From Bacillota bacterium (GTDB lineage: Bacteria; Bacillota; Negativicutes; Sporomusales; CTSoil-080): a stretch of 56,153 nt of DNA. A program made the position numbers and the translations under genes. Of this stretch, positions 1 through 56,153 are shown piece after piece. Each line of letters begins with the position of its first letter. Positions within the stretch are counted from its first letter, which is position 1. The notes under the pieces were generated by a model. The model did not search any database. It saw nothing but the letters and a program-made list of their open reading frames with translations, and was not told the DNA's origin. The stretch covers positions 1 to 56,153 of the forward strand of contig JAGGAC010000016.1 in the NCBI GenBank assembly GCA_017889635.1. Direction: 5' to 3'.

Positions 1-57
1 CGCTGAAATTATGGCCAGCACAACAATCCCTACCGCTATGTGACGCCTATTTAGCAT
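1..57 (-). CDS. Start of a truncated gene, probable secreted or lipid-anchored solute-binding protein
   Basis: Only the first 19 codons are inside the window. They start at an ATG seven bases after the stop of the upstream two-component gene, so the two are probably cotranscribed. The peptide begins MLNRRHIAVGIVVLAIISA, a basic start followed by a hydrophobic stretch, as in a signal peptide. YesM/YesN-type systems often sit beside sugar ABC binding proteins, which is why I suggest that role. The function is an inference from context only. Confidence 0.4.
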   Translation of the reverse strand, partial: MLNRRHIAVGIVVLAIISA

Positions 58-63
58 TTCTAA

Positions 64-3009
64 TCACTTCCAGTCCCCGCGTTTACGATATTCGGCCGGC
101 GAAAGGCCGACCACCTTTTTAAACGCCGTACTAAAATAATGTTGACTGCTATAACCAACCTGCTGCGCCACTTCATACATTTTCAGCGTCACATCACGCA
201 TTAGCTGAGTGGCCTTTTGTACGCGCACCTGGGTCAAATATTCGCTGAAAGAAACACCGATTTCCTGTTTCAATAATCGGCTCAGATATGCCGGACTGAT
301 CTGAATCGCGGCCGCGATATCCGGCAGCGACAGTTCCTCTTTATTATAATAGGTCTCGATATATTTCTGACAACGCAGCACCGCAGGCGTATAGCTAGCC
401 TTACGTTTAACTTCCTTCAGCAGCTCACTATACACCGTCGGCACAGCGGTGTATAAGTCATTTAGGGTGCGCTGACAGACAACTACCACCTGATTTAGCT
501 CAGCCTCGACTGCCTGCTCGAGCCTGAGGCCCAGAGCCCACCACTCCGCTTGATTGCTGATCGCCGTTATTGCCACAAGATTGTCCGTTGAATCGAAAAA
601 TAGCGTATTCGGCTGCCAAGCTTGCAGAACTTCAGCAGCAGTATTGCGCAGCGAACTATGCAGCAGTTCGCGTTCCAACATTTTAAACGGCTGTCCCTCG
701 CTATACCGCCCGGTCGGGCTAATTATTATGAATCCGGAAACAGGTGACAAGCATAAATCCAAAAAAGTCAGCTGCTCAATTATTTCTGACGGCGTCAGCC
801 GGCCGGTTACCCAGTCTTTACCGAAGCTTGAGCGCAGAAGCGGTAAATTTTTCTTCGTTTCCCGGCTGACCCAATTGATATAACGGTCTTGGGCGCATAA
901 ATCAATTAGTTTCTGCTGCGCTTTGCATAGCACAGCATATAATTGCTCCCGATCTACAGGTTTGAGCATGTAGTCAAATACCTGGAGTTTCACCGCCTGC
1001 TGGGCATAGGTAAACTCATCATAGCCGGTGATAACAATGACAATACAGTCTGCGGCAACCGCTTTAAGCTCCTCGATAAATTGCAGTCCGTTCAAGAAAG
1101 GCATGCAGATATCCACCAATAGAATATCGATCCGAGTATTTTTTGCCATTGCTAGAGCTATTTCGCCATCCTCGGCTTCCCCCACCACTTCCATATCCAG
1201 TGCCGGCCAATCAATCGCGTTTTTTAGGCCATGCCTGATTTTAGGCTCATCATCAGCAATTAAATAAACGCTCGTAAACTGCAATCCATATTCAGCACCA
1301 AACGACAGCCTAATCCGTTCATGGATATTAAAAATACCATATCCGACCGCTGCCGGCTCTTGGCTGTTATCAAGTAGCCCCTTAATCTCCTCCAGCTTTT
1401 CCGGCATCATGCCAACGCCATTATCAGCGACCCTAAACACTAGCGCTCCGCCTTCCAGCCTGGCAGCAATAGTAACCTTTCCACCGCCGCGCTTAGCGTT
1501 GAGGCCATGATAAATGGCATTTTCAACCAATGGCTGGAGAATTACTTTGAGAACATGATAATCCAATACCTGTTCATCATAGCTAATTTCATAATTCAGT
1601 TTGTCTTCATAACGAGTTTTTTGAATCGTGAGATAACTTTTGATATGCTCCAGTTCTTCACGAACGGTTATCAGCTCTTTGCCCTTACTTAAGCCAATGC
1701 GAAATAAGTTTGACAATGCCCCCACGACACTGACAATATCTTTAGCATCATGCTCGTAGGCCAGCCATTGGATGGTATCAAGGGTATTATAAAGAAAGTG
1801 CGGTTTAATCTGGGCCTGCAGGGTTTTAAGCTCGGCTTCGCGTTTACGCTTTTGCTCCTCATACACTAGCTTAATAAGATTGCTGATCTCTTGAATCATG
1901 TTGTTAAAACTATTACCCAGCTGCCCTATTTCATCATTGTATTTACTGTTAAACCTAACGCTTAAATCTCCCGCCTCCGCTTGTTCCATCAAACTGCGCA
2001 GCTTACCAATGGGTTTAGCAATCGAAGTGGTGAAAAAGATGGCTGCTACTACTGCAAATATTAACGTAAACGCGCCAATCAATATTGAATAATGACGAAT
2101 ACTTGTCACTTCGGCCAGCGTTTCATTAAGCGAAAAAACCCCAAGCACTTTCCACTTGGTATAAGCAGAATCCTTATAGATTATTTGATAGTTATTTTTC
2201 CGTATGGTTCTCACGATACTATTGGACTGGTCGGTAAGCCAAGCATTCTTAATCCGGTAGACGACCGGGTTAACCGGCGCATAGACCACATCTCCATTGG
2301 CATCCATTATATATAGAAAACCACTTTTACCAAACTTAGTTGCTTCAATTACCTGCTTAATTATATTAAGTTTCAAATCAATAAGAATTACCCCCAGCAC
2401 CTTTCCGGTAGTCGGATCGGTAACGGCTTTGACGATTGCTACAACTTCGTCGGCACTATAGTTTCCGGTTGTAGTTATATTCCGGCCAATCGGCTTGCTG
2501 AAAAGCTGTATAACATTCGGTGCTGTAGCGGCTTGTTTATACCAGCCTTCATCGGTAAGTGCATCCCGCGCAATCCGGTGCATCTCGTTACTTATATAAA
2601 CACCCTGTTCATTAACAATTAATATCCCGGCAATCTCCGGATGAACCTCGGTATAGGTTCTTAAAACTTGTCGCACTTCATCGTCGGGCTGAGCTGCGCC
2701 ACCGAGTTTTTCAAGCTTAAGAAACTCGATCACCCTTGGCTGATCTGAAAGATAGTAAATTATGTTTTCCATATCATGAATGTAAAACTCAACATTCCGA
2801 GTTACCTGCTCAATCATCTGAGCAGTATGTACATTAGCCTGGTCTTCCATCGACCGGCTATAGATTACATTGCCCAATACTCCCAGAGTTGCGATCGGTA
2901 ATAAAATAAGCGTAAAGAAGTATAGCAGTAATTTAATACCGATGTTCTGTCCCTTCAAAAAAGAACGAAGAACTTCCACCCCTGCACCTTCTTTACGCCG
3001 CGTTTTCAA
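64..3009 (-). CDS. YesM-type sensor histidine kinase fused to YesN-type AraC response regulator
   Basis: A 981-residue membrane sensor and transcription factor in one chain. Order seen: TM helix about 25-47, extracellular sensor region, TM helix about 308-330, HAMP about 330-385, His_kinase/LytS-type block with the phospho-acceptor in KPHFLYN (His404), HATPase to about residue 580, receiver from 581 (DDE 586-588, phospho-Asp633 in LVDICMP, Lys in LKPVD), and a C-terminal double AraC helix-turn-helix about 870-975. Normally this is two adjacent genes, a roughly 600-residue kinase and a roughly 400-residue regulator. Here the kinase stops at GLQFTS and runs straight into VYLIADDE, so the last ATPase strands and the regulator's first residues are missing. 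Likely target: the adjacent transport genes. The start is uncertain: TTG at 3009 or GTG at 2976. Confidence 0.85.
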   Translation of the reverse strand: MKTRRKEGAGVEVLRSFLKGQNIGIKLLLYFFTLILLPIATLGVLGNVIYSRSMEDQANVHTAQMIEQVTRNVEFYIHDMENIIYYLSDQPRVIEFLKLEKLGGAAQPDDEVRQVLRTYTEVHPEIAGILIVNEQGVYISNEMHRIARDALTDEGWYKQAATAPNVIQLFSKPIGRNITTTGNYSADEVVAIVKAVTDPTTGKVLGVILIDLKLNIIKQVIEATKFGKSGFLYIMDANGDVVYAPVNPVVYRIKNAWLTDQSNSIVRTIRKNNYQIIYKDSAYTKWKVLGVFSLNETLAEVTSIRHYSILIGAFTLIFAVVAAIFFTTSIAKPIGKLRSLMEQAEAGDLSVRFNSKYNDEIGQLGNSFNNMIQEISNLIKLVYEEQKRKREAELKTLQAQIKPHFLYNTLDTIQWLAYEHDAKDIVSVVGALSNLFRIGLSKGKELITVREELEHIKSYLTIQKTRYEDKLNYEISYDEQVLDYHVLKVILQPLVENAIYHGLNAKRGGGKVTIAARLEGGALVFRVADNGVGMMPEKLEEIKGLLDNSQEPAAVGYGIFNIHERIRLSFGAEYGLQFTSVYLIADDEPKIRHGLKNAIDWPALDMEVVGEAEDGEIALAMAKNTRIDILLVDICMPFLNGLQFIEELKAVAADCIVIVITGYDEFTYAQQAVKLQVFDYMLKPVDREQLYAVLCKAQQKLIDLCAQDRYINWVSRETKKNLPLLRSSFGKDWVTGRLTPSEIIEQLTFLDLCLSPVSGFIIISPTGRYSEGQPFKMLERELLHSSLRNTAAEVLQAWQPNTLFFDSTDNLVAITAISNQAEWWALGLRLEQAVEAELNQVVVVCQRTLNDLYTAVPTVYSELLKEVKRKASYTPAVLRCQKYIETYYNKEELSLPDIAAAIQISPAYLSRLLKQEIGVSFSEYLTQVRVQKATQLMRDVTLKMYEVAQQVGYSSQHYFSTAFKKVVGLSPAEYRKRGDWK

Positions 3010-3133
3010 CGCTTACAATATATCCCATTTATAATTATACACAAACCAGCTCCTCTAAGCCACAAGTTGTTGCTTAACAGCCCCAGCCGCTAAGTTCGCT
3101 ATTGTCTTTTTCTGTAAATTGGAGCTATAATAG

Positions 3134-3162
3134 GGAGAAGGTTGCTGCAAACAACCTTCTCC
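3134..3162. terminator. Perfect 11-bp hairpin after the small structured locus
   Basis: GGAGAAGGTTG pairs perfectly with CAACCTTCTCC around a 7-base loop. It lies downstream of the 29-codon ORF on the minus strand. Neither side carries a strong T run, so termination is plausible but not certain. Confidence 0.45.
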
Positions 3163-3233
3163 GGGAAGCGGTGCAACCGGGTACTTAGTTAGTCTAGGTT
3201 ATTCGAATCGTCAGTCCTGCCAGACTGGCGATT

Positions 3234-3323
3234 CTACTTTTTCACCCAAACAGCCGAGATTAGAAGCTCTATTAAGTACGGCAATTTCAGCAAAAGCTTC
3301 ATTCGGATACTTTTTAGACTCAT
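3234..3323 (-). CDS. Small hydrophobic, basic peptide (29 aa), unknown
   Basis: ATG at 3323 follows a purine-rich ribosome site (AGGGGGG, 6 bases before the ATG). The peptide reads MSLKSIRMKLLLKLP, then a hydrophobic stretch, and ends VWVKK. It is amphipathic with basic ends, about the size of a toxin-like or leader peptide. A second frame across the same DNA stays open for 72 codons but has no ATG with a ribosome site at this place. I do not recognise the family. It is either a leader/toxin peptide or a fortuitous frame in a structured RNA. Confidence 0.35.
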   Translation of the reverse strand: MSLKSIRMKLLLKLPYLIELLISAVWVKK

Positions 3324-3341
3324 TCCAATCCCCCCTTTCAC

Positions 3342-3457
3342 GCCGGTATTGAATTTTCAATACCGGGTACACCGCTTGATACCAGCGCGGAAAGGTTCTT
3401 TTATACCCAGAAGCCGAAACTACAGCCACTGCTGTAAACTATAGTTCGCCCGGTTTC
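3342..3457 (-). ncRNA. Putative structured 5' leader (riboswitch-like)
   Basis: Directly after an extended -10 promoter, the minus-strand RNA can form a closing stem ACCGGG (3454-3449) with CCCGGT (3367-3362). Inside are a 9-bp stem GAACTATAG/CTGTAGTTTC (one bulge) and a CCGC/GCGG hairpin. The 3' strand of the closing stem is also part of a perfect 24-base palindrome (3343-3366), so the two folds exclude each other, as in a switching leader. The small ORF and its ribosome site follow. No known Rfam class was recognised by eye. Folding was done by hand only. Confidence 0.45.
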
Positions 3458-3466
3458 ATTATAGCA
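3458..3466 (-). promoter_or_regulatory. Extended -10 promoter for the small structured locus
   Basis: TATAAT at 3463-3458 is preceded by TGC, giving the extended -10 form TGnTATAAT. No good -35 box is seen, which is common with extended -10 promoters. Confidence 0.5.
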
Positions 3467-3625
3467 CATAAAAGTTAATTTTTACCCATAATGGAAACAA
3501 AAGGGAAATCATTTAGATCCAGGCTTCAATTTTTTTAATGCCTAAAATACAAAAATAAGCCTAAAATTAAATTATAATAAGTTATAATATAAAAATAAGC
3601 CTTACAAGCTGTTAACAAAATAAAA

Positions 3626-4651
3626 ATGAAAAGAAGTCCTGAAATTATGCCTGATATTATAATTATCGTTATTATCGTCATGGCCCTGGCATTTGACTAT
3701 ATCAACGGGTTTCATGATATCGCCAATGTCATCTCAACCTCAGTTTCCACACGAGCCCTTACGCCGCGAGCGGCAGTGTGGTTAGCATCAATCTTAAATT
3801 TTCTGGGAGCAATGTGCAGCACCGGAGTTGCCAAAACAATTGGCGGGGACATTGTCGTATCCTCACAGATGTCTAACGACAACGTACTTATCTCCGCCCT
3901 TATTGCAGCCTTATTCGGGGCGATTTTTTGGAACCTGATTACCTGGTGGCTGGGAATACCCAGCAGTTCGTCGCATGCCCTTATTGGCGGAATTATCGGG
4001 GCAGTTTCGGTTGCTAAAGGCTATCATGCACTAAAGATGGAGGGCATCATAAGTATAATTACCGCTTTGATCCTTTCAGCACTTATTGCTATTATCACCG
4101 GCTTCATCATCATGATTATCATGTACTGGGTTGTCGCAAAGCTGGCACCAACTAAGATCAATGCAAAATTCCGCCGGATGCAAATCCTTACCGCCGCAAT
4201 GATGTCCTTTGCCCATGGCTCTAACGATGCGCAAAAATCGATGGGAGTCATCACTTTGGCGTTAGTAACCGCTGGCTGTATTCCCACCATGGATGTTCCC
4301 ACCTGGGTTAAACTTGCCGCAGCCACGGCAATGGGTTTAGGTACTTCCGCCGGCGGATGGCGGATAATCCGCACTATGGGCGGAAAAATTTTCAAACTTG
4401 AACCAGTCAGCGGGTTTGCAGCTGATCTAAATTCTGCTATCGTTATATTTTGTGCGACGCTTCTCCACTTGCCGGTTAGTACCACCCATGTAGTGTCGGG
4501 TTCGATCATGGGCGTCGGGTCAGCTAAACGAATTAACGCCGTCCATTGGAATGTCGCTCAGCAAATGATAACTGCGTGGATTTTAACCATTCCCTGTTCC
4601 GCAGTGGTTAGCGCTATTGCTTATAAAACAATCCGCCTGGTATTCTGCTAG
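3626..4651 (+). CDS. pit: PiT-family inorganic phosphate transporter
   Basis: A 341-residue inner-membrane symporter for phosphate (or metal-phosphate). The two family signature blocks are visible: FDYINGFHDIANVIST near residue 24 and the inverted-repeat block FAHGSNDAQKSMG near 195. About ten hydrophobic segments are present. SSSSHALIGG and VSTTHVVSGS are the paired re-entrant motifs of the family. Length is normal for short bacterial PitA/PitH proteins. ATG 3626 is used; ATG 3647 is a possible alternative. No PhoU-like gene lies next to it, and the gene stands alone, ending in a strong terminator. Confidence 0.9.
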   Translation: MKRSPEIMPDIIIIVIIVMALAFDYINGFHDIANVISTSVSTRALTPRAAVWLASILNFLGAMCSTGVAKTIGGDIVVSSQMSNDNVLISALIAALFGAIFWNLITWWLGIPSSSSHALIGGIIGAVSVAKGYHALKMEGIISIITALILSALIAIITGFIIMIIMYWVVAKLAPTKINAKFRRMQILTAAMMSFAHGSNDAQKSMGVITLALVTAGCIPTMDVPTWVKLAAATAMGLGTSAGGWRIIRTMGGKIFKLEPVSGFAADLNSAIVIFCATLLHLPVSTTHVVSGSIMGVGSAKRINAVHWNVAQQMITAWILTIPCSAVVSAIAYKTIRLVFC

Positions 4652-4667
4652 AATAGCTATAGCAGAC

Positions 4668-4713
4668 AAAAAAGTTTACTAACCAATAATTTTACGGTTA
4701 GTAAACTTTTTTT
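4668..4713. terminator. Bidirectional intrinsic terminator between pit and the RsbW-like gene
   Basis: A long stem AAAAAAGTTTACTAACC with its complement GGTTAGTAAACTTTTTTT gives an A run on one side and a T run on the other. It can stop both convergent transcripts. Confidence 0.85.
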
Positions 4714-4776
4714 GTCCGTTATGCAAATTTTAATTTCGCCAAAACAGTTTCAAGAGATACGAAGATTGTCGCAGAG

Positions 4777-5184
4777 TTAAACTTTTTTTACCATAATTAC
4801 TTCAGTGCCCTGCCGGTTATAACGAATATAATCAGCCGCAGCACTCATAATTAAAAGGCCCCTCCCGCTTTCGGCCCATAGGGCATCCGAAAGATGTTTT
4901 TCCTGCCCGTTAAGGGTTGTTATTAATTCATTTCCGGCAAAGCCGGGCCCAAAGTGGGCTATCCTGACAACCAATTTACTGTTATTAATCATTCCCAGCC
5001 GCAAACAGCATTTCTTATTTCGATTGCCAAAATTAATTGCATTATTAACAGCCTCGTTAATAGCGACCTCCATCAGTCTGCACCGATCCTGCAATATACT
5101 TTGCAGAAAAAGCCGGACATGATCGCGTATCAACAGGTATTCATCATGGTCTCGAAAATTAAAATGGATTAAGTGCCTCTTCAT
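4777..5184 (-). CDS. RsbW/SpoIIAB-like anti-sigma ATP-binding protein
   Basis: A 135-residue GHKL ATPase of the HATPase_c_2 kind, expected to bind ATP and phosphorylate or sequester a partner in a partner-switching module. Visible boxes: N box EVAINEAVNNAINFGN near residues 55-70, a G1-like region FGPGF, and the G2 box ESGRGLLIMSAAAD near 103. The start at 5184 is set by a clear AAAGGAGAGAAGC ribosome site; the same frame is open upstream but overlaps the phosphatase gene. It is last in an operon with the PP2C phosphatase, chemoreceptor and STAS antagonist. The true substrate and sigma factor are unknown. Confidence 0.8.
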   Translation of the reverse strand: MKRHLIHFNFRDHDEYLLIRDHVRLFLQSILQDRCRLMEVAINEAVNNAINFGNRNKKCCLRLGMINNSKLVVRIAHFGPGFAGNELITTLNGQEKHLSDALWAESGRGLLIMSAAADYIRYNRQGTEVIMVKKV

Positions 5185-5252
5185 GCTTCTCTCCTTTAAT
5201 CTCTTATATAACCAAAATAGAAACGGCTGAAGCGTCATCAATAAACGCTTTT

Positions 5253-7625
5253 TTATCGCCAAGCTGTTTGCTCGGCAAGTAAGTCTAGAATTCCATCACT
5301 TAAAAAGTGGATACTATCTCCGGATTTTAAAGCCAATTGATGCGCTTCAAAATCTTGCCCCGCTGCTATACCAACTAAACTGCCGGGTACTGTTACACGC
5401 CTCAGCCCGTCCTGCTGCCGGACAAAGAAATGGTTAATGCCGCCTGAGGCATAGTTAAGCACCATGTTCGTAAAATCCACCTTAAAATAGATTACGGCGG
5501 CAAAGGAATCGTCTTCAAAATACTCTGTTGACTGTTCATTAATCCATTTTAAAGCCTGGTCAACAGTCAAATCCAATTCCATGGCCTGAGTAAAAAGCAC
5601 TTTTAGGGCTGCGGTTTGTAATGCTGTTGCAAAGCCATGTCCCATAACATCAATGATATAGCCTGACAAAACATTCTCGGCTTGACTAAACCGACAGTCA
5701 AAGATATCGCCACTTACAATATGATAAGGCTGAAAGAAAGTCCGGACCTCAAAGCAGCTGGTCACTATATCCTGAGGCAGATAACTCTTCTGTATCTGTC
5801 CGGCAAGCTCTAAATTCCGGCTCATTAAATCCAATACCCGCTTCTGTTCAGTAATGTCCTCTCCGATTCCTACGTAATTTCTGATTTCTCCATCCATGCT
5901 TCGAATCGGCAGAACTAAGGCTTTCTGCCAATAAAGTTTCCCACTCTTTTTCCGGTTGCATATTTCACCACGCCAGACATTGTCTTTTGTTAGCCCTGCC
6001 TCTATATCATTAAAGATATCATCCTTATTGCAATTAAAAAGATCCTCGGCCATATAACCAACAACTTCTTCTGCAGTATAGCCGGTAATTTTCATAAAGG
6101 CCGGATTGATATATTCCACTCTGCCTTTAGCGTCCAGGATAACAACTATTATCGGGCTTTGTTCCACTACCCGCGAAAGCTTGCGCAATTCGCTTTCCAC
6201 CAGTCTTCGCCCAAGGACCATCGCCACCTGGGTCGCCATAAGAACGAAAATATCAATTTCCCTTTTTTCATATAGTTCTCTTTCATTATAAATAGCGGCA
6301 GCCATAACTCCGAAAACTTTATTTTCTGTTTTGAGCGGCACACCTAACCAGCAGGCCCGCGGTCTTTTTATGTCTTTCACAGGCCATACTTCGAGCCGGC
6401 CTTGATTGTAAATTAGCGTCTTTCCGCTACGGATAACTTGTTCCGATAAATTTCTTAAATTGGGATGATCAGAGAAAGTATCAAGCTCATTAATGTACTG
6501 AAGCGTTTTGGTTATATCATCATATATAGCAATATAAAAATTAGGCGCAGCTATTAACTCATTAATAGTGCTCTGAAATGACCGGCTGAATTCAGGTATA
6601 CTTTTGCAAGTATTGGCCGTGTCATTAATTTTATATAATGCCTGCTGCAGCTTTTCTTGTTGCCGGTGGCTCATAATTCGATTAATGATCAGGCCGCAAA
6701 AACCTAAAATAAATAAGCTAATAATGCTGGCAAAGATAATATCGGCTTTCTTCTGTTCATAATATCCGGCCAACGCTTCATTTTCTGATATTCCTACCAC
6801 AACCATCAACGGATACTCGGCCAAAACCCGATAATGGTAAATCCTTGTCACCCCATCAACCAAACTGTTTTCCGTAAAAAATCCGGCATCATTCTCTGCC
6901 GCGAGCTGCAAAACCTTAGAACTGCTGAAATCAAACCCGACCAGCGAATTGCTCCCGCTTTGCCCGCCCCTGCCAATCCCGTCTTTTCCGATAAGCGCGA
7001 TGGAAGAATCCTTGCCTAGACTGACCTGTTCATAAAACCGGGTCAAATAAAACGGGTCCAGAGAAACAACTACAACGCCGCCAAAAGACCCATCCGGTTT
7101 ATTAATCCGGCGGGAAATTTGAATCGACCAATTGCTGGAAGACCGGCCTAAAACAGGTTTGCTGATAAAAGACCTCTCAGTATCAACCTCTTTATGCACC
7201 AGAAAATGCTCGCGATCACTGATATTAGAAAACACAAATGGAGTTTGATTACTTAGCACCAAATCCCCATTTTCATCAGCAATGCTGCATAATCTATACG
7301 GCGCAATCTGAAACTCGCCGTTTGTTCTATATGGTGCCATATCCACCATTCGGCCTTGCTTTTCATACTGATATTTCAGTATTACCGCCACCGCGTCCGC
7401 GCTCTTAATAACCCTAAGCGTGCTTTCCTCAAAGGCCCGGGCAAAACTAGCCTCATCGCTCTTTGTATTGGCAATACAAATTTGCCGTTCGCTGGTTAAT
7501 TTATAGCCAACACTGCCCCAGACTACAGCAAGCAATACGACGCCAAACACTATGATCGCGATAATAATATTTCGAATTGATAACTTGCTTCCCGAAAACA
7601 TCCACCTGACAGTCGGCTCTCTCAT
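5253..7625 (-). CDS. Membrane sensor PP2C (SpoIIE/RsbU-type) phosphatase with GAF and PAS domains, 3'-frameshifted
   Basis: A 790-residue protein that should dephosphorylate a STAS-domain antagonist. Order: TM about 19-42, periplasmic cache-type sensor, TM about 296-316, GAF about 335-465, PAS about 475-590, PP2C/SpoIIE domain from about 605 (SGDIFD, DVMGHGFATA, SDGILD). The open frame ends abruptly after LLAEQTAWR. In the +1 frame the next codons read GDKKAFIDDASAVSILVI and stop at 5204-5206, which is the conserved DD-containing C-terminus of this family and ends 19 bases before the next gene. So the intact gene would be 5204-7625 and a one-base change has broken it, or the ribosome shifts frame here. 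The upstream neighbour is the chemoreceptor gene, 67 bases away. Confidence 0.85.
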   Translation of the reverse strand: MREPTVRWMFSGSKLSIRNIIIAIIVFGVVLLAVVWGSVGYKLTSERQICIANTKSDEASFARAFEESTLRVIKSADAVAVILKYQYEKQGRMVDMAPYRTNGEFQIAPYRLCSIADENGDLVLSNQTPFVFSNISDREHFLVHKEVDTERSFISKPVLGRSSSNWSIQISRRINKPDGSFGGVVVVSLDPFYLTRFYEQVSLGKDSSIALIGKDGIGRGGQSGSNSLVGFDFSSSKVLQLAAENDAGFFTENSLVDGVTRIYHYRVLAEYPLMVVVGISENEALAGYYEQKKADIIFASIISLFILGFCGLIINRIMSHRQQEKLQQALYKINDTANTCKSIPEFSRSFQSTINELIAAPNFYIAIYDDITKTLQYINELDTFSDHPNLRNLSEQVIRSGKTLIYNQGRLEVWPVKDIKRPRACWLGVPLKTENKVFGVMAAAIYNERELYEKREIDIFVLMATQVAMVLGRRLVESELRKLSRVVEQSPIIVVILDAKGRVEYINPAFMKITGYTAEEVVGYMAEDLFNCNKDDIFNDIEAGLTKDNVWRGEICNRKKSGKLYWQKALVLPIRSMDGEIRNYVGIGEDITEQKRVLDLMSRNLELAGQIQKSYLPQDIVTSCFEVRTFFQPYHIVSGDIFDCRFSQAENVLSGYIIDVMGHGFATALQTAALKVLFTQAMELDLTVDQALKWINEQSTEYFEDDSFAAVIYFKVDFTNMVLNYASGGINHFFVRQQDGLRRVTVPGSLVGIAAGQDFEAHQLALKSGDSIHFLSDGILDLLAEQTAWR

Positions 7626-7692
7626 CGAAAGACCCCCACTAAGCCCACCAATCTAACTTTACAAAATCCACAACCCAAACAGCTGAGCTTTG

Positions 7693-9666
7693 CTATATTT
7701 TAAATCTTTCCACCAGATAGCTCAGCGAATTGGCGGATGCACTTGTTTCCTCCGCACTGCTGGCTACTGTTTGCATTGCAGCCGACTGTTGTTCCAAGCC
7801 TGTTGCCACCTGCTCACAATGCGTTGCCACAGACTCAACAACGGTTGCTAGTTGATTGATGAGTTTTACTATTTGCTCCGAATTAGCCACTTCCTCACCG
7901 GTTATCGAATTAATGCCCTCGATCTCCGCGACAGTCCGTTTTACGGCTTCCAAGATACTATCCAAAGCGCTTCCAGTCTCATTAACAATCGCAACCCCGG
8001 TTTCTACCTCAGCCATATTAAGTGACATAGAATCTACCGCTGCTTTAGTCTTATCTGTTACTTGCCCGATAAGGTCGGAAATCTCCCTGGCTCGCTGATT
8101 GGATTGCTCAGCTAATTTTCGAACTTCTTCCGCTACCACGGCAAATCCCCGCCCATGCTCTCCAGCCCGGGCAGATTCAATAGCCGCATTAAGAGCAAGC
8201 AAATCAGTCTGAGCGGCAATAGCCGTAATAGTATCAACAATTTGGCCGATCTGCTTAGAATAATTATTTAAATCAGCAATAATATCGCTCGTCTTTTCCG
8301 TCTGGTCTTTAATATTTTGCATCTTGTTAACAGTTTCTGTTACTTTTAACCGGCCTTCCTCAGCGGTCGCATAAGTTTCGTTCGAATTATGCGCTGCCAC
8401 TCCGGCTTTATTTTCAGCAATTTTAATCAAACTGGAAAGCTGGACCAATACTTTCGCACCTTCGATCATCCAAGTATTGCCGTTTTCAGCTTCTGCGGCA
8501 ACAGTTTGCATACTGCCGGTAATTTCCTCACTTGTCGCGGTTGTCTCCTGACAAGACGCGGCCATCTCTTCGGATGCGGCAGCCAATTGCTGACTTGCAT
8601 CACGCACTTCTTTAACAATGGTATTCTGATGCTTAATCATGACATCAAAGGACTTACTTAAATCACCGATTTCATCTTTAGCGTCAATCTCGCTGACAAC
8701 AGTCAAATCCCCTTCACCTGCCGCCGCCATTAATTCACGCAGCCGATTAACCGGCCTCACAATCGAATTTGCCACCACAAAAGCTATCCCTAATGCAATA
8801 ATAATTCCTAACAACACCACAATAATTGTGTCTCTTAAAACAGTCTTTGCCGGAGCCATGTATTCCTCAACCGGCACTGTCATAGCAATAATAAAGTGTC
8901 CAACCGATTTATAGGCAACAAGCTTTTCGACGCCTTTGATGGTGTAGATATCCTTACCCTGATTATTTGCCAGCATCTTCTCCGCGACTGCCTTGGTCTG
9001 TTCATCCTGCAACATGTTAGACTTTAACACTAAATTCTTGTCAGGATGATGAATGAAGGCCCCCGTGTTATCAATGATATAACCATAACCGGTTGCACCA
9101 ACTTTAATTTCGTCAACATGTTTGACCAGACTGCCAAAATCCATAACCATGGCCAGGACGCCAACAACTTGGCCATCTTGTTTTAGCGGCTGAGCAATAA
9201 CAATAACCGATTTGTTAGTAGACTTAGATAATATAACATCACTTATAACTTTTTCTCCGCCAATTACCTTCGTAAAGTAATTCCGATCCTTAATCGAAAC
9301 CGCTGCGCCTGATGAGCTTACAATCACCTGTCCGCTCTTGTCAGCCACAATAACATCTTCAACTCTATCGCCGTTCATTGTCTTAAGAGCCTTCACTGCC
9401 GCCACGGCCGGTTCAGCATTTCCTGTTGCAGCGGCTGTAACCAACTCTGTTTTATTACCTGCCACCTCAACAACTTCTTGGGTCATATAAAGAGACTGAT
9501 CAACAAGTTCTGCCGTATCATTAACCATAGATTGAAGCTGAGCTTCAATCGTGGTTCTAAGCGCCTGACTGGACTGCCGGTAAGAAACATAGCCCAGTAC
9601 AGTACAAGGAATCGCAATTAACAGAAAAAAAGCAACTAACAATTTGGCACGAAGTTTAAGCTTCAC
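7693..9666 (-). CDS. Methyl-accepting chemotaxis protein (dCache-HAMP-MA)
   Basis: A 657-residue chemoreceptor. TM about 8-30, a periplasmic dCache_1 region about 35-270 with the [12 protein letters not shown] strand, TM about 280-302, HAMP about 303-355, then the cytoplasmic signalling coiled coil with the hairpin tip containing [29 protein letters not shown]. No C-terminal CheR pentapeptide is present. The ribosome site AAGGAGAGATTAG precedes the ATG. It lies between the STAS antagonist and the PP2C phosphatase genes, so it may signal into the partner-switching module and not only to CheA. That coupling is inferred from gene order. Confidence 0.92.
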
Positions 9667-9699
9667 CCTAATCTCTCCTTGTATAAATTCATGTTGTGC

Positions 9700-10011
9700 T
9701 TATCCTTGTATTTCAAACACCCGGTCTAATCTGGTAAGTTCGAACAGCTCTTTGACTACCCCTCTCATACCTGCCAGGGTAACACTTCCGCCGGCCTGAA
9801 TGGCTCTTTTATTAATCGCCACCAGCACACCAAGCCCTGAACTATCAATGTACTCAAGATCGGCCATTTCCATTACGAATATGCTGTACCCCCCGCTTAT
9901 ATATTCCAGAAGCTTTTCCCGTAAACCGGCGGCATCTTCTACATACATCCTGCCGCTCAGGCTTACGATAACCCGGTTTCCAGATACACGTATCTGTTGT
10001 TCCATTTCCAT
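9700..10011 (-). CDS. STAS-domain anti-sigma factor antagonist
   Basis: A 103-residue SpoIIAA/RsbV-like protein. The phosphorylation loop MADLEYIDSSGLGVLVAI (Ser in DSSGLG, residue about 58) is intact. It is the expected substrate of the RsbW-like kinase and of the PP2C phosphatase encoded further down the same operon. ATG at 10011 is preceded by AAGGGG at good spacing. It is the first gene of the operon; a good promoter lies just upstream. Confidence 0.88.
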   Translation of the reverse strand: MEMEQQIRVSGNRVIVSLSGRMYVEDAAGLREKLLEYISGGYSIFVMEMADLEYIDSSGLGVLVAINKRAIQAGGSVTLAGMRGVVKELFELTRLDRVFEIQG

Positions 10012-10063
10012 ATTCCCCTTCTTAAGACATTATTTTTGACATTTTTCTATGTTTTTCGACATT

Positions 10064-10092
10064 ATTATACAATTTCCTCTATGTTTATCCAA
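10064..10092 (-). promoter_or_regulatory. Promoter of the STAS-chemoreceptor-phosphatase-kinase operon
   Basis: TTGGAT at 10092-10087 and TATAAT at 10069-10064 are separated by 17 bases, a good vegetative promoter about 50 bases upstream of the STAS gene. Confidence 0.6.
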
Positions 10093-10172
10093 TATTATCT
10101 AGATAAATGTTAACATTCTCACAATTATCAATAACAAAAAACCACCCTTATACGGTGGGGGCTGCGGTTAAT

Positions 10173-10233
10173 TTATCTCGTTAACAGCCTGTAAGAATAC
10201 GTCCTCTTAAGGCAGAGGGGAACAAGCTATAAC
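10173..10233 (-). repeat. Dispersed hairpin repeat, copy A
   Basis: Reading the minus strand: GTTATAGCTTG, a G+C-rich hairpin core, then TACAGGCTGTTAACGAG. It matches copies at 11590, 14436 and 26697. It lies in an intergenic stretch between the STAS operon and the tautomerase gene; apart from this repeat and the terminator beside it I see no gene in 10012-10416. Confidence 0.7.
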
Positions 10234-10257
10234 ACTTGGACTCAGTTCGCACTAAGT

Positions 10258-10291
10258 ATAAAAGCGCACCTACACAAGGTGCGCTTTTATA
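10258..10291. terminator. Intrinsic terminator downstream of the tautomerase gene
   Basis: AAAAGCGCACC pairs with GGTGCGCTTTT around a short loop, with A/T runs on both sides, so it works in either direction. Confidence 0.75.
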
Positions 10292-10416
10292 TAGTACAAG
10301 CAATATAAAACTGAAGAAATCCACATTAAGAGATTTTATTGATTTGCCTTAATGAATAATCATACAGATCATTTCATATCAGACAAAATGTTCTTGGCTG
10401 ACGAGACCTCTATTTT

Positions 10417-10617
10417 TTACTTTTTATACCCTGCTTTAATTTTATCAATTGTTTTTCCCCCGATACCGATATTGCTATCGGATAATTCTTTTATCGTAAC
10501 TAAGAAAAATTCACTTGGAATTTTGGTAATTTCGGAGGCGACCGCAGTTAATTTCTCGATAAGCTCCGCTTTCTGTTTTGTTGTTAGATTTCCGCTCTCT
10601 ATTGTTATTAATGGCAT
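10417..10617 (-). CDS. 4-oxalocrotonate tautomerase-family small protein
   Basis: A 66-residue protein of the usual length for the 4-OT family. After Met removal the N-terminus is Pro1 (MPLITIESG), the catalytic base of these enzymes. The C-terminal part has the family pattern VTIKELSDSNIGIGGK. It should catalyse keto-enol proton transfer, but the substrate cannot be told. AAAGGAGCAATATT precedes the ATG. Its role near membrane DUF4337 protein is unclear. Confidence 0.85.
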   Translation of the reverse strand: MPLITIESGNLTTKQKAELIEKLTAVASEITKIPSEFFLVTIKELSDSNIGIGGKTIDKIKAGYKK

Positions 10618-10646
10618 AATATTGCTCCTTTACATTGTTTACTTAG

Positions 10647-11195
10647 CTAAATAAGCGTCCCGACATAAGTATACAAAAACATTGCAATACCAACGCCGCC
10701 TGTGAAAAGCCCCATATACCAATAGATGTGAACCTTATTAATTGATGCCAACGAAGAAAATAGGATGCCGATTTGCAGGAAGATCAATGCCTGACCAAAC
10801 CCGCCATTAAACCGCTGAGCGGTATCACGCTCATTTTCCAATCGTTTAGCGGCCTCAGCAATTTGCTCCCGTTCAGTTTTATAACGGGCAATTCCGTCCT
10901 CATATTCGGCCAGCTTAGTTTTGTACAACTCCGCCTTCCCTGTCTCCTGGGCCGCCAAAGCCATTGCATCTCGCTGAACCTGATAGGTTGTCTCTTTAAT
11001 ACTTTTAGCCTGATAATACGCCCATTGATCAGAAGCCTGACTCTGGGCCAGCACCATTTTATTGCCATACCCGGCTGCTTTAAACCCGGTTATTGTTGCA
11101 CATACCGCTAACACTAAGGTCGTAACAGCAATAAATGTACTGATGTTTTCTTTCCATGATTTTTTTGTTTGTGTTGTTTGTGTACTTTGCTCCAT
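10647..11195 (-). CDS. DUF4337-type membrane protein
   Basis: A 182-residue protein with an N-terminal TM helix (about 20-40), the ASDQWAYYQAKSIKETTYQ block typical of DUF4337 proteins, a charged coiled-coil region (about 85-130) and two C-terminal TM helices (about 135-180). The start at 11195 is chosen because GAGG lies nine bases upstream; upstream in-frame starts exist. The function of the family is unknown. It sits 29 bases upstream of the tautomerase gene and may be cotranscribed with it. Confidence 0.75.
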   Translation of the reverse strand: MEQSTQTTQTKKSWKENISTFIAVTTLVLAVCATITGFKAAGYGNKMVLAQSQASDQWAYYQAKSIKETTYQVQRDAMALAAQETGKAELYKTKLAEYEDGIARYKTEREQIAEAAKRLENERDTAQRFNGGFGQALIFLQIGILFSSLASINKVHIYWYMGLFTGGVGIAMFLYTYVGTLI

Positions 11196-11309
11196 ATAAT
11201 GCATCCTCACTTACTAAAAATAATTGAACATAAACTAGTGTTACTCCATAAATGAGACTTAATTCAGATGGGGTTTAACCCCATCTGAATTTTAGTCGAA
11301 TTATCCAGG

Positions 11310-11365
11310 GAATAACCCGTTCTTTACTCCAGCCTGTAAAGGCTGGAGTAAAGAACGGGTTATTC
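11310..11365. repeat. Perfect 56-bp inverted repeat (26-bp arms, 4-base loop)
   Basis: GAATAACCCGTTC... is followed by its exact complement with only GTAA between the arms. No T run follows on either strand, so it is not a standard terminator. A weaker GGGGTTAACCCC-type palindrome lies just before it at about 11268-11289. Confidence 0.85.
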
Positions 11366-11384
11366 ATCGGATAAAATGGCAAGG

Positions 11385-11537
11385 TTAATATTTCAATACA
11401 AATAACAAAACTCCTGCTGCCACATACCTACAGCCACAAGCAAAACAATGCAACCCAGCCCGCAGCCATTCATCTGTCAACCGTTTAAGCTGTACAGAGC
11501 ATCCTGGAAAAATATGATCAAGTAAAATCACCAGCAA
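11385..11537 (-). CDS. Possible small Cys-rich membrane-associated protein (50 aa)
   Basis: A TTG codon at 11537 follows GGAGG with 7-base spacing. The 50-codon frame has a hydrophobic start (LLVILLDHIF), a central CFACGC motif with another Cys upstream, and a hydrophobic end (AAGVLLFVLKY). I do not recognise it. The ribosome site and the paired Cys residues favour a real gene; the short length and TTG start argue for caution. Confidence 0.35.
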   Translation of the reverse strand: MLVILLDHIFPGCSVQLKRLTDEWLRAGLHCFACGCRYVAAGVLLFVLKY

Positions 11538-11589
11538 GTTTTATCCTCCACCTGCTGGACATAGATTATAATATAAATTTGTTCAAAAT

Positions 11590-11651
11590 ATTATAGCCTG
11601 TTACTCTCCGGCCTAAAATGGCGAAAGCTTACAGGCTATTAACGAAATATA
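11590..11651 (+). repeat. Dispersed hairpin repeat, copy B
   Basis: Begins ATTATAGCCTGTTACTC and ends TTACAGGCTATTAACG. Same layout as copies A and C: AGCCTG/CAGGCT outer pair and a GC-rich inner arm, here more diverged. Confidence 0.65.
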
Positions 11652-11731
11652 AGCGAGTCTTGTTTTCGGCATCAATTAATTGCAGAGGAAGGGTTTGTTC
11701 ACTAGTCAAAAACTTGGAGGAGGATAAGTTC

Positions 11732-11944
11732 GTGGACCGTCCTGAGAAAGAGGCTAAACCAGAGAAAGACCCGCAAATAGTAGGCGATTTACACACCGGT
11801 AACGGCATTGTCATATTTATAATGTACATATTGAAGGATCTTCTGACACAGCAAATGGTAAATCCGCTCACCAACTTCCGCAACATTATCGAATTGGCAA
11901 GAACTATTGCCGCACTGAATGACAGCATCAAACCACCGCAATAA
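11732..11944 (+). CDS. Small hypothetical protein (70 aa)
   Basis: GTG at 11732 lies 7-8 bases after GGAGGAGG, a strong ribosome site that decides the start; the frame is open further upstream only through the repeat. The product starts with a charged segment (DRPEKEAKPEKDPQ), has one hydrophobic segment (GIVIFIMYILKDLL) and an amphipathic helix ending ALNDSIKPPQ. It may be a small membrane-anchored protein. No family recognised. It converges on the DUF3793 gene, 35 bases away. Confidence 0.5.
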   Translation: MDRPEKEAKPEKDPQIVGDLHTGNGIVIFIMYILKDLLTQQMVNPLTNFRNIIELARTIAALNDSIKPPQ

Positions 11945-11979
11945 AAACAAACCAACCATTCCTCAGTCTCCACCAAGCG

Positions 11980-12624
11980 TCAGACACAATATGACTCCAC
12001 TATGTTGCCACACATAATTTCATATGGTGACAATCCTTTCGCTATCAAACTTGAAATCCAAGACCGCTCAGCGGCAAATTTCTGCATAAGCGCCTGTGAC
12101 TCCTTACGATTGCCATAAACAATCCAGGCGCCTTTATAAGTCGATGGTAAATCAGTCAGCGCCATAAATCCTAAAACATCTTTCAATGGAATACCTAAAA
12201 TAATCCCTATTTCATGGGGACAATAACTGCAATAGCGGCCACAAAGCGTGCTAAGGCAACTTTCAACCCCTTCCTCTACCGGATACCCCAGATTCTTCAT
12301 AAAGTAATTTATATCCTTGTCACACAGGCATTGCTTAAGTGTATCCGCGCGATAAAACAGCAGGATTTCGCAGCAAGACGACTGGCGCATTATCAGCACT
12401 TTAACCAAAGTATCCGCGAATATTTCGCTTCCATATTCGCGCCACAAAGTCAGAAGATTGCTATTTTTAGAATTCGCCAGCGACAATATTGTCGCCGGCT
12501 TGCTTCCTAATATCGTTGGAGCCAGAGCAACAGTCAACCATCCTAAAAAAGCTTTTGCTTGTTCAGACAGTGGTTTTTTTATTGCTGGCTTTTTACCTGA
12601 CCACAATGGACAAGGACGAATCAT
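11980..12624 (-). CDS. DUF3793 family protein
   Basis: A 214-residue soluble protein with the DUF3793 features: APTILGSKPATILSL near residue 35, a Cys-containing middle, CPHEIGIILGIPLKDVLGFM near 135, and a YGN block near 170. Family members are commonly found next to flavodoxins in anaerobic Firmicutes, as here (28 bases downstream of one). The role is unknown; the flavodoxin pairing and the upstream Fur-type palindrome suggest iron limitation. Confidence 0.85.
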   Translation of the reverse strand: MIRPCPLWSGKKPAIKKPLSEQAKAFLGWLTVALAPTILGSKPATILSLANSKNSNLLTLWREYGSEIFADTLVKVLIMRQSSCCEILLFYRADTLKQCLCDKDINYFMKNLGYPVEEGVESCLSTLCGRYCSYCPHEIGIILGIPLKDVLGFMALTDLPSTYKGAWIVYGNRKESQALMQKFAAERSWISSLIAKGLSPYEIMCGNIVESYCV

Positions 12625-12651
12625 TATCCTTCACCATACCTTTTTCTCGAA

Positions 12652-13089
12652 TCAGGAGATAACTGTCGCGAGTTTTTTTCCTATCTCCCAGCACTTCGAC
12701 AGCCCCGTTTCATCAGGAGTATTTCTTATAATTAACCCCTGTTCAACCAGTAGTGCTCCATAACCGCACATCCGAGTTTCCCAATCTTGCATCCATTTAC
12801 CATCACCCCAATCATAAGAACCAAAAAGAACAAGCGGTTTTTTATTTATCGCCGCTTCACTCAAAGAACTTATAAACGGTTCCATTTCACTTTCTTCTAA
12901 AACCTCATCCCCCATTGCCGGGCATCCAATAGCAATAGCATCAGAATCAATAAAAGCTAGACTCGAAACCTGGTCAACAGGAAGTACACTTACCTCCATC
13001 TCGCCGACAGCTGCTCCCAATGCTATAGCTTCAGCCATCATTTGAGTATTTCCAGTTCCACTCCAATACACAACCGCAATTTTTTTCAT
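12652..13089 (-). CDS. Flavodoxin
   Basis: A 145-residue FMN electron carrier. The phosphate loop WSGTGNTQMMAEAI (residues 9-22) and the second FMN loop GSYDWGDGKWMQDWE (about 90-105) are both present; length is typical of short-chain flavodoxins. It would replace ferredoxin when iron is scarce. ATG follows AGGGGGAATAGAG. It leads a two-gene operon with DUF3793, and a perfect Fur-like palindrome lies 67 bases upstream. Confidence 0.93.
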   Translation of the reverse strand: MKKIAVVYWSGTGNTQMMAEAIALGAAVGEMEVSVLPVDQVSSLAFIDSDAIAIGCPAMGDEVLEESEMEPFISSLSEAAINKKPLVLFGSYDWGDGKWMQDWETRMCGYGALLVEQGLIIRNTPDETGLSKCWEIGKKLATVIS

Positions 13090-13155
13090 CTCTATTCCCC
13101 CTTCAATATTAACTACTTCTGATCATCTGCAATGCTACAAAACTTTCACCCATCC

Positions 13156-13198
13156 TGCGCATCTAATGATAATGAGTTTCATTATCATTAGATGCGCA
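13156..13198. promoter_or_regulatory. Fur box in a perfect 43-bp palindrome
   Basis: Arms of 20 bp around GTT contain TAATGATAATGA / TCATTATCATTA, close to the Fur consensus GATAATGATAATCATTATC. It lies between the porin stop and the flavodoxin start. The long stem could also end porin transcription. Confidence 0.75.
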
Positions 13199-13222
13199 AA
13201 AAAAATATTCTCTTCTATTTCA

Positions 13223-14176
13223 CTAAAAAGCGTGACTTAAAGTTACCTCCAGTTTTGTATTGTTCTCTCCATTACTAATGACTTTCTGGTCCTTATACAC
13301 AACTTCCAGACCGTTAGCATTACTCAGTTGATAAGTAACGCCATAATGAATGCCACGATTATCATTATCATAGTCACTTTGTTTACCCATATCGCCATTT
13401 GTCTCAACCCTAAAACCGGTAATATAGGTTGCTATTTTATCACTGAAACCGTAATTCCATCTAGCGGTATAAGCTTGATTATCACTGCTGCTATTTGACT
13501 TTGTAAATTCGGTGGTAAAACTATTCTTACCTAATTTATATGTACCATCAACTGCCCAATGATTTGTCGTTCCATTAGTATCATCCTGATAGCGCCCCAT
13601 CGTAATACCACAATTCAACCGTTCCCCTGGCGTAAACCCAGTCCGCAGTGCATATAGCTTATTATCCAGCGAACCTTGATTATCCTCTTTGGCAATAAGT
13701 CCTGTCAGCTCAATATTACCAATTGTTCCATCAGCACTCAACCCGTCGACAAAGTTCCTTTTCCCAATATTGCTATCAGGTCGGCTGTACAAAAGTGCAG
13801 TTTTACCAACCGCAACATCCTGGCGGCCTAATTTATACACCATTTGCTCAGTCTTATAATTTAATCCGAACTGATCCAAAGCCACTGCCGATTTATTATC
13901 GTCCCCATAAACATCGAGATTATAATCACCAAAGGACGGATTCGTTGCATATTGCGCCCCAATCCTGCCGTACAACGACCAGCCAGCGCCTAGTTCAGCT
14001 TCAGCCTTAAGCTTAAGAGAATACATCGCCGCTGAACTATTCGCACTTCCTTCCGCCGTGTCTTTCTCAACTTTTAATGTTGCATCGCCGCTAAAAGTTA
14101 CCGTCTCAGCAGCAAAGGCCATTGGAGCAAATAAATTCATTCCCACTAAAACACCGGCAAAAATCTTTTTCATCAT
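13223..14176 (-). CDS. Outer-membrane beta-barrel porin
   Basis: A 317-residue protein with a signal peptide (MMKKIFAGVLVGMNLFAPMAFA, cleavage after AFA), then alternating strands ending in LSHAF; the terminal Phe is the usual recognition mark for outer-membrane assembly. Strand-turn patterns such as YKLGRQDVAVGKTALLY and YGVTYQL recur. The start at 14176 is fixed by ACGAGGAG. It shows that the organism is a diderm. The placement between flavodoxin and feo genes suggests a role in metal uptake or iron-dependent expression, but substrate is unknown. Confidence 0.88.
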   Translation of the reverse strand: MMKKIFAGVLVGMNLFAPMAFAAETVTFSGDATLKVEKDTAEGSANSSAAMYSLKLKAEAELGAGWSLYGRIGAQYATNPSFGDYNLDVYGDDNKSAVALDQFGLNYKTEQMVYKLGRQDVAVGKTALLYSRPDSNIGKRNFVDGLSADGTIGNIELTGLIAKEDNQGSLDNKLYALRTGFTPGERLNCGITMGRYQDDTNGTTNHWAVDGTYKLGKNSFTTEFTKSNSSSDNQAYTARWNYGFSDKIATYITGFRVETNGDMGKQSDYDNDNRGIHYGVTYQLSNANGLEVVYKDQKVISNGENNTKLEVTLSHAF

Positions 14177-14223
14177 ATAATCACTCCTCGTAACTTGGTA
14201 ATTCTCCGCCATTTAAACTGTCT

Positions 14224-14391
14224 TCAAGCACTTGTCTTAGATTGAAGCGACTTACAATTATCGCAGCCACTCGAATTTTTGCATGAACTGCCGCAGCTGC
14301 AGGTTTTTTTACCGGTAATTGTTTGCCACCCCAGGTACGCTACATACCCCAGCGCAGCTAACCCCAGACTAGCCAAAACAACCGTTTCCAT
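14224..14391 (-). CDS. FeoB-associated Cys-rich membrane protein
   Basis: A 55-residue protein of the FeoB_associated family. One N-terminal TM helix (METVVLASLGLAALGYVAYLG), then a cytoplasmic tail with CSCGSSC and CDNC motifs. The ribosome site GGGAGGG precedes the ATG. It is in the feo cluster on the same strand as feoB and is thought to help ferrous-iron uptake. A repeat (copy C) separates it from the DUF2325 gene. Confidence 0.88.
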   Translation of the reverse strand: METVVLASLGLAALGYVAYLGWQTITGKKTCSCGSSCKNSSGCDNCKSLQSKTSA

Positions 14392-14435
14392 CCTAAGCCC
14401 TCCCTTTCAAATATAAGTAAGTCTTGTATTCGTAT

Positions 14436-14498
14436 GTTATAGCCTGCTCCCCTCCGGCCCTAAGAGGGCGGAGTCTTACAGGCTGTTAACGAGATAAA
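14436..14498 (+). repeat. Dispersed hairpin repeat, copy C
   Basis: The clearest copy: GTTATAGCCTG, then CTCCGGCCCT/AGGGCGGAG hairpin, then ACAGGCTGTTAACGAG. It overlaps the 3' end of the DUF2325 gene and supplies its stop codon. Confidence 0.75.
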
Positions 14499-14777
14499 CT
14501 TTCCTGCTAGCAACTGTTCCTCAACCGCCCGCCACGATCTTTTGGCGAAAACCAACGGTATGGCGCGAGACTTGGCAAGAAACTTCACATTTTTTGCTGT
14601 AGCGTGATTAATATAATCAGTCAAAACCACAATGAAAGCAGTAGCCTTTGGCACCCTAAGCTTATTTTTATCAATTGCTTTTCGACCAGAAATATGAACG
14701 AGTTCGGTAACGCCCCGCAGATATAAATTCTTTTCAATTCCCCCAAGATAATCACCGCCAACAACAACAACCGACAT
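14460..14777 (-). CDS. DUF2325 protein in the feo cluster
   Basis: A 105-residue protein with the DUF2325 layout: GGDYLGGIEKNL near residue 7, RKAIDKNKLRVPKAT in the middle, VVLTDYINHATAKNVKFLAK near 50-70. These proteins look like small single-domain nucleotide- or metal-binding folds of unknown role, often near Fe transport genes. The last 12 or so residues (ISLTACKTPPS) are encoded by repeat copy C, so the natural C-terminus was probably replaced. ATG has GGGAGGGAGCAGT upstream. Confidence 0.8.
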   Translation of the reverse strand: MSVVVVGGDYLGGIEKNLYLRGVTELVHISGRKAIDKNKLRVPKATAFIVVLTDYINHATAKNVKFLAKSRAIPLVFAKRSWRAVEEQLLAGKFISLTACKTPPS

Positions 14778-14829
14778 ACTGCTCCCTCCCCATTTCTTTT
14801 ACTACTTAAATTAATCTTGAATTCATCAC

Positions 14830-16980
14830 TTAATACCCTAAAAACATGCCGATCCGATACACCCCAAACGATACAATCCAGGCCAACGCCACTGAATATA
14901 GAACCGAAAAAGACATCCATTTCCACGAGTTTGTCTCACGACGCACAACAGCCATCGTGGCGATGCACGGAGTATAAATCAGTGAGAAAACCATTAAGAC
15001 ATATGCCACTAACGGACTAAGCGCCGGATCAGTCGTTAAGCTTTCCTGAAGCTCTGCAGTATCATCTTCCGCTGCTCCTACACTGTACAATGTCCCCATA
15101 GTACTAACCACAATTTCTTTCGCCGAAAAACCAGTAAATAAACTTACCCCTATTTTCCAGTCAAATCCCAACGGTTTTATCAGCGGTTCAATTAAGTGCC
15201 CAAATTGCCCAGCATAACTCCCCGCCAGCTTTTCCGCCGCCTGCTCTTTATCCAGCTTTGCTATTTCAGCTTCATGCTCATCAGCTTCGCCATCATTCAC
15301 ATTTGCATTATACGCCGCGTCAGATGCTGCTTTCAATTGCTCAAAATCCTTGCTATATGAAACATCAGCAGGATAACTAACAAAAAACCAGACTAAAATA
15401 GATGCCGCCAAAATAATCGTACCAGCCTTTTTCAAGTACAGGCTGCCGCGCTCCCACATATGGGTCAGAATACTGCGTAAAGTTGGAATATGATACGCCG
15501 GCATCTCCATCGCAAAAGGCTCAGTCTCGCCAGGAAACAAGAATTTGCGGAATATCCAGGCCATTATTACTGCCAGGACAATTCCCAGGATATAAATTGA
15601 AAACATTACCGTTCCGGCATAACTTTCAGAGAAGAAAGCTGCCGTTAGTAAAGTATAAACAGGCAGTCGGGCACTGCAACTCATCAGTGGCGCCACCAAA
15701 ATCGTAACCATTCTGTCGCGCGGATTTTCTAACGTCCGCGCCCCCATTATTGCCGGTATATTACAGCCGAAACCAACCAGCAATGGAATAAACGACTTGC
15801 CATGAAGGCCGACAGATTTCATAATGCGATCCATAACAAAAGCCGCCCGCGCCATATAGCCTGTATCTTCCAGCAAAGCAATACCTAAAAACAAAAGCAA
15901 TATCTGAGGCAAAAAACTTACAACCATTCCTACCCCGCCAATAATGCCGTCTACCACTAGAGACTTAAGATCACCGTCAGTCAAATATAAACTAACGAAA
16001 TCACCCAGCCATTTTGCACCGTTCTCAATCCACTCCTGCGGATAGGCACCAATAGTAAACACCAAATTAAACAACAGCCACATAATTCCAAGGAAGATCG
16101 GCAATCCCAGCACCCTATTAGTCAACACCCGATCCACCTTATCAGAAGTTGTTTGGGAAATCTCGTTATTCACACTAACCACATCCCGGTAAACTTCGCC
16201 GACAAAATAGTAGCGCCGTTCTGCAAATACAACCTCAAGTTCCTCACCAAACAAGCCCTGCAACTTTTTCCTGGCATTTTCAGCCACCGACCGAACTCGT
16301 TCCCCTCCAGGGAACGCTGCTACTAAGTCAATAACCTCCTTATCATTTTCTAACATCTTGATTGCCAACCACCGCAATGGATACTTTTCAGGCGCAACGC
16401 CCTTAAGCACCGACCAAACTTCTTTGATCTTTGCCTCAATCTCCGGTCCATAATCCATCGTAAACGGCTGCTGCTTTCTTTCCTGTGCTACACCAGCCAC
16501 CGTTGCCAGAAGATCTTCCGTCCCCCGATTACGGTTACCTACCGTCCGGACTACCGGAACACCAAGCCTCCGCGTCAGAGCCTGATCATCAATCTTATGG
16601 CCCATCTTTTCGGCAACATCAGCCATGTTCAGCGCAACTACCATCGGTTGCTCCAACTCCAAAAGCTGCACCGCCAAATACAAATTTCGCTCCAAATTAG
16701 ACGCATCCAAGATATTTACAAGAATATCCGGCCGGTCATTTAAAATTGCATTACGGGCCACCAATTCGTCAAGCGCCCGCGCTGTTAAACTATAAGTACC
16801 AGGCAAATCAACGACCTGAAAGTTTCTACCCCGAAAACGTCGGAACCCCTCTCTTTTCTCCACCGTCACCCCGGAATAATTACCTACATGCTGACGCGCA
16901 CCAGTAATATTATTAAAAATAGTAGTTTTTCCCGAGTTAGGATTACCCGCCAAAGCAATAGTTAAATTATTAGTTGCCAC
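14830..16980 (-). CDS. feoB: Ferrous iron transporter FeoB
   Basis: A 716-residue Fe(II) transporter of the inner membrane. N-terminal G domain with GNPNSGKT (13-20), switch region GVTVEKR, DLPGTYSL and NMAD; helical GDI domain about 170-270; then two Gate repeats and about eight or more TM helices (PLLVGFGCNIPAIMGART, YTPCIATMAVVRRE). A charged linker about 560-590 (DGEADEHEAEIAKLDKEQ) is within normal variation. Start is GTG at 16980 after AGGAGGAG. feoA lies 69 bases upstream, and Fur-type boxes precede feoA. Confidence 0.96.
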   Translation of the reverse strand: MATNNLTIALAGNPNSGKTTIFNNITGARQHVGNYSGVTVEKREGFRRFRGRNFQVVDLPGTYSLTARALDELVARNAILNDRPDILVNILDASNLERNLYLAVQLLELEQPMVVALNMADVAEKMGHKIDDQALTRRLGVPVVRTVGNRNRGTEDLLATVAGVAQERKQQPFTMDYGPEIEAKIKEVWSVLKGVAPEKYPLRWLAIKMLENDKEVIDLVAAFPGGERVRSVAENARKKLQGLFGEELEVVFAERRYYFVGEVYRDVVSVNNEISQTTSDKVDRVLTNRVLGLPIFLGIMWLLFNLVFTIGAYPQEWIENGAKWLGDFVSLYLTDGDLKSLVVDGIIGGVGMVVSFLPQILLLFLGIALLEDTGYMARAAFVMDRIMKSVGLHGKSFIPLLVGFGCNIPAIMGARTLENPRDRMVTILVAPLMSCSARLPVYTLLTAAFFSESYAGTVMFSIYILGIVLAVIMAWIFRKFLFPGETEPFAMEMPAYHIPTLRSILTHMWERGSLYLKKAGTIILAASILVWFFVSYPADVSYSKDFEQLKAASDAAYNANVNDGEADEHEAEIAKLDKEQAAEKLAGSYAGQFGHLIEPLIKPLGFDWKIGVSLFTGFSAKEIVVSTMGTLYSVGAAEDDTAELQESLTTDPALSPLVAYVLMVFSLIYTPCIATMAVVRRETNSWKWMSFSVLYSVALAWIVSFGVYRIGMFLGY

Positions 16981-17049
16981 TTAGTCTCCTCCTAAAAAAC
17001 AATATAAATATAAGTTCTTGTCTACTGCGACCGCAGTTCACTATACTGA

Positions 17050-17280
17050 TCATTCAGTCTGCACCTCAATTATCGCCGCCTCCGATTTACGCAGTGATAA
17101 ATTGAAATTCTTTACCTTAATCTCCATTGGATCGCCAAGCGGAGCATACTTCTGCACACACACTCTACTCCCGGCCACAATTCCCAAATCAATAATGCGG
17201 CCTTTTATCTTCCCTCTGCCGTTAACCTTAGTCACAACACCTATCTCGCCTGGCTTCAACTGATTTAGTGTTTTCAGCAT
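17050..17280 (-). CDS. feoA: FeoA ferrous iron transport accessory protein
   Basis: A 76-residue SH3-like FeoA protein (LKPGEIGVVTKVNGRG, RIIDLGIVAGSRVCV, GDPMEIKV, NLSLRKSEAAIIEV). It acts with FeoB at the membrane. Strong ribosome site AGGAGGAGAAAAGT. It is the first gene of the feo operon, with a Fur-like box ending about 30 bases upstream of the start codon. Confidence 0.95.
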   Translation of the reverse strand: MLKTLNQLKPGEIGVVTKVNGRGKIKGRIIDLGIVAGSRVCVQKYAPLGDPMEIKVKNFNLSLRKSEAAIIEVQTE

Positions 17281-17308
17281 ACTTTTCTCCTCCTATCATT
17301 CACTAAAC

Positions 17309-17331
17309 ATTAATGATACTCATTCTCAATA
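17309..17331 (-). promoter_or_regulatory. Fur-like box upstream of feoA
   Basis: Minus strand TTGAGAATGAGTATCATTAA fits the Fur pattern and sits just upstream of the feoA ribosome site, overlapping where the promoter should be. Confidence 0.6.
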
Positions 17332-17467
17332 CAACGGTATTTTTTTGACAGCTAATTTTAAAAGACTCAGCAGCTAAACGACATACCTATTGTCGCGTAC
17401 CTTTGCTCTTCCTTCTCAATATTGCTGTCACCATTAATAATATTTCTAATTGTACTTTTTTAGATAT

Positions 17468-17492
17468 TGGGAATCATTATCAATTAAATGAT
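17468..17492. promoter_or_regulatory. Second Fur-like box
   Basis: GGGAATCATTATCAATTAAATGATAA contains two overlapping half-site pairs (TTATCA...TGATAA). It is about 190 bases upstream of feoA, in a 309-base gap that holds the two boxes, a hairpin at 17509-17556 and no gene that I can see. Confidence 0.5.
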
Positions 17493-17508
17493 AAACAAAC
17501 TTTTTCCC

Positions 17509-17556
17509 TTTGTCAAGCATTAATCCCATACCGGGATAGGCTTGATGCTTGACAAA
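17509..17556. repeat. Hairpin with 12-bp arms downstream of the EFR1 gene
   Basis: TTTGTCAAGCAT pairs with ATGCTTGACAAA, and inside ATCCC pairs with GGGAT. It may end the EFR1 transcript, though no T run follows. Its inner part CCGGGATAGGCTTG recurs at 19271-19284 on the far side of the TetR/EFR1 pair. Confidence 0.6.
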
Positions 17557-17589
17557 GTGCTCTTAGGACTACAGTTGTTAGGTTTATCC

Positions 17590-18498
17590 TTATTTCACTT
17601 TTGAATAAACTACTGACTTTGGATATTCGTTACTTGGCAGTAAACCATGCCCTTCCGCTGCCTTTTTAAACATCTTGTTCCATCTTTCTTTGTTAGCATT
17701 AAAATCAATTGCGCCTAATTTGCAAGCAGTTATACATTCGCAACAATGAATACATGCGGGATTACTTTTATCGACAACGAGTTTACTTTCATTGATAAAT
17801 AGGCGCTGAACTGAACATGAATTGATACATTTTCCGCATCTTACACATTTACTTTCATCTACGACTATTTGGGGATAAACATAGCTTTGCCAAAATCTTT
17901 CGTTAAAAATCAACTTTGCTTTTAATTTATTCTTGAAGCTTTGATAGTCTAAGTTATCTAAAATGTCTTCATTCTCTTTGATATTTGATAAATCCAGTTT
18001 TATGATCTTTTCAACTAAATCATTTATCAATGGTTCAGCCTCTTTCCCGGGCATTCCTACATTAATCTTGGTAGCCATTATTCGCGACATACAGTGAAAA
18101 GCTGCTATTTTTAATCCTAAAACATTTATTCTTCCTGTATCTTTGAGGAGTCTTGCTGATTCATAAAGACTAATTCCTGAAGAAATAGAACCATAGGTTA
18201 TAATAGGTAATGCTAATCCTCCCCAGCCATTTCCCGGTTTCGGCAATGCTTGGATCAGTTTTAGTACATTGTAATGCATGTGATGTGCATAAACAGGGCC
18301 ACCTATACAGATCAAATCATGGTTTCGCACAGTATTAATTAAAAATTCTCTAATAGTGTCCGTTTTGATAAAAATGTTTTTTCTTGTTGTGTCTACTATT
18401 TGAACTTCGATATTTTTACTTTGCATTTTTTCTTCTAGCATTCTTGCAACTTTTAAAGTATTGCCACCAGGACTAAAAACTAATATTACAACGTTCAT
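17590..18498 (-). CDS. EFR1-family flavodoxin-ferredoxin fusion
   Basis: A 302-residue electron-transfer protein. N-terminal flavodoxin-like domain (VFSPGGNTLKVARML near residue 7, GGPVYAHHMH near 68) and a C-terminal pair of [4Fe-4S] motifs: CVRCGKCINSC near 219 and CIHCCECITACKLG near 246. Physiological partner unknown. Ribosome site GGGAGG. It lies 63 bases after a TetR gene on the same strand, so the regulator probably controls it. Both genes are clearly more AT-rich than the feo genes before them, which suggests a later arrival. Confidence 0.85.
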   Translation of the reverse strand: MNVVILVFSPGGNTLKVARMLEEKMQSKNIEVQIVDTTRKNIFIKTDTIREFLINTVRNHDLICIGGPVYAHHMHYNVLKLIQALPKPGNGWGGLALPIITYGSISSGISLYESARLLKDTGRINVLGLKIAAFHCMSRIMATKINVGMPGKEAEPLINDLVEKIIKLDLSNIKENEDILDNLDYQSFKNKLKAKLIFNERFWQSYVYPQIVVDESKCVRCGKCINSCSVQRLFINESKLVVDKSNPACIHCCECITACKLGAIDFNANKERWNKMFKKAAEGHGLLPSNEYPKSVVYSKVK

Positions 18499-18561
18499 TT
18501 CAATTACCTCCCTTAATTCCGGTTAATAAAGAGCAGTCGACCGTTATTACCCTAAAAAAAT

Positions 18562-19143
18562 TTAATAGAACTGTGCAATTCCTCTAGCATGGTACATTAA
18601 AAATAATCTGATATTTTCAACAGCCCAATTATCACTCTTAAAGTGTTTAGATATTTCAAGAAGTGTTTCAATAAAATTAGTTGCCAAAATTTGCATAATG
18701 AAGTTTTCTGGAAATGTATTTACACATTTTTTCTTTATATTTTTCTCAAAGTGGTCCGTCATTATTTTAATTATATCATCCTTGTAGTTTTCATATTTCG
18801 AGCCTTGACTTTTATTCATAATAATAATAAATTCTTTTCTATGTTCTTCTATCATGTTGCCTATTTTTGTCGATAATATTTCTATCCTTTCAGTACTAAA
18901 ATCTTCAGGGTCATTATGCTCAACAATTTGAAACAGAAAATTATTAAAATAATGATAAAATGGAGTAGTTATAGCATAAAATAGCTCTTCTTTACTACTA
19001 AAATAATTATACAGATTACCATTACTAATTTGGGCCTTTTTAATTATTTTTCTAGTAGATGCCAGTTTGAAACCTTCATTCATGAAGACGTCGATAGCAG
19101 CCTGAATAATTCTATCTTTTATCTCTTCTTTTAGTATCTGCAT
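18562..19143 (-). CDS. TetR/AcrR-family regulator
   Basis: A 193-residue repressor-type protein starting MQILKEEIKDRI. The HTH is at about 8-55 (ASTRKIIKKAQISNGNLYNYF), the canonical TetR pattern, followed by an all-helical ligand domain. ATG 19143 is chosen because the homologous part starts there; the frame is open to 19311. A TTGACA at about 19200 and palindromic TGATATCA lie upstream, a plausible promoter/operator for autoregulation. Likely controls the EFR1 gene that follows. Confidence 0.85.
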   Translation of the reverse strand: MQILKEEIKDRIIQAAIDVFMNEGFKLASTRKIIKKAQISNGNLYNYFSSKEELFYAITTPFYHYFNNFLFQIVEHNDPEDFSTERIEILSTKIGNMIEEHRKEFIIIMNKSQGSKYENYKDDIIKIMTDHFEKNIKKKCVNTFPENFIMQILATNFIETLLEISKHFKSDNWAVENIRLFLMYHARGIAQFY

Positions 19144-19398
19144 TAACGAACACCCGCTCTCTATTATGAGAGTACTTGATATCATGTCAGTTGTCAATAG
19201 AACGTATATATTAAATTGTAATTCCGAGTAATCGGTTTTCAACGACCATGAAACCATTATGTTTGCCATGCCGGGATAGGCTTGCTGTAAAACTCCCATT
19301 AATAAACTCAAAATTTCAATTTTAACGAATAACAGCCTAGTAATCGATGTCCATATTATGATAAAATTTGGATATAAAAAAACTTAATGGAGTCGATT

Positions 19399-20064
19399 GT
19401 GAAGTTTAAATTTGTAACAAGCGTTCTTGTCTTTCTGCTCACTTTTAATTTCACCACAACTATCTATTCGACTGGTTACAGCCCGCTCGCAGGCAAAGTC
19501 ATTGTTATTGACCCTGGTCATGGTGGTATTTACCCCGGCGCTGTTATTAACGGTGTCCGCGAGGCTGATATAACCCTGGCGGTAGCACGTAAACTACGCT
19601 ACAGACTTATAAGATCAGGGGCGATGGTTATTTTAACACGAGTTAGTGATACGAACGTAGCCGGACCAAGAACTTCTCGCACCACAGATCTCCAAGCAAG
19701 AGTTAATATTGCGAGATTCTCACAGGCAAATATCTTTGTCAGCCTGCACGCAAACTCTACCCCTGATAGTAGAACAGCCGGCGCAATCAGCTTTTTTCCG
19801 GTTGGTCGGTCAAGCCATCTTGCTCAAGTCATTCAGCAATCACTTATCTGGGAAACTCACGCCACTAATGGCGGAGTTCGTCCGGCAGACTTTTATGTCC
19901 TTAAGAACAACCCAGTACCCTCAGCCCTAATTGAAATTGGTTTTTTGACTAATCCTATTGAATCCTCCCACCTAACAAATGCTCTTTATCAAAACCAATT
20001 AGCTGATGGTATTTACAGCGGGATCTATTGCTATTTTTTAGGCAGATATCCCCATTTGCTTTAA
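19399..20064 (+). CDS. N-acetylmuramoyl-L-alanine amidase, CwlD-like
   Basis: A 221-residue Amidase_3 zinc hydrolase with an N-terminal hydrophobic export segment. Zn ligands and catalytic residues are present: DPGHGG (His), the Glu of GVREADITL, SLHANS (His) and SALIEIGFLTNP (Glu). Length and lack of other domains match CwlD, which makes muramic-delta-lactam in the spore cortex. GTG 19399 is preferred because GGAG lies 6 bases before it; ATG 19387 is an alternative. Its stop overlaps the convergent EamA gene by four bases. Confidence 0.85.
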   Translation: MKFKFVTSVLVFLLTFNFTTTIYSTGYSPLAGKVIVIDPGHGGIYPGAVINGVREADITLAVARKLRYRLIRSGAMVILTRVSDTNVAGPRTSRTTDLQARVNIARFSQANIFVSLHANSTPDSRTAGAISFFPVGRSSHLAQVIQQSLIWETHATNGGVRPADFYVLKNNPVPSALIEIGFLTNPIESSHLTNALYQNQLADGIYSGIYCYFLGRYPHLL

Positions 20065-20423
20065 CGGCTTATAAAAAAGGCTCCCCCACATATCAGTAAA
20101 ATACCGATAACCCGATTAACGGAAAGCACCTCACCGAATAACAGACACCCTGCAGCAACCGCAAAAATATAATTTATTGCCGTAAGCGGAGCAACCACGC
20201 TTAACTCACTGTCTTTGAGAAGGTATATCCATAAAAGCAGATCAACGGCACAAGTAATTATCCCCATAACTACAAGCGGGTTTTGTATTACTTCCACTAC
20301 CAAACGCAGAATTCCCTGTACAGAATTTGGTTCACTTAGCGAACTAGAGCCAAATTTTATTAGTATCTCACCCAAGGTGTTGATACCACACCAGATAAGA
20401 ATAAGTATTATCAACCGTGACAA
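20061..20423 (-). CDS. Small EamA/DMT-type transporter protein
   Basis: A 120-residue, four-TM protein of the half-length EamA/SMR-like kind. The VVAPLTAINYIFAVAAGCLLFGEVLSVNRVIG segment is the DMT signature region. Such proteins usually dimerise; the substrate is unknown. An inverted repeat with an extended -10 (20532-20580) lies upstream and may hold its promoter. Confidence 0.75.
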   Translation of the reverse strand: MSRLIILILIWCGINTLGEILIKFGSSSLSEPNSVQGILRLVVEVIQNPLVVMGIITCAVDLLLWIYLLKDSELSVVAPLTAINYIFAVAAGCLLFGEVLSVNRVIGILLICGGAFFISR

Positions 20424-20479
20424 TAAATAGCACCTCTTTTTTTCCCTAATTTTAATAAACTACTTTGCAATTTGCAATA

Positions 20480-20510
20480 AAAAAAATGCCTTCACCACTT
20501 GGTGAAGGTT
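20480..20510 (-). terminator. Intrinsic terminator after the butyrate kinase-MFS operon
   Basis: CCTTCACC/GGTGAAGG stem, followed on the minus strand by CATTTTTTTT. It is downstream of the MFS gene. Confidence 0.75.
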
Positions 20511-20531
20511 TTGTTCTGAATAATATGTCAT

Positions 20532-20580
20532 CGGTTGGTATAATGTGAGAATTAGGAGGCCAAACACATTATACCAACCG
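20532..20580. repeat. Inverted repeat with 16-bp perfect arms carrying -10-like boxes
   Basis: CGGTTGGTATAATGTG and its exact complement flank 17 bases. Each arm contains TGGTATAAT, an extended -10 form, one on each strand pointing inward. The minus-strand one could drive the EamA gene. Confidence 0.6.
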
Positions 20581-20693
20581 TTGTTTCTTGAATTTATTAT
20601 AAGATAGTATTGTTACAGAAATATCACAGCTATGTGAACTTTTTTTATATAATGGTGCGATTCCAATAGCCGCATGCTTATTTTATACCTTTT

Positions 20694-22022
20694 CTAATGA
20701 GTTATCGTCTGTGTACTTGGTACACTCAGTCTTGCGCGATCGGTCGTGAAACTAACCCACAAAGCACTAATAAGCGGAACGCAAGCAAAGATTACTAAAT
20801 TCATCGGCACCGAGATATTGTAAGTCAACAATGCGCTCCCCACCAAAGGGCCGATAATTCCGCCAATCCGGCCTGCTCCATACCCCAGTGTTGTTCCGGT
20901 TGAGCGGCAGGTTATCGGATAATTTTGGGCGATATACGAACCGGTCACACACATCATACTATGCTGGCATGCGCCGGTAAAAAATAATAATATTGACAGT
21001 GCTATCGCGTTAGACAACTGCCCAATAGTGGCAGTAAACACGGCCAAACAAAACGCGATGACAATCAACGTCCTTTTACCGCCGAATTTATCCTGAGCCC
21101 ATCCGGAAATAGGAAGCCCCAGAATAAAGCCAGCATTCCAAGTCAGAGTAAAAAACAGGCTGACATTCAAAGACCATCCCAGCATTATCATTAATTTAGG
21201 AAGCCATGTAAGTACGCCAAAAGTAAAAATATAATTACAAATAAAGATCAGCCAGAACAGAAGGGTATTTTTCGCCAAGCCATTTCTAAATAGGGCTCTT
21301 AAATCACTCTTACCGGCATTAAAACCACTTAACTTATACTCATCTTCCGGTGCAGGCACGAATTTTGGATTAGCGGCTGTCAGTACTTTTACAATCTTCT
21401 CTTTTTGGCCCTTCCGCAAATAGTAACCCATTGATTCAGGCAGATAATACTGCCATATAATCAGAAATATCGGCATAGCTGCCACAAAAAACATAACCCG
21501 CCAACCGTATGTACTCATCAGCGCCAAACCTGCCAAAGTGGCAATTACTGTCCCGGATGGCTGCCCGGAAGTAACCCAGACTGTCAGCCGGCTCCGAATT
21601 GCTAAGGGGGAATATTCCGCCCCATAAGCAATCGCCAGCGGAAAAGCTCCGGCGAGGCCCAGACCAGCAATGGTTCGATATATGGCGAACTCCGTAAAAT
21701 TGCTTGATAAACCTACTGCGGCGGTAAATACACAATATATTGTCGTGGCAGCGACAAGCGCCAATCTGCGGCCAATCCATTCGGCAATCGGACCAAAAGC
21801 AATCGATCCGATAATCATTCCCACAAATCCATAGCTGCCAAGCAAACCAATTTGAGCCGGAGTCAAGGCCCAGTCTTTCATAAGGGATGGAACAACAAGC
21901 GAAAAGACATTCAGGTCGAACCCGTCAAAAATCGTTGTCCACATACATACCCAAAAAACATTTTTATAGAACCTATTGAAATTCCCCTGATCAATCACCT
22001 CATTAACCGCAACCGTCCGCAT
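20694..22022 (-). CDS. MFS transporter, aromatic-acid:H+ symporter type
   Basis: A 442-residue, 12-TM carrier. DGFDLNVFSLVVPSL in TM1 and GFVGMIIGSIAFGPIAEWIGRR (the family motif between TM2 and TM3) are as in the AAHS group (PcaK, BenK). Start 22022 is set by AAAAAGGGGG. It is the last gene of the cyclase-thiolase-ptb-buk operon, 45 bases after buk. With a transhydroxylase nearby, an aromatic acid such as gallate is the likely cargo, which is an inference. Confidence 0.85.
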   Translation of the reverse strand: MRTVAVNEVIDQGNFNRFYKNVFWVCMWTTIFDGFDLNVFSLVVPSLMKDWALTPAQIGLLGSYGFVGMIIGSIAFGPIAEWIGRRLALVAATTIYCVFTAAVGLSSNFTEFAIYRTIAGLGLAGAFPLAIAYGAEYSPLAIRSRLTVWVTSGQPSGTVIATLAGLALMSTYGWRVMFFVAAMPIFLIIWQYYLPESMGYYLRKGQKEKIVKVLTAANPKFVPAPEDEYKLSGFNAGKSDLRALFRNGLAKNTLLFWLIFICNYIFTFGVLTWLPKLMIMLGWSLNVSLFFTLTWNAGFILGLPISGWAQDKFGGKRTLIVIAFCLAVFTATIGQLSNAIALSILLFFTGACQHSMMCVTGSYIAQNYPITCRSTGTTLGYGAGRIGGIIGPLVGSALLTYNISVPMNLVIFACVPLISALWVSFTTDRARLSVPSTQTITH

Positions 22023-22067
22023 TAATAAGCCCCCTTTTTTTGCTTTAAGCCCGGTAATCATTTTCAC

Positions 22068-23150
22068 TTATTCAGGCGCAACAAATTCATGGGCTTCTTC
22101 CTCGCCCTTCAACACACGCAGTACCCCAAAGGCCAGCGCTTCCAGCTCGTTTTCCCCGGGGACAATTTCTACAGGTGCAATATACTTCACTTTGTCAATA
22201 ACCCAACTGGTAAACAGCTGCGAATTGGCAATTGCCCCTGTAAGGATAATAACATCCACCTTGCCATTGACAACGGTAGCCAGTTCCCCAATACCTTTCG
22301 CAACCTGATAGGCCATTGCATAATAAACACTTTCAGCAAATTTGTTACCGGCTTTTATTTTGGCTTCGACTTCAAGCGCATTGTTTGTTCCCAGGTAGGC
22401 GACCAGTCCGCCATTCCCCCGCATCCGCCTTACTGCCGCTTTTTGATCATAGGTACCGGAAAAACAAAGGTTTACCAATTGGCGGCACGGCACCCGGCCT
22501 GCTCTTTCCGGCGAAAATGGACCTTCTTCATCGGTAAGAACATCAATCATCTTGCCGCTATTGATTACTGATGCGGTAATTCCGCCCCCCATATGAGCAA
22601 CAACAATATTCATATCCGCCAAGCTCTTACCCAGCTTTTGGGCCACTTTTAATGAAACGGCGCGCATATTTAGTACATGACACGATGCTCTTCTGGTAAG
22701 CTCCGGAACACCTGACAGCCTGGCAACATCCTCAAGTTCGTCAACAACAACCGCATCATAAATAAAGGCCGGGATTTTTAACGGAGCTGCAATACTATCG
22801 GCAATAATTGCTCCCAGATTTGAAGCATGGTCATCAATCGGACGATAAGTCAGGAAGTCGACCATTGCTTTGGTGATTCGATAAGCACCACGCTTTAACG
22901 GAGGAAGCTTCCCGCCGCGCCCGGCAACTGCCGAAAGGCCCGCAATTTGAAAATTCTCCTGTTGTAAACATTCCATTATCGCCGCTTTGCGCATTTCTAA
23001 CTGGTCAACCATTGACTTATACTCAGCCAATTCAGCGGCATTATGCTCCACCGTCCTATGAAAAAGCTCCGTTTCATCCTGATATACCGCCAGCTTAGTC
23101 GAAGTCGACCCTGGATTAATCGAAAGTATTTGGTACTTATTTTCCCCCAT
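22068..23150 (-). CDS. buk: Butyrate kinase
   Basis: A 360-residue ASKHA-fold acyl kinase, converting butyryl phosphate and ADP to butyrate and ATP. Signature blocks: SINPGSTSTKLAVY (7-20), VAGRGGKLPPLKRGAY near 74, VVAHMGGGITASVI near 192, LTGAIANS near 300. Length fits Buk. ATG 23150 (MGENKYQ) is used, after GGGGGATTGGGGG. Partner gene ptb is 35 bases upstream. Branched-chain or other C4 acyl substrates are possible. Confidence 0.93.
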   Translation of the reverse strand: MGENKYQILSINPGSTSTKLAVYQDETELFHRTVEHNAAELAEYKSMVDQLEMRKAAIMECLQQENFQIAGLSAVAGRGGKLPPLKRGAYRITKAMVDFLTYRPIDDHASNLGAIIADSIAAPLKIPAFIYDAVVVDELEDVARLSGVPELTRRASCHVLNMRAVSLKVAQKLGKSLADMNIVVAHMGGGITASVINSGKMIDVLTDEEGPFSPERAGRVPCRQLVNLCFSGTYDQKAAVRRMRGNGGLVAYLGTNNALEVEAKIKAGNKFAESVYYAMAYQVAKGIGELATVVNGKVDVIILTGAIANSQLFTSWVIDKVKYIAPVEIVPGENELEALAFGVLRVLKGEEEAHEFVAPE

Positions 23151-23185
23151 CCCCCAATCCCCCCTTATAACCACCAGCTTATTTT

Positions 23186-24094
23186 CTAAGCTGAAGCCGC
23201 GGCCGCCAAGATTATCGGTAAATACTTACTTTCGGCTTCTGCCGCCCGCGATGTTAATACCAACGGTGCCTTCCCACCGATAACAATTCCGGCACTAATC
23301 GCTTGAGCTGAATATCTTAGCGCTTTGAGCAAAACGTTTCCGGTGACAAGATTAGGCACCACCAGCAGGTCAACATCGCCGCAAACCGGACTTTCATAAC
23401 CTTTTAGCTCTGCAGCCTGTTTCGAGATAGCCAAATCGTAGGAAATCGGCCCCTCAATAATACAGTCCGTAAAATTGCCTTGGAAATTCATCTTTTTCAA
23501 CGCATCAGCATCAACAGTATCTTGCATCTTGGGGTTTACCTGCTCCACCGCCGACAGAATAGCAACCTTAAGTCTGTCAAACCCCATCAGCCTCATGGTA
23601 TTTATGGCGTTCTCTAGGATAATCTTTTTCTGGGCAAGATCAGGAGCAACGCTTAACGCTGCGTCGGTTAGACCAAACAACTTATGATAGGCGGGAATCT
23701 CGACAATACTCAAGTGTGTCATCTGAGTTTCGGTACGGAAACCAGCTTGCTCACTAAGCAAAATTTTCATCATTTCGCCGGTCTGAAGCAAGCCCTTCAT
23801 CAGAAAATGGGCCTTACCGTCACTTATCATTCTGGCGGCTGCAAGTACAATGCCTTCAGTTGTCTCAACATTCACGATAGGGTAATCACTAGCTTGCTCA
23901 TTTAATATGGTTAATTGCCTTTTTATCCTTGCCTTATTCCCTATCAATAGTGGTTCTATAATTCCGACCCGTCTAGCCTGACAAACAGCTTCAAGTGTAT
24001 GCCTGTCTTCAGCTGCCATAACCGCTGCAACTTTTCGCTTGTTACTGTCGATGCTAAGATGCTCAATCAAGTGTCCGAAATTTTTGTAGCTCAT
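23186..24094 (-). CDS. ptb: Phosphate butyryltransferase
   Basis: A 302-residue phosphotransacylase, making butyryl phosphate from butyryl-CoA. Family blocks: KVAAVMAAEDRHTLEAV, HFLMKGLLQTGEMMK near 95, GFDRLKVAILSAVEQVNPKM near 175, CGDVDLLVVPNLVTGN near 240. Together with Buk it gives the ATP-yielding last step of the pathway. GGAGAGGGGC ribosome site. Confidence 0.93.
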   Translation of the reverse strand: MSYKNFGHLIEHLSIDSNKRKVAAVMAAEDRHTLEAVCQARRVGIIEPLLIGNKARIKRQLTILNEQASDYPIVNVETTEGIVLAAARMISDGKAHFLMKGLLQTGEMMKILLSEQAGFRTETQMTHLSIVEIPAYHKLFGLTDAALSVAPDLAQKKIILENAINTMRLMGFDRLKVAILSAVEQVNPKMQDTVDADALKKMNFQGNFTDCIIEGPISYDLAISKQAAELKGYESPVCGDVDLLVVPNLVTGNVLLKALRYSAQAISAGIVIGGKAPLVLTSRAAEAESKYLPIILAAAASA

Positions 24095-24156
24095 GTTATC
24101 CTGCCCCTCTCCCTACCAAGAAATTGCCCCCGCCTCAAAATAATCTCCCGGTTTAT

Positions 24157-25347
24157 CTAAACCAGTTCAATTACATCAGCAATTCCCATACCGCCACCAA
24201 TGCAAAGGGTAGCAATACCGTATTTCACTTTGCGCCGCTGCATTTCATAGAGCAAGGTCGTCAGAATTTTTGCTCCGGTGCAACCAAGCGGATGCCCCAA
24301 AGCAATAGCGCCGCCATTTACATTTAATATATCAGTGTTCATGTTCAGCTCTTTTATTACTGCCAAACACTGGGCCGCAAACGCTTCATTCATTTCTATC
24401 AGCCCAATGTCACCTAAATTCAGCCCCGCCACTTTAAGAGCTTTCCGAGCCGCTAAAGCCGGTCCAATCCCCATAATCTCCGGCGGCACTCCCACTACGG
24501 CCTGACTGCGTAAAACAGCAAGCGGCTTGAGGTTTTTCTTTTGCGCCGCCGTAGCTGACATGATAACCAGACAAGCGGCTCCGTCATTGCGACCGGTAGC
24601 ATTACCAGCGGTAACGGTTCCGTCGGCTTTGAAGGCTGGTTTTAGTTTAGCTAACCCCTCCATTGTCGTCAGACGCGGAAATTCGTCAGTATCAAAGCTA
24701 GCCGGCTCACCCTTTTTCTTGGGAATAGTAACCGGAATAATCTCGCTAGTAAATTTCCCGGTTTCAATAGCTACCTTAGCTTTCGCTTGGCTTCCAAACG
24801 CATATAAATCTTGTTCCTCACGACTAATCGCGTATTTAACTGCAAGGTTCTCTGCCGTCAGCCCCATGGTGAGCTGACCATAAACTTCTATCGGCTGCGA
24901 ACGGGGCTGACTTTCGATATTGGAATCGCACAAAACGCCGCTCCCTGATTTATAGCCGTAACGAGCGTCCCGCAAATAATATACGGCATTGCTCATGCTT
25001 TCAGTTCCGCCTGCGACTACTATTTCGGCCTGACCACACATAATAGCCTGAGCCCCATTATTAACAGCCTGCAGCCCGGAAGCACACTGGCGCATTACAG
25101 TATAGGCTGGTACATTAACAGGTACTCCGGCCTTCAAAGCGGCGACTCTTGCCAGATTAGCGGCCTCAGCGCTTTGTTTTGTCTGTCCAAAGATGACTTC
25201 ATCGATGGTTTCACTATCCACCTTGGCACGCCTTATCGCCTCTTTGATTACGTCTCTAGCCAAATCCTCTGGCTGAATATCACGCAACGCCCCGCCGATT
25301 TTCCCTACTGCCGTCCGTACGGCACTTACGATTACGACTTCTTCCAT
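24157..25347 (-). CDS. Thiolase (acetyl-CoA C-acetyltransferase type)
   Basis: A 396-residue degradative/biosynthetic thiolase. The acyl Cys is in MRQCASGLQAVN (near residue 88), with NEAFAAQ near 318, GHPLGCTGAK near 350 and the second catalytic Cys in TLCIGGGMG near 380. It can split acetoacetyl-CoA to two acetyl-CoA or run the reverse condensation. It sits between the cyclase gene (17 bases) and ptb, so it likely handles the C4 or C6 oxoacyl-CoA formed after ring opening. Confidence 0.92.
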   Translation of the reverse strand: MEEVVIVSAVRTAVGKIGGALRDIQPEDLARDVIKEAIRRAKVDSETIDEVIFGQTKQSAEAANLARVAALKAGVPVNVPAYTVMRQCASGLQAVNNGAQAIMCGQAEIVVAGGTESMSNAVYYLRDARYGYKSGSGVLCDSNIESQPRSQPIEVYGQLTMGLTAENLAVKYAISREEQDLYAFGSQAKAKVAIETGKFTSEIIPVTIPKKKGEPASFDTDEFPRLTTMEGLAKLKPAFKADGTVTAGNATGRNDGAACLVIMSATAAQKKNLKPLAVLRSQAVVGVPPEIMGIGPALAARKALKVAGLNLGDIGLIEMNEAFAAQCLAVIKELNMNTDILNVNGGAIALGHPLGCTGAKILTTLLYEMQRRKVKYGIATLCIGGGMGIADVIELV

Positions 25348-25363
25348 CCTGCGTCCCCCACCA

Positions 25364-26125
25364 CTATTCTTCTACAATAGCCACCAGACGTACCATACCG
25401 CCATCCGCCATCTCGCATTTAAAAGGGAAAGCTGCGATTGTACAACGTTTCCCGGTTACCGAGTCAACCTCTCCGCCAGCATTTTCGATGGTGACAATAC
25501 CGTTCCCCATCAATAATCGGTGACAAGGCTCGTATTCCGGGAACTCTACATCAGGATCTTTTCCTGTTTCCCTTCGGTATTCTTTATCCAGCCAAGGCAT
25601 TGTCTGGATTAGCGGATAGTGCCAAAGTGGGCTGTCGGTTGCACCCCAGGTTCCTGTAACTCCTTTGACTCCCTTATTAATCAACCACTTAGCGGCCTCA
25701 GGTCCAAGACCTGGGTAATAATTGAAATATGTATAATTATTGTAGCGCCAGTACTTATGCCACCCGGTATTAAAGACCACCCAGTCACCGGCCTCTATTT
25801 GCGGCGTTGCGGCCTCCAAGTCCGCCGGAGTAATAATATGCCACTTCTCCAAATGGCGGAAATCAACTACAACGCCTGTGCCATAGCAATTATTAAGCGG
25901 TATCTTGTCAAGATAGATGCCCCCTTCCTCAGGATGCAAAACATGGATCGGCGCATCCATATGTGTGCCGGCATGCAGTGTGCCGGTATAAACAACGCTC
26001 CGCTTGTGGAAGCGTTCTAAAAATTCTACCCGTTTGAACTCAAGATCCGAACGAGCTCCCGGAAAAGGCCAAAGCGGTGTGTCGACACCCCAAGGTTGTG
26101 ACAAATCGTAAATTTTTGTTGTCAT
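25364..26125 (-). CDS. Cyclase-family metal hydrolase, candidate dihydrophloroglucinol ring-opening enzyme
   Basis: A 253-residue protein of the cyclase/kynurenine formamidase superfamily. The metal site motif GTHMDAPIHVLHPEE (His-x3-Asp-x3-His) is at about 53-67. Later landmarks: WVVFNTGWHKYW and GTWGATDSPLWHYP. It is first in the operon with thiolase, ptb, buk and MFS, behind an RNA leader. A metal-dependent cyclohydrolase of this superfamily opens dihydrophloroglucinol in anaerobic phloroglucinol degradation, and the transhydroxylase next door makes phloroglucinol, so this role is attractive but inferred. No phloroglucinol reductase is in the window. Confidence 0.8.
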   Translation of the reverse strand: MTTKIYDLSQPWGVDTPLWPFPGARSDLEFKRVEFLERFHKRSVVYTGTLHAGTHMDAPIHVLHPEEGGIYLDKIPLNNCYGTGVVVDFRHLEKWHIITPADLEAATPQIEAGDWVVFNTGWHKYWRYNNYTYFNYYPGLGPEAAKWLINKGVKGVTGTWGATDSPLWHYPLIQTMPWLDKEYRRETGKDPDVEFPEYEPCHRLLMGNGIVTIENAGGEVDSVTGKRCTIAAFPFKCEMADGGMVRLVAIVEE

Positions 26126-26181
26126 GTGTTAATCCCCTTTCTCCACTTCAAAAATATCTTGCAATGCTGCCCCCAAAAACG

Positions 26182-26317
26182 AAAAACCCAGCTCGTAGAA
26201 AGCCAGCGATAATAATAATCGCTCAGCATTTCTAACGAGCTAGGCCAGCATATTTCGCCTCAGATTTTCATTCTGACAGCATATTCAAGCTACTCGCGAA
26301 AAGTATTCAATTAGCCG
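26182..26317 (-). ncRNA. Structured leader RNA with terminator, copy 1 (upstream of cyclase operon)
   Basis: On the minus strand: conserved GGCTAATTGAA, CGAGTAGCTTG (26296-26286), a TCAGA/TCTGA hairpin (26276-26260), AAATATGCTGGCC, then the terminator AGCTCG...CGAGCT (26241-26190) with a GGGTTTTT tail. The first CGAG can pair with the CTCG of the terminator arm, giving a competing antiterminator or aptamer stem. It ends 56 bases before the cyclase start. Copy 2 (30176-30306) has the same order; the terminator helix has G-C here where copy 2 has A-T. I know no riboswitch class with this core. Confidence 0.7.
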
Positions 26318-26330
26318 GGTCTTCATAACT

Positions 26331-26651
26331 TTATTTGTGATTTCTACCTTTGGTCAGCATGTAGCGCTCGCGAATTATTTGCAGGGCACTGATAAGAGCA
26401 CGTCTTGATCCAGTAAAAAGCCTATCTTCAAGTTCTTTAATAATCAAATTGAGTTCAGTCTCGATTGATTTCCCTCTAATGATCTCCGCAATAAAATCGC
26501 CGGTCAGCTGACAATATATCGGGACGGCGCAATCAATTATCTGCCCATTATCACTATTAACCTTTAGAATTATTGATACATATCTGTAAGTCTGGTGTAA
26601 ATCTGTCCCTTCAGGAAGTTGAGTATGCGCCGAAAAAAGCTGTGTTTTCAT
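26331..26651 (-). CDS. DUF3870 family protein
   Basis: A 106-residue protein: TQLFSAHTQLPEGTDLHQTY at the start, KVNSDNGQIIDCAVP in the middle, and TGDFIAEIIRGKSIE then a long helix to RERYM. These match the DUF3870 layout. Function unknown; members often lie near catabolic operons of anaerobes. GGAGCAGGTAG precedes the ATG. It lies between the transhydroxylase small subunit gene and RNA leader copy 1. A decayed partial copy lies before RNA copy 2. Confidence 0.8.
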   Translation of the reverse strand: MKTQLFSAHTQLPEGTDLHQTYRYVSIILKVNSDNGQIIDCAVPIYCQLTGDFIAEIIRGKSIETELNLIIKELEDRLFTGSRRALISALQIIRERYMLTKGRNHK

Positions 26652-26696
26652 CTACCTGCTCCTTTAGGTTGCTGCCTGATGCAGCAGCAGTTTATA

Positions 26697-26755
26697 TTTT
26701 ATCGCGTTAACAGCCGATAAGATAAGAGCGCGCTCCTATTCTATACAACTTTAGT
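26697..26755 (-). repeat. Dispersed hairpin repeat, copy D
   Basis: Minus strand GTATAGAATAGGAGCGCGCTC..., ending TCGGCTGTTAACGCGATAA. Shorter and more diverged than A-C but with the same GGCTGTTAACG end. Confidence 0.55.
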
Positions 26756-26760
26756 TTATG

Positions 26761-27594
26761 TTACTTTTTCACTAAAAAGACTGTTCCGATGTAGACATCG
26801 CGCTCGGTTGTAATTTTACGGCTTTGGGTTACATAGCCGTTATACCGGATGGTAACTTCATATTCGCAGTTATCGGCCAATCCTTCAAATTCGAAATCAC
26901 CAAAACCATTTGTTACTACCCGATTATGATAATTTTTTGCTGTAACTTCCACTGCGGCATTTTCCACGCATTCGTCATTATCAGCAAAACAAACTGTTCC
27001 GGCAATAAACTTTTTAGGCAAGCCGATATACTTCACAGCCGCTTTACAGCCTTTCTCAGGTTGATAATCTTCCAGCTCGGACTGTGCCATAAGCTTGGAA
27101 ATTTCGCTAGTATGGTCTTCTATGTCGCCAAAAACCAACGCCCCGGTTGGACAGGCCTCAACACAACGCGGTTCCTTCCAGCCCGTATCCAAAAGATGGG
27201 CACACATAGTACACTTTTGGGGAATATTCTCTGCCGCGTTCCAGAAGATTACACCATAGGGGCAGGCATCCACCAATTCGCGTTGGTTCTTTGCTTTTTC
27301 GGGATCAATAATCACAATTCCATCATCTCTTTGGTAAACGGCGCCATCTTTTGCTTTAGCAATACAGGGCGCATCGTCACAATGCATACAACTGACAGGA
27401 GTGGTCGCCACTTTTACTTTTGGATACCGACCCCGTTCTTGGTTAATAATATTCATCCAGGCATGACCGTTCTCTGGCTGCGGTTTAGCAATTGGCATGC
27501 TATCGCGACCACAGTGTTCATCTTTACAGGCTAAAAAACAATTGTAGCAGGCCGAACACTTATCAACATCAATCAGCATTGAATATCTAGTCAT
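26761..27594 (-). CDS. athS: Transhydroxylase-like small subunit, three [4Fe-4S] plus C-terminal beta domain
   Basis: A 277-residue electron-transfer subunit. Cys motifs CSACYNCFLACKDEH (12-26), CMHCDDAPC near 69, CPYG near 111, and CTMCAHLL...CVEACPTGAL near 128-150 give three iron-sulfur clusters. Residues about 195-277 form a transthyretin/Cna-B-like domain (AAVEVTAKNY, TNGFGDFEFEGL, YEVTIRYNGY), which matches the extra beta domain of the Pelobacter acidigallici pyrogallol-phloroglucinol transhydroxylase small subunit and is not found in ordinary DMSO-reductase beta subunits. Its ATG follows the large-subunit stop directly. Confidence 0.85.
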   Translation of the reverse strand: MTRYSMLIDVDKCSACYNCFLACKDEHCGRDSMPIAKPQPENGHAWMNIINQERGRYPKVKVATTPVSCMHCDDAPCIAKAKDGAVYQRDDGIVIIDPEKAKNQRELVDACPYGVIFWNAAENIPQKCTMCAHLLDTGWKEPRCVEACPTGALVFGDIEDHTSEISKLMAQSELEDYQPEKGCKAAVKYIGLPKKFIAGTVCFADNDECVENAAVEVTAKNYHNRVVTNGFGDFEFEGLADNCEYEVTIRYNGYVTQSRKITTERDVYIGTVFLVKK

Positions 27595-30126
27595 TTATTT
27601 ACCCTCCCATTTTGCAACATCAATCAAACATGAATTGGGAGCAAAACCAGCAACATTCTTGGACATAGCCCGCTTACTTGTCAAAATGTTGACACAGCCA
27701 CCCTTGTCAGGACTTGTCGGCGAACCTGGCTCTAGTGGTACATACCGGCCTGATGAACAATAAGCGTGAATTACAAACTTTGGTGTCCGTTCAGTCAGCC
27801 TGGCGACACATAGCACAACGCCCCGGTCATTGAAAAGCTTGATAATATCACCTTCATTAATTCCGCGATCTTTAGCCGTTTCAGGATGAAGCCTTGCAAC
27901 AAGATATGCATTGCCATCATCTTTAACAACACGGTGTTCCGGTATTTCTGACAACCAGTCACTATCACTATGATCGTATTGGGTATGATAACCAAATCTA
28001 GGATGAGGCGAGATAAGGTGCAAGGGATATTTCGCATATAACTCGGATTTATGCCCTTCCCAACTATGGATATATTTTGCCATCGGCGCTCTTTCGTCAT
28101 CATCAGGAGTAAATTGTTTCAGACTTTCTGAGACAAATTCCAGCTTACCAGTAAAGGTCCCCAGCTTATCAGCTGTTGCCGGATCTTTTTTTGCTGGCGA
28201 TGCATCAGGCGTATCGCAAGGCCGGTCTTCATAATACCACCTGAACGCCGGAGTCGCTTTATACTCTTCCGAAGCCGGAACCGGCACAATGTAATAACCC
28301 CGTGCCTTAAACTCTTCATAGGACATTACATTCGGCATATCGGACAGATCATACAACCGTTTTATCCACTCTTCTTCCGTCCGTCCTTCGGTATAAGCCT
28401 CCCCATAGCCAAGCCGCTCAGACAAAAGCGAGAAAATATCATAATCGGACTTTGATTCTCCTACCGGCTCAATGCACTTATGCTGATACATAATTACGCG
28501 GTAGTTATTACCGCAAAAACCGTCCTTAGCGTATCCCCCGGCGTTGCACCACTCAGAAATATCATTTCGCTCAAAATTAGTACACGCTGGCAGGACGATA
28601 TCAGCCATCTTTGTTTCAGGATCCCACCAAATCGACTGATTGACGATACATTCCAGCTTGGAACTTTGATACGCCCTAATCCAATCGTTAGTTTCCGCCA
28701 TAGTTCCCATAAATGATCCGCCGTAGCGATAGAACATTTTGACTTCCGAGCAGCCTTCCATTGGGTAAGTATAGGGAATAAACTGCTGTTCAAGCGATTT
28801 ACCACAGAACCCCTCACCCAGCCAAGAAAAGGGCGGATTCAAAATACAGTCCGGGAACCAATTTCTGTACATCTTCTGCTTTACCGGATTAATCATTTCA
28901 TGGTCAGCCAATTGGGGGCTATTGATATTAGAATATGGGTCAGAATAACCAGGAAACTTAAAATCGAAGTTTGACGGAACACCCATTTGTGCCCCCCAGA
29001 AATTACCGCCCGGTTTTCCTAATCCTTGCATCGCAACCAAGCTGATCATCAGCCTGGCCCAGTCATGGCCAAAAGCCGTCCGACCAGCTCCAGCGAAGCC
29101 TCCGCGGCCGCCACAGGCCAGCATCGTGTTTTTCCTGGCCCATTCCCGAGCCAGGGCTTTAATGGTTGACGCCTCAACTCCGGTAAGCTCTGCCGCCCAT
29201 TGGGGCGTTTTCGCCGTGCCATCGCTCTCGCCCAAAATATGCTTTGCCCAAGTTTCAAACCCATGAGCCTTTCTGGCAATAAAGTCTTTGTCGTAAGTAC
29301 CTTCTGTCAGCCATACATAGGCTATTGCCTCCGCAAGCGCCGCATCAGTCCCGGGCCGCGGAGCAATCCATTTTTCCGCATCTTTCACTGCCGTAAAATT
29401 GCAGAACGGATCAATATAGACCATTTTTATACCAAGCTTTTTCATCCATACGCGCCAGATTGAAGACTCCTGACCCGAATATCCGCCGCGAATGGTATCA
29501 GGATCATTGGACCAATGAACAATCATTTCCGTATGCTTCAGTGCATCCTCCAGCAAGTCGTAAGCTTCAGGACACCCTAACCGCCAAAAATAACTGTAAA
29601 TATGGGTAGCACCCCAATGGAATCCCTCCCAGCTGTCAGGGTTATCAAATATTTGAGTATAACCGATCATGTTAAAAAAACGTTTGAAGGAACTCATTTT
29701 GTAATGAATCAGGCCCCAAGTATGATGCGACGAAACAATCCCTGTCAAAGCCTCTTTGCCGTAAGTATCCTGCACCCGTTTAATCTCACCGGCAACCAAA
29801 GTGAGAGCCTCATCCCAGCTCACGCGCCGATAGCCGGACTTTCCCCGCTTCTCCGGGTTTCTTGCGCCATTTGGGTCAAAATCCTCTCTAACCATCGGAT
29901 ACTTGACCCGTGACTCACTATAGATACGCTGCCTTTCTGTCAATACAACAGGAGAAACGGTAGTCTTACGTGGCGGAGAAAAACTATACCCTCTGGCATT
30001 AATAGTCCACTCCTTGGCGTCAGTATCATCAAGAACCAAAGGATACACTCTTCTGATTACTCCGTCTTCAACACAAACCCTGACAGGTCCCCCGCCGGTC
30101 ATCATTGTCGTCACCTTTTGACCCAT
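27595..30126 (-). CDS. athL: Transhydroxylase-like molybdopterin large subunit (pyrogallol hydroxytransferase)
   Basis: An 843-residue bis-MGD enzyme of the DMSO-reductase superfamily. It has no N-terminal [4Fe-4S] Cys motif, begins with a short beta segment, and carries SSHHTWG near 132 and DNPDSWEGFHWG near 161-172, the blocks that hold the active-site His and the Ser ligand of Mo in the P. acidigallici enzyme. SQSIWW-, ACTNFERNDISEW and SPHPRFGYHTQ-type blocks follow family order (here NQSIWWDPE). It would isomerise pyrogallol to phloroglucinol without net redox, with a tetrahydroxybenzene co-substrate. No Tat signal is seen, so it is cytoplasmic. AAGGAGG ribosome site. RNA leader copy 2 lies upstream. 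Confidence 0.87.
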   Translation of the reverse strand: MGQKVTTMMTGGGPVRVCVEDGVIRRVYPLVLDDTDAKEWTINARGYSFSPPRKTTVSPVVLTERQRIYSESRVKYPMVREDFDPNGARNPEKRGKSGYRRVSWDEALTLVAGEIKRVQDTYGKEALTGIVSSHHTWGLIHYKMSSFKRFFNMIGYTQIFDNPDSWEGFHWGATHIYSYFWRLGCPEAYDLLEDALKHTEMIVHWSNDPDTIRGGYSGQESSIWRVWMKKLGIKMVYIDPFCNFTAVKDAEKWIAPRPGTDAALAEAIAYVWLTEGTYDKDFIARKAHGFETWAKHILGESDGTAKTPQWAAELTGVEASTIKALAREWARKNTMLACGGRGGFAGAGRTAFGHDWARLMISLVAMQGLGKPGGNFWGAQMGVPSNFDFKFPGYSDPYSNINSPQLADHEMINPVKQKMYRNWFPDCILNPPFSWLGEGFCGKSLEQQFIPYTYPMEGCSEVKMFYRYGGSFMGTMAETNDWIRAYQSSKLECIVNQSIWWDPETKMADIVLPACTNFERNDISEWCNAGGYAKDGFCGNNYRVIMYQHKCIEPVGESKSDYDIFSLLSERLGYGEAYTEGRTEEEWIKRLYDLSDMPNVMSYEEFKARGYYIVPVPASEEYKATPAFRWYYEDRPCDTPDASPAKKDPATADKLGTFTGKLEFVSESLKQFTPDDDERAPMAKYIHSWEGHKSELYAKYPLHLISPHPRFGYHTQYDHSDSDWLSEIPEHRVVKDDGNAYLVARLHPETAKDRGINEGDIIKLFNDRGVVLCVARLTERTPKFVIHAYCSSGRYVPLEPGSPTSPDKGGCVNILTSKRAMSKNVAGFAPNSCLIDVAKWEGK

Positions 30127-30175
30127 TTTTAACCTCCTTGATTGTATTCCTTTTTAACTCCCATACCCACAAAAT

Positions 30176-30306
30176 AAAAACCCAGCCCGTAGAAAGCCAA
30201 CGATAATAATCGTTCAGCATTTCTACCGAGCTAGGCCAGCATATTTCCTGTCAGATTTTCATTCTGACTAGATATCCAAGCTACTCGTGAATTTTTTCAA
30301 TTAGCC
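30176..30306 (-). ncRNA. Structured leader RNA with terminator, copy 2 (upstream of transhydroxylase operon)
   Basis: Homologous to copy 1 over about 130 bases. GTCAGA/TCTGAC hairpin at 30268-30250 (one extra pair compared with copy 1), CGAGTAGCTTG at 30287-30277, AAATATGCTGGCC, then terminator 30232-30184 with AACGAT/ATCGTT where copy 1 has AGCGAT/ATCGCT, a compensatory change. A U-rich tail follows and the athL start is 50 bases further on. Role inferred: transcription attenuation controlled by a small molecule or protein. Confidence 0.7.
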
Positions 30307-30339
30307 GCATATTTTATTACAATTTTCAGACTCATTAAT

Positions 30340-30417
30340 ATGCAGCAAGAAATTTAGTGTACCGCTGCTTCTAACGGAAACCGGGTATGTACCGAAGAAG
30401 GCTGTATTTTTATCCAT
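30340..30417 (-). pseudogene. Decayed 5' fragment of a second DUF3870 gene
   Basis: Over the first 35 aligned bases it matches the DUF3870 gene at 26 positions and all nine differences are transitions. In the DUF3870 frame it reads Q..S.HT..P.....H and then has TAA where the intact gene has CAG. The fragment sits before RNA copy 2 as the intact gene sits before RNA copy 1, so gene plus leader were duplicated as a unit and this gene copy died. Confidence 0.6.
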
Positions 30418-30439
30418 TTATTCCATTATTTTCAATTTT

Positions 30440-30468
30440 AGTATAACAAACATTCCTTGGTTTATCAA
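30440..30468 (-). promoter_or_regulatory. Promoter of the transhydroxylase leader
   Basis: TTGATA (30468-30463) and TATACT (30445-30440), exactly 17 bases apart, overlapping the stop codon of the symporter gene. A transcript from here would include the DUF3870 remnant and RNA copy 2 before athL. Confidence 0.65.
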
Positions 30469-31883
30469 GTATCTATATTTTGTTCTTTCACACCTTCTGA
30501 CATTGCCACATTTTCGCGCCTCTGCATCAACCCGATTAATATAATTGCAGCACTCACAATAATACCAACAAACAATGGATCTATTGGCAGCTTAAGAACC
30601 AACGCGGCAATAATCGCTGCCACTGTGCTTACAACCATAGAGGTAACTGCCCAAATCGGTGTTAACCTTCCGGGAGCAAATATAGCCATGGTCAATGGCA
30701 GAAAAACACCGCCGCCCCGCAAGGCCATCGACATATAGTTCCAGACTAATACTTGAGATTTAAGATTCAAAATGGCTATAAGTGATGCTATAACTGTCAC
30801 CATAATTATGGTAAAACGATTAATCCATAATACGGTTTTACTTGTTCTTATATTAAAAAGTTCATAGCACAGATCTTTTGAAACCATCGTCCCAATCCCT
30901 AATGCCAGACCAGCAATTGACCCAATCAGCGACAGCAATATTCCTGCCAACCCAATTCCGCCCAGCCACTCCGGCTGATATTGCAATAAATAACTTGGCA
31001 AAACTAAAATTGGCAAAATATCTGGCTGAACTGCATGCATAAACATCGCAACTGCAATTGACGGCAAGCCAACCGGAATAACCACCAGCGCAGCTGCAAA
31101 AGCGCCTATCGCTGCGGTACGTGAATCAGAAGCGGAAAAAATAGCTTGAATATATGTTTGAGTGCAAATAATTCCTACAATAAGCGAAAATAAGTTTCCC
31201 AGCCCTGCCCATAAACCATTGCCAAACAGACTAAACCAGGGATAAGCAGGAAAAGTCATATTGAAGTTCGCCATATCCTTTAGTGCTAGAAGTGCTGTTC
31301 CTCCGGCCACAAATAATGTCACCCAGATAATTATCAGCTTCAATAACCCGGATACACCCGCACCTTTCATCCCGCCGAAAAAAACATATGCTCCAACAAG
31401 AACAACAATAATAATAGCGGCCTGCCAGGGAACAACACCAAATATCGCCGCAATAATCTGAATCCCGGGTAAACAGCTTGCCACCGCACTAAATAAAATG
31501 CCGATTGATGCAATCACACTTGCAAGCGGGCCAGCCATTTTCCCATAATTAAGAACAAGATATTGCGGGATTGTTTCCAAGCCACTTGTGCGTAGCGGAC
31601 GGGCATAAAACAGCCCCATTAGAATAAAGCCTATTCCTGATCCTAATGTAAACCACCACGCCGAAAAGCCAAACAAGTATGCCATTTGCGCCGTTCCTAC
31701 GGTAGCACCGCCGCCAATAACCGTCCCGGCAATACTTCCCGCGATAAGCGTAACCCCTGACGACCTCCCGCCCAAACTATAGCCTTCAGCCGACTTTACA
31801 GTTCGTGCCGAATATATCCCACACCCAATCACAACTATAAGCGTAATAGCCAACGTTACTAGATGCACATAAGTAAGTTCCAA
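30465..31883 (-). CDS. Sodium:solute symporter (SSS family)
   Basis: About 472 residues, 12-13 TM helices. Family landmarks: DFxxGGR-like AEGYSLGGRSSGVTLIAGSIAGTVIGGGATVG near 34, RTSGLETIPQYLV near 95, and WLGGIGLAGILLSLIGSIAGLALGIGTMVSKDL near 325. TTG 31883 (MELTYVHLVTLA) is preferred since GGGGG precedes it and SSS proteins begin at this point; TTG 31925 is an upstream alternative. It is divergent from lysR, so it may import the ring compound or another organic acid. Substrate is not predictable by eye. Confidence 0.85.
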   Translation of the reverse strand: MELTYVHLVTLAITLIVVIGCGIYSARTVKSAEGYSLGGRSSGVTLIAGSIAGTVIGGGATVGTAQMAYLFGFSAWWFTLGSGIGFILMGLFYARPLRTSGLETIPQYLVLNYGKMAGPLASVIASIGILFSAVASCLPGIQIIAAIFGVVPWQAAIIIVVLVGAYVFFGGMKGAGVSGLLKLIIIWVTLFVAGGTALLALKDMANFNMTFPAYPWFSLFGNGLWAGLGNLFSLIVGIICTQTYIQAIFSASDSRTAAIGAFAAALVVIPVGLPSIAVAMFMHAVQPDILPILVLPSYLLQYQPEWLGGIGLAGILLSLIGSIAGLALGIGTMVSKDLCYELFNIRTSKTVLWINRFTIIMVTVIASLIAILNLKSQVLVWNYMSMALRGGGVFLPLTMAIFAPGRLTPIWAVTSMVVSTVAAIIAALVLKLPIDPLFVGIIVSAAIILIGLMQRRENVAMSEGVKEQNIDT

Positions 31884-32057
31884 CCTAAATTCCCCCACAG
31901 CTTTTACAAACCGTATTTGCACCAAATGGCGTCCACTAAATCCAGACTTTGACAGACATTTTTTACTTTAGTAAGATTATATCAAATAAACAAATATATA
32001 AATAATATTTATTTCAACTGCTATATATATTACTTTCGAATATTTTGAGGTGGTTCT

Positions 32058-32909
32058 ATGGATCTTCGCCAACTTAAATATTTTCTTGCAGTAGCCGAGG
32101 AAGGCCAAATTACTAAGGCCGCCAAACGCCTAAATATAACCCAGCCACCACTTAGTCAACAGATTATACTATTAGAAAAAGAACTAGGGCTTCAACTTTT
32201 CGAAAGAGGCAAGGACCATATTCGCTTGACCGAGGCGGGAAGCATTCTGCAAAGGCGCTCCCACCAAATAATCGAAATAATAACCACAACAGTCACTGAA
32301 TTGCAAGAAACCACCACTGGTATCAGCGGCAAGTTGACAATTGGAACAATTACCTCATCCGGAGGGTCGCTTTTACCTGATTACATAAAAAAATTTCACC
32401 AATGTTATCCTAAAGTTACCTTCAACGTACGCCAGGGTGAAACGCAGAAAATTTTGGAATTGCTTAACCTGGGCATAGTTGAAATAGGCCTTGTACGCTT
32501 TCCATTTGATAATAAACGCTATAACTCTATTATAATGCCTGAAGAATCCATGGTTGTTGCGGCAACTGCCAACAAGTTCAACTCCAGTTCACTGGAACTT
32601 AATCAACTAGCTGAGCAGCCTTTATTAGTACATCAGCGGCATGTGCCACTGCTTGTAGACCATTGCCGCCAGGCCGGCTTTGAACCAACAATTCTTTGCA
32701 CAAGCGATGATATCTCGCCACTGCTAATATGGGCTAACTTAGCAATCGGCTTAGCCATAGTACCTGAGTCGGCAATCAACCTTTTGCCATTGTCTTCTTT
32801 AACCTTTTATCAGCTGACGCCGTCCATCAAAACAACAAGTGCCGTAATCTGGGTAAAAAAACGTCCCCTTTCTGCTGCTGCCGCTCGCTTTATTACACTA
32901 TTTGAGTAA
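32058..32909 (+). CDS. LysR-family transcriptional regulator
   Basis: A 283-residue regulator. The N-terminal winged HTH (MDLRQLKYFLAVAEEGQITK, QPPLSQQIILLEKELGLQLFER) is canonical; the rest is a PBP-like effector domain with VRQGETQKILELL and VHQRHVP blocks, as in the CbbR/BenM-like branch. GAGGTGG ribosome site. It is divergent from the symporter across a 174-base gap, the usual layout when a LysR protein controls its neighbour. It is the natural candidate to control the trihydroxybenzene island. The effector is unknown. Confidence 0.92.
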   Translation: MDLRQLKYFLAVAEEGQITKAAKRLNITQPPLSQQIILLEKELGLQLFERGKDHIRLTEAGSILQRRSHQIIEIITTTVTELQETTTGISGKLTIGTITSSGGSLLPDYIKKFHQCYPKVTFNVRQGETQKILELLNLGIVEIGLVRFPFDNKRYNSIIMPEESMVVAATANKFNSSSLELNQLAEQPLLVHQRHVPLLVDHCRQAGFEPTILCTSDDISPLLIWANLAIGLAIVPESAINLLPLSSLTFYQLTPSIKTTSAVIWVKKRPLSAAAARFITLFE

Positions 32910-33038
32910 ATAATGTAGAAACGAAACTAATTGTCTAACAATCTGCCGCTTATTTGATTACAAACAGTAATAATTTTGTGCGTTTATCGTAACATTTGGC
33001 TGGTACAATAGAATCATAAACGAAGGGGGTTACACACT

Positions 33039-33188
33039 ATGAAAAAGATAATATCAGCTTTAATGCTAAGTTTAATGGTTATGAGTTTTGCTGCTACAGT
33101 AAGTGCTCACCCAGCGCCGCAACCTGAACCACAGCCGCCTCAACACCACCACAGACCAGCCCCACATCAACCAGCTCCCCAACCTTAA
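33039..33188 (+). CDS. Secreted His/Pro/Gln-rich small peptide (49 aa)
   Basis: ATG 33039 follows GAAGGGGGT. The first 25 residues are a good signal peptide (MKKIISALMLSLMVMSFAAT, cleavage near VSA). The mature part is almost only His, Pro, Gln, Ala and Glu, with a HHH run. His-rich tails often bind Ni, Cu or Zn, but this is a guess. A strong terminator follows 21 bases later, so it is an independent single-gene unit. Confidence 0.65.
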   Translation: MKKIISALMLSLMVMSFAATVSAHPAPQPEPQPPQHHHRPAPHQPAPQP

Positions 33189-33209
33189 TAAAAATTCTAT
33201 ACGCAGCAT

Positions 33210-33242
33210 AAAAAGGCCAGGAGCCACACCCCTGGCCTTTTT
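33210..33242. terminator. Bidirectional intrinsic terminator
   Basis: AAAAAGGCCAGG and CCTGGCCTTTTT with a 9-base loop. Ends the small secreted-peptide gene and can also stop the cotJ transcript coming from the other side. Confidence 0.85.
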
Positions 33243-33347
33243 ATGTTGCCAACATCCAAAAAAGCCCCAACCGTTAGGTAAGTTCGTTCTAAGCGTTCGG
33301 TGGAGGCAATAGCCCCCTCCGAACGCAAGACTCACTTATAACTACTG

Positions 33348-33944
33348 CTACTTCTCCATCGCACCGCCTTCCCAGACATGCTTTGCTTTGCCCATCCACT
33401 CTTGCACACTATTCAGTGTTTCGCCAAACCGCTGAAAATGCACGACTTCCCGCTCCCACAAAAACCGCAGCGTCCCCTTAACCAAAGGATCATCTGTCGC
33501 TGCAATCAAATGCTCATAGGTCGTCCGAGCTTTTTGTTCAGCCGCCATATCTTCAACAAGATCTGTAATCGGATCACCCAGGCAGGCAATATACTTTGCC
33601 GACCACGGTATCCCATTAGCGTCAGTCCAAAACAGCCCATGATCATGCTGTACCCACTGGCCAGCCCAGCCAGCGGCTTCATACTCCGCAGGGCTTGCCC
33701 CCTCAGTCAATTTATATACCAGCGCCGCAATCATCTCCATGTGCGCCATCTCTTCTGTTCCGATGTCCGTAAGAACCGCTTTAGCATTATTCGTAGGCAT
33801 ACTGTAACGTTGATTGAGGTACCTCAGCGATGCCGATAATTCGCCATCCGGGCCTCCGTATTGCGTAATAACTAACTTGGCGAACTTAACATCAGGACAT
33901 GTTACCCTAACCGGATGTTCGAGTTTTTTCTCGTAAACCCACAT
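33348..33944 (-). CDS. cotJC: CotJC, manganese-catalase-like spore coat protein
   Basis: A 198-residue ferritin-like di-metal protein of the Mn catalase group. LQYGGPDGELSASLRYLNQRY-type block near residue 28, metal ligands in DIGTEEMAHMEM (near 62) and EREVVHFQRF (near 165). The start MWVYEKKL at 33944 matches the CotJC family; the frame is open upstream. It is the last gene of cotJABC, a mother-cell operon of sporulation that protects the spore coat. Confidence 0.93.
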   Translation of the reverse strand: MWVYEKKLEHPVRVTCPDVKFAKLVITQYGGPDGELSASLRYLNQRYSMPTNNAKAVLTDIGTEEMAHMEMIAALVYKLTEGASPAEYEAAGWAGQWVQHDHGLFWTDANGIPWSAKYIACLGDPITDLVEDMAAEQKARTTYEHLIAATDDPLVKGTLRFLWEREVVHFQRFGETLNSVQEWMGKAKHVWEGGAMEK

Positions 33945-33969
33945 CTTCACCCATCCTTTTTTATAAAGA

Positions 33970-34221
33970 TTACATCTCCCACGGCCAAGGCTGCTCAATC
34001 CACAGCCACTTCTTGCAGCCATGAAAGCCTTGCGCCAACAACGAGCCGTATTCAGCCGTATATTCACTCATCAGTTTATCAAGTTTTTCTATTGCACAGT
34101 TATAATCATTTAACCCATCCTGATCGCACGGATGCGTATCAAGATATAAATTGAGTTCAATTGCCACAAATTCCATCTCCTGAATTTGCCGCAGCAACCT
34201 CATTTGCTTCTCAACGTTCAC
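33970..34221 (-). CDS. cotJB: CotJB spore coat protein
   Basis: An 83-residue CotJB protein (RQIQEMEFVAIELNLYLDTHP, then YGSLLAQGF and a Trp-rich end WLWIEQPWPWEM). The GTG at 34221 is chosen because GGAGGT lies 7-8 bases before it. Partner of CotJA/CotJC; required for coat assembly in the Bacillus model. Confidence 0.9.
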   Translation of the reverse strand: MNVEKQMRLLRQIQEMEFVAIELNLYLDTHPCDQDGLNDYNCAIEKLDKLMSEYTAEYGSLLAQGFHGCKKWLWIEQPWPWEM

Positions 34222-34241
34222 AACACACACCTCCGTCCGCA

Positions 34242-34529
34242 TTATTCGGGTATCGGATATACACCCCAAAGCTCAGGAAAAAGAGTCCCTCGCATCAAAG
34301 CTTCTTTGGGAGAAAAAGCGTCCTTATAACACTGCCATGGTACATAAGCATGAGCTAAAGCTACGTCATCGCACATTTTATTCTCAGGCATTCTATCCTC
34401 AAAGCAAGAGTCTTCCATATAATCTTCTTGTGCACAATCATCCAGCCACATCATCTTTTGCTTTGGCATAGCCTCTTCTAATTCATCATCACTCCACTGG
34501 GGAAGATTTTTTTTATACAAGTATGACAA
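34242..34529 (-). CDS. cotJA: CotJA spore coat-associated protein
   Basis: A 95-residue protein whose C-terminal half is the CotJA domain (LAHAYVPWQCYKDAFSPKEA, GTLFPELWGVYPIPE). The N-terminal 50 residues are acidic and Met/Asp-rich, longer than the Bacillus form. First gene of the cotJ operon with ribosome site GGAGGTTGTC and 20 bases to cotJB. Confidence 0.9.
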   Translation of the reverse strand: MSYLYKKNLPQWSDDELEEAMPKQKMMWLDDCAQEDYMEDSCFEDRMPENKMCDDVALAHAYVPWQCYKDAFSPKEALMRGTLFPELWGVYPIPE

Positions 34530-34589
34530 CCTCCTTTAAGTTAACCTAATTCATCTTATGTGAATTTTTCCATATATGTCACTATCAAT

Positions 34590-34626
34590 AAAAAAAGTCC
34601 AATCCACTAAGGATTGAACTTTTTTT
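34590..34626. terminator. Bidirectional terminator between PspC gene and cotJ operon
   Basis: AAAAAAGT-C-CAATCC pairs with GGATTGAACTTTTTT. It overlaps the last bases of the PspC-like gene. Confidence 0.75.
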
Positions 34627-34903
34627 ATACCGAAGACGGCATTAAAAGAAAAGCTAAAATATATAATACAACGCCGATGCCTCGATAAAAGGCGCCCAGT
34701 ACCCAGAGAAGCCGGATAACTGTGACATCCAGCCCAGTATAATTACTGACCCCGGCGCAAACCCCCAACAACATTTCATGCTCAACATCGAGCGTCAAAT
34801 GTCTGCCCGCAAGAAACCCCTCCGGCACTCCACTGCCCTGAAAAAACTGCCACACAGTAAAGGCGCTTAAACCATAAATGCCTAGCCGGATAAGCCAAAA
34901 CAT
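34625..34903 (-). CDS. PspC-domain small membrane protein
   Basis: A 92-residue protein with two hydrophobic segments. The PspC core LLGVCAGVSNYTGLDVTVIRLLWVLGAF runs from about 45 to 72, after an N-terminal TM helix and a short linker. PspC-like proteins sense or buffer envelope stress. Ribosome site GAGAGGAGCGG. It follows the SpoVE/FtsW gene by about 70 bases and may share its transcript. Confidence 0.85.
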   Translation of the reverse strand: MFWLIRLGIYGLSAFTVWQFFQGSGVPEGFLAGRHLTLDVEHEMLLGVCAGVSNYTGLDVTVIRLLWVLGAFYRGIGVVLYILAFLLMPSSV

Positions 34904-34974
34904 TTTTTATCCGCTCCTCTCCGGATTTTCTGACCTTATAGCCATTATTTCCGGATAGGCCCATAGCTAAACCA

Positions 34975-36147
34975 TTATTCTCTCGACCTTGACCCCTGTT
35001 CAAAATTTCTTTGGCGACCCTTGCGTTCCTGCTGCCCGGAAGAACTTCTCTGCCGTTGAGCGCCCCGGGCTACACCAATGAGTATTCCTATTGCAACTAA
35101 ATTAACCATTAGTGACGTTCCCCCATAACTTATAAAGGGAAGCGGTATTCCGGTTACCGGCAGAATCCCTGACACCATGGCAATATTTCCAACAGCCTGG
35201 CCTACTATCAAAAATGTCACACCAGCCGCCAGCATCATACCCAAACCATCTGCAGCAGTAAGAGCGATCTTGCTGCCATACCAAGCCAATAACCCAAATA
35301 ACACAATCACAACCAGCGCCCCAGCAAATCCCAATTCTTGGCAGAGCACCGCATACGCAAAGTCGGTATGAGCCTCCGGCAAATAATGAAACTTACTGGC
35401 CCCAAGCCCTAGCCCTGTTCCAAAAGCACCGCCGGAACCGATAGCCAAGAGCGCCTGTACAGACTGATAACCGCTTGTCTGCTGGTAAGCCCATGGATCA
35501 AGCCAGGCAAAAATACGCTCTGCCCGATAAGCAGCGGCATAAACCAAATAAACAATACCTACAGCCGAGCAGCCAAGCAAACCATAAATCTGACGAACCG
35601 GAATTCCACTGGGCAAATACAGTACTAGACAGACCATAAATATGACCACCGCCGTCCCCATATCCGGTTGCTTAAGCACCAAAAAAGCCATTATGCCAAC
35701 CAACACCACTGGCCAGGAAAACAAGGTAACCCGCCTGCCGCGTTCAACACGCGGGCCCAAGTAATCGGCCGCGCATAAAACAGCAATCAATTTTGCAATC
35801 TCCGACGGTTGAAACTTAATGCCTAGATCAATCCACCGTCTTGCTCCATTGGCTTCAATACCGCCGAAGTGAACAGCAATCAATAAAGCAATTGTCATCG
35901 TAGCCAAAAGCAGTGATAACCGTGGCAGATCTCGATAATTCATTTTTGCAGCAACTAGCATCCCCGCCAAACCAATCAATACAGAAATCAGATGGCGTTT
36001 TAGAAAAAAGTAACTATCACCTAAAAGTTGCCCAGCTGTAACGAAACTGGCACTAAAAATGTTGATAGTACCAATAGCGATCAAAAATACAACAACGTAA
36101 AATACTGCCTCACCAGGGCTTGACCACAAAACGGGCATCTTGCGCAT
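34975..36147 (-). CDS. SEDS glycosyltransferase (FtsW/SpoVE/RodA family)
   Basis: A 390-residue, 10-TM peptidoglycan polymerase of the SEDS family. Blocks: NGARRWIDLGIKFQPSEIAKL near 120, KQPDMGTAVVIF near 175, GSGGAFGTGLGLGASKFHYLPEAHTDFAYAV near 255 (contains the catalytic Asp), and GIPLPFISYGGTSL near 345. The basic, Gln/Arg-rich tail after residue 365 is unusual in length. Which paralogue it is (SpoVE for cortex, FtsW for septum) cannot be settled; nearby spore coat genes lean to SpoVE. Confidence 0.88.
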   Translation of the reverse strand: MRKMPVLWSSPGEAVFYVVVFLIAIGTINIFSASFVTAGQLLGDSYFFLKRHLISVLIGLAGMLVAAKMNYRDLPRLSLLLATMTIALLIAVHFGGIEANGARRWIDLGIKFQPSEIAKLIAVLCAADYLGPRVERGRRVTLFSWPVVLVGIMAFLVLKQPDMGTAVVIFMVCLVLYLPSGIPVRQIYGLLGCSAVGIVYLVYAAAYRAERIFAWLDPWAYQQTSGYQSVQALLAIGSGGAFGTGLGLGASKFHYLPEAHTDFAYAVLCQELGFAGALVVIVLFGLLAWYGSKIALTAADGLGMMLAAGVTFLIVGQAVGNIAMVSGILPVTGIPLPFISYGGTSLMVNLVAIGILIGVARGAQRQRSSSGQQERKGRQRNFEQGSRSRE

Positions 36148-36273
36148 ATTAAACTCCTTCCGCCGCTGATTATACCATTTTATCTATTATACCAAAAATG
36201 GCCACGCTACCCAATAACCAAACGCCGCCATCACCATATTATATATTACTATTACAGTCAAGAGGTGATACAT

Positions 36274-37218
36274 ATGGATATCCTTCCTCAACACAAACTG
36301 CTCTTAATCGATGCCCTAACCCACTCCATTCTTTTAGTAAGTAATCCGGAAGGAAAAATAATCGCTGAACGGCCTCTGCCTCACGAATTTTCACCGATAG
36401 ACATAAAAGTAAACCATAAATTACAGCAAGCTTACTTGACAATGGCCAAAAGTAAGAGCTTAGGCCAGTTATGTATACTCGACCTACCCGCACTCTCCAT
36501 CGTTTCACAGCTCGACATACCACATCCAGCTCAATTCAGTCTGGCACCGGGCGGCAATAACTTCGTCTTGGCAGTCCCTGACGGCAACCTCTACTTAACC
36601 CAGAAAAATTTAGCCCCGCTAAATTTGGAAAAACCCGAAAAAGCCAATTGGTGTGCGGGTCTGGTCACAGCTGATAATAATCTTTACGGCGTATGGGAAA
36701 CAGCCGGGGGCGGAGTACTGGCTGTATTTGACACTAATGGTCAACAGCTTCATAGACATTTTTTTGGTGCTACCCCCACTAACATCATTGCCGACGATTA
36801 CGGCCGCCTTCTAATCCCCTTTACCGCCAATCACTTCAGCGGCGAAGGCTTAATACTCCTATCTCAACATTCCACCGATAACTTTTCTGGTACAATTCTT
36901 AGCCAATGTTCCCGTTGCGCCTCCCTATCACCGGCCTATCCCAGCCACGTTGCAGTCTCTCCTGATGGCGCTAAGGCCTACGTCGCCAATGAAGAGGCTG
37001 GAAGTATCAGCATCGTCGACCTTGAAACCCGTAAGTACATCGACACCATTCCAATAGGTCGATCAGTCTCCCGACTCGGCCTTTTGCCTGGCGGAAAGTT
37101 TGCTATCGCCTCCAGCAACATGTTCGCCAACCTCTCGCTTATTGATCTCGTCAACCACCGCCTTGTGGCCTTTACAAATGACAGAGAAATTCTAAGCCCA
37201 TTTGCCATAATCGTTTAA
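36274..37218 (+). CDS. YncE-like beta-propeller protein
   Basis: A 314-residue protein of repeated beta strands; the last repeat reads AYVANEEAGSISIVDLETRKYIDTIPIG, typical of YncE/surface-antigen propellers. ATG 36274 has AAGAGGTGAT upstream; there is no signal peptide, so it stays in the cytoplasm unless exported otherwise. It has a CSRC motif near residue 211. Function unknown. It is the only plus-strand gene between two minus-strand blocks and ends at a terminator. Confidence 0.75.
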   Translation: MDILPQHKLLLIDALTHSILLVSNPEGKIIAERPLPHEFSPIDIKVNHKLQQAYLTMAKSKSLGQLCILDLPALSIVSQLDIPHPAQFSLAPGGNNFVLAVPDGNLYLTQKNLAPLNLEKPEKANWCAGLVTADNNLYGVWETAGGGVLAVFDTNGQQLHRHFFGATPTNIIADDYGRLLIPFTANHFSGEGLILLSQHSTDNFSGTILSQCSRCASLSPAYPSHVAVSPDGAKAYVANEEAGSISIVDLETRKYIDTIPIGRSVSRLGLLPGGKFAIASSNMFANLSLIDLVNHRLVAFTNDREILSPFAIIV

Positions 37219-37222
37219 ACAA

Positions 37223-37265
37223 TTGGCTGACCCGAAAGCATAAAGCTTTTAGGTCAGCCTTTACT
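37223..37265. terminator. Intrinsic terminator after the propeller gene
   Basis: GGCTGACC...GGTCAGCC with an inner AAAGC/GCTTT stem, then TTTACTT. Confidence 0.65.
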
Positions 37266-37288
37266 TGTAACCCAAAGATAATATTTAA

Positions 37289-38560
37289 TTATGCCTTCCC
37301 CAACTGCCGGGGTAACTTACCATTCCACTTCTGTTTTGACGACTTAGGCGAAACTGGCGGATTCACAGTTACCGCCCCATGTTTAGGCCCCACCTTTAAT
37401 TTACTTTCATACTTAGGCTCAGGTTTGAACTCAGGTTTGAACTCAGGTTTAAACTCAGGTTTAAACTCAGGCTTAAACTCAGGCTTAAACTCAGGCTTGG
37501 ATTCGATATCCGGTTCTGTTTCAAGAACAAACTCGCTCGCCAACTCCGTTTCTCGTTCAGGTTCCATCACCTGCTCAGTGTCATCATCATATTCTTCCTC
37601 ATCCTCATATTTGTCATTATAATACTGACTTTGTTTCGCAGGAACAAACGGAGTCACAAGGGCAGGCTCCTCGGCCTCTCCAGCAGCTGAACTCCCCCCC
37701 ACAGCAGCAGATTTAGTAGAATTAACAAATTCATATTCACTGTCGTCGTCATAAGTAACGAATTCGCCCTTCTCCAATAACGCCAACGTTAAAAGAAAAT
37801 GATCAGCCTCGCGACGCATATGATCTGCCAAAAGCTCTGGAATAAGCCCAAGTAACTTACACTCGCAAATTAACGCTTCAGCCGCCCTTTTAAAGTCCCT
37901 CAGCCGAATGGTTGTCACCCGGACATCCTGCAAAAAACGCCGAAAAGAAGGAATTTGTTCCCCCTCACCCCTAAGCATACTGACAAAATCCCGGCCCTCA
38001 AGATAAAGATCATCAAATTCATCCGAAAAACTTCTGGCAGTCTCTACCAGGCTCCGCTCAGCCGGATCCAGCTTATGACAAATAAACTTCGCATGATCGG
38101 CCATCAATCGAAGCCAAAAAGCAGCCTCTTGAGCACTAGCAACTTGATAGAACGGTGGTTGACCGGCTGTGAGCTTATCCAAGAGATGCACAACATATTC
38201 CGTCTCGCGGGAAACGTGATCTAAAAACAAGGCGAAATTACAGCCGGCCAGTCGACCGACCAGTGCGAGATGCAAAAGGCGGCGGTCATAGCGATAAAAA
38301 TCGCCGGTTGTCATCAGCGCATCGGCCACCAATTCGCTAAACCTACTTTCACTCTGTACCTTTTCCGCTCGCGCCCTTAGCACCGAATAAATCTGATGAA
38401 AACTTTCGGCTTCATTGATTAAGCCAATATTCTCACAGGGTAACCCTGCCTGAATAAACAAGGCGTGCTCTTCCATAATCCGCAGCCAAAACTTTAACTC
38501 CTCTAAGTTCAGCGGCGGTATCGGTTGGCGTTTAGAATTCACAACCGTCGGCCGTGGCAT
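37289..38560 (-). CDS. DUF2935 tandem-domain protein with acidic and KPEF-repeat tail
   Basis: A 423-residue protein. Two DUF2935 helical domains cover about 15-135 (EELKFWLRIMEEHALFIQAGL) and 150-270 (EAAFWLRLMADHAKFICHKL), each with a His-x3-His-like pattern. Then an acidic stretch (YEDEEEYDDDTE near 325-337) and about seven EFKP repeats to residue 395. DUF2935 is a Firmicutes helical-bundle family of unknown role, possibly metal-binding. ATG 38560 is set by GGAG nine bases upstream; the longer frame would overlap trmB. Confidence 0.75.
   Translation of the reverse strand: MPRPTVVNSKRQPIPPLNLEELKFWLRIMEEHALFIQAGLPCENIGLINEAESFHQIYSVLRARAEKVQSESRFSELVADALMTTGDFYRYDRRLLHLALVGRLAGCNFALFLDHVSRETEYVVHLLDKLTAGQPPFYQVASAQEAAFWLRLMADHAKFICHKLDPAERSLVETARSFSDEFDDLYLEGRDFVSMLRGEGEQIPSFRRFLQDVRVTTIRLRDFKRAAEALICECKLLGLIPELLADHMRREADHFLLTLALLEKGEFVTYDDDSEYEFVNSTKSAAVGGSSAAGEAEEPALVTPFVPAKQSQYYNDKYEDEEEYDDDTEQVMEPERETELASEFVLETEPDIESKPEFKPEFKPEFKPEFKPEFKPEFKPEPKYESKLKVGPKHGAVTVNPPVSPKSSKQKWNGKLPRQLGKA
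37418..37501. repeat. Seven 12-bp tandem repeats in the DUF2935 gene
   Basis: CTCAGGTTTGAA-type units run seven times without a gap, coding for EFKP on the minus strand. Third-base changes only, so the repeat number is free to vary by slippage. Confidence 0.9.
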
Positions 38561-38618
38561 AGCAACACTCTCCATTTTGACATATTTATTGCTACTATAT
38601 TGTATGCCACCCTTGGCT

Positions 38619-39266
38619 CTATTGTTCAGCCGATTTAGCAAAAATTACTTCCGTGCGATATATCTTCATGCCCAGCGCACTAAATTTTGCTTCATACTCG
38701 GTCATAATATTATCTTGATATCCACTATTATGCAGATCAAAGGAAATATTTCTTAGCCCCAATCCCGTATCAGCAAACTCATTTAAAGACGCTTCAAAGA
38801 GTCTTTCATTATCAGTCTTAAAATAAAGCTCCCCGCCCTCAGCCAGAATAACTCGATACTTATCCAAAAACCACCGATTAGTTAAGCGCCGTTTAGCATG
38901 TCGCTTCTTCGGCCACGGATCACAAAAATTAATAAACACACGGTCAACTTCGCCCGGTGAAAATATCTCTAAAATATTGTTAACATCAAAATGCAATAAC
39001 CTTACATTGCTAAGCCGTTGTTCATGTGCTTTTTGAGCAGCATAATACAGAACATCCAGCTGAGCCTCAATACCTACAAAATTAATCTCTGGATGCCTTG
39101 CCGCCAACGCGGTGATAAATCGGCCCTTACCGGTACCAAGTTCAACATAGAGCGGTGCAACTCTGCCAAAGACATCATTCCATTTACCGCCTTGGGGATT
39201 AGCGGCCAAAACATCTTCATATTCCTTAATCGCCTCTTTAATCCATGGCTTTTTTCTTAATCGCAC
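38619..39266 (-). CDS. trmB: tRNA (guanine-N7)-methyltransferase TrmB
   Basis: A 215-residue SAM-dependent enzyme that makes m7G46 in tRNA. SAM motif YVELGTGKGRFITALA near 54-69, NFVGIEAQLDVL near 78, and the family signature INFCDPWPKKRHAKRRL near 121. Start is GTG 39266 after GGGGAGG. It ends 58 bases before the DUF2935 start, so they may share a transcript. Confidence 0.93.
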   Translation of the reverse strand: MRLRKKPWIKEAIKEYEDVLAANPQGGKWNDVFGRVAPLYVELGTGKGRFITALAARHPEINFVGIEAQLDVLYYAAQKAHEQRLSNVRLLHFDVNNILEIFSPGEVDRVFINFCDPWPKKRHAKRRLTNRWFLDKYRVILAEGGELYFKTDNERLFEASLNEFADTGLGLRNISFDLHNSGYQDNIMTEYEAKFSALGMKIYRTEVIFAKSAEQ

Positions 39267-39653
39267 TTAAATCCTCCCCGCTAATCTTGCTACACTTTTT
39301 CAAACGTCCTATAACGCCCTTACCACTAACATGCATGAAAACGCATTTCTACCATTTGAACCACATTGGCACTCTTGCAATTTTAGCAGAAATAAAGGCA
39401 TTCATCAAACCCAAGCTAGGAGCTAATCAGCAAAGTATATAAATCCATTTCCCAAAAATTAATTTATATACTGTTATGCAGTAATAATTACACAACTATT
39501 TCTATATGTTTTCTTTGGAATTAATTGTAAATTAATGGTTTTATTCACTATCTTTAACAGGATTTAGCAAAAAGTCAGAGAATTAATATATATTACCATT
39601 AATAACTGCCAACTCTGGATGCATTCCGTAATTCTAAGAAAGAGGTGGGAGCT
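39267..39653. other. 387-base intergenic region, divergent promoters
   Basis: Lies between trmB (minus) and the histidine kinase gene (plus). It is AT-rich and must hold both promoters. I see no ORF with a ribosome site, no strong hairpin and no known motif. Confidence 0.5.
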
Positions 39654-40712
39654 TTGTCGAATGAAATTGCTCTAGAAAATCTGACAACAATCTGTGCCGC
39701 TATTCCCGCCGCCGTTATCGCCATCGACACTAACTGCCGCATTATCCTTTTTAACAAATGCGCTGAAGCATTGCTAGGCGTTTCCTATAGCAAAGTGGCA
39801 GGATGTGATACCCATGAAATTGGCCTAATCTTCGAGTTAGACGACAACCTTCTTCAGAGAGTCATGGAAACACGCACCGAAATAACTGCCCAAGAAACAA
39901 CTATCGTATTTAATAAGCAACAACTTCAAGTTATACTAACCGCTACTCCCCTATATGACGATTTCGGTCTGGTCGTCGGCGCCATGGCTGTCATTCGTAA
40001 TAAACCTCTTGTCAATACTTCCGAGCAACGCATCCAACACCTTGAAGCTTTGGCCAGCATTGGCGAAATGACCGCTGGAACCATCCACGAAATACGAAAC
40101 CCACTGACCTCAATTAGCGGGTTCGTGCAACTTTTAAATGTCAGATCAACTCGCCAAAAAGATGAAACCTCGATGGAATACTGTCGGCTGATCACTGATG
40201 AAATTACTCATATTAATAATATTTTATCGGATTTTCTAACATTAGCCAAACCTCAAGCAAATAAATTTGTTAAACTCAATATTCTGCAACCAATTGCTGA
40301 AGTAATGGCCTTTCTTTACGGTGAAGCACTAATGTACGGGATAGAACTTAAGCAAACCCTGGCGAATGAACCACTTTTCGTATTAGGCAATAATGAAAAA
40401 ATCCGCGAAGTACTGATAAATCTTTGTCGCAACGCCTTCCAGGCAATGACCAGCGGCGGCTTATTGACCCTTTTGGCCAAAGCAACCGAAACCAGTATCA
40501 TTATTGAAATTACTGATACTGGTCATGGTATGACCGACGAAACCATTGCTAATATCTTCACACCCTTCTTTACAACCAAAGAATCGGGAACCGGTCTAGG
40601 ACTATCAGTTTGTCAGCGCATTGTCCGTGAACATCAAGGCGAAATCAACGTTTCAAGCCAACTCGGCCACGGCACAACCTTTACCCTGACATTCCCCCGC
40701 CACAAAGAATAG
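39654..40712 (+). CDS. Soluble PAS-domain sensor histidine kinase (sporulation-kinase/NtrB type)
   Basis: A 352-residue cytoplasmic kinase without TM helices. PAS about 8-115, HisKA with GTIHEIRNPLTSISGFVQLL (His near 142), HATPase about 240-352 with NLCRNAFQAM, DTGHGM, GTGLGLSV and GHGTTFTL boxes. TTG 39654 is preferred, because GAGGTGG lies before it; GTG 39645 is possible. No response regulator is adjacent, an orphan layout typical of kinases that feed the Spo0F/Spo0A pathway. That partner is inferred. Confidence 0.85.
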   Translation: MSNEIALENLTTICAAIPAAVIAIDTNCRIILFNKCAEALLGVSYSKVAGCDTHEIGLIFELDDNLLQRVMETRTEITAQETTIVFNKQQLQVILTATPLYDDFGLVVGAMAVIRNKPLVNTSEQRIQHLEALASIGEMTAGTIHEIRNPLTSISGFVQLLNVRSTRQKDETSMEYCRLITDEITHINNILSDFLTLAKPQANKFVKLNILQPIAEVMAFLYGEALMYGIELKQTLANEPLFVLGNNEKIREVLINLCRNAFQAMTSGGLLTLLAKATETSIIIEITDTGHGMTDETIANIFTPFFTTKESGTGLGLSVCQRIVREHQGEINVSSQLGHGTTFTLTFPRHKE

Positions 40713-40870
40713 TACTCGACCATGTAAATTGTGCTTTATAACCTATAATCATTCTCAATTATGTTACCCACCCCCGAACCTTTCCCATCATTCCAACAGA
40801 AGTCACTACACCCGGCCCTACCATTTGTTTTAATAATACCACAAATAAAACGAAACCCTTCATTGCCCAT

Positions 40871-41190
40871 TTATATTTGTTTTCGCCTAATACATAATCT
40901 TTTGTTGATTATGACTTGTTCTTTTGCCAATTGAATTTCATCTTGAATCATACTTAGGCTTTTTTCGTTAACTTTTCTAATCACAACAGGTAACGGAACT
41001 TTCTCGCCATTAATTTCTTTTTCAATAACAATTGATATATCAATATCGTCAAAAGCTACCAACTTATTCTTTCCTTTTCGCACAGCATGACCAGATTTAT
41101 CTTTGCAAATCACCTGCCCTATACATTTTATTATCCATGCCTTAAACGATAGCTGTCACATCTACCTCAATAAGCTAACGAAGCCGCAAT
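40871..41190 (-). pseudogene. Decayed E2-type (lipoyl dehydrogenase complex) acyltransferase domain gene
   Basis: The open part reads KGKNKLVAFDDIDISIVIE and VPLPVVIRKVNEKSL, typical of 2-oxoacid dehydrogenase acyltransferase-like proteins. Upstream, the minus strand reads SFKAWIIKCIG in another frame; removing one G from the GGGG run at about 41117-41120 joins it to QVICKDKSGHAVRKG. Further upstream LIEVDVTA appears in the third frame. At least one frameshift and a deletion, so a dead gene remnant. The rest of the 672-base gap holds nothing else that I can see. Confidence 0.55.
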
Positions 41191-41384
41191 AATCTACTGA
41201 CTTAGCCACCCAGCTGCCACAAAATCGCCAGTGTATAGTTGTTGACGTTTAATGTGACCAGTCGTATAATAATTATGCAGAATAATCTTTCATTGTAATA
41301 ATAGCAGTTCTGGCTAAATATATTTAGTTTTGGCTTCCTATAATTTTTACAAACTGTCCGAACTAAGAAGACACGGGGGAAGGA

Positions 41385-42206
41385 ATGATTAACATGACTC
41401 TTATTAACATTGACCAAGAAAAATGTATTCGCTGCGCTTTATGCAGCAAGGTTTGTCCCTCCAGCTATATCACGATGGAAGACAACGTTCCAGAAGCAAC
41501 AGGTCAAATTTGTATCTCCTGCGGTCACTGCGTGGCAGTTTGTCCAACTGCCGCTATTGACAACCAAAATGCCCCTCTAGTTAACCAAGTTCCCCTGGAA
41601 ACATTCCCCGTCTTTGATGCGCATACAGCCGAGACTTTCCTTCGCTCCAGGCGCTCTATCCGCCAATACAAATCAACTGCTGTACCAAAAGAGAAGATTT
41701 TGCAGCTGCTCAATATTGCACGCTTTGCGCCAACCGGCGGAAACACCCAAGGTGTTGGGTACAAAGTCATTAACAAAGCCGAGACTCTACATAAAATTAC
41801 TACAGCCACCGTTGATTGGATGAAAGAAAAAATTGCCCTGGGATCACCGCTAGCCCCTTACTTTACAAGTCGGGTAGAACACTACCGCAAAACCAGTGGA
41901 GACATCATTTTACAAAATGCGCCGTGCCTTATTGTAGCTATGGCGCCGCAAAGCTTTCTGCCCCGCGGACGGGACAACACCCATTTCTCCCTGGCCTACG
42001 CCGAGCTATACGCTCCAGCTATTGGACTCGGCACTTGTTGGGCAGGCTTCTTTGAAGCATGTGCCGCTGACGGCTACCCGGATCTCCTTGATCTCTTGAA
42101 GCTTCCGCCAAATATGGTTGTAACCGGTGCCCTAATGGCTGGTTACCCCAAATACACCTATAAACGCTTGGTAGATAGAAACCCCTCGCAAGTTACATGG
42201 GACTAG
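41385..42206 (+). CDS. Ferredoxin-nitroreductase fusion
   Basis: A 273-residue protein. N-terminal double [4Fe-4S] domain (CIRCALCSKVCPSSYI near 12, CISCGHCVAVCP near 42), then an FMN nitroreductase domain from about 85 (RRSIRQYKSTAVPKEKI, ARFAPTGGNTQGVGYKV, LGTCWAGFFEACAADGY). Such fusions reduce nitro or quinone groups with ferredoxin-like electrons. GGGGGAAGGA ribosome site. Single gene; partner unknown. Confidence 0.9.
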   Translation: MINMTLINIDQEKCIRCALCSKVCPSSYITMEDNVPEATGQICISCGHCVAVCPTAAIDNQNAPLVNQVPLETFPVFDAHTAETFLRSRRSIRQYKSTAVPKEKILQLLNIARFAPTGGNTQGVGYKVINKAETLHKITTATVDWMKEKIALGSPLAPYFTSRVEHYRKTSGDIILQNAPCLIVAMAPQSFLPRGRDNTHFSLAYAELYAPAIGLGTCWAGFFEACAADGYPDLLDLLKLPPNMVVTGALMAGYPKYTYKRLVDRNPSQVTWD

Positions 42207-42224
42207 AATAGTAATCAAATTTCA

Positions 42225-42288
42225 CCATTATAGCACCTCCCTGTTATATGCTACATAAAATATAACATATAAGGAGGTGCTATAATGG
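42225..42288 (+). promoter_or_regulatory. Perfect hairpin covering ribosome site and start codon
   Basis: CCATTATAGCACCTCC (42225-42240) is the exact complement of GGAGGTGCTATAATGG (42273-42288), which contains the ribosome site and the ATG of the next gene. Inside, GTTATAT pairs with ATATAAC. In an mRNA beginning upstream, translation would be shut unless the helix is melted. Confidence 0.7.
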
Positions 42289-42491
42289 GAAAGGATTCCA
42301 AAGAAAAAAAGAATCACAAATGCATCATCAACATTTTCTGTGACAATGACAAGTGTGATGATAAATGGGATGATAAGGGCGATGACAAGTGGGATATTAA
42401 AGCCGACGGCCATTGCATTATCAATATCTTCTGCAACTCTAAGAAAGAAGACGACAAGGATGATGATAAAAAAGACGATGACGACTGGTAA
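42285..42491 (+). CDS. Small charged repeat protein with two CIINIFC motifs (68 aa)
   Basis: AAGGAGGTGCTATAATGG is a near-perfect ribosome site. The product is very rich in Asp and Lys and holds two copies of (K/H)CIINIFC(D/N) at about residues 12-21 and 43-52, followed by an acidic DDKKDDDDW end. No signal or TM. The two Cys pairs suggest metal binding or crosslinking. No family recognised. It is a single gene followed by a strong terminator. Confidence 0.7.
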   Translation: MGKDSKEKKNHKCIINIFCDNDKCDDKWDDKGDDKWDIKADGHCIINIFCNSKKEDDKDDDKKDDDDW

Positions 42492-42542
42492 GTTTATCTC
42501 CTTTGTCTAATTAGTCAATGATATAGGTTATTATTAAGAAAG

Positions 42543-42582
42543 TGAAAGCCTCTTCCTTCACAGGAAGAGGCTTTCGCTTTTT
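42543..42582 (+). terminator. Intrinsic terminator of the CIINIFC gene
   Basis: GAAAGCCTCTTCC / GGAAGAGGCTTTC, then GCTTTTTA. Confidence 0.85.
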
Positions 42583-42602
42583 ATGTACGAAATCGCTATT
42601 CT

Positions 42603-43316
42603 TTATTGACTATTCTTGACACAATCGACTATTTTCAGTATCTGCTGGCCATAGTTTACTCCAGGCACTGCCCACCTGCCGCTTAAACTCTCCCAGGTTT
42701 GACACTGGCCAGAATAGCGGCTCATTTGCCTTACAACATTATAACGTGGATCAGTAATAGGAGTCGTTGGATCATGCTTAGCAGCGTAAGCTAAAAGATG
42801 CTGGATATGAGCCCGCACCCCCATCCTTGCTGAATCAAACGTTGCCCCCCGCACACCATTTCCTAGCGTTCCCAGGCCAGCAAAGTTATTCTGTTCAGGC
42901 AATACATCGCCACCAAAACGAAAATAGCCTGTTTCCAAAATAGCCTGAGCCACAGCTACATCAGGTCTAATCCCTTCCATCGCCGCTTCCTGATAGTAAT
43001 AATCCACAAGCTCTTCTACCGGAACAGTAAGACGCGGAGTAGAATTATGGCGGAGAATAAAGCGCACTATCTGGTCTTGAGTCAACTCCGCCGACCCGAA
43101 AATTGCTGTTTCGTTAGCTATTCTTGGTAAATACTCCGCATTGGGTTCCCGATTCCCTAAAATATTCATTATCCGACTATAAAAGGCATTAGTCTCATCA
43201 ACTGCAGCCAGCCTATTACTACTTGCGTCTGCAGCAGCCAGACAAACGCCTGAAAAAATCATCATACTCACAAACATCAAACACAACACGAAACAATTGG
43301 TTCTGGCATCACCCAT
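42603..43316 (-). CDS. Secreted glucosaminidase-domain cell-wall hydrolase
   Basis: A 237-residue protein with a signal peptide (to about residue 28, CLAAA) and a C-terminal glucosaminidase domain: VAQAILETGYFRFGG near 122 with the catalytic Glu, EQNNFAGLGT near 140, GVRAHIQHLLAYA near 168. A 60-residue N-terminal part links them. It should cut GlcNAc linkages in peptidoglycan during growth or sporulation. 31 bases after the PilZ gene on the same strand. Confidence 0.88.
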   Translation of the reverse strand: MGDARTNCFVLCLMFVSMMIFSGVCLAAADASSNRLAAVDETNAFYSRIMNILGNREPNAEYLPRIANETAIFGSAELTQDQIVRFILRHNSTPRLTVPVEELVDYYYQEAAMEGIRPDVAVAQAILETGYFRFGGDVLPEQNNFAGLGTLGNGVRGATFDSARMGVRAHIQHLLAYAAKHDPTTPITDPRYNVVRQMSRYSGQCQTWESLSGRWAVPGVNYGQQILKIVDCVKNSQ

Positions 43317-43347
43317 ACATTCACCTCAACATTGTTTATTTTTATCA

Positions 43348-43941
43348 TCAACGCAAATCCTGTCGCCCGGAAATATACATCCGGCAATAGTACTTACCGC
43401 AAAGAGCCTTATTACAAGGCCGGCATACTTGGCGAGCGCCACAGTCATTACAGCGGCAGCTCTTGCAGCTAATTGGGATATTAGCAGATTTTTTCATCTC
43501 TGTCTGACTGTAAAACGAACTTGACGGTGCGTCCCGCACCGATGAAAGAGTAACATAGCGAATGATACTTTCTTGATCCAAGCGGTCAATCCCAACAAAC
43601 TTACAGCCGATATTATAGCCGCCATTCTCATTCTTTCGTGCCCGAACCACTTCAACAGTAACCGGGACACTACGATCAGCATACTGAACAACTAAATCTA
43701 ATCTAGTCCCATTGGGAATAGCAAACTTGCTAATATAACAAAGGCCACCGGCGCTTAGGTCTTCTAATCGCAATTGATAGCTCTTACGTATTTGATTGCC
43801 ATGCGGCGTAACAATCCCAGTTGCCGTCATAACTGTTCTCATAGTTATTCGGCGGTAATTACGCTTATTTTGCTTCAAACCTTTTACACCCCTAATTGGA
43901 ATATTCTTCGAAAAAACATTTTTTCCTGCCATCAGCAGCAA
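43348..43941 (-). CDS. PilZ-domain protein with C-terminal Cys-rich tail
   Basis: A 197-residue protein. PilZ about 28-140 with the c-di-GMP-binding NYRR motif (residues 27-30) and DLSAGGLCY near 62. The last 45 residues contain eight Cys (CKSCRCNDC, CRPC, ALCGKYYC), a zinc-ribbon-like cluster that is not part of a normal PilZ protein. Possible c-di-GMP receptor coupled to metal or redox state. Ribosome site weak, so the start is uncertain. Next gene on the strand is the glucosaminidase. Confidence 0.8.
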   Translation of the reverse strand: MLLMAGKNVFSKNIPIRGVKGLKQNKRNYRRITMRTVMTATGIVTPHGNQIRKSYQLRLEDLSAGGLCYISKFAIPNGTRLDLVVQYADRSVPVTVEVVRARKNENGGYNIGCKFVGIDRLDQESIIRYVTLSSVRDAPSSSFYSQTEMKKSANIPISCKSCRCNDCGARQVCRPCNKALCGKYYCRMYISGRQDLR

Positions 43942-44006
43942 AAAGATTTAAACCTTGCCGTAAGCAAGCGCTAAATTAAGCACATTGATATATCAGCAAT
44001 AATCAA

Positions 44007-44050
44007 AACCCTCCATTATCAAGTTTAACTTAACCTGACAATGGAGGGTT
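44007..44050 (-). terminator. Intrinsic terminator downstream of glnS
   Basis: AACCCTCCATT and AATGGAGGGTT pair, followed on the minus strand by a T-rich stretch (TTTTGATT). Confidence 0.7.
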
Positions 44051-44098
44051 ACGTACTTTCCGTACTATTCTTTTTACAAAACTTTCACAGACAACACC

Positions 44099-45778
44099 TT
44101 AGCCTTTTTGAAGCTTCGCCCATGAATCCCTTAGTCCAACAACCCGATTAAAAACCAGCTTTTCCGGCGACGAATCGCGGTCAACCACAAAATACCCCTG
44201 CCGCAAAAATTGGAAATGCAATCCGACATTCGCTTCAGCTATACTTGGTTCCAATATGCACTCTGTAAGCGTCGTCAAAGAATCAGGATTTAAGTTAGCG
44301 GTATAGTCCTCTCCCGTTTCCGGGTCCTCACTTAAAAATAACTGATCATAGAGCCGGACTTCCGCCTTCACTGCATGTGCCGCCGATACCCAGTGCAGTG
44401 TCCCCTTAACCTTTCGCCCGCTTAAAGCGCCGCCGCTTTTTGTCTCCGGATCATAAGTACATCTAAGTTCAATTACTGCTCCGGTTGTTTCATCCTTAAT
44501 TACGTCATTACACTTAATAATATACGCATGCTTCAGCCGAACTTCTTGCCCCGGAGCTAGACGGAAAAACTTTTTTGGTGGATCTTCCATAAAATCGTCC
44601 TGTTCAATATACACCACCCGAGAAAAAGGTATCTTGCGATTACCCAGTTCTGGATTCTCCGGATGATTTTCGGCCACAAGTTCTTCCACTACATCTTCCG
44701 GGTAATTTTCAATTACAACCTTTAGCGGCTTTAGAACCGCCATCGCACGCCGAGCTTTAACATTAAGATCCTCACGAATACAGTGCTCAAGCAAGGCATA
44801 ATCAACAACACTGTTGCTTTTGGCTACCCCGATCCGGTCACAAAAATCCCTGATGGCTTCAGGTGTAAAACCACGACGGCGCAGGCCTGATATTGTCGGC
44901 ATTCGTGGATCGTCCCACCCTGCAACATAGCCTTCCTCCACCAGCGCGCGCAGCTTTCGTTTACTCATCATAGTATAACTAAGGTTAAGTCTGGCAAATT
45001 CAATCTGCTGTGGCCGACACTCGTGGTTTACCGCCTCCAGCAGCCAATCATACAAAGGACGGTGATCCTCAAACTCCAGCGTACATACCGAATGAGTAAT
45101 CCCTTCAAGCGCATCAGAAAGCGGATGAGCAAAATCGTACATCGGATAAATACACCATTTATCCCCAGTGCGGTGGTGTGTGGCACGCAGTATCCTATAT
45201 ATAACCGGATCACGCATATTTAAATTCGGTGACCCCATATCAATTTTGGCTCTTAACACTCGCGATCCGTCAGGAAACTCACCATTTTTCATTCGATTAA
45301 ATAAGTCCACATTTTCTTCAACTGAACGATTGCGATAGGGGCTTTCCTTCCCAGGCTCGGTAAGCGTGCCCCGATAGTCCCTAATTTCCTGAGCCGTCAA
45401 ATCGCACACAAAAGCTTTTCCAGCTTTAATAAGTTCTACGCCATATTGATATAGCTGATCAAAATAATTCGAAGCATAAAACTTCCGATTATCCCAATCA
45501 AAGCCCAGCCATTTTACATCTTCCTGAATAGAATCTACATATTCCACTTCTTCTTTACTGGGATTAGTATCATCAAATCTGAGATTGCATAGCCCTCCAT
45601 ATTTTATAGCAGTCCCAAAATTGAGGCATATTGATTTAGCGTGACCAATATGGAGGTATCCGTTAGGCTCCGGCGGAAAACGAGTGTGTACTCTTCCACC
45701 GTGCTTGCCGCTTCGGTTATCTTCATCAATAATACTATGAACAAAATTAGTAGTAGTATAAGTTTCATTTTCCGCCAT
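44099..45778 (-). CDS. glnS: Glutaminyl-tRNA synthetase
   Basis: A 559-residue class I synthetase. HIGH motif [12 protein letters not shown] (38-49), KMSKS-type loop [11 protein letters not shown] near 270, Rossmann core and the C-terminal anticodon-binding beta barrels. Charges tRNA-Gln directly, so this organism need not rely only on GatCAB for Gln-tRNA. Start ATG after AGAGGGAGTAAGACT. No T-box leader is visible upstream. Confidence 0.96.
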
Positions 45779-45916
45779 AGTCTTACTCCCTCTGCTTTTG
45801 TTTCCAACATTGTAACATATCAGGTTTCATATTCCAAATTTATTCGCAAACTCTAAATAGCTTTTTTCATTTCACTGTATACCTCGGGTTGATTAGAATC
45901 ACACAGAAAAAAACCA

Positions 45917-45972
45917 CCCGTAAAAGCTAGCAGTTTTCGTGCAATTGCGCGAAAACTGCTAGCTTTTACGGG
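45917..45972 (-). terminator. Long perfect hairpin terminator of the GT9 gene
   Basis: CCCGTAAAAGCTAGC... has 23-bp perfect arms; on the minus strand the T run GGTTTTTTT follows. The stem starts inside the last codons and stop of the glycosyltransferase gene. Confidence 0.8.
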
Positions 45973-47087
45973 TTATTTGCTCCAGGCATTTGTTGCCTGA
46001 CCCCCACCGCCTCAAACTGCCGCTCCGAAGGACGAACGCCTGTAATCCGGTATACAGCTTCCACGACCTGTGCTGGCAATACATCCTTCATACACTTCGC
46101 ATCACCTTTTGGGCATCGGTACTTATGACAAAAGGAACAGTCCAAGCCCGCCTGTAGAAAGCTACGCTTTCCCTGGCGCGGTCCATAATACAGGGGATTT
46201 GTAGGACCAAAAACGGCTACAGCGGGAGTACCAACTGCAGCCGCGATATGAAGGGGACCGGTATCACCTGTCACCACCACCGTCGCTCGCTCAATAACTG
46301 CTGCTAACACTATCAGGTTTGTACTTCCGCAAATGTCAAGCATCGGCACTCCGGCCCTAAGTGCGATCTCCTCAGCCAAACTTATTTCCGCTCGGCTTCC
46401 GCCCAAAACAAACTTAAAATCAGGTGCAAGCGCTTGGGCGACTGCCGCAAAATATTCCGGAGGCCAATTTTTGGCTGACCAAGTTGTACCAGGTATCAAA
46501 ACTGCGATATTTTCATTCTCACCAATACCGCCTTTTCCAAAAATACTGACCGCAGTTTCTCTAGCCTCTGTGGGTACAACAACAGTCATTTTGTGATCTA
46601 TCTGATCAATTCCCAACGCTTGAAGCACCCCAAGATATTTATCAGTCACGTGTCGTCCAAGTGGCTTAGCCGTCTCAGTCATAAACAACGAATTCAGCTC
46701 TTTTGCGCCGCTAAGCCCAATACGTCTTTTTGCTTTAGCTTGAATCGCGATCATCCCAGTCAAAAAAAGCCCGTGAATATCAAGCACCGCATAAAAAGAT
46801 TTTTTCGCCAACATAGCTTGAAGCTCCCGCCACATTCTCCAAGCCTCAATAAAATTCAACGAACGCAAATACTTTTCAAAACGCTCTCTCGACCAAACCC
46901 AACACTCATCAATGTAAGGATTATATTTTATAACATCAGCCGAAGCTTCACTTACCAACCACGTTATCCGGCAGTCCGGCCAGGCCAGTTTAAGCGATTT
47001 TACCACAGGCGTACAATGAATAACATCACCTATTGAACTAAGTCTAATAATTAGCAGCTCTTTTCTCAAACCATACCAGCCTTCCAA
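45966..47087 (-). CDS. Glycosyltransferase family 9 (ADP-heptose-LPS heptosyltransferase-like)
   Basis: A 373-residue GT-B enzyme. The N-terminal LLIIRLSSIGDVIHCTPVVKSL and the C-terminal VVTGDTGPLHIAAAVGTPAVAVFGPTNP are the family 9 signatures. A CSFCHKYRCP segment near 325 carries extra Cys. It builds LPS inner core or other surface sugar, in keeping with the porin: an outer membrane exists. Starts TTG 47087 or TTG 47069 (LRKELL). Single gene with a terminator at its stop codon. Confidence 0.88.
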   Translation of the reverse strand: MEGWYGLRKELLIIRLSSIGDVIHCTPVVKSLKLAWPDCRITWLVSEASADVIKYNPYIDECWVWSRERFEKYLRSLNFIEAWRMWRELQAMLAKKSFYAVLDIHGLFLTGMIAIQAKAKRRIGLSGAKELNSLFMTETAKPLGRHVTDKYLGVLQALGIDQIDHKMTVVVPTEARETAVSIFGKGGIGENENIAVLIPGTTWSAKNWPPEYFAAVAQALAPDFKFVLGGSRAEISLAEEIALRAGVPMLDICGSTNLIVLAAVIERATVVVTGDTGPLHIAAAVGTPAVAVFGPTNPLYYGPRQGKRSFLQAGLDCSFCHKYRCPKGDAKCMKDVLPAQVVEAVYRITGVRPSERQFEAVGVRQQMPGANNP

Positions 47088-47368
47088 CTTATATCTACTC
47101 CAAAATTACATTTTCAACTATCCCAAGTGCCTACTTATTTAGTTTTTCTCTTTAATTACTCACCTATACAAGTTCGCACCCCAACATTAACTGCCGCAAT
47201 TATTTTGCAAACCATAGCCCGGTATTAAATATTTTCGCGTTTATTAGCAAAATATCCTTGTATTTTTCCTGAAAAATCACTCTATAGCTTAATAATATAG
47301 CAGGGATTAGGCGGAAGTAGGCGAATATTGCTAAACATTGCAGCTGGTAACTGCTGTCCAATCTAATG

Positions 47369-47397
47369 TTGCCATTAATTAGACTGGATTAGATAAT
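47369..47397 (+). promoter_or_regulatory. Promoter of the liv operon
   Basis: TTGCCA (47369) and GATAAT (47392) are 17 bases apart. Flanking AATCTAAT...ATTAGATAA half-sites could be an operator. The rest of the 357-base gap is AT-rich and has no gene I can see. Confidence 0.5.
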
Positions 47398-47444
47398 AAT
47401 GTTAACTGGTCAATGCAAAAATAGTTTAAGGAGGATCATGTTTT

Positions 47445-48584
47445 ATGAGGAAATTCGGATTCATGCTCTTATCTCTTGTCTTCCTAGCCTTCGCCGTTTC
47501 CGGCTGCGGACCTTCTAACGAACTTAAAATCGGGGTTTCCGCACCATTAACCGGTGATATTTCCGCGTTAGGACAATCCACTAAAAACGCCGCTCTGCTG
47601 GCACAAGAAGAAATCAACGCCGCCGGCGGCATCAAACTTGGTGACAAAAGCTACACCGTTAAATTAATTATCGAAGATGATGAGAACAAACCAGAATCAA
47701 CAGCCACCGTTTTTCAGAAGCTTATCAACCAGGATAAAGTACTGGCGATTATCGGTTCACAGTCCAGCAAATGTTCTAATGCTGGTGCGCCAATCGCCGA
47801 AAGTGCCAAAGTAGCGCAAATTTCCCCCTGGTCCACCAACCCCAATGTAACAAAGGATCGCAACTACGTTTTCCGGGCCTGTTTTATTGATCCCTTCCAA
47901 GGAAAAGCCGTTGCGATATTTGCCAAGGACAAGCTAAACGCCAAAACAGCGGCTGTACTATATGACGTTGCCAGCGACTATAATAAAGGCATCGCCGAAG
48001 TCTTCCGCGATGAGTTCACTAAAGCCGGCGGTCAAATTGTCGCTTTTGAAACTTACATGACTAAAGATACTGATTTTTCCGCACAGCTAACCAAAATCAA
48101 AGGTACTAATCCTGATATATTGTTCCTGCCGAACTATTTCAACGAAGTTCCCCTTCAAATTCAGCAGGCTTTAAAGCTGGGTCTGACTGCGAAAATACTT
48201 GGCAGTGATGGCTGGGACAACCCCGAACTTATAAAAATGGGTGGCTCAGCTATGGAAGGAACATACTTCTCCAACCACTATTCTCCTGACATCGACCGTT
48301 CAGCATCCAAAGACTTTATCGCAAAATACCAAAAGAAGTATAACATAATGCCCGATGCCGCAGCTGCACTTACCTATGACTCTTGTTACCTTCTATTTAA
48401 GGCTATCGAAAAAGCTGGCAAGGCTGATCCGACAGCGATCCGCGACGCTATCGCTGCAACCAAGAATTTTTCAGGAGTAACCGGCGACATCTCTTATGAT
48501 GGCTCAGGCGACCCGGTTAAAGGCGCAGTAATCATTAAAATCGAAAACGGAAAATTCGTCTTTGACAGTGCTGTAAACCCCTAA
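47445..48584 (+). CDS. livJ: Branched-chain amino acid ABC substrate-binding lipoprotein
   Basis: A 379-residue type I periplasmic-binding protein. Lipobox signal AVSGC near residue 21, then LKIGVSAPLTGDISALGQST and GIKLGDKSYTVKLIIEDDEN typical of LivJ/LivK. AAGGAGG precedes the ATG. It binds leucine, isoleucine, valine or a related solute outside the inner membrane, and feeds livHMGF downstream. Lipoprotein form suits a diderm without need of free diffusion. Specificity cannot be read from the sequence. Confidence 0.93.
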   Translation: MRKFGFMLLSLVFLAFAVSGCGPSNELKIGVSAPLTGDISALGQSTKNAALLAQEEINAAGGIKLGDKSYTVKLIIEDDENKPESTATVFQKLINQDKVLAIIGSQSSKCSNAGAPIAESAKVAQISPWSTNPNVTKDRNYVFRACFIDPFQGKAVAIFAKDKLNAKTAAVLYDVASDYNKGIAEVFRDEFTKAGGQIVAFETYMTKDTDFSAQLTKIKGTNPDILFLPNYFNEVPLQIQQALKLGLTAKILGSDGWDNPELIKMGGSAMEGTYFSNHYSPDIDRSASKDFIAKYQKKYNIMPDAAAALTYDSCYLLFKAIEKAGKADPTAIRDAIAATKNFSGVTGDISYDGSGDPVKGAVIIKIENGKFVFDSAVNP

Positions 48585-48723
48585 TATAATAATATGTATA
48601 ACGCTTCAGCGTTGAGGCGATAAATTATCGGGGCAAGGTGGCAATCACCTTTGACGACAGCCTTAAGACGCTATTTAGGTTAATGCTCCTAACAGCTATA
48701 CATTTATCTGTTTGACCGAACAA

Positions 48724-48778
48724 GGCAACAGGAAAATGATACTTGGCAATAATCGTCAAATATCATTTACCTGTTGCC
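48724..48778 (+). terminator. Stem-loop between livJ and livH
   Basis: GGCAACAGG...AATGATA pairs with TATCATT...CCTGTTGCC. In binding-protein operons such stems protect or partly terminate the message so that the binding protein is made in excess. A smaller AAGGTG/CACCTT hairpin at about 48635-48652 precedes it. Confidence 0.6.
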
Positions 48779-48805
48779 TAATCTGCTTAAAATTGGAGGT
48801 AACTC

Positions 48806-49684
48806 GTGGAGATTATAATACAACAACTGCTAAATGCCGCTCAACTCGGGGCAGTATACGCGCTAATCGCACTTGGCTATACAATGGTTTATGGCATACT
48901 CCGCATGATCAACTTTGCCCATGGCGATATATTTATGGTTGGCGCATTTATCGGTTTCTTACTGGCCACCACCGTTAATATGCCGCTGGTGCTAATGATG
49001 CCGCTTACCATGCTGCTCACAGCATTTGTCGGCATTGCCATTGAACGGGTTGCCTATCGCAAACTAAGGGACGCTAATCGCATGTCGCTGGTAATCACCG
49101 CGCTAGGCGTTGGAATTTTTTTAGAAAATTTTGTTCGTATGGTAGTCGGTCCCCAGACCAGACAGATACCGGCCCAGTTGCCGGATAAAATCCTCACCTT
49201 TGGCAGCGGTCTTGTTGTCACAGAAGACAAACTTTTGATAATATTAATTTCTTTAGCCCTTATGACAATTCTGTGGCTGTTTACCAATAAGACGCTAATG
49301 GGTACCGCAATGCGAGCGGTAGCTGACAATGCCGATGTCATTCCGCTAATGGGGATCAATCTTAACCGAGTCATTGCTGTAACCTTTGCCATCGGCTCAG
49401 CCCTCGCGGCTGCCGGCGGCATCTTCTACGGTCAAGCCTACTCCATCGATCCTTATATGGGAATAGACCTGGGCTGGAAAGCGTTCATTGCCGCAGTAAT
49501 CGGTGGCATCGGCTCCATCGAAGGCGCGGTTTTAGGCTCATTCATGCTGGCCGGAGTCGAAGTATTTACTGTTGCCTATCTTTCGTCAAATCTAAAAAAC
49601 GGGATTGCCTTCGGACTTTTAATTCTGCTCCTACTCATCTGGCCAAGCGGAATTATGGGTAAGCCCATGATAAAGAAGGTGTAA
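48806..49684 (+). CDS. livH: Branched-chain amino acid ABC permease LivH
   Basis: A 292-residue inner-membrane permease. GAVYALIALGYTMVYGILRMINFAHGDIFMVGA near residue 14 is the LivH signature; GMGLNLN-like GINLNRVIAVTFAIGSALAAAGG near 200. GTG start with GGAGGTAACTC upstream. Forms a heterodimer with LivM. Confidence 0.94.
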   Translation: MEIIIQQLLNAAQLGAVYALIALGYTMVYGILRMINFAHGDIFMVGAFIGFLLATTVNMPLVLMMPLTMLLTAFVGIAIERVAYRKLRDANRMSLVITALGVGIFLENFVRMVVGPQTRQIPAQLPDKILTFGSGLVVTEDKLLIILISLALMTILWLFTNKTLMGTAMRAVADNADVIPLMGINLNRVIAVTFAIGSALAAAGGIFYGQAYSIDPYMGIDLGWKAFIAAVIGGIGSIEGAVLGSFMLAGVEVFTVAYLSSNLKNGIAFGLLILLLLIWPSGIMGKPMIKKV

Positions 49685-49690
49685 CCTCTG

Positions 49691-50722
49691 ATGAAACAAC
49701 ACCAAACCACCAAACCAATGTCCTTAATAACCAAACTTCGCACTGCGACACCTTCCTGGAGCATATTAGCCATTGCCTTTTTGGCGCTTAGCGGCGTCCT
49801 GGAGCTGCTGGGCGATATGGACTACCTTAACCAGTACTATTTACACATCCTGATCATTGTCGGCATGAATATCATATTGGTAGCCAGCCTTAACCTTGTT
49901 AACGGCTACTTGGGAGAATTCGCCCTAGGACATGCCGGCTTCATGGCAGTAGGAGCGTATACCGCCGCAGTAATAGCAACTAAAATAGGCCCGCCCGGCT
50001 TGCCGACACTTATTATCGCTCTAATCGGCAGCACGCTGGCGGCTGCACTGATTGGCTACCTCGTCGGTCTCATTACATTTAAAACAGTTGGCGACTACCT
50101 GGCCATTATTACCTTAGGGTTTAATATGATTATCGTCAACGCGATCCAAAATATCGATTATCTCGGTGGACCCAGAGGCTTCATCGGCATTCCCAAAGCC
50201 ACAAACCTGTTTATTGTTGCCATTTGCGTAGTTCTTACCTATACCGTATTACGTAACTTAGTCTATTCTGATCATGGCCGGCGATGGATTTCCATCAGAG
50301 AAAATGCCATTGCCGCTGAACTAATGGGAATCGATATAAACAGAGCCAAAAACATGGCCTTTACTATTGCTGCAGCCTTTGCCGGCCTTGCTGGCGGACT
50401 ATGGGCTCAGTACCAGCAGTTTATCACCCCTAAAAGCTTTGATTATATCAAAACCACCGATCTACTGGTAATGCTGTACCTTGGCGGCACCGGCAGTCTC
50501 TCAGGTTCAATACTCGGCGTAGTCTTTTATACAGTATTAATGGAAGTTCTGCGTAATGTTCTAAGTATGATTGATCCACGTCTTGCAGAACTTAGAATGC
50601 TCATCAGCCCCTTGATTCTGGTAGTTGTCATGCTGACTAAGCAATCCGGACTAATGGGCAACCGCGAGTGGCGATGGTTTAGTCCCCGCAAGGAGGAAAA
50701 CACTGATGAATCCTGTTCTTAA
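49691..50722 (+). CDS. livM: Branched-chain amino acid ABC permease LivM
   Basis: A 343-residue permease. NLVNGYLGEFALGHAGFMAVGAYTAA near 64 and the EAA-like loop GIDINRAKNMAFTIAAAFAGLAGGLWAQY near 215-245. Six bases after livH and overlapping livG by 17 bases, so translation is coupled. Gene order and length are normal. Confidence 0.94.
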   Translation: MKQHQTTKPMSLITKLRTATPSWSILAIAFLALSGVLELLGDMDYLNQYYLHILIIVGMNIILVASLNLVNGYLGEFALGHAGFMAVGAYTAAVIATKIGPPGLPTLIIALIGSTLAAALIGYLVGLITFKTVGDYLAIITLGFNMIIVNAIQNIDYLGGPRGFIGIPKATNLFIVAICVVLTYTVLRNLVYSDHGRRWISIRENAIAAELMGIDINRAKNMAFTIAAAFAGLAGGLWAQYQQFITPKSFDYIKTTDLLVMLYLGGTGSLSGSILGVVFYTVLMEVLRNVLSMIDPRLAELRMLISPLILVVVMLTKQSGLMGNREWRWFSPRKEENTDESCS

Positions 50723-51500
50723 AATAGAAAAACTGACCAAATCCTTTGGCGGCCTTACGGCAGTAAACGGCTTCGCCTTGGAGCTGGCTGAACATGAAAT
50801 ACACGGAATAATTGGACCAAACGGAGCAGGCAAAACTACGGTTTTTAACCTTATAACCGGGGTCTACCGTCCGGATAGCGGCCATATCCTTTTGGAAGAA
50901 AAAGAAATAGCCAACCTCCCGCCAGATGTTATTTCCCGCTCCGGCATCGCCCGCACCTTTCAAAACATCCGGCTCTTTTCTCAAATGAGCGTTTTGGATA
51001 ACATCAAAGTAGCGCTTCACCAACGCAGTAATTATCGGCTATGGGACGTCATTCTTGGTCTGAAACGCTTTCGCAGCCAGGAAAAAGTCATTGCCAAAGA
51101 GAGCTTGGAATACCTTGAATATTTCGGCCTGACTAACCGCCATAACGAAGTAGCCGGCAGCCTATCCTACGGCGAACAGCGCCGCTTGGAAATTGCGAGA
51201 GCCTTAGCCACTCATCCCAAAGTACTACTATTGGATGAGCCAGCCGCCGGTATGAACCCCCGCGAAGTCGAAGACTTAATCAGCTTCATTCGTAAAATCC
51301 ATCACGACTTTGGTTTAGCTATTTTAATAATTGAACACCAGATGCCTGTAATAATGGATCTGTGTACCCATGTACAGGTAGTAGACTTTGGCCAAACAAT
51401 TGCCGCCGGCGACCCGGAAACAGTAACCAACGATCCGTTGGTAATCAGGGCCTATCTCGGCGAAGAGGAGGTCGAAGAACATGAAGCTTCTGGAAATTAA
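50706..51500 (+). CDS. livG: Branched-chain amino acid ABC ATPase LivG
   Basis: A 264-residue ATPase. Walker A GPNGAGKTT near 39, signature LSYGEQRRLEIARAL near 151, Walker B VLLLDEPAAG near 173. Typical LivG insertion (GIARTFQNIRLF) after Walker A. Overlaps livM at its start and livF at its end. Confidence 0.95.
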   Translation: MNPVLKIEKLTKSFGGLTAVNGFALELAEHEIHGIIGPNGAGKTTVFNLITGVYRPDSGHILLEEKEIANLPPDVISRSGIARTFQNIRLFSQMSVLDNIKVALHQRSNYRLWDVILGLKRFRSQEKVIAKESLEYLEYFGLTNRHNEVAGSLSYGEQRRLEIARALATHPKVLLLDEPAAGMNPREVEDLISFIRKIHHDFGLAILIIEHQMPVIMDLCTHVQVVDFGQTIAAGDPETVTNDPLVIRAYLGEEEVEEHEASGN

Positions 51501-52221
51501 TCAATTGGCAGTTTCTTACGGTTCAATTAAAGCCCTGCACGGAATTGATCTGGAATTAAACAAAGGAGAGATCGTTTCTCTTTTAGGAGCTAACGGCGCT
51601 GGAAAATCAACTACCCTTAGGGCCATTTCCCGTATGTTGCCGATTACAAGCGGCGATATATTATATAATGGTACCAGCCTAATAAAATGTCCAGCACATG
51701 ATGTTGTTGCCCGCGGAATTGCCCATGTTCCGGAAGGCCGGGGAATCTTTCCCAGCCTTACTGTGCTGGAAAACCTGAAATTAGCGACTTGGACAACCCA
51801 AAAAAGCAATCTAGCAAACCTGTACTCCTCAGTCTTTGATCTATTTCCCCGTCTGGCTGAACGCAAGGCACAGTTGGCAGGAACCTTAAGTGGTGGCGAA
51901 CAGCAAATGCTTGCTGTAGGTCGGGCAATAATGACTGATTGTCAGCTAGTACTTCTTGATGAGCCATCCATGGGCTTATCACCCCGGTTATGCAAAGAAG
52001 TCTTTCAGGCCCTCCAGGAGATTAACAAGCAAGGTAAAACCATTCTCCTTGTGGAACAAAATGCTAACATGGCTCTTAAAATTGCCCATCGGGGTTATGT
52101 TCTCGAAAATGGACGAATAGTACTAACTGGATCAGCAGAAGAATTGATCCGTGACCCCCGGGTAAAAGAAGCATATCTTGGAACACATAAACATGCCCTC
52201 GGTGCAAACACAGGGAACTAG
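51481..52221 (+). CDS. livF: Branched-chain amino acid ABC ATPase LivF
   Basis: A 246-residue ATPase. Walker A GANGAGKST, VPEGRGIFPSLTVLENL (the LivF block), signature LSGGEQQML, Walker B LVLLDEPSMG. Overlaps livG by 20 bases. Last gene before the terminator. Confidence 0.95.
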   Translation: MKLLEINQLAVSYGSIKALHGIDLELNKGEIVSLLGANGAGKSTTLRAISRMLPITSGDILYNGTSLIKCPAHDVVARGIAHVPEGRGIFPSLTVLENLKLATWTTQKSNLANLYSSVFDLFPRLAERKAQLAGTLSGGEQQMLAVGRAIMTDCQLVLLDEPSMGLSPRLCKEVFQALQEINKQGKTILLVEQNANMALKIAHRGYVLENGRIVLTGSAEELIRDPRVKEAYLGTHKHALGANTGN

Positions 52222-52244
52222 CCGAAGACTAAGCTCAACATTCT

Positions 52245-52287
52245 AATATGAAAAAAGCGTGTCATACCAGACACGCTTTTTTCATAT
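52245..52287. terminator. Terminator of the liv operon
   Basis: ATATGAAAAAAGCGTGT and ACACGCTTTTTTCATAT around ATACC; T/A runs on both sides. Confidence 0.88.
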
Positions 52288-52339
52288 TACACTATTTCCA
52301 ACTGCTTGCCATAGCTGACGCAAGCAAACGCGGTTTCGT

Positions 52340-53050
52340 TCAAAACAATTTACGCTTCATCAGTTTTACGTATAATACCAATAGAATCCCCGAATACAAA
52401 ACTGAATACCCCATGGCGACCACAAAAGAAAAATAACTAGTTGGTTCATCTAAGTCCAAGCTCATTAGTTCCTCTGCCATTAGCGATACCGGCGGCAAAA
52501 TCCAGGAAAGGTATGTAGCAAATGGATATTCTTTTATTAAAATAATACCTGCCGCAGAAACTGTAAGCAGCGCGACCAGTGCCAAAATAGCCGTTCTCCG
52601 ATTACTTATCAAGCGAGCCTCAAATAACACTGCCACCGCAATTCCAAGCAAACCAGTCGCACCATGGGCAAGAAATACCCCCACCAGTTCAGGACCGGAT
52701 ATCGGTCGGACAAAGAAATCAAAAATAACCGGATAAACAATAATTATGCTGCTTAAAATAAAACTTAATAACCAAACCAACAAAATCTTTGCCATATAAT
52801 ATCGATTTTCACTTTTAGCATAAAGAATGGTAAGCTGTTGTTGAGTAATTGCTTCTACTTCAATAAACCCTGCCGCTAGCCAAGCCGAAACCAGGAACAT
52901 TAACGTACAGGTCAAAGAATAATTACTCCCCAGCGAAATTGGTTTATAGGAATATATCAACGCTGTACATATAATAAAAACCACTAAGACTGAAACATAC
53001 CTATATGATCTAACGTAATATTGCAGCATGTATAGCATCAAGTTTCTCAT
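52340..53050 (-). CDS. ABC-2-type permease (six TM)
   Basis: About 236 residues from ATG 53050, six hydrophobic segments, no periplasmic loop of size. It forms an exporter with the ATPase encoded 16 bases upstream. YYMAKILLVWLLSFILSSIIIVYPVIFDFFV is the pattern of small ABC-2 permeases. Cargo unknown. The frame is open upstream but would overlap the ATPase gene. Confidence 0.8.
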   Translation of the reverse strand: MRNLMLYMLQYYVRSYRYVSVLVVFIICTALIYSYKPISLGSNYSLTCTLMFLVSAWLAAGFIEVEAITQQQLTILYAKSENRYYMAKILLVWLLSFILSSIIIVYPVIFDFFVRPISGPELVGVFLAHGATGLLGIAVAVLFEARLISNRRTAILALVALLTVSAAGIILIKEYPFATYLSWILPPVSLMAEELMSLDLDEPTSYFSFVVAMGYSVLYSGILLVLYVKLMKRKLF

Positions 53051-53066
53051 TAGTAACTTATCACTC

Positions 53067-53909
53067 CTATTCAGCAGCAGCATTAACAGATTCAACGACT
53101 AACCCCATCGCAATAATTCGCGTCAAAATTAGATTACAGGCAACTTCGTCGACATGAACGACCGCAAGTCCCTCTTTAGTAAAAATCCTTCGCACTCCTG
53201 CAATCCTTTCCAACGAAGTAATTTGACGTTGTTCCTCGGCTTTAAAACAAATTATCCTAAACCTCTCTTTAGCTTGTTTCGAGCAACTTGATACTTTTTG
53301 GTCTTCAACTAAAACAACTCTATCCGCTATCCTCTCGACAAGATACTGCTCGTGGCATGCCAAAACCATCGCTGTCCCTGACTTTTTGAAATCTCGCAAC
53401 AGCTCGATAAACAACTCCTGCGATTTAACGTCCTGCCCAGACAGCGGCTCGTCCATTATTAACAAGTGTGGTTTTATCATTATGGCTTGCATAACAGCTA
53501 CTTTCTGCAGTGATCCCTTTGACAAATTACTTAACCTGATTTTTTTCATCGCAGCCGAAAAATTAAAGCTATCACAAAGCTCATTGGCAAGCCTTTCAAT
53601 ATGCGCCTTCGCCAAGCCCTGAATTTTTCCCATATGAAATAAATATTCCATCACAGTAAACGGAAGCTTGGGAAAACGCTCCGGAACATAGCCGATTCTT
53701 AACGTATCACCCGTTTTATCAACCTGCCTTGTTCCGCTCGACAGCGCACATAATCCAGCAATTATTTTTAGTAAAGTGCTTTTGCCACAGCCATTAGCGC
53801 CGACTACCGACAATACTTGATTGTCAACAATTGAAAGATTTACGTCCTCAAGAATTAATTTATCACCATAACGTTTATTTACATTTCTTAATACTACAAG
53901 TTCTTTATT
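53067..53909 (-). CDS. ABC transporter ATP-binding protein (exporter)
   Basis: A 280-residue ATPase. Walker A GANGCGKST near 37, signature LSKGSLQKVAVMQA near 137 (atypical, LSKGS for LSGGQ), Walker B HLLIMDEPLSG near 160, H-loop CHEQYL. A C-terminal 70-residue extension (regulatory-like). ATG 53909 after GGTGGAAAGAT. Pairs with the ABC-2 permease next to it. Confidence 0.88.
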   Translation of the reverse strand, partial: NKELVVLRNVNKRYGDKLILEDVNLSIVDNQVLSVVGANGCGKSTLLKIIAGLCALSSGTRQVDKTGDTLRIGYVPERFPKLPFTVMEYLFHMGKIQGLAKAHIERLANELCDSFNFSAAMKKIRLSNLSKGSLQKVAVMQAIMIKPHLLIMDEPLSGQDVKSQELFIELLRDFKKSGTAMVLACHEQYLVERIADRVVLVEDQKVSSCSKQAKERFRIICFKAEEQRQITSLERIAGVRRIFTKEGLAVVHVDEVACNLILTRIIAMGLVVESVNAAAE

Positions 53910-53980
53910 CATATCTTTCCACCTATAATTCAAGCTTCTCATAAATAATACAATAAAACATTTTGAATATCATTAGGCAA

Positions 53981-54029
53981 AAAAGATGAACCTGTTTAAA
54001 ACTTATTGTTTTAAACAGGTTCATCTTTT
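53981..54029 (-). terminator. Terminator of the metG-tatD transcript
   Basis: A 22-bp stem AAAAGATGAACCTG... and its complement; TTTTTT follows on the minus strand. Confidence 0.85.
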
Positions 54030-54061
54030 GGTGATATCTTTCATCACAAGACTGACTTATA

Positions 54062-54829
54062 TTAAATATTAAACAACCGCTTAACATTCTCTGTCGTCGC
54101 CATAGCCAGCGTCTCAAGATCAATTTCCCGCAACCTCGCCACTTCTTCGGCAACTAGCCTAACAAAGGCAGGTTCATTGCGCTTTCCGCGATACGGGTGA
54201 GGCGTAAGATATGGCGAATCAGTCTCAACCAGCAACCGATCTAAAGGCACCTCACGCGCAACCACCTTTAGTTTTTGTGAATTATTAAAAGTTACCGGTC
54301 CAGCCAACGAAACATAAAAGCCCAGTTTTAGCACCTCTTTAGCCATTTCTACACTGCCGGAAAAACAGTGAAATACGCCAGATAAACCGTGCCCTTCCGT
54401 TTTTACTATTCCCATTAAATCGCCATGAGCCTCACGGTCATGGATAATAATCGGCTTACCCACGCTTCGGGCCAACTCAAGCTGCCGGATAAATACCGCC
54501 TGCTGAATATCCCGGGGTGAGTAATCGTAATGATAATCAAGACCAATTTCACCGATAGCCACCACCTTGGGATTGGCAGCCCAAGAGACAAGCTTATCAT
54601 AATCAGCTTCCTGAACATCCTTTGCATCATGGGGATGAATGCCTACCGCAGCATATATTGCCTCATACCTTTCAGCCAACGCCACTGAACGAGCCGAAGA
54701 AGCTATATCTGATCCTACATTAATGAAACCGGTGACACCACGCTCCGCAGCCCTGGCGATTACAGCCTCCTGGTCATCATTAAACTTGCGATCATCAATA
54801 TGGGCGTGCGAATCAAAAAGCACCACCAA
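54062..54829 (-). CDS. tatD: TatD-family metal-dependent hydrolase (DNase)
   Basis: A 255-residue TIM-barrel hydrolase. Metal site residues FDSHAHIDD, GEIGLDYHYD near 91, IIHDREAH near 128, VFHCFSGS near 151, LLVETDSPYLTP near 200. Acts on DNA ends or related substrates in the cytoplasm. GAGGAGGGG before TTG/GTG; start is TTG 54829 or one of the next two GTG codons. Only 15 bases separate it from metG, an arrangement common in Firmicutes. Confidence 0.93.
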   Translation of the reverse strand: MVVLFDSHAHIDDRKFNDDQEAVIARAAERGVTGFINVGSDIASSARSVALAERYEAIYAAVGIHPHDAKDVQEADYDKLVSWAANPKVVAIGEIGLDYHYDYSPRDIQQAVFIRQLELARSVGKPIIIHDREAHGDLMGIVKTEGHGLSGVFHCFSGSVEMAKEVLKLGFYVSLAGPVTFNNSQKLKVVAREVPLDRLLVETDSPYLTPHPYRGKRNEPAFVRLVAEEVARLREIDLETLAMATTENVKRLFNI

Positions 54830-54844
54830 CCCCTCCTCTATCCC

Positions 54845-56153
54845 CTACTTTACTTTACTGCCACTTGGCATGCCATCAGCTGTAACTACCTTTAACAGCT
54901 CACCTGACGATGCAGCCAATACCATACCCCGCGATTCAATCCCACGAATCTTTGCCGGCTTAAGATTAACAATCATCACAACATCCTTGCCAACAAGGTC
55001 TTCCGGGCTGTAATGCTTAGCAATACCAGAAACAATTGTGCGCTGCTCATCGCCAAGATCAACAGTAAGCTTCAGCAGTTTATCCGCCTTCTCAACCTTC
55101 TCCGCTGCCAGCACCCGCACAACGCGAAGATCCAACTTAGCGAAATCATCAATACTTACCTCCGGCAAGACAGGCTGTGCCGCTGGTACTGGCGGCTTTA
55201 TCTCCTCAATAGGCTGCGCTTCCTTTTCCTCGATACGAGGAAAGATCGGTTCAGGCTTTGAAACCTTGGTTTGAGCCGGTAAAATACCCCAATGCTGCGC
55301 ATCACTCAGCCTGATAGCAGCTACGTCAGCCGCCATTCCAAGCTGCTGCAAAATACGCGGCGTTGTCTTTGGCATAAATGGAGAAATCAAAATAGCCACA
55401 ATTCGTAGTACTTCCGCCAAATTATACAGTACAGTATTCAGCCGATCCTTTTTGTCCGGATCCTTCGCCAACGCCCAAGGACCAGTCTCATCAATATACT
55501 TATTAGCTCGGCTAATCAAAGTCCATACCGATTTTATCGCAGCATTAATCTCTAAAGCTTCCATGTATCGCTCATAATCGGTAGCTGTAGTGCGAACCAA
55601 CTGAATTATCTCATCATCAATGGCCTCGGATGCAACAGGAGCGGCAATTACACCGGCATTAAAGCGGTTAATCATGTTCACAGTCCTATGCAAAAGATTG
55701 CCCAGGTCGTTTGCCAAATCGGCATTCACCCGTTGAATAAGTGCCTCACGAGAGAAATTGCCATCATTGCCAAGCATAATCTCACGCAATAAGAAATAAC
55801 GGATAGCATCAGCGCCAAATTCATCAATCAACGCAATTGGATCAATAACGTTGCCCTTTGATTTGGACATTTTATCGCCTTCCATTACCAGCCAGCCATG
55901 TCCATAAACCATTTTTGGCATTTCTAGTCCCAACGCCATCAAAATAACCGGCCAGATAATACTATGGAACCGTACGATCTCTTTACCAACCAGATGAATA
56001 TCCGCCGGCCAAAACTTAGCGAACTTAGAACGATCATCCAGATACCCAGCAGCCGTAATATAATTTACCAGAGCATCAAACCAAACATAAACCACATGCT
56101 TAGTATCAAACGGAACTGGAATGCCCCAATCAAAGGTAGTACGGGATACACAC
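54845..56153 (-). CDS. metG: Methionyl-tRNA synthetase, C-terminal part (gene continues past the window)
   Basis: The window holds about the last 435 residues. SRTTFDWGIPVPFD and VVYVWFDALVNYITAAGY come from the catalytic core; the KMSKS loop is GDKMSKSKGNVIDP. The anticodon-binding helical domain follows, then a Pro-rich linker and a Trbp111-type tRNA-binding domain (FAKLDLRVVRVLAAEKVEKADKLL, MIVNLKPAKIRGIESRGMVLAAS). It is the two-domain dimeric form usual in Firmicutes. The frame runs unbroken to the window edge at 56153. Confidence 0.96.
   Translation of the reverse strand, partial: CVSRTTFDWGIPVPFDTKHVVYVWFDALVNYITAAGYLDDRSKFAKFWPADIHLVGKEIVRFHSIIWPVILMALGLEMPKMVYGHGWLVMEGDKMSKSKGNVIDPIALIDEFGADAIRYFLLREIMLGNDGNFSREALIQRVNADLANDLGNLLHRTVNMINRFNAGVIAAPVASEAIDDEIIQLVRTTATDYERYMEALEINAAIKSVWTLISRANKYIDETGPWALAKDPDKKDRLNTVLYNLAEVLRIVAILISPFMPKTTPRILQQLGMAADVAAIRLSDAQHWGILPAQTKVSKPEPIFPRIEEKEAQPIEEIKPPVPAAQPVLPEVSIDDFAKLDLRVVRVLAAEKVEKADKLLKLTVDLGDEQRTIVSGIAKHYSPEDLVGKDVVMIVNLKPAKIRGIESRGMVLAASSGELLKVVTADGMPSGSKVK

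Follow-up and report, generated by a model that had tools for sequence, protein, structure and literature searches.

A candidate DUF3870 antiterminator encoded between two terminator-overlapping leader RNAs of a transhydroxylase and cyclase locus

Introduction

In the BglG/SacY/LicT systems the regulator gene adjoins its switch: E. coli bglG is described as having a terminator on each side (PMC9499468), and licT and its RAT as adjacent (PMC1489936). ANTAR/EutV systems, as outlined in PMC8934654, use a protein-stabilised RNA that prevents an intrinsic terminator.

The locus studied here resembles the first group in that an intrinsic terminator shares its 5' arm with an upstream hairpin, and a DUF3870 gene lies between two such switches, as bglG lies between two terminators (PMC9499468). 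Unlike those regulators, the candidate has PF12986 as its only Pfam match, with no match to CAT RNA-binding or PRD domains. Its hairpin would also differ in sequence and geometry from the RAT. The mechanism we propose shares with ANTAR/EutV a protein-stabilised RNA opposing an intrinsic terminator (PMC8934654), but the element has a single stem, interrupted by a bulge or internal loop, whereas ANTAR RNAs have two hexaloop hairpins, and no ANTAR domain was present among the neighbours scanned. The Moco riboswitch RF01055 controls molybdenum-cofactor genes in the same bacteria, and one lies near an element at one locus (L078), yet in the sources scanned the elements themselves reach the gathering score of neither RF01055 nor any other Rfam family.

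Results

The window, which is the whole 56,153-nucleotide stretch of DNA analysed, contains the two homologous minus-strand leaders that an earlier note had described. They precede the transhydroxylase and cyclase operons and are 86% identical by BLAST; as that note had it, element 1 ends 56 nt before the cyclase ATG at 26125 and element 2 ends 50 nt before the transhydroxylase ATG at 30126.

26182..26317, minus strand: element 1, leader before the cyclase operon; model R1 match 26229-26296 (sequence, shared order, covariance-model match)
26286..26295, minus strand: element 1, 5' strand of the putative antiterminator stem P1, GAGUAGCUUG (alignments, pair counts)
26260..26276, minus strand: element 1, P2 hairpin UCAGA...UCUGA (sequence, pair counts)
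26237..26248, minus strand: element 1, P1 3' strand, CUGGCCUAGCUC, with a U-U mismatch in element 1; overlaps the terminator 5' arm
26182..26246, minus strand: element 1, intrinsic terminator hairpin and T run (folding, overlap check)
30176..30306, minus strand: element 2, leader before the transhydroxylase operon; model R1 match 30220-30287 (sequence, shared order, covariance-model match)
30277..30286, minus strand: element 2, P1 5' strand, GAGUAGCUUG (alignment, pair counts)
30251..30267, minus strand: element 2, P2 hairpin (sequence, pair counts)
30228..30239, minus strand: element 2, P1 3' strand; overlaps the terminator 5' arm
30176..30237, minus strand: element 2, intrinsic terminator hairpin and T run (folding, overlap check)
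30440..30468, minus strand: promoter-like site TTGATA-17-TATACT with TG, upstream of element 2 (consensus match only)
27595..30126, minus strand: pyrogallol-phloroglucinol transhydroxylase-like molybdoenzyme, large subunit (PF21423, 66.2 bits, cut-off 27; PF00384, PF01568)
26761..27594, minus strand: Fe-S small subunit (PF13247)
26331..26651, minus strand: DUF3870 gene, 106 aa, clade YC, candidate RNA-binding antiterminator, with an element on each side (PF12986, 62.0 bits, cut-off 22)
25364..26125, minus strand: cyclase-family protein, candidate ring-opening hydrolase (PF04199)
24157..25347, minus strand: thiolase (profile matches)
23186..24094, minus strand: phosphate acyltransferase; phosphate butyryltransferase models are nearest but below their cut-offs (profile matches)
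22068..23174, minus strand: butyrate kinase (TIGR02707, 444.7 bits, cut-off 289.1)
20694..22067, minus strand: MFS transporter (PF07690); the aromatic acid:H+ symport model TIGR00895 is nearest, below cut-off (287.3 bits, cut-off 418.55)

The order is thus element 2, transhydroxylase large and small subunits, DUF3870, element 1, cyclase, thiolase, acyltransferase, kinase and transporter, so that the DUF3870 gene has a switch on either side. The genes behind the two switches look made for degrading plant-type phenols.

Each leader folds better than all 200 of its dinucleotide shuffles (z -4.63 and -5.33). The order GGCTAATTGAA, CGAGTAGCTTG, TCAGA/TCTGA hairpin, GAAATATGCTGGCCTAGCTCG, terminator and T run holds in both window copies, but GGCTAATTGAA, upstream of CGAG, is not kept in the listed homologs, where the conserved part begins at YGAG. 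The paired differences in the terminator helix are as first noted: one copy has G-C (GAGCG..CGCTG) where the other has A-T (GAACG..CGTTG). CGAG and the CTCG in the 5' arm of the terminator are able to pair, and this pairing is retained across the RNA family. A simple consensus terminator scan returned only a short inner match at element 1 and did not return the element 2 terminator. BLAST of the same genome at E<=0.001 recovered only the two window leaders; the initial count of two nevertheless proved too low, as the covariance model finds seven at E<=1.

Comparison across sites supports the proposal of regulated termination by two exclusive folds. The terminator 5' arm coincides with the P1 3' strand at 52 of the 53 sites examined, with computed energies of -14 to -38 kcal/mol for the terminators and -11 to -24 kcal/mol for the upstream hairpins; at L084 the second half of the terminator is lost, by eye, and L075 (28.9 bits) was included in this check and excluded from alignment A7. 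The consensus consists of one P1 stem and one P2 hairpin. Covariation extends to the wider alignment of 52 sites, itself fitted to the covariance model, in which 10 of 16 pairs change on both sides and the covariation score of 0.317 was reached by none of 500 shuffles. An initial alignment of 22 sequences scored above 500/500 shuffles, while its 4 two-sided pairs were reached by 38/500 and its number of pair types by 251/500.

Searching Negativicutes with the covariance model yielded 51 matches in 11 of 380 genomes, and the further copies expected near related catabolic genes were found. Four weak or antisense rows out of 56 model-match rows were dropped, as were weak order-level matches in two other genomes (G006, E 0.475; G007, E 0.231). 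No known class was recognised: an Rfam 15 covariance scan of the window gave no match at gathering score (best E for the elements 4.9 and 8.6), and scans of the window, each element and 29 further loci returned only a separate Moco riboswitch and two tRNAs. The RNA family to which the elements belong is not in Rfam. Because transhydroxylase, ring-cleavage-type, thiolase, transporter, chemotaxis and molybdenum-cofactor genes lie behind the sites, they likely form a trihydroxybenzene regulon.

Across the phylum the element occurs in 2 of 398 genomes, G000 and G678. The latter belongs to another class than the Negativicutes carriers and is the only one of 11 genomes of its genus with the element. 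There, a PrpR-type regulator gene comes first, then DUF3870 and the element, then genes for a transhydroxylase-like protein, an Fe-S subunit and a TRAP transporter. Two exact patterns had no match in viral contigs. Three of the 22 stretches from a pattern scan of named genomes were set aside as chance, two without a model match (L167, L169) and one at 17.9 bits (L150).

The element is linked to a single DUF3870 clade, YC. Within the sets searched, its 19 proteins occur in exactly the genomes that carry the element, and the clade is monophyletic with support 0.989 in a tree of 89 sequences. All 11 element genomes have it and none of the 369 other Negativicutes genomes does, counts that are not independent events because the genomes are related. 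PF12986 as a whole is found in 77 of 380 Negativicutes genomes; among these, 18 proteins reach 157.9-169.8 bits with profile A4, every one of them from the 11 element genomes, and the next reaches 73.4, a gap that is partly by construction because A4 was made from these same proteins. Only G000 and G678 exceed 81 bits among 388 phylum genomes. Twelve of the 19 YC genes end no more than 200 nt before an element, an arrangement seen in 10 of 12 genomes. In G013 an element is followed 3.3 kb downstream by the YC gene, and in G017 2.5 kb downstream. A model search with filters off gave no element at three further YC copies (L132, L133, L135).

We then asked what lies behind other DUF3870 genes. 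Some have simple hairpins, the shortest 35-38 nt and without a conserved loop, that would act as antiterminators before unrelated catabolic operons. The element that follows the 'YIVGNAK' DUF3870 genes served to build model R2, which gave 28 sense matches in 25 of 280 genomes, 23 of them immediately behind a DUF3870 gene; of the ten outside training, five lay directly behind DUF3870, one behind a by-eye DUF3870 remnant and four alone. Two genomes (G001, 99% complete; G026, 87%) have an R2 element without a DUF3870 of the matching high-scoring kind.

A geometry of 4 bp, a 2-nt bulge and 9 bp, read off one group of DUF3870 loci, was scored as a pass when 0 of 60 shuffles did as well. It passed at 20 of 59 terminators behind DUF3870 genes, two YC loci (L139, L197) included, versus 6 of 284 controls; the fair tests are those omitting the 21 loci that supplied the geometry, which gave 8/38 (p 3.3e-5), 7/37 without L112 as well, and 5/35 (p 0.003) without the R2-like L112, L188 and L195. 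Thirty-nine of the 59 fail, and some DUF3870 genes (L103-L105, L120, L130) lack such an element by eye. This test replaced a cruder energy-based antiterminator z-score, for which the difference was weak (6/59 versus 6/288 at z<-2.5, p 0.0026). Pairing and bulge counts over 15 compared loci are biased, because these were hand-picked among rows with at most 1/60 shuffles as good, with near-duplicates and other bulges (AT in L113 and L116; AC in L191) omitted; L191 passes the test with an AC bulge, not YC. The comparison shows that some of the other DUF3870 genes are followed by an element of similar geometry. Since the internal loop is larger in YC elements, which also carry a P2 hairpin missing from the other groups, homology of the RNAs across groups is an inference.

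The DUF3870 protein itself gives fewer clues. The last 24 residues are for the most part basic (median net +4, +4 and +3 in three groups; one group -2 to +6). The predicted fold, from a single model built on 11 sequences, is similar to the C-terminal domain of lipoate ligase (best Z 8.7, 80 residues, 2.4 A) as well as to molybdenum-hydroxylase flavoprotein C-terminal domains and IscU, resemblances that sit near Z values common by chance. None of the structural look-alikes is an RNA-binding antiterminator; HutP was not among the best 50 matches listed in each of two structure comparisons, Foldseek returned nothing at E<=0.001, and no PDB chain matched profile A4 at E<=10. We found no function for DUF3870 in the literature; the only paper found to name it deals with a Bacteroides protein, 3kog (PMC4387736).

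Discussion

We propose that the DUF3870 protein encoded beside the elements binds the P1 hairpin and causes read-through past the terminator, with a probability of roughly 0.6. Each element would be a conditional terminator. By default the nascent RNA would adopt the more stable terminator and transcription would halt before the operon; DUF3870 would bind the upstream hairpin P1, whose 3' strand doubles as the terminator 5' arm, and bound P1, kept folded, would let RNA polymerase read through. The signal is probably a trihydroxybenzene or a degradation product, sensed by or delivered to DUF3870. We infer RNA binding, read-through upon binding and the identity of the ligand from the comparisons above; in the window, the small protein beside the two switches probably throws both.

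The earlier note had instead let a ligand of the trihydroxybenzene pathway, bound by the RNA, decide between termination and read-through. Regulated termination of related genes stands, whereas the RNA itself is less likely to be the sensor given the YC co-occurrence. A true riboswitch binding a trihydroxybenzene or pathway intermediate, with DUF3870 only a pathway or accessory protein, would account for the conserved bases of the internal loop (UAU/AGUA), the tandem copies at L086 and L092-L095, a regulon consistent with a single pathway and a DUF3870 protein without a known regulator domain. We regard it as fairly unlikely, since the element strictly co-occurs with one DUF3870 clade whose gene often stands in front of it (12/19) and not behind under its control, the P2 loop varies in sequence and length, and some other DUF3870 genes have the short hairpins described above. 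Together, co-occurrence, gene adjacency and simple hairpins before different operons fit a protein-bound antiterminator better than an aptamer, and we favour a switch worked by a protein over a riboswitch.

Another RNA-binding factor might use the element, with DUF3870 as a ligand-binding accessory acting on it. The enzyme- or scaffold-like predicted fold would suit this, as would the PrpR-type regulator preceding DUF3870 in G678 and the GntR-type gene adjoining at L091; we hold it improbable, as Pfam annotation of the downstream gene clusters scanned showed no other recurrent regulator family, an argument that is weak because it covers downstream genes only. A molybdenum-cofactor or molybdate sensor is very improbable: elements precede moaA/moaC/mobB/moeA/mobA-type genes (L087, L095; further upstream in L078) and the transhydroxylase is a molybdoenzyme, but L078 has its own RF01055 riboswitch (69 bits) immediately before moaA, many copies precede genes without a molybdenum link, and three genomes have the element without a PF21423 gene (G022, G024, G025) while three have PF21423 without the element (G009, G010, G014).

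Beyond the window, the antiterminator reading can be extended, at a little under even odds, to DUF3870 as a widespread one-domain RNA-binding antiterminator family of Bacillota, unrecognised before and perhaps of IscU-like fold, whose paralogs, up to a dozen per genome, would each detect a different catabolic signal and open the hairpin-terminator switch belonging to it, the window being the trihydroxybenzene branch. The pathways that this wider reading takes in are those of phenols, peptides and D-amino acids, diaminopentanoate, CoA-thioesters and organic acids.

If DUF3870 acts as proposed, a domain of unknown function present in 77 of 380 Negativicutes genomes would gain a function, and a new protein family would join the short list of RNA-binding antiterminators. 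The short RNA and protein pairs are directly testable in laboratory strains. The proposal would also explain how some anaerobes induce molybdenum cofactor, transport and chemotaxis functions at the same time as the breakdown of phenols.

A new RNA family in two leaders

The window holds two homologous leaders and, between them, a gene of the DUF3870 family (PF12986):

26182-26317, minus strand: element 1, ahead of the cyclase operon
26331-26651: DUF3870 gene, between the two elements
30176-30306, minus strand: element 2, ahead of the transhydroxylase operon

The earlier note had described this pair of leaders, and both are present at these positions. As it had observed, the terminator helix keeps its pairing despite a G-C to A-T change between the copies, and the upstream CGAG is able to pair with the CTCG of the terminator 5' arm. 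Each leader folds more stably than all 200 of 200 shuffles, and an Rfam scan returned no match for either. The observation is real, and larger than first stated. A pattern search allowing up to three mismatches matched 9 of 28 genomes of the order, with some rows that are not real; among the named genomes that bear the pattern are Sporomusa silvacetica DSM 10669, Sporomusa sp. KB1 and a number of MAGs. In 380 Negativicutes genomes a covariance model (R1), built with its alignment (A2) from 22 sequences, gave 51 matches at E<=0.01, spread over 11 of the genomes. Across the phylum it matched 2 of 398 genomes, the window's own, which carries seven copies at E<=1, and one of another class (G678). 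At five loci (L086:5483-5715, L092:7887-8142, L093:8391-8644, L094:7798-8062 and L095:7093-7330) one operon is preceded by tandem elements that each carry a terminator, and L092-L094 have an additional divergent copy.

The rough consensus is YGAGUNGCUUGNNUAUGRUAUCRGA-loop-UCYGAUAYNNAGUANGCAAGCCUAGCUC, followed by the terminator; the window copies depart from it in places (CUGGCC instead of CAAGCC). The upstream stem P1 pairs GAG with CUC and GCUUG with CAAGC across a small internal loop, and encloses a second internal loop (UAU/AGUA) and a hairpin, P2, with a variable loop. P1 shares its 3' strand with an intrinsic terminator, whose 5' arm it forms, at 52 of 53 sites. The element at L084:3685-3753 seems to retain only the first half of its terminator. 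Among 52 sites in an alignment fitted to the model, 10 of 16 pairs show two-sided changes and 0 of 500 shuffles reached the observed covariation. For the first 22 sequences, aligned with MAFFT, 0 of 500 shuffles likewise reached the covariation score; 38 reached the count of pairs changed on both sides (four) and 251 that of pair types.

An associated DUF3870 clade and the case for antitermination

DUF3870 relatives adjoining other elements form one clade of 19 proteins, which we call YC after its conserved P-x-Y-C motif; it is monophyletic (support 0.989) in a tree of 89 DUF3870 sequences. Some DUF3870 protein occurs in 77 of 380 genomes. Among these 77, scores of 157.9-169.8 bits fall in exactly the 11 element genomes and the best score elsewhere is 73.4, a gap that is partly by construction because the profile was made from these YC proteins themselves; no element-free genome gives an intermediate score. 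Phylum-wide, only the window's genome and G678 exceed 81 bits among 388 genomes.

The YC gene ends at most 200 nt ahead of an element for 12 of the 19 genes, in 10 of 12 genomes. Exceptions are G013 and G017, with an element 3.3 and 2.5 kb upstream of the YC gene, one of the two copies in each of G015 and G089, and three more copies, at L132, L133 and L135, where the model finds no element. These last, third YC-type copies, by eye sit between MFS-like and methylmalonyl-CoA mutase-like genes; at L133 and L135 a terminator with GGCAGGCCTGG resembles a decayed element, to which the model gives no score.

At the 52 sites the terminator's computed stability equals or exceeds that of the upstream hairpin, mostly by a wide margin; read-through should therefore need help. 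The window elements are most likely a new variety of predicted protein-dependent antitermination. The main rival is a riboswitch, as proposed earlier: the new RNA family, unmatched in Rfam, stands, but an RNA-bound ligand is judged less likely than a protein. The window resembles bgl, whose regulator gene is flanked by two terminators (PMC9499468), in having a putative regulator gene with a terminator on each side. The modelled DUF3870 protein (mean pLDDT 91.3) is predicted to form a three-stranded sheet plus helices, the last of them basic. Its likeness to the C-terminal domains of lipoate ligase and of flavoproteins and to IscU is weak, and counts neither for nor against RNA binding.

Genes behind the elements

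Downstream lie, among others, transhydroxylase-like molybdoenzymes with an Fe-S subunit, cyclase-family hydrolases, BKACE and cupin proteins, SDR and 3-hydroxyacyl-CoA-type dehydrogenases, thiolase with acyltransferase and kinase, uroporphyrinogen-decarboxylase-like proteins, chemotaxis receptors, Moco biosynthesis genes and MFS, SSF, TRAP and tripartite tricarboxylate transporters. These genes may correspond to steps of phloroglucinol degradation as in Clostridium scatologenes, for which PMC10470551 gives reductase, cyclohydrolase, dehydrogenase and triacetate acetoacetate-lyase. The element has no exclusive tie to the transhydroxylase domain PF21423, because each occurs without the other: PF21423 was not found in the element-bearing G022, G024 and G025, and is present in the element-free G009, G010 and G014. 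At L088 (4325-7154) an element leads an MFS gene, behind which stand a nitrogenase component 1-like gene (PF00148, 5613-7154) and an adjacent homologue of it. That the element senses Moco is argued against by L078, a Sporomusa silvacetica contig, where the known Moco riboswitch RF01055 (7422-7551) lies immediately ahead of moaA and the new element sits separately, upstream in the region.

A similar design behind some other DUF3870 genes

By reading, DNA behind other DUF3870 genes holds hairpins of the same logic. In the Negativicutes 'YIVGNAK' group the RNA is about GCUGYUUYRUUUA - apical part - UAAAURAAAUCCAGC, whose CAGC is used by the terminator; seven of these elements are only 35-38 nt long, and a regular expression matched 21 of the 74 loci searched, all within the 30 loci L102-L131. 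In 280 genomes its covariance model (R2) gave 28 sense-strand matches in 25 genomes, 18 of them training rows, plus three antisense shadows. Directly behind a same-strand DUF3870 gene lie 23 of the 28; the 10 non-training matches divide into five behind DUF3870, one behind a remnant (by eye) and four alone. At L207:1250-1620 a seemingly decayed DUF3870 gene, by eye, precedes an R2 element and an enolase-family gene. Two of the four lone matches were scanned, one ahead of an enolase-family gene and one ahead of a beta-lactamase-like gene. Lone matches could be trans targets, but two of the genomes with such a match (G001 and G026) lack a DUF3870 of the matching high-scoring kind.

We also scored terminators for a shared geometry (4 bp, a 2-nt bulge on the 3' side and 9 bp, the 4-bp 3' strand lying within the terminator arm), a pass meaning that 0 of 60 shuffles of upstream DNA were as good. 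Behind DUF3870 genes 20 of 59 terminators passed and 39 did not, versus 6 of 284 control terminators from the same loci. Leaving out the 21 loci that supplied the geometry gives 8 of 38 (p 3.3e-5), additionally L112, 7 of 37 (p 1.6e-4), and also the R2-matching L188 and L195, 5 of 35 (p 0.003). In 15 rows selected for fit, 11 of 13 pairs occur in versions that differ in both bases, one pair is open in eight rows, and the bulge is UC, CC or GC (AC or AT in omitted rows). Genes behind these elements encode enolase-family protein, Asp/Glu racemase, M20 and S66 peptidases, amidohydrolase, CoA-transferase, 2,4-diaminopentanoate dehydrogenase, methylmalonyl-CoA mutase, MeaB, PrpF, malic enzyme, transporters and binding proteins.

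The literature searched, which takes in few subscription papers and no bioRxiv preprints, showed among the matches listed no account of the element and none of a regulatory role for DUF3870; judged by their listing, papers with both riboswitch and phloroglucinol do not treat the subject, and DUF3870/PF12986 is named in a single paper, on a Bacteroides protein; riboswitch, pyrogallol, gallate, transhydroxylase and antiterminator searches gave no account of the element among the matches listed. A single RNA design next to a single protein family, its helix sequence and pathway differing from clade to clade, is the trace that RNA-binding antiterminators would be expected to leave, and DUF3870 may be read as a predicted family of them.
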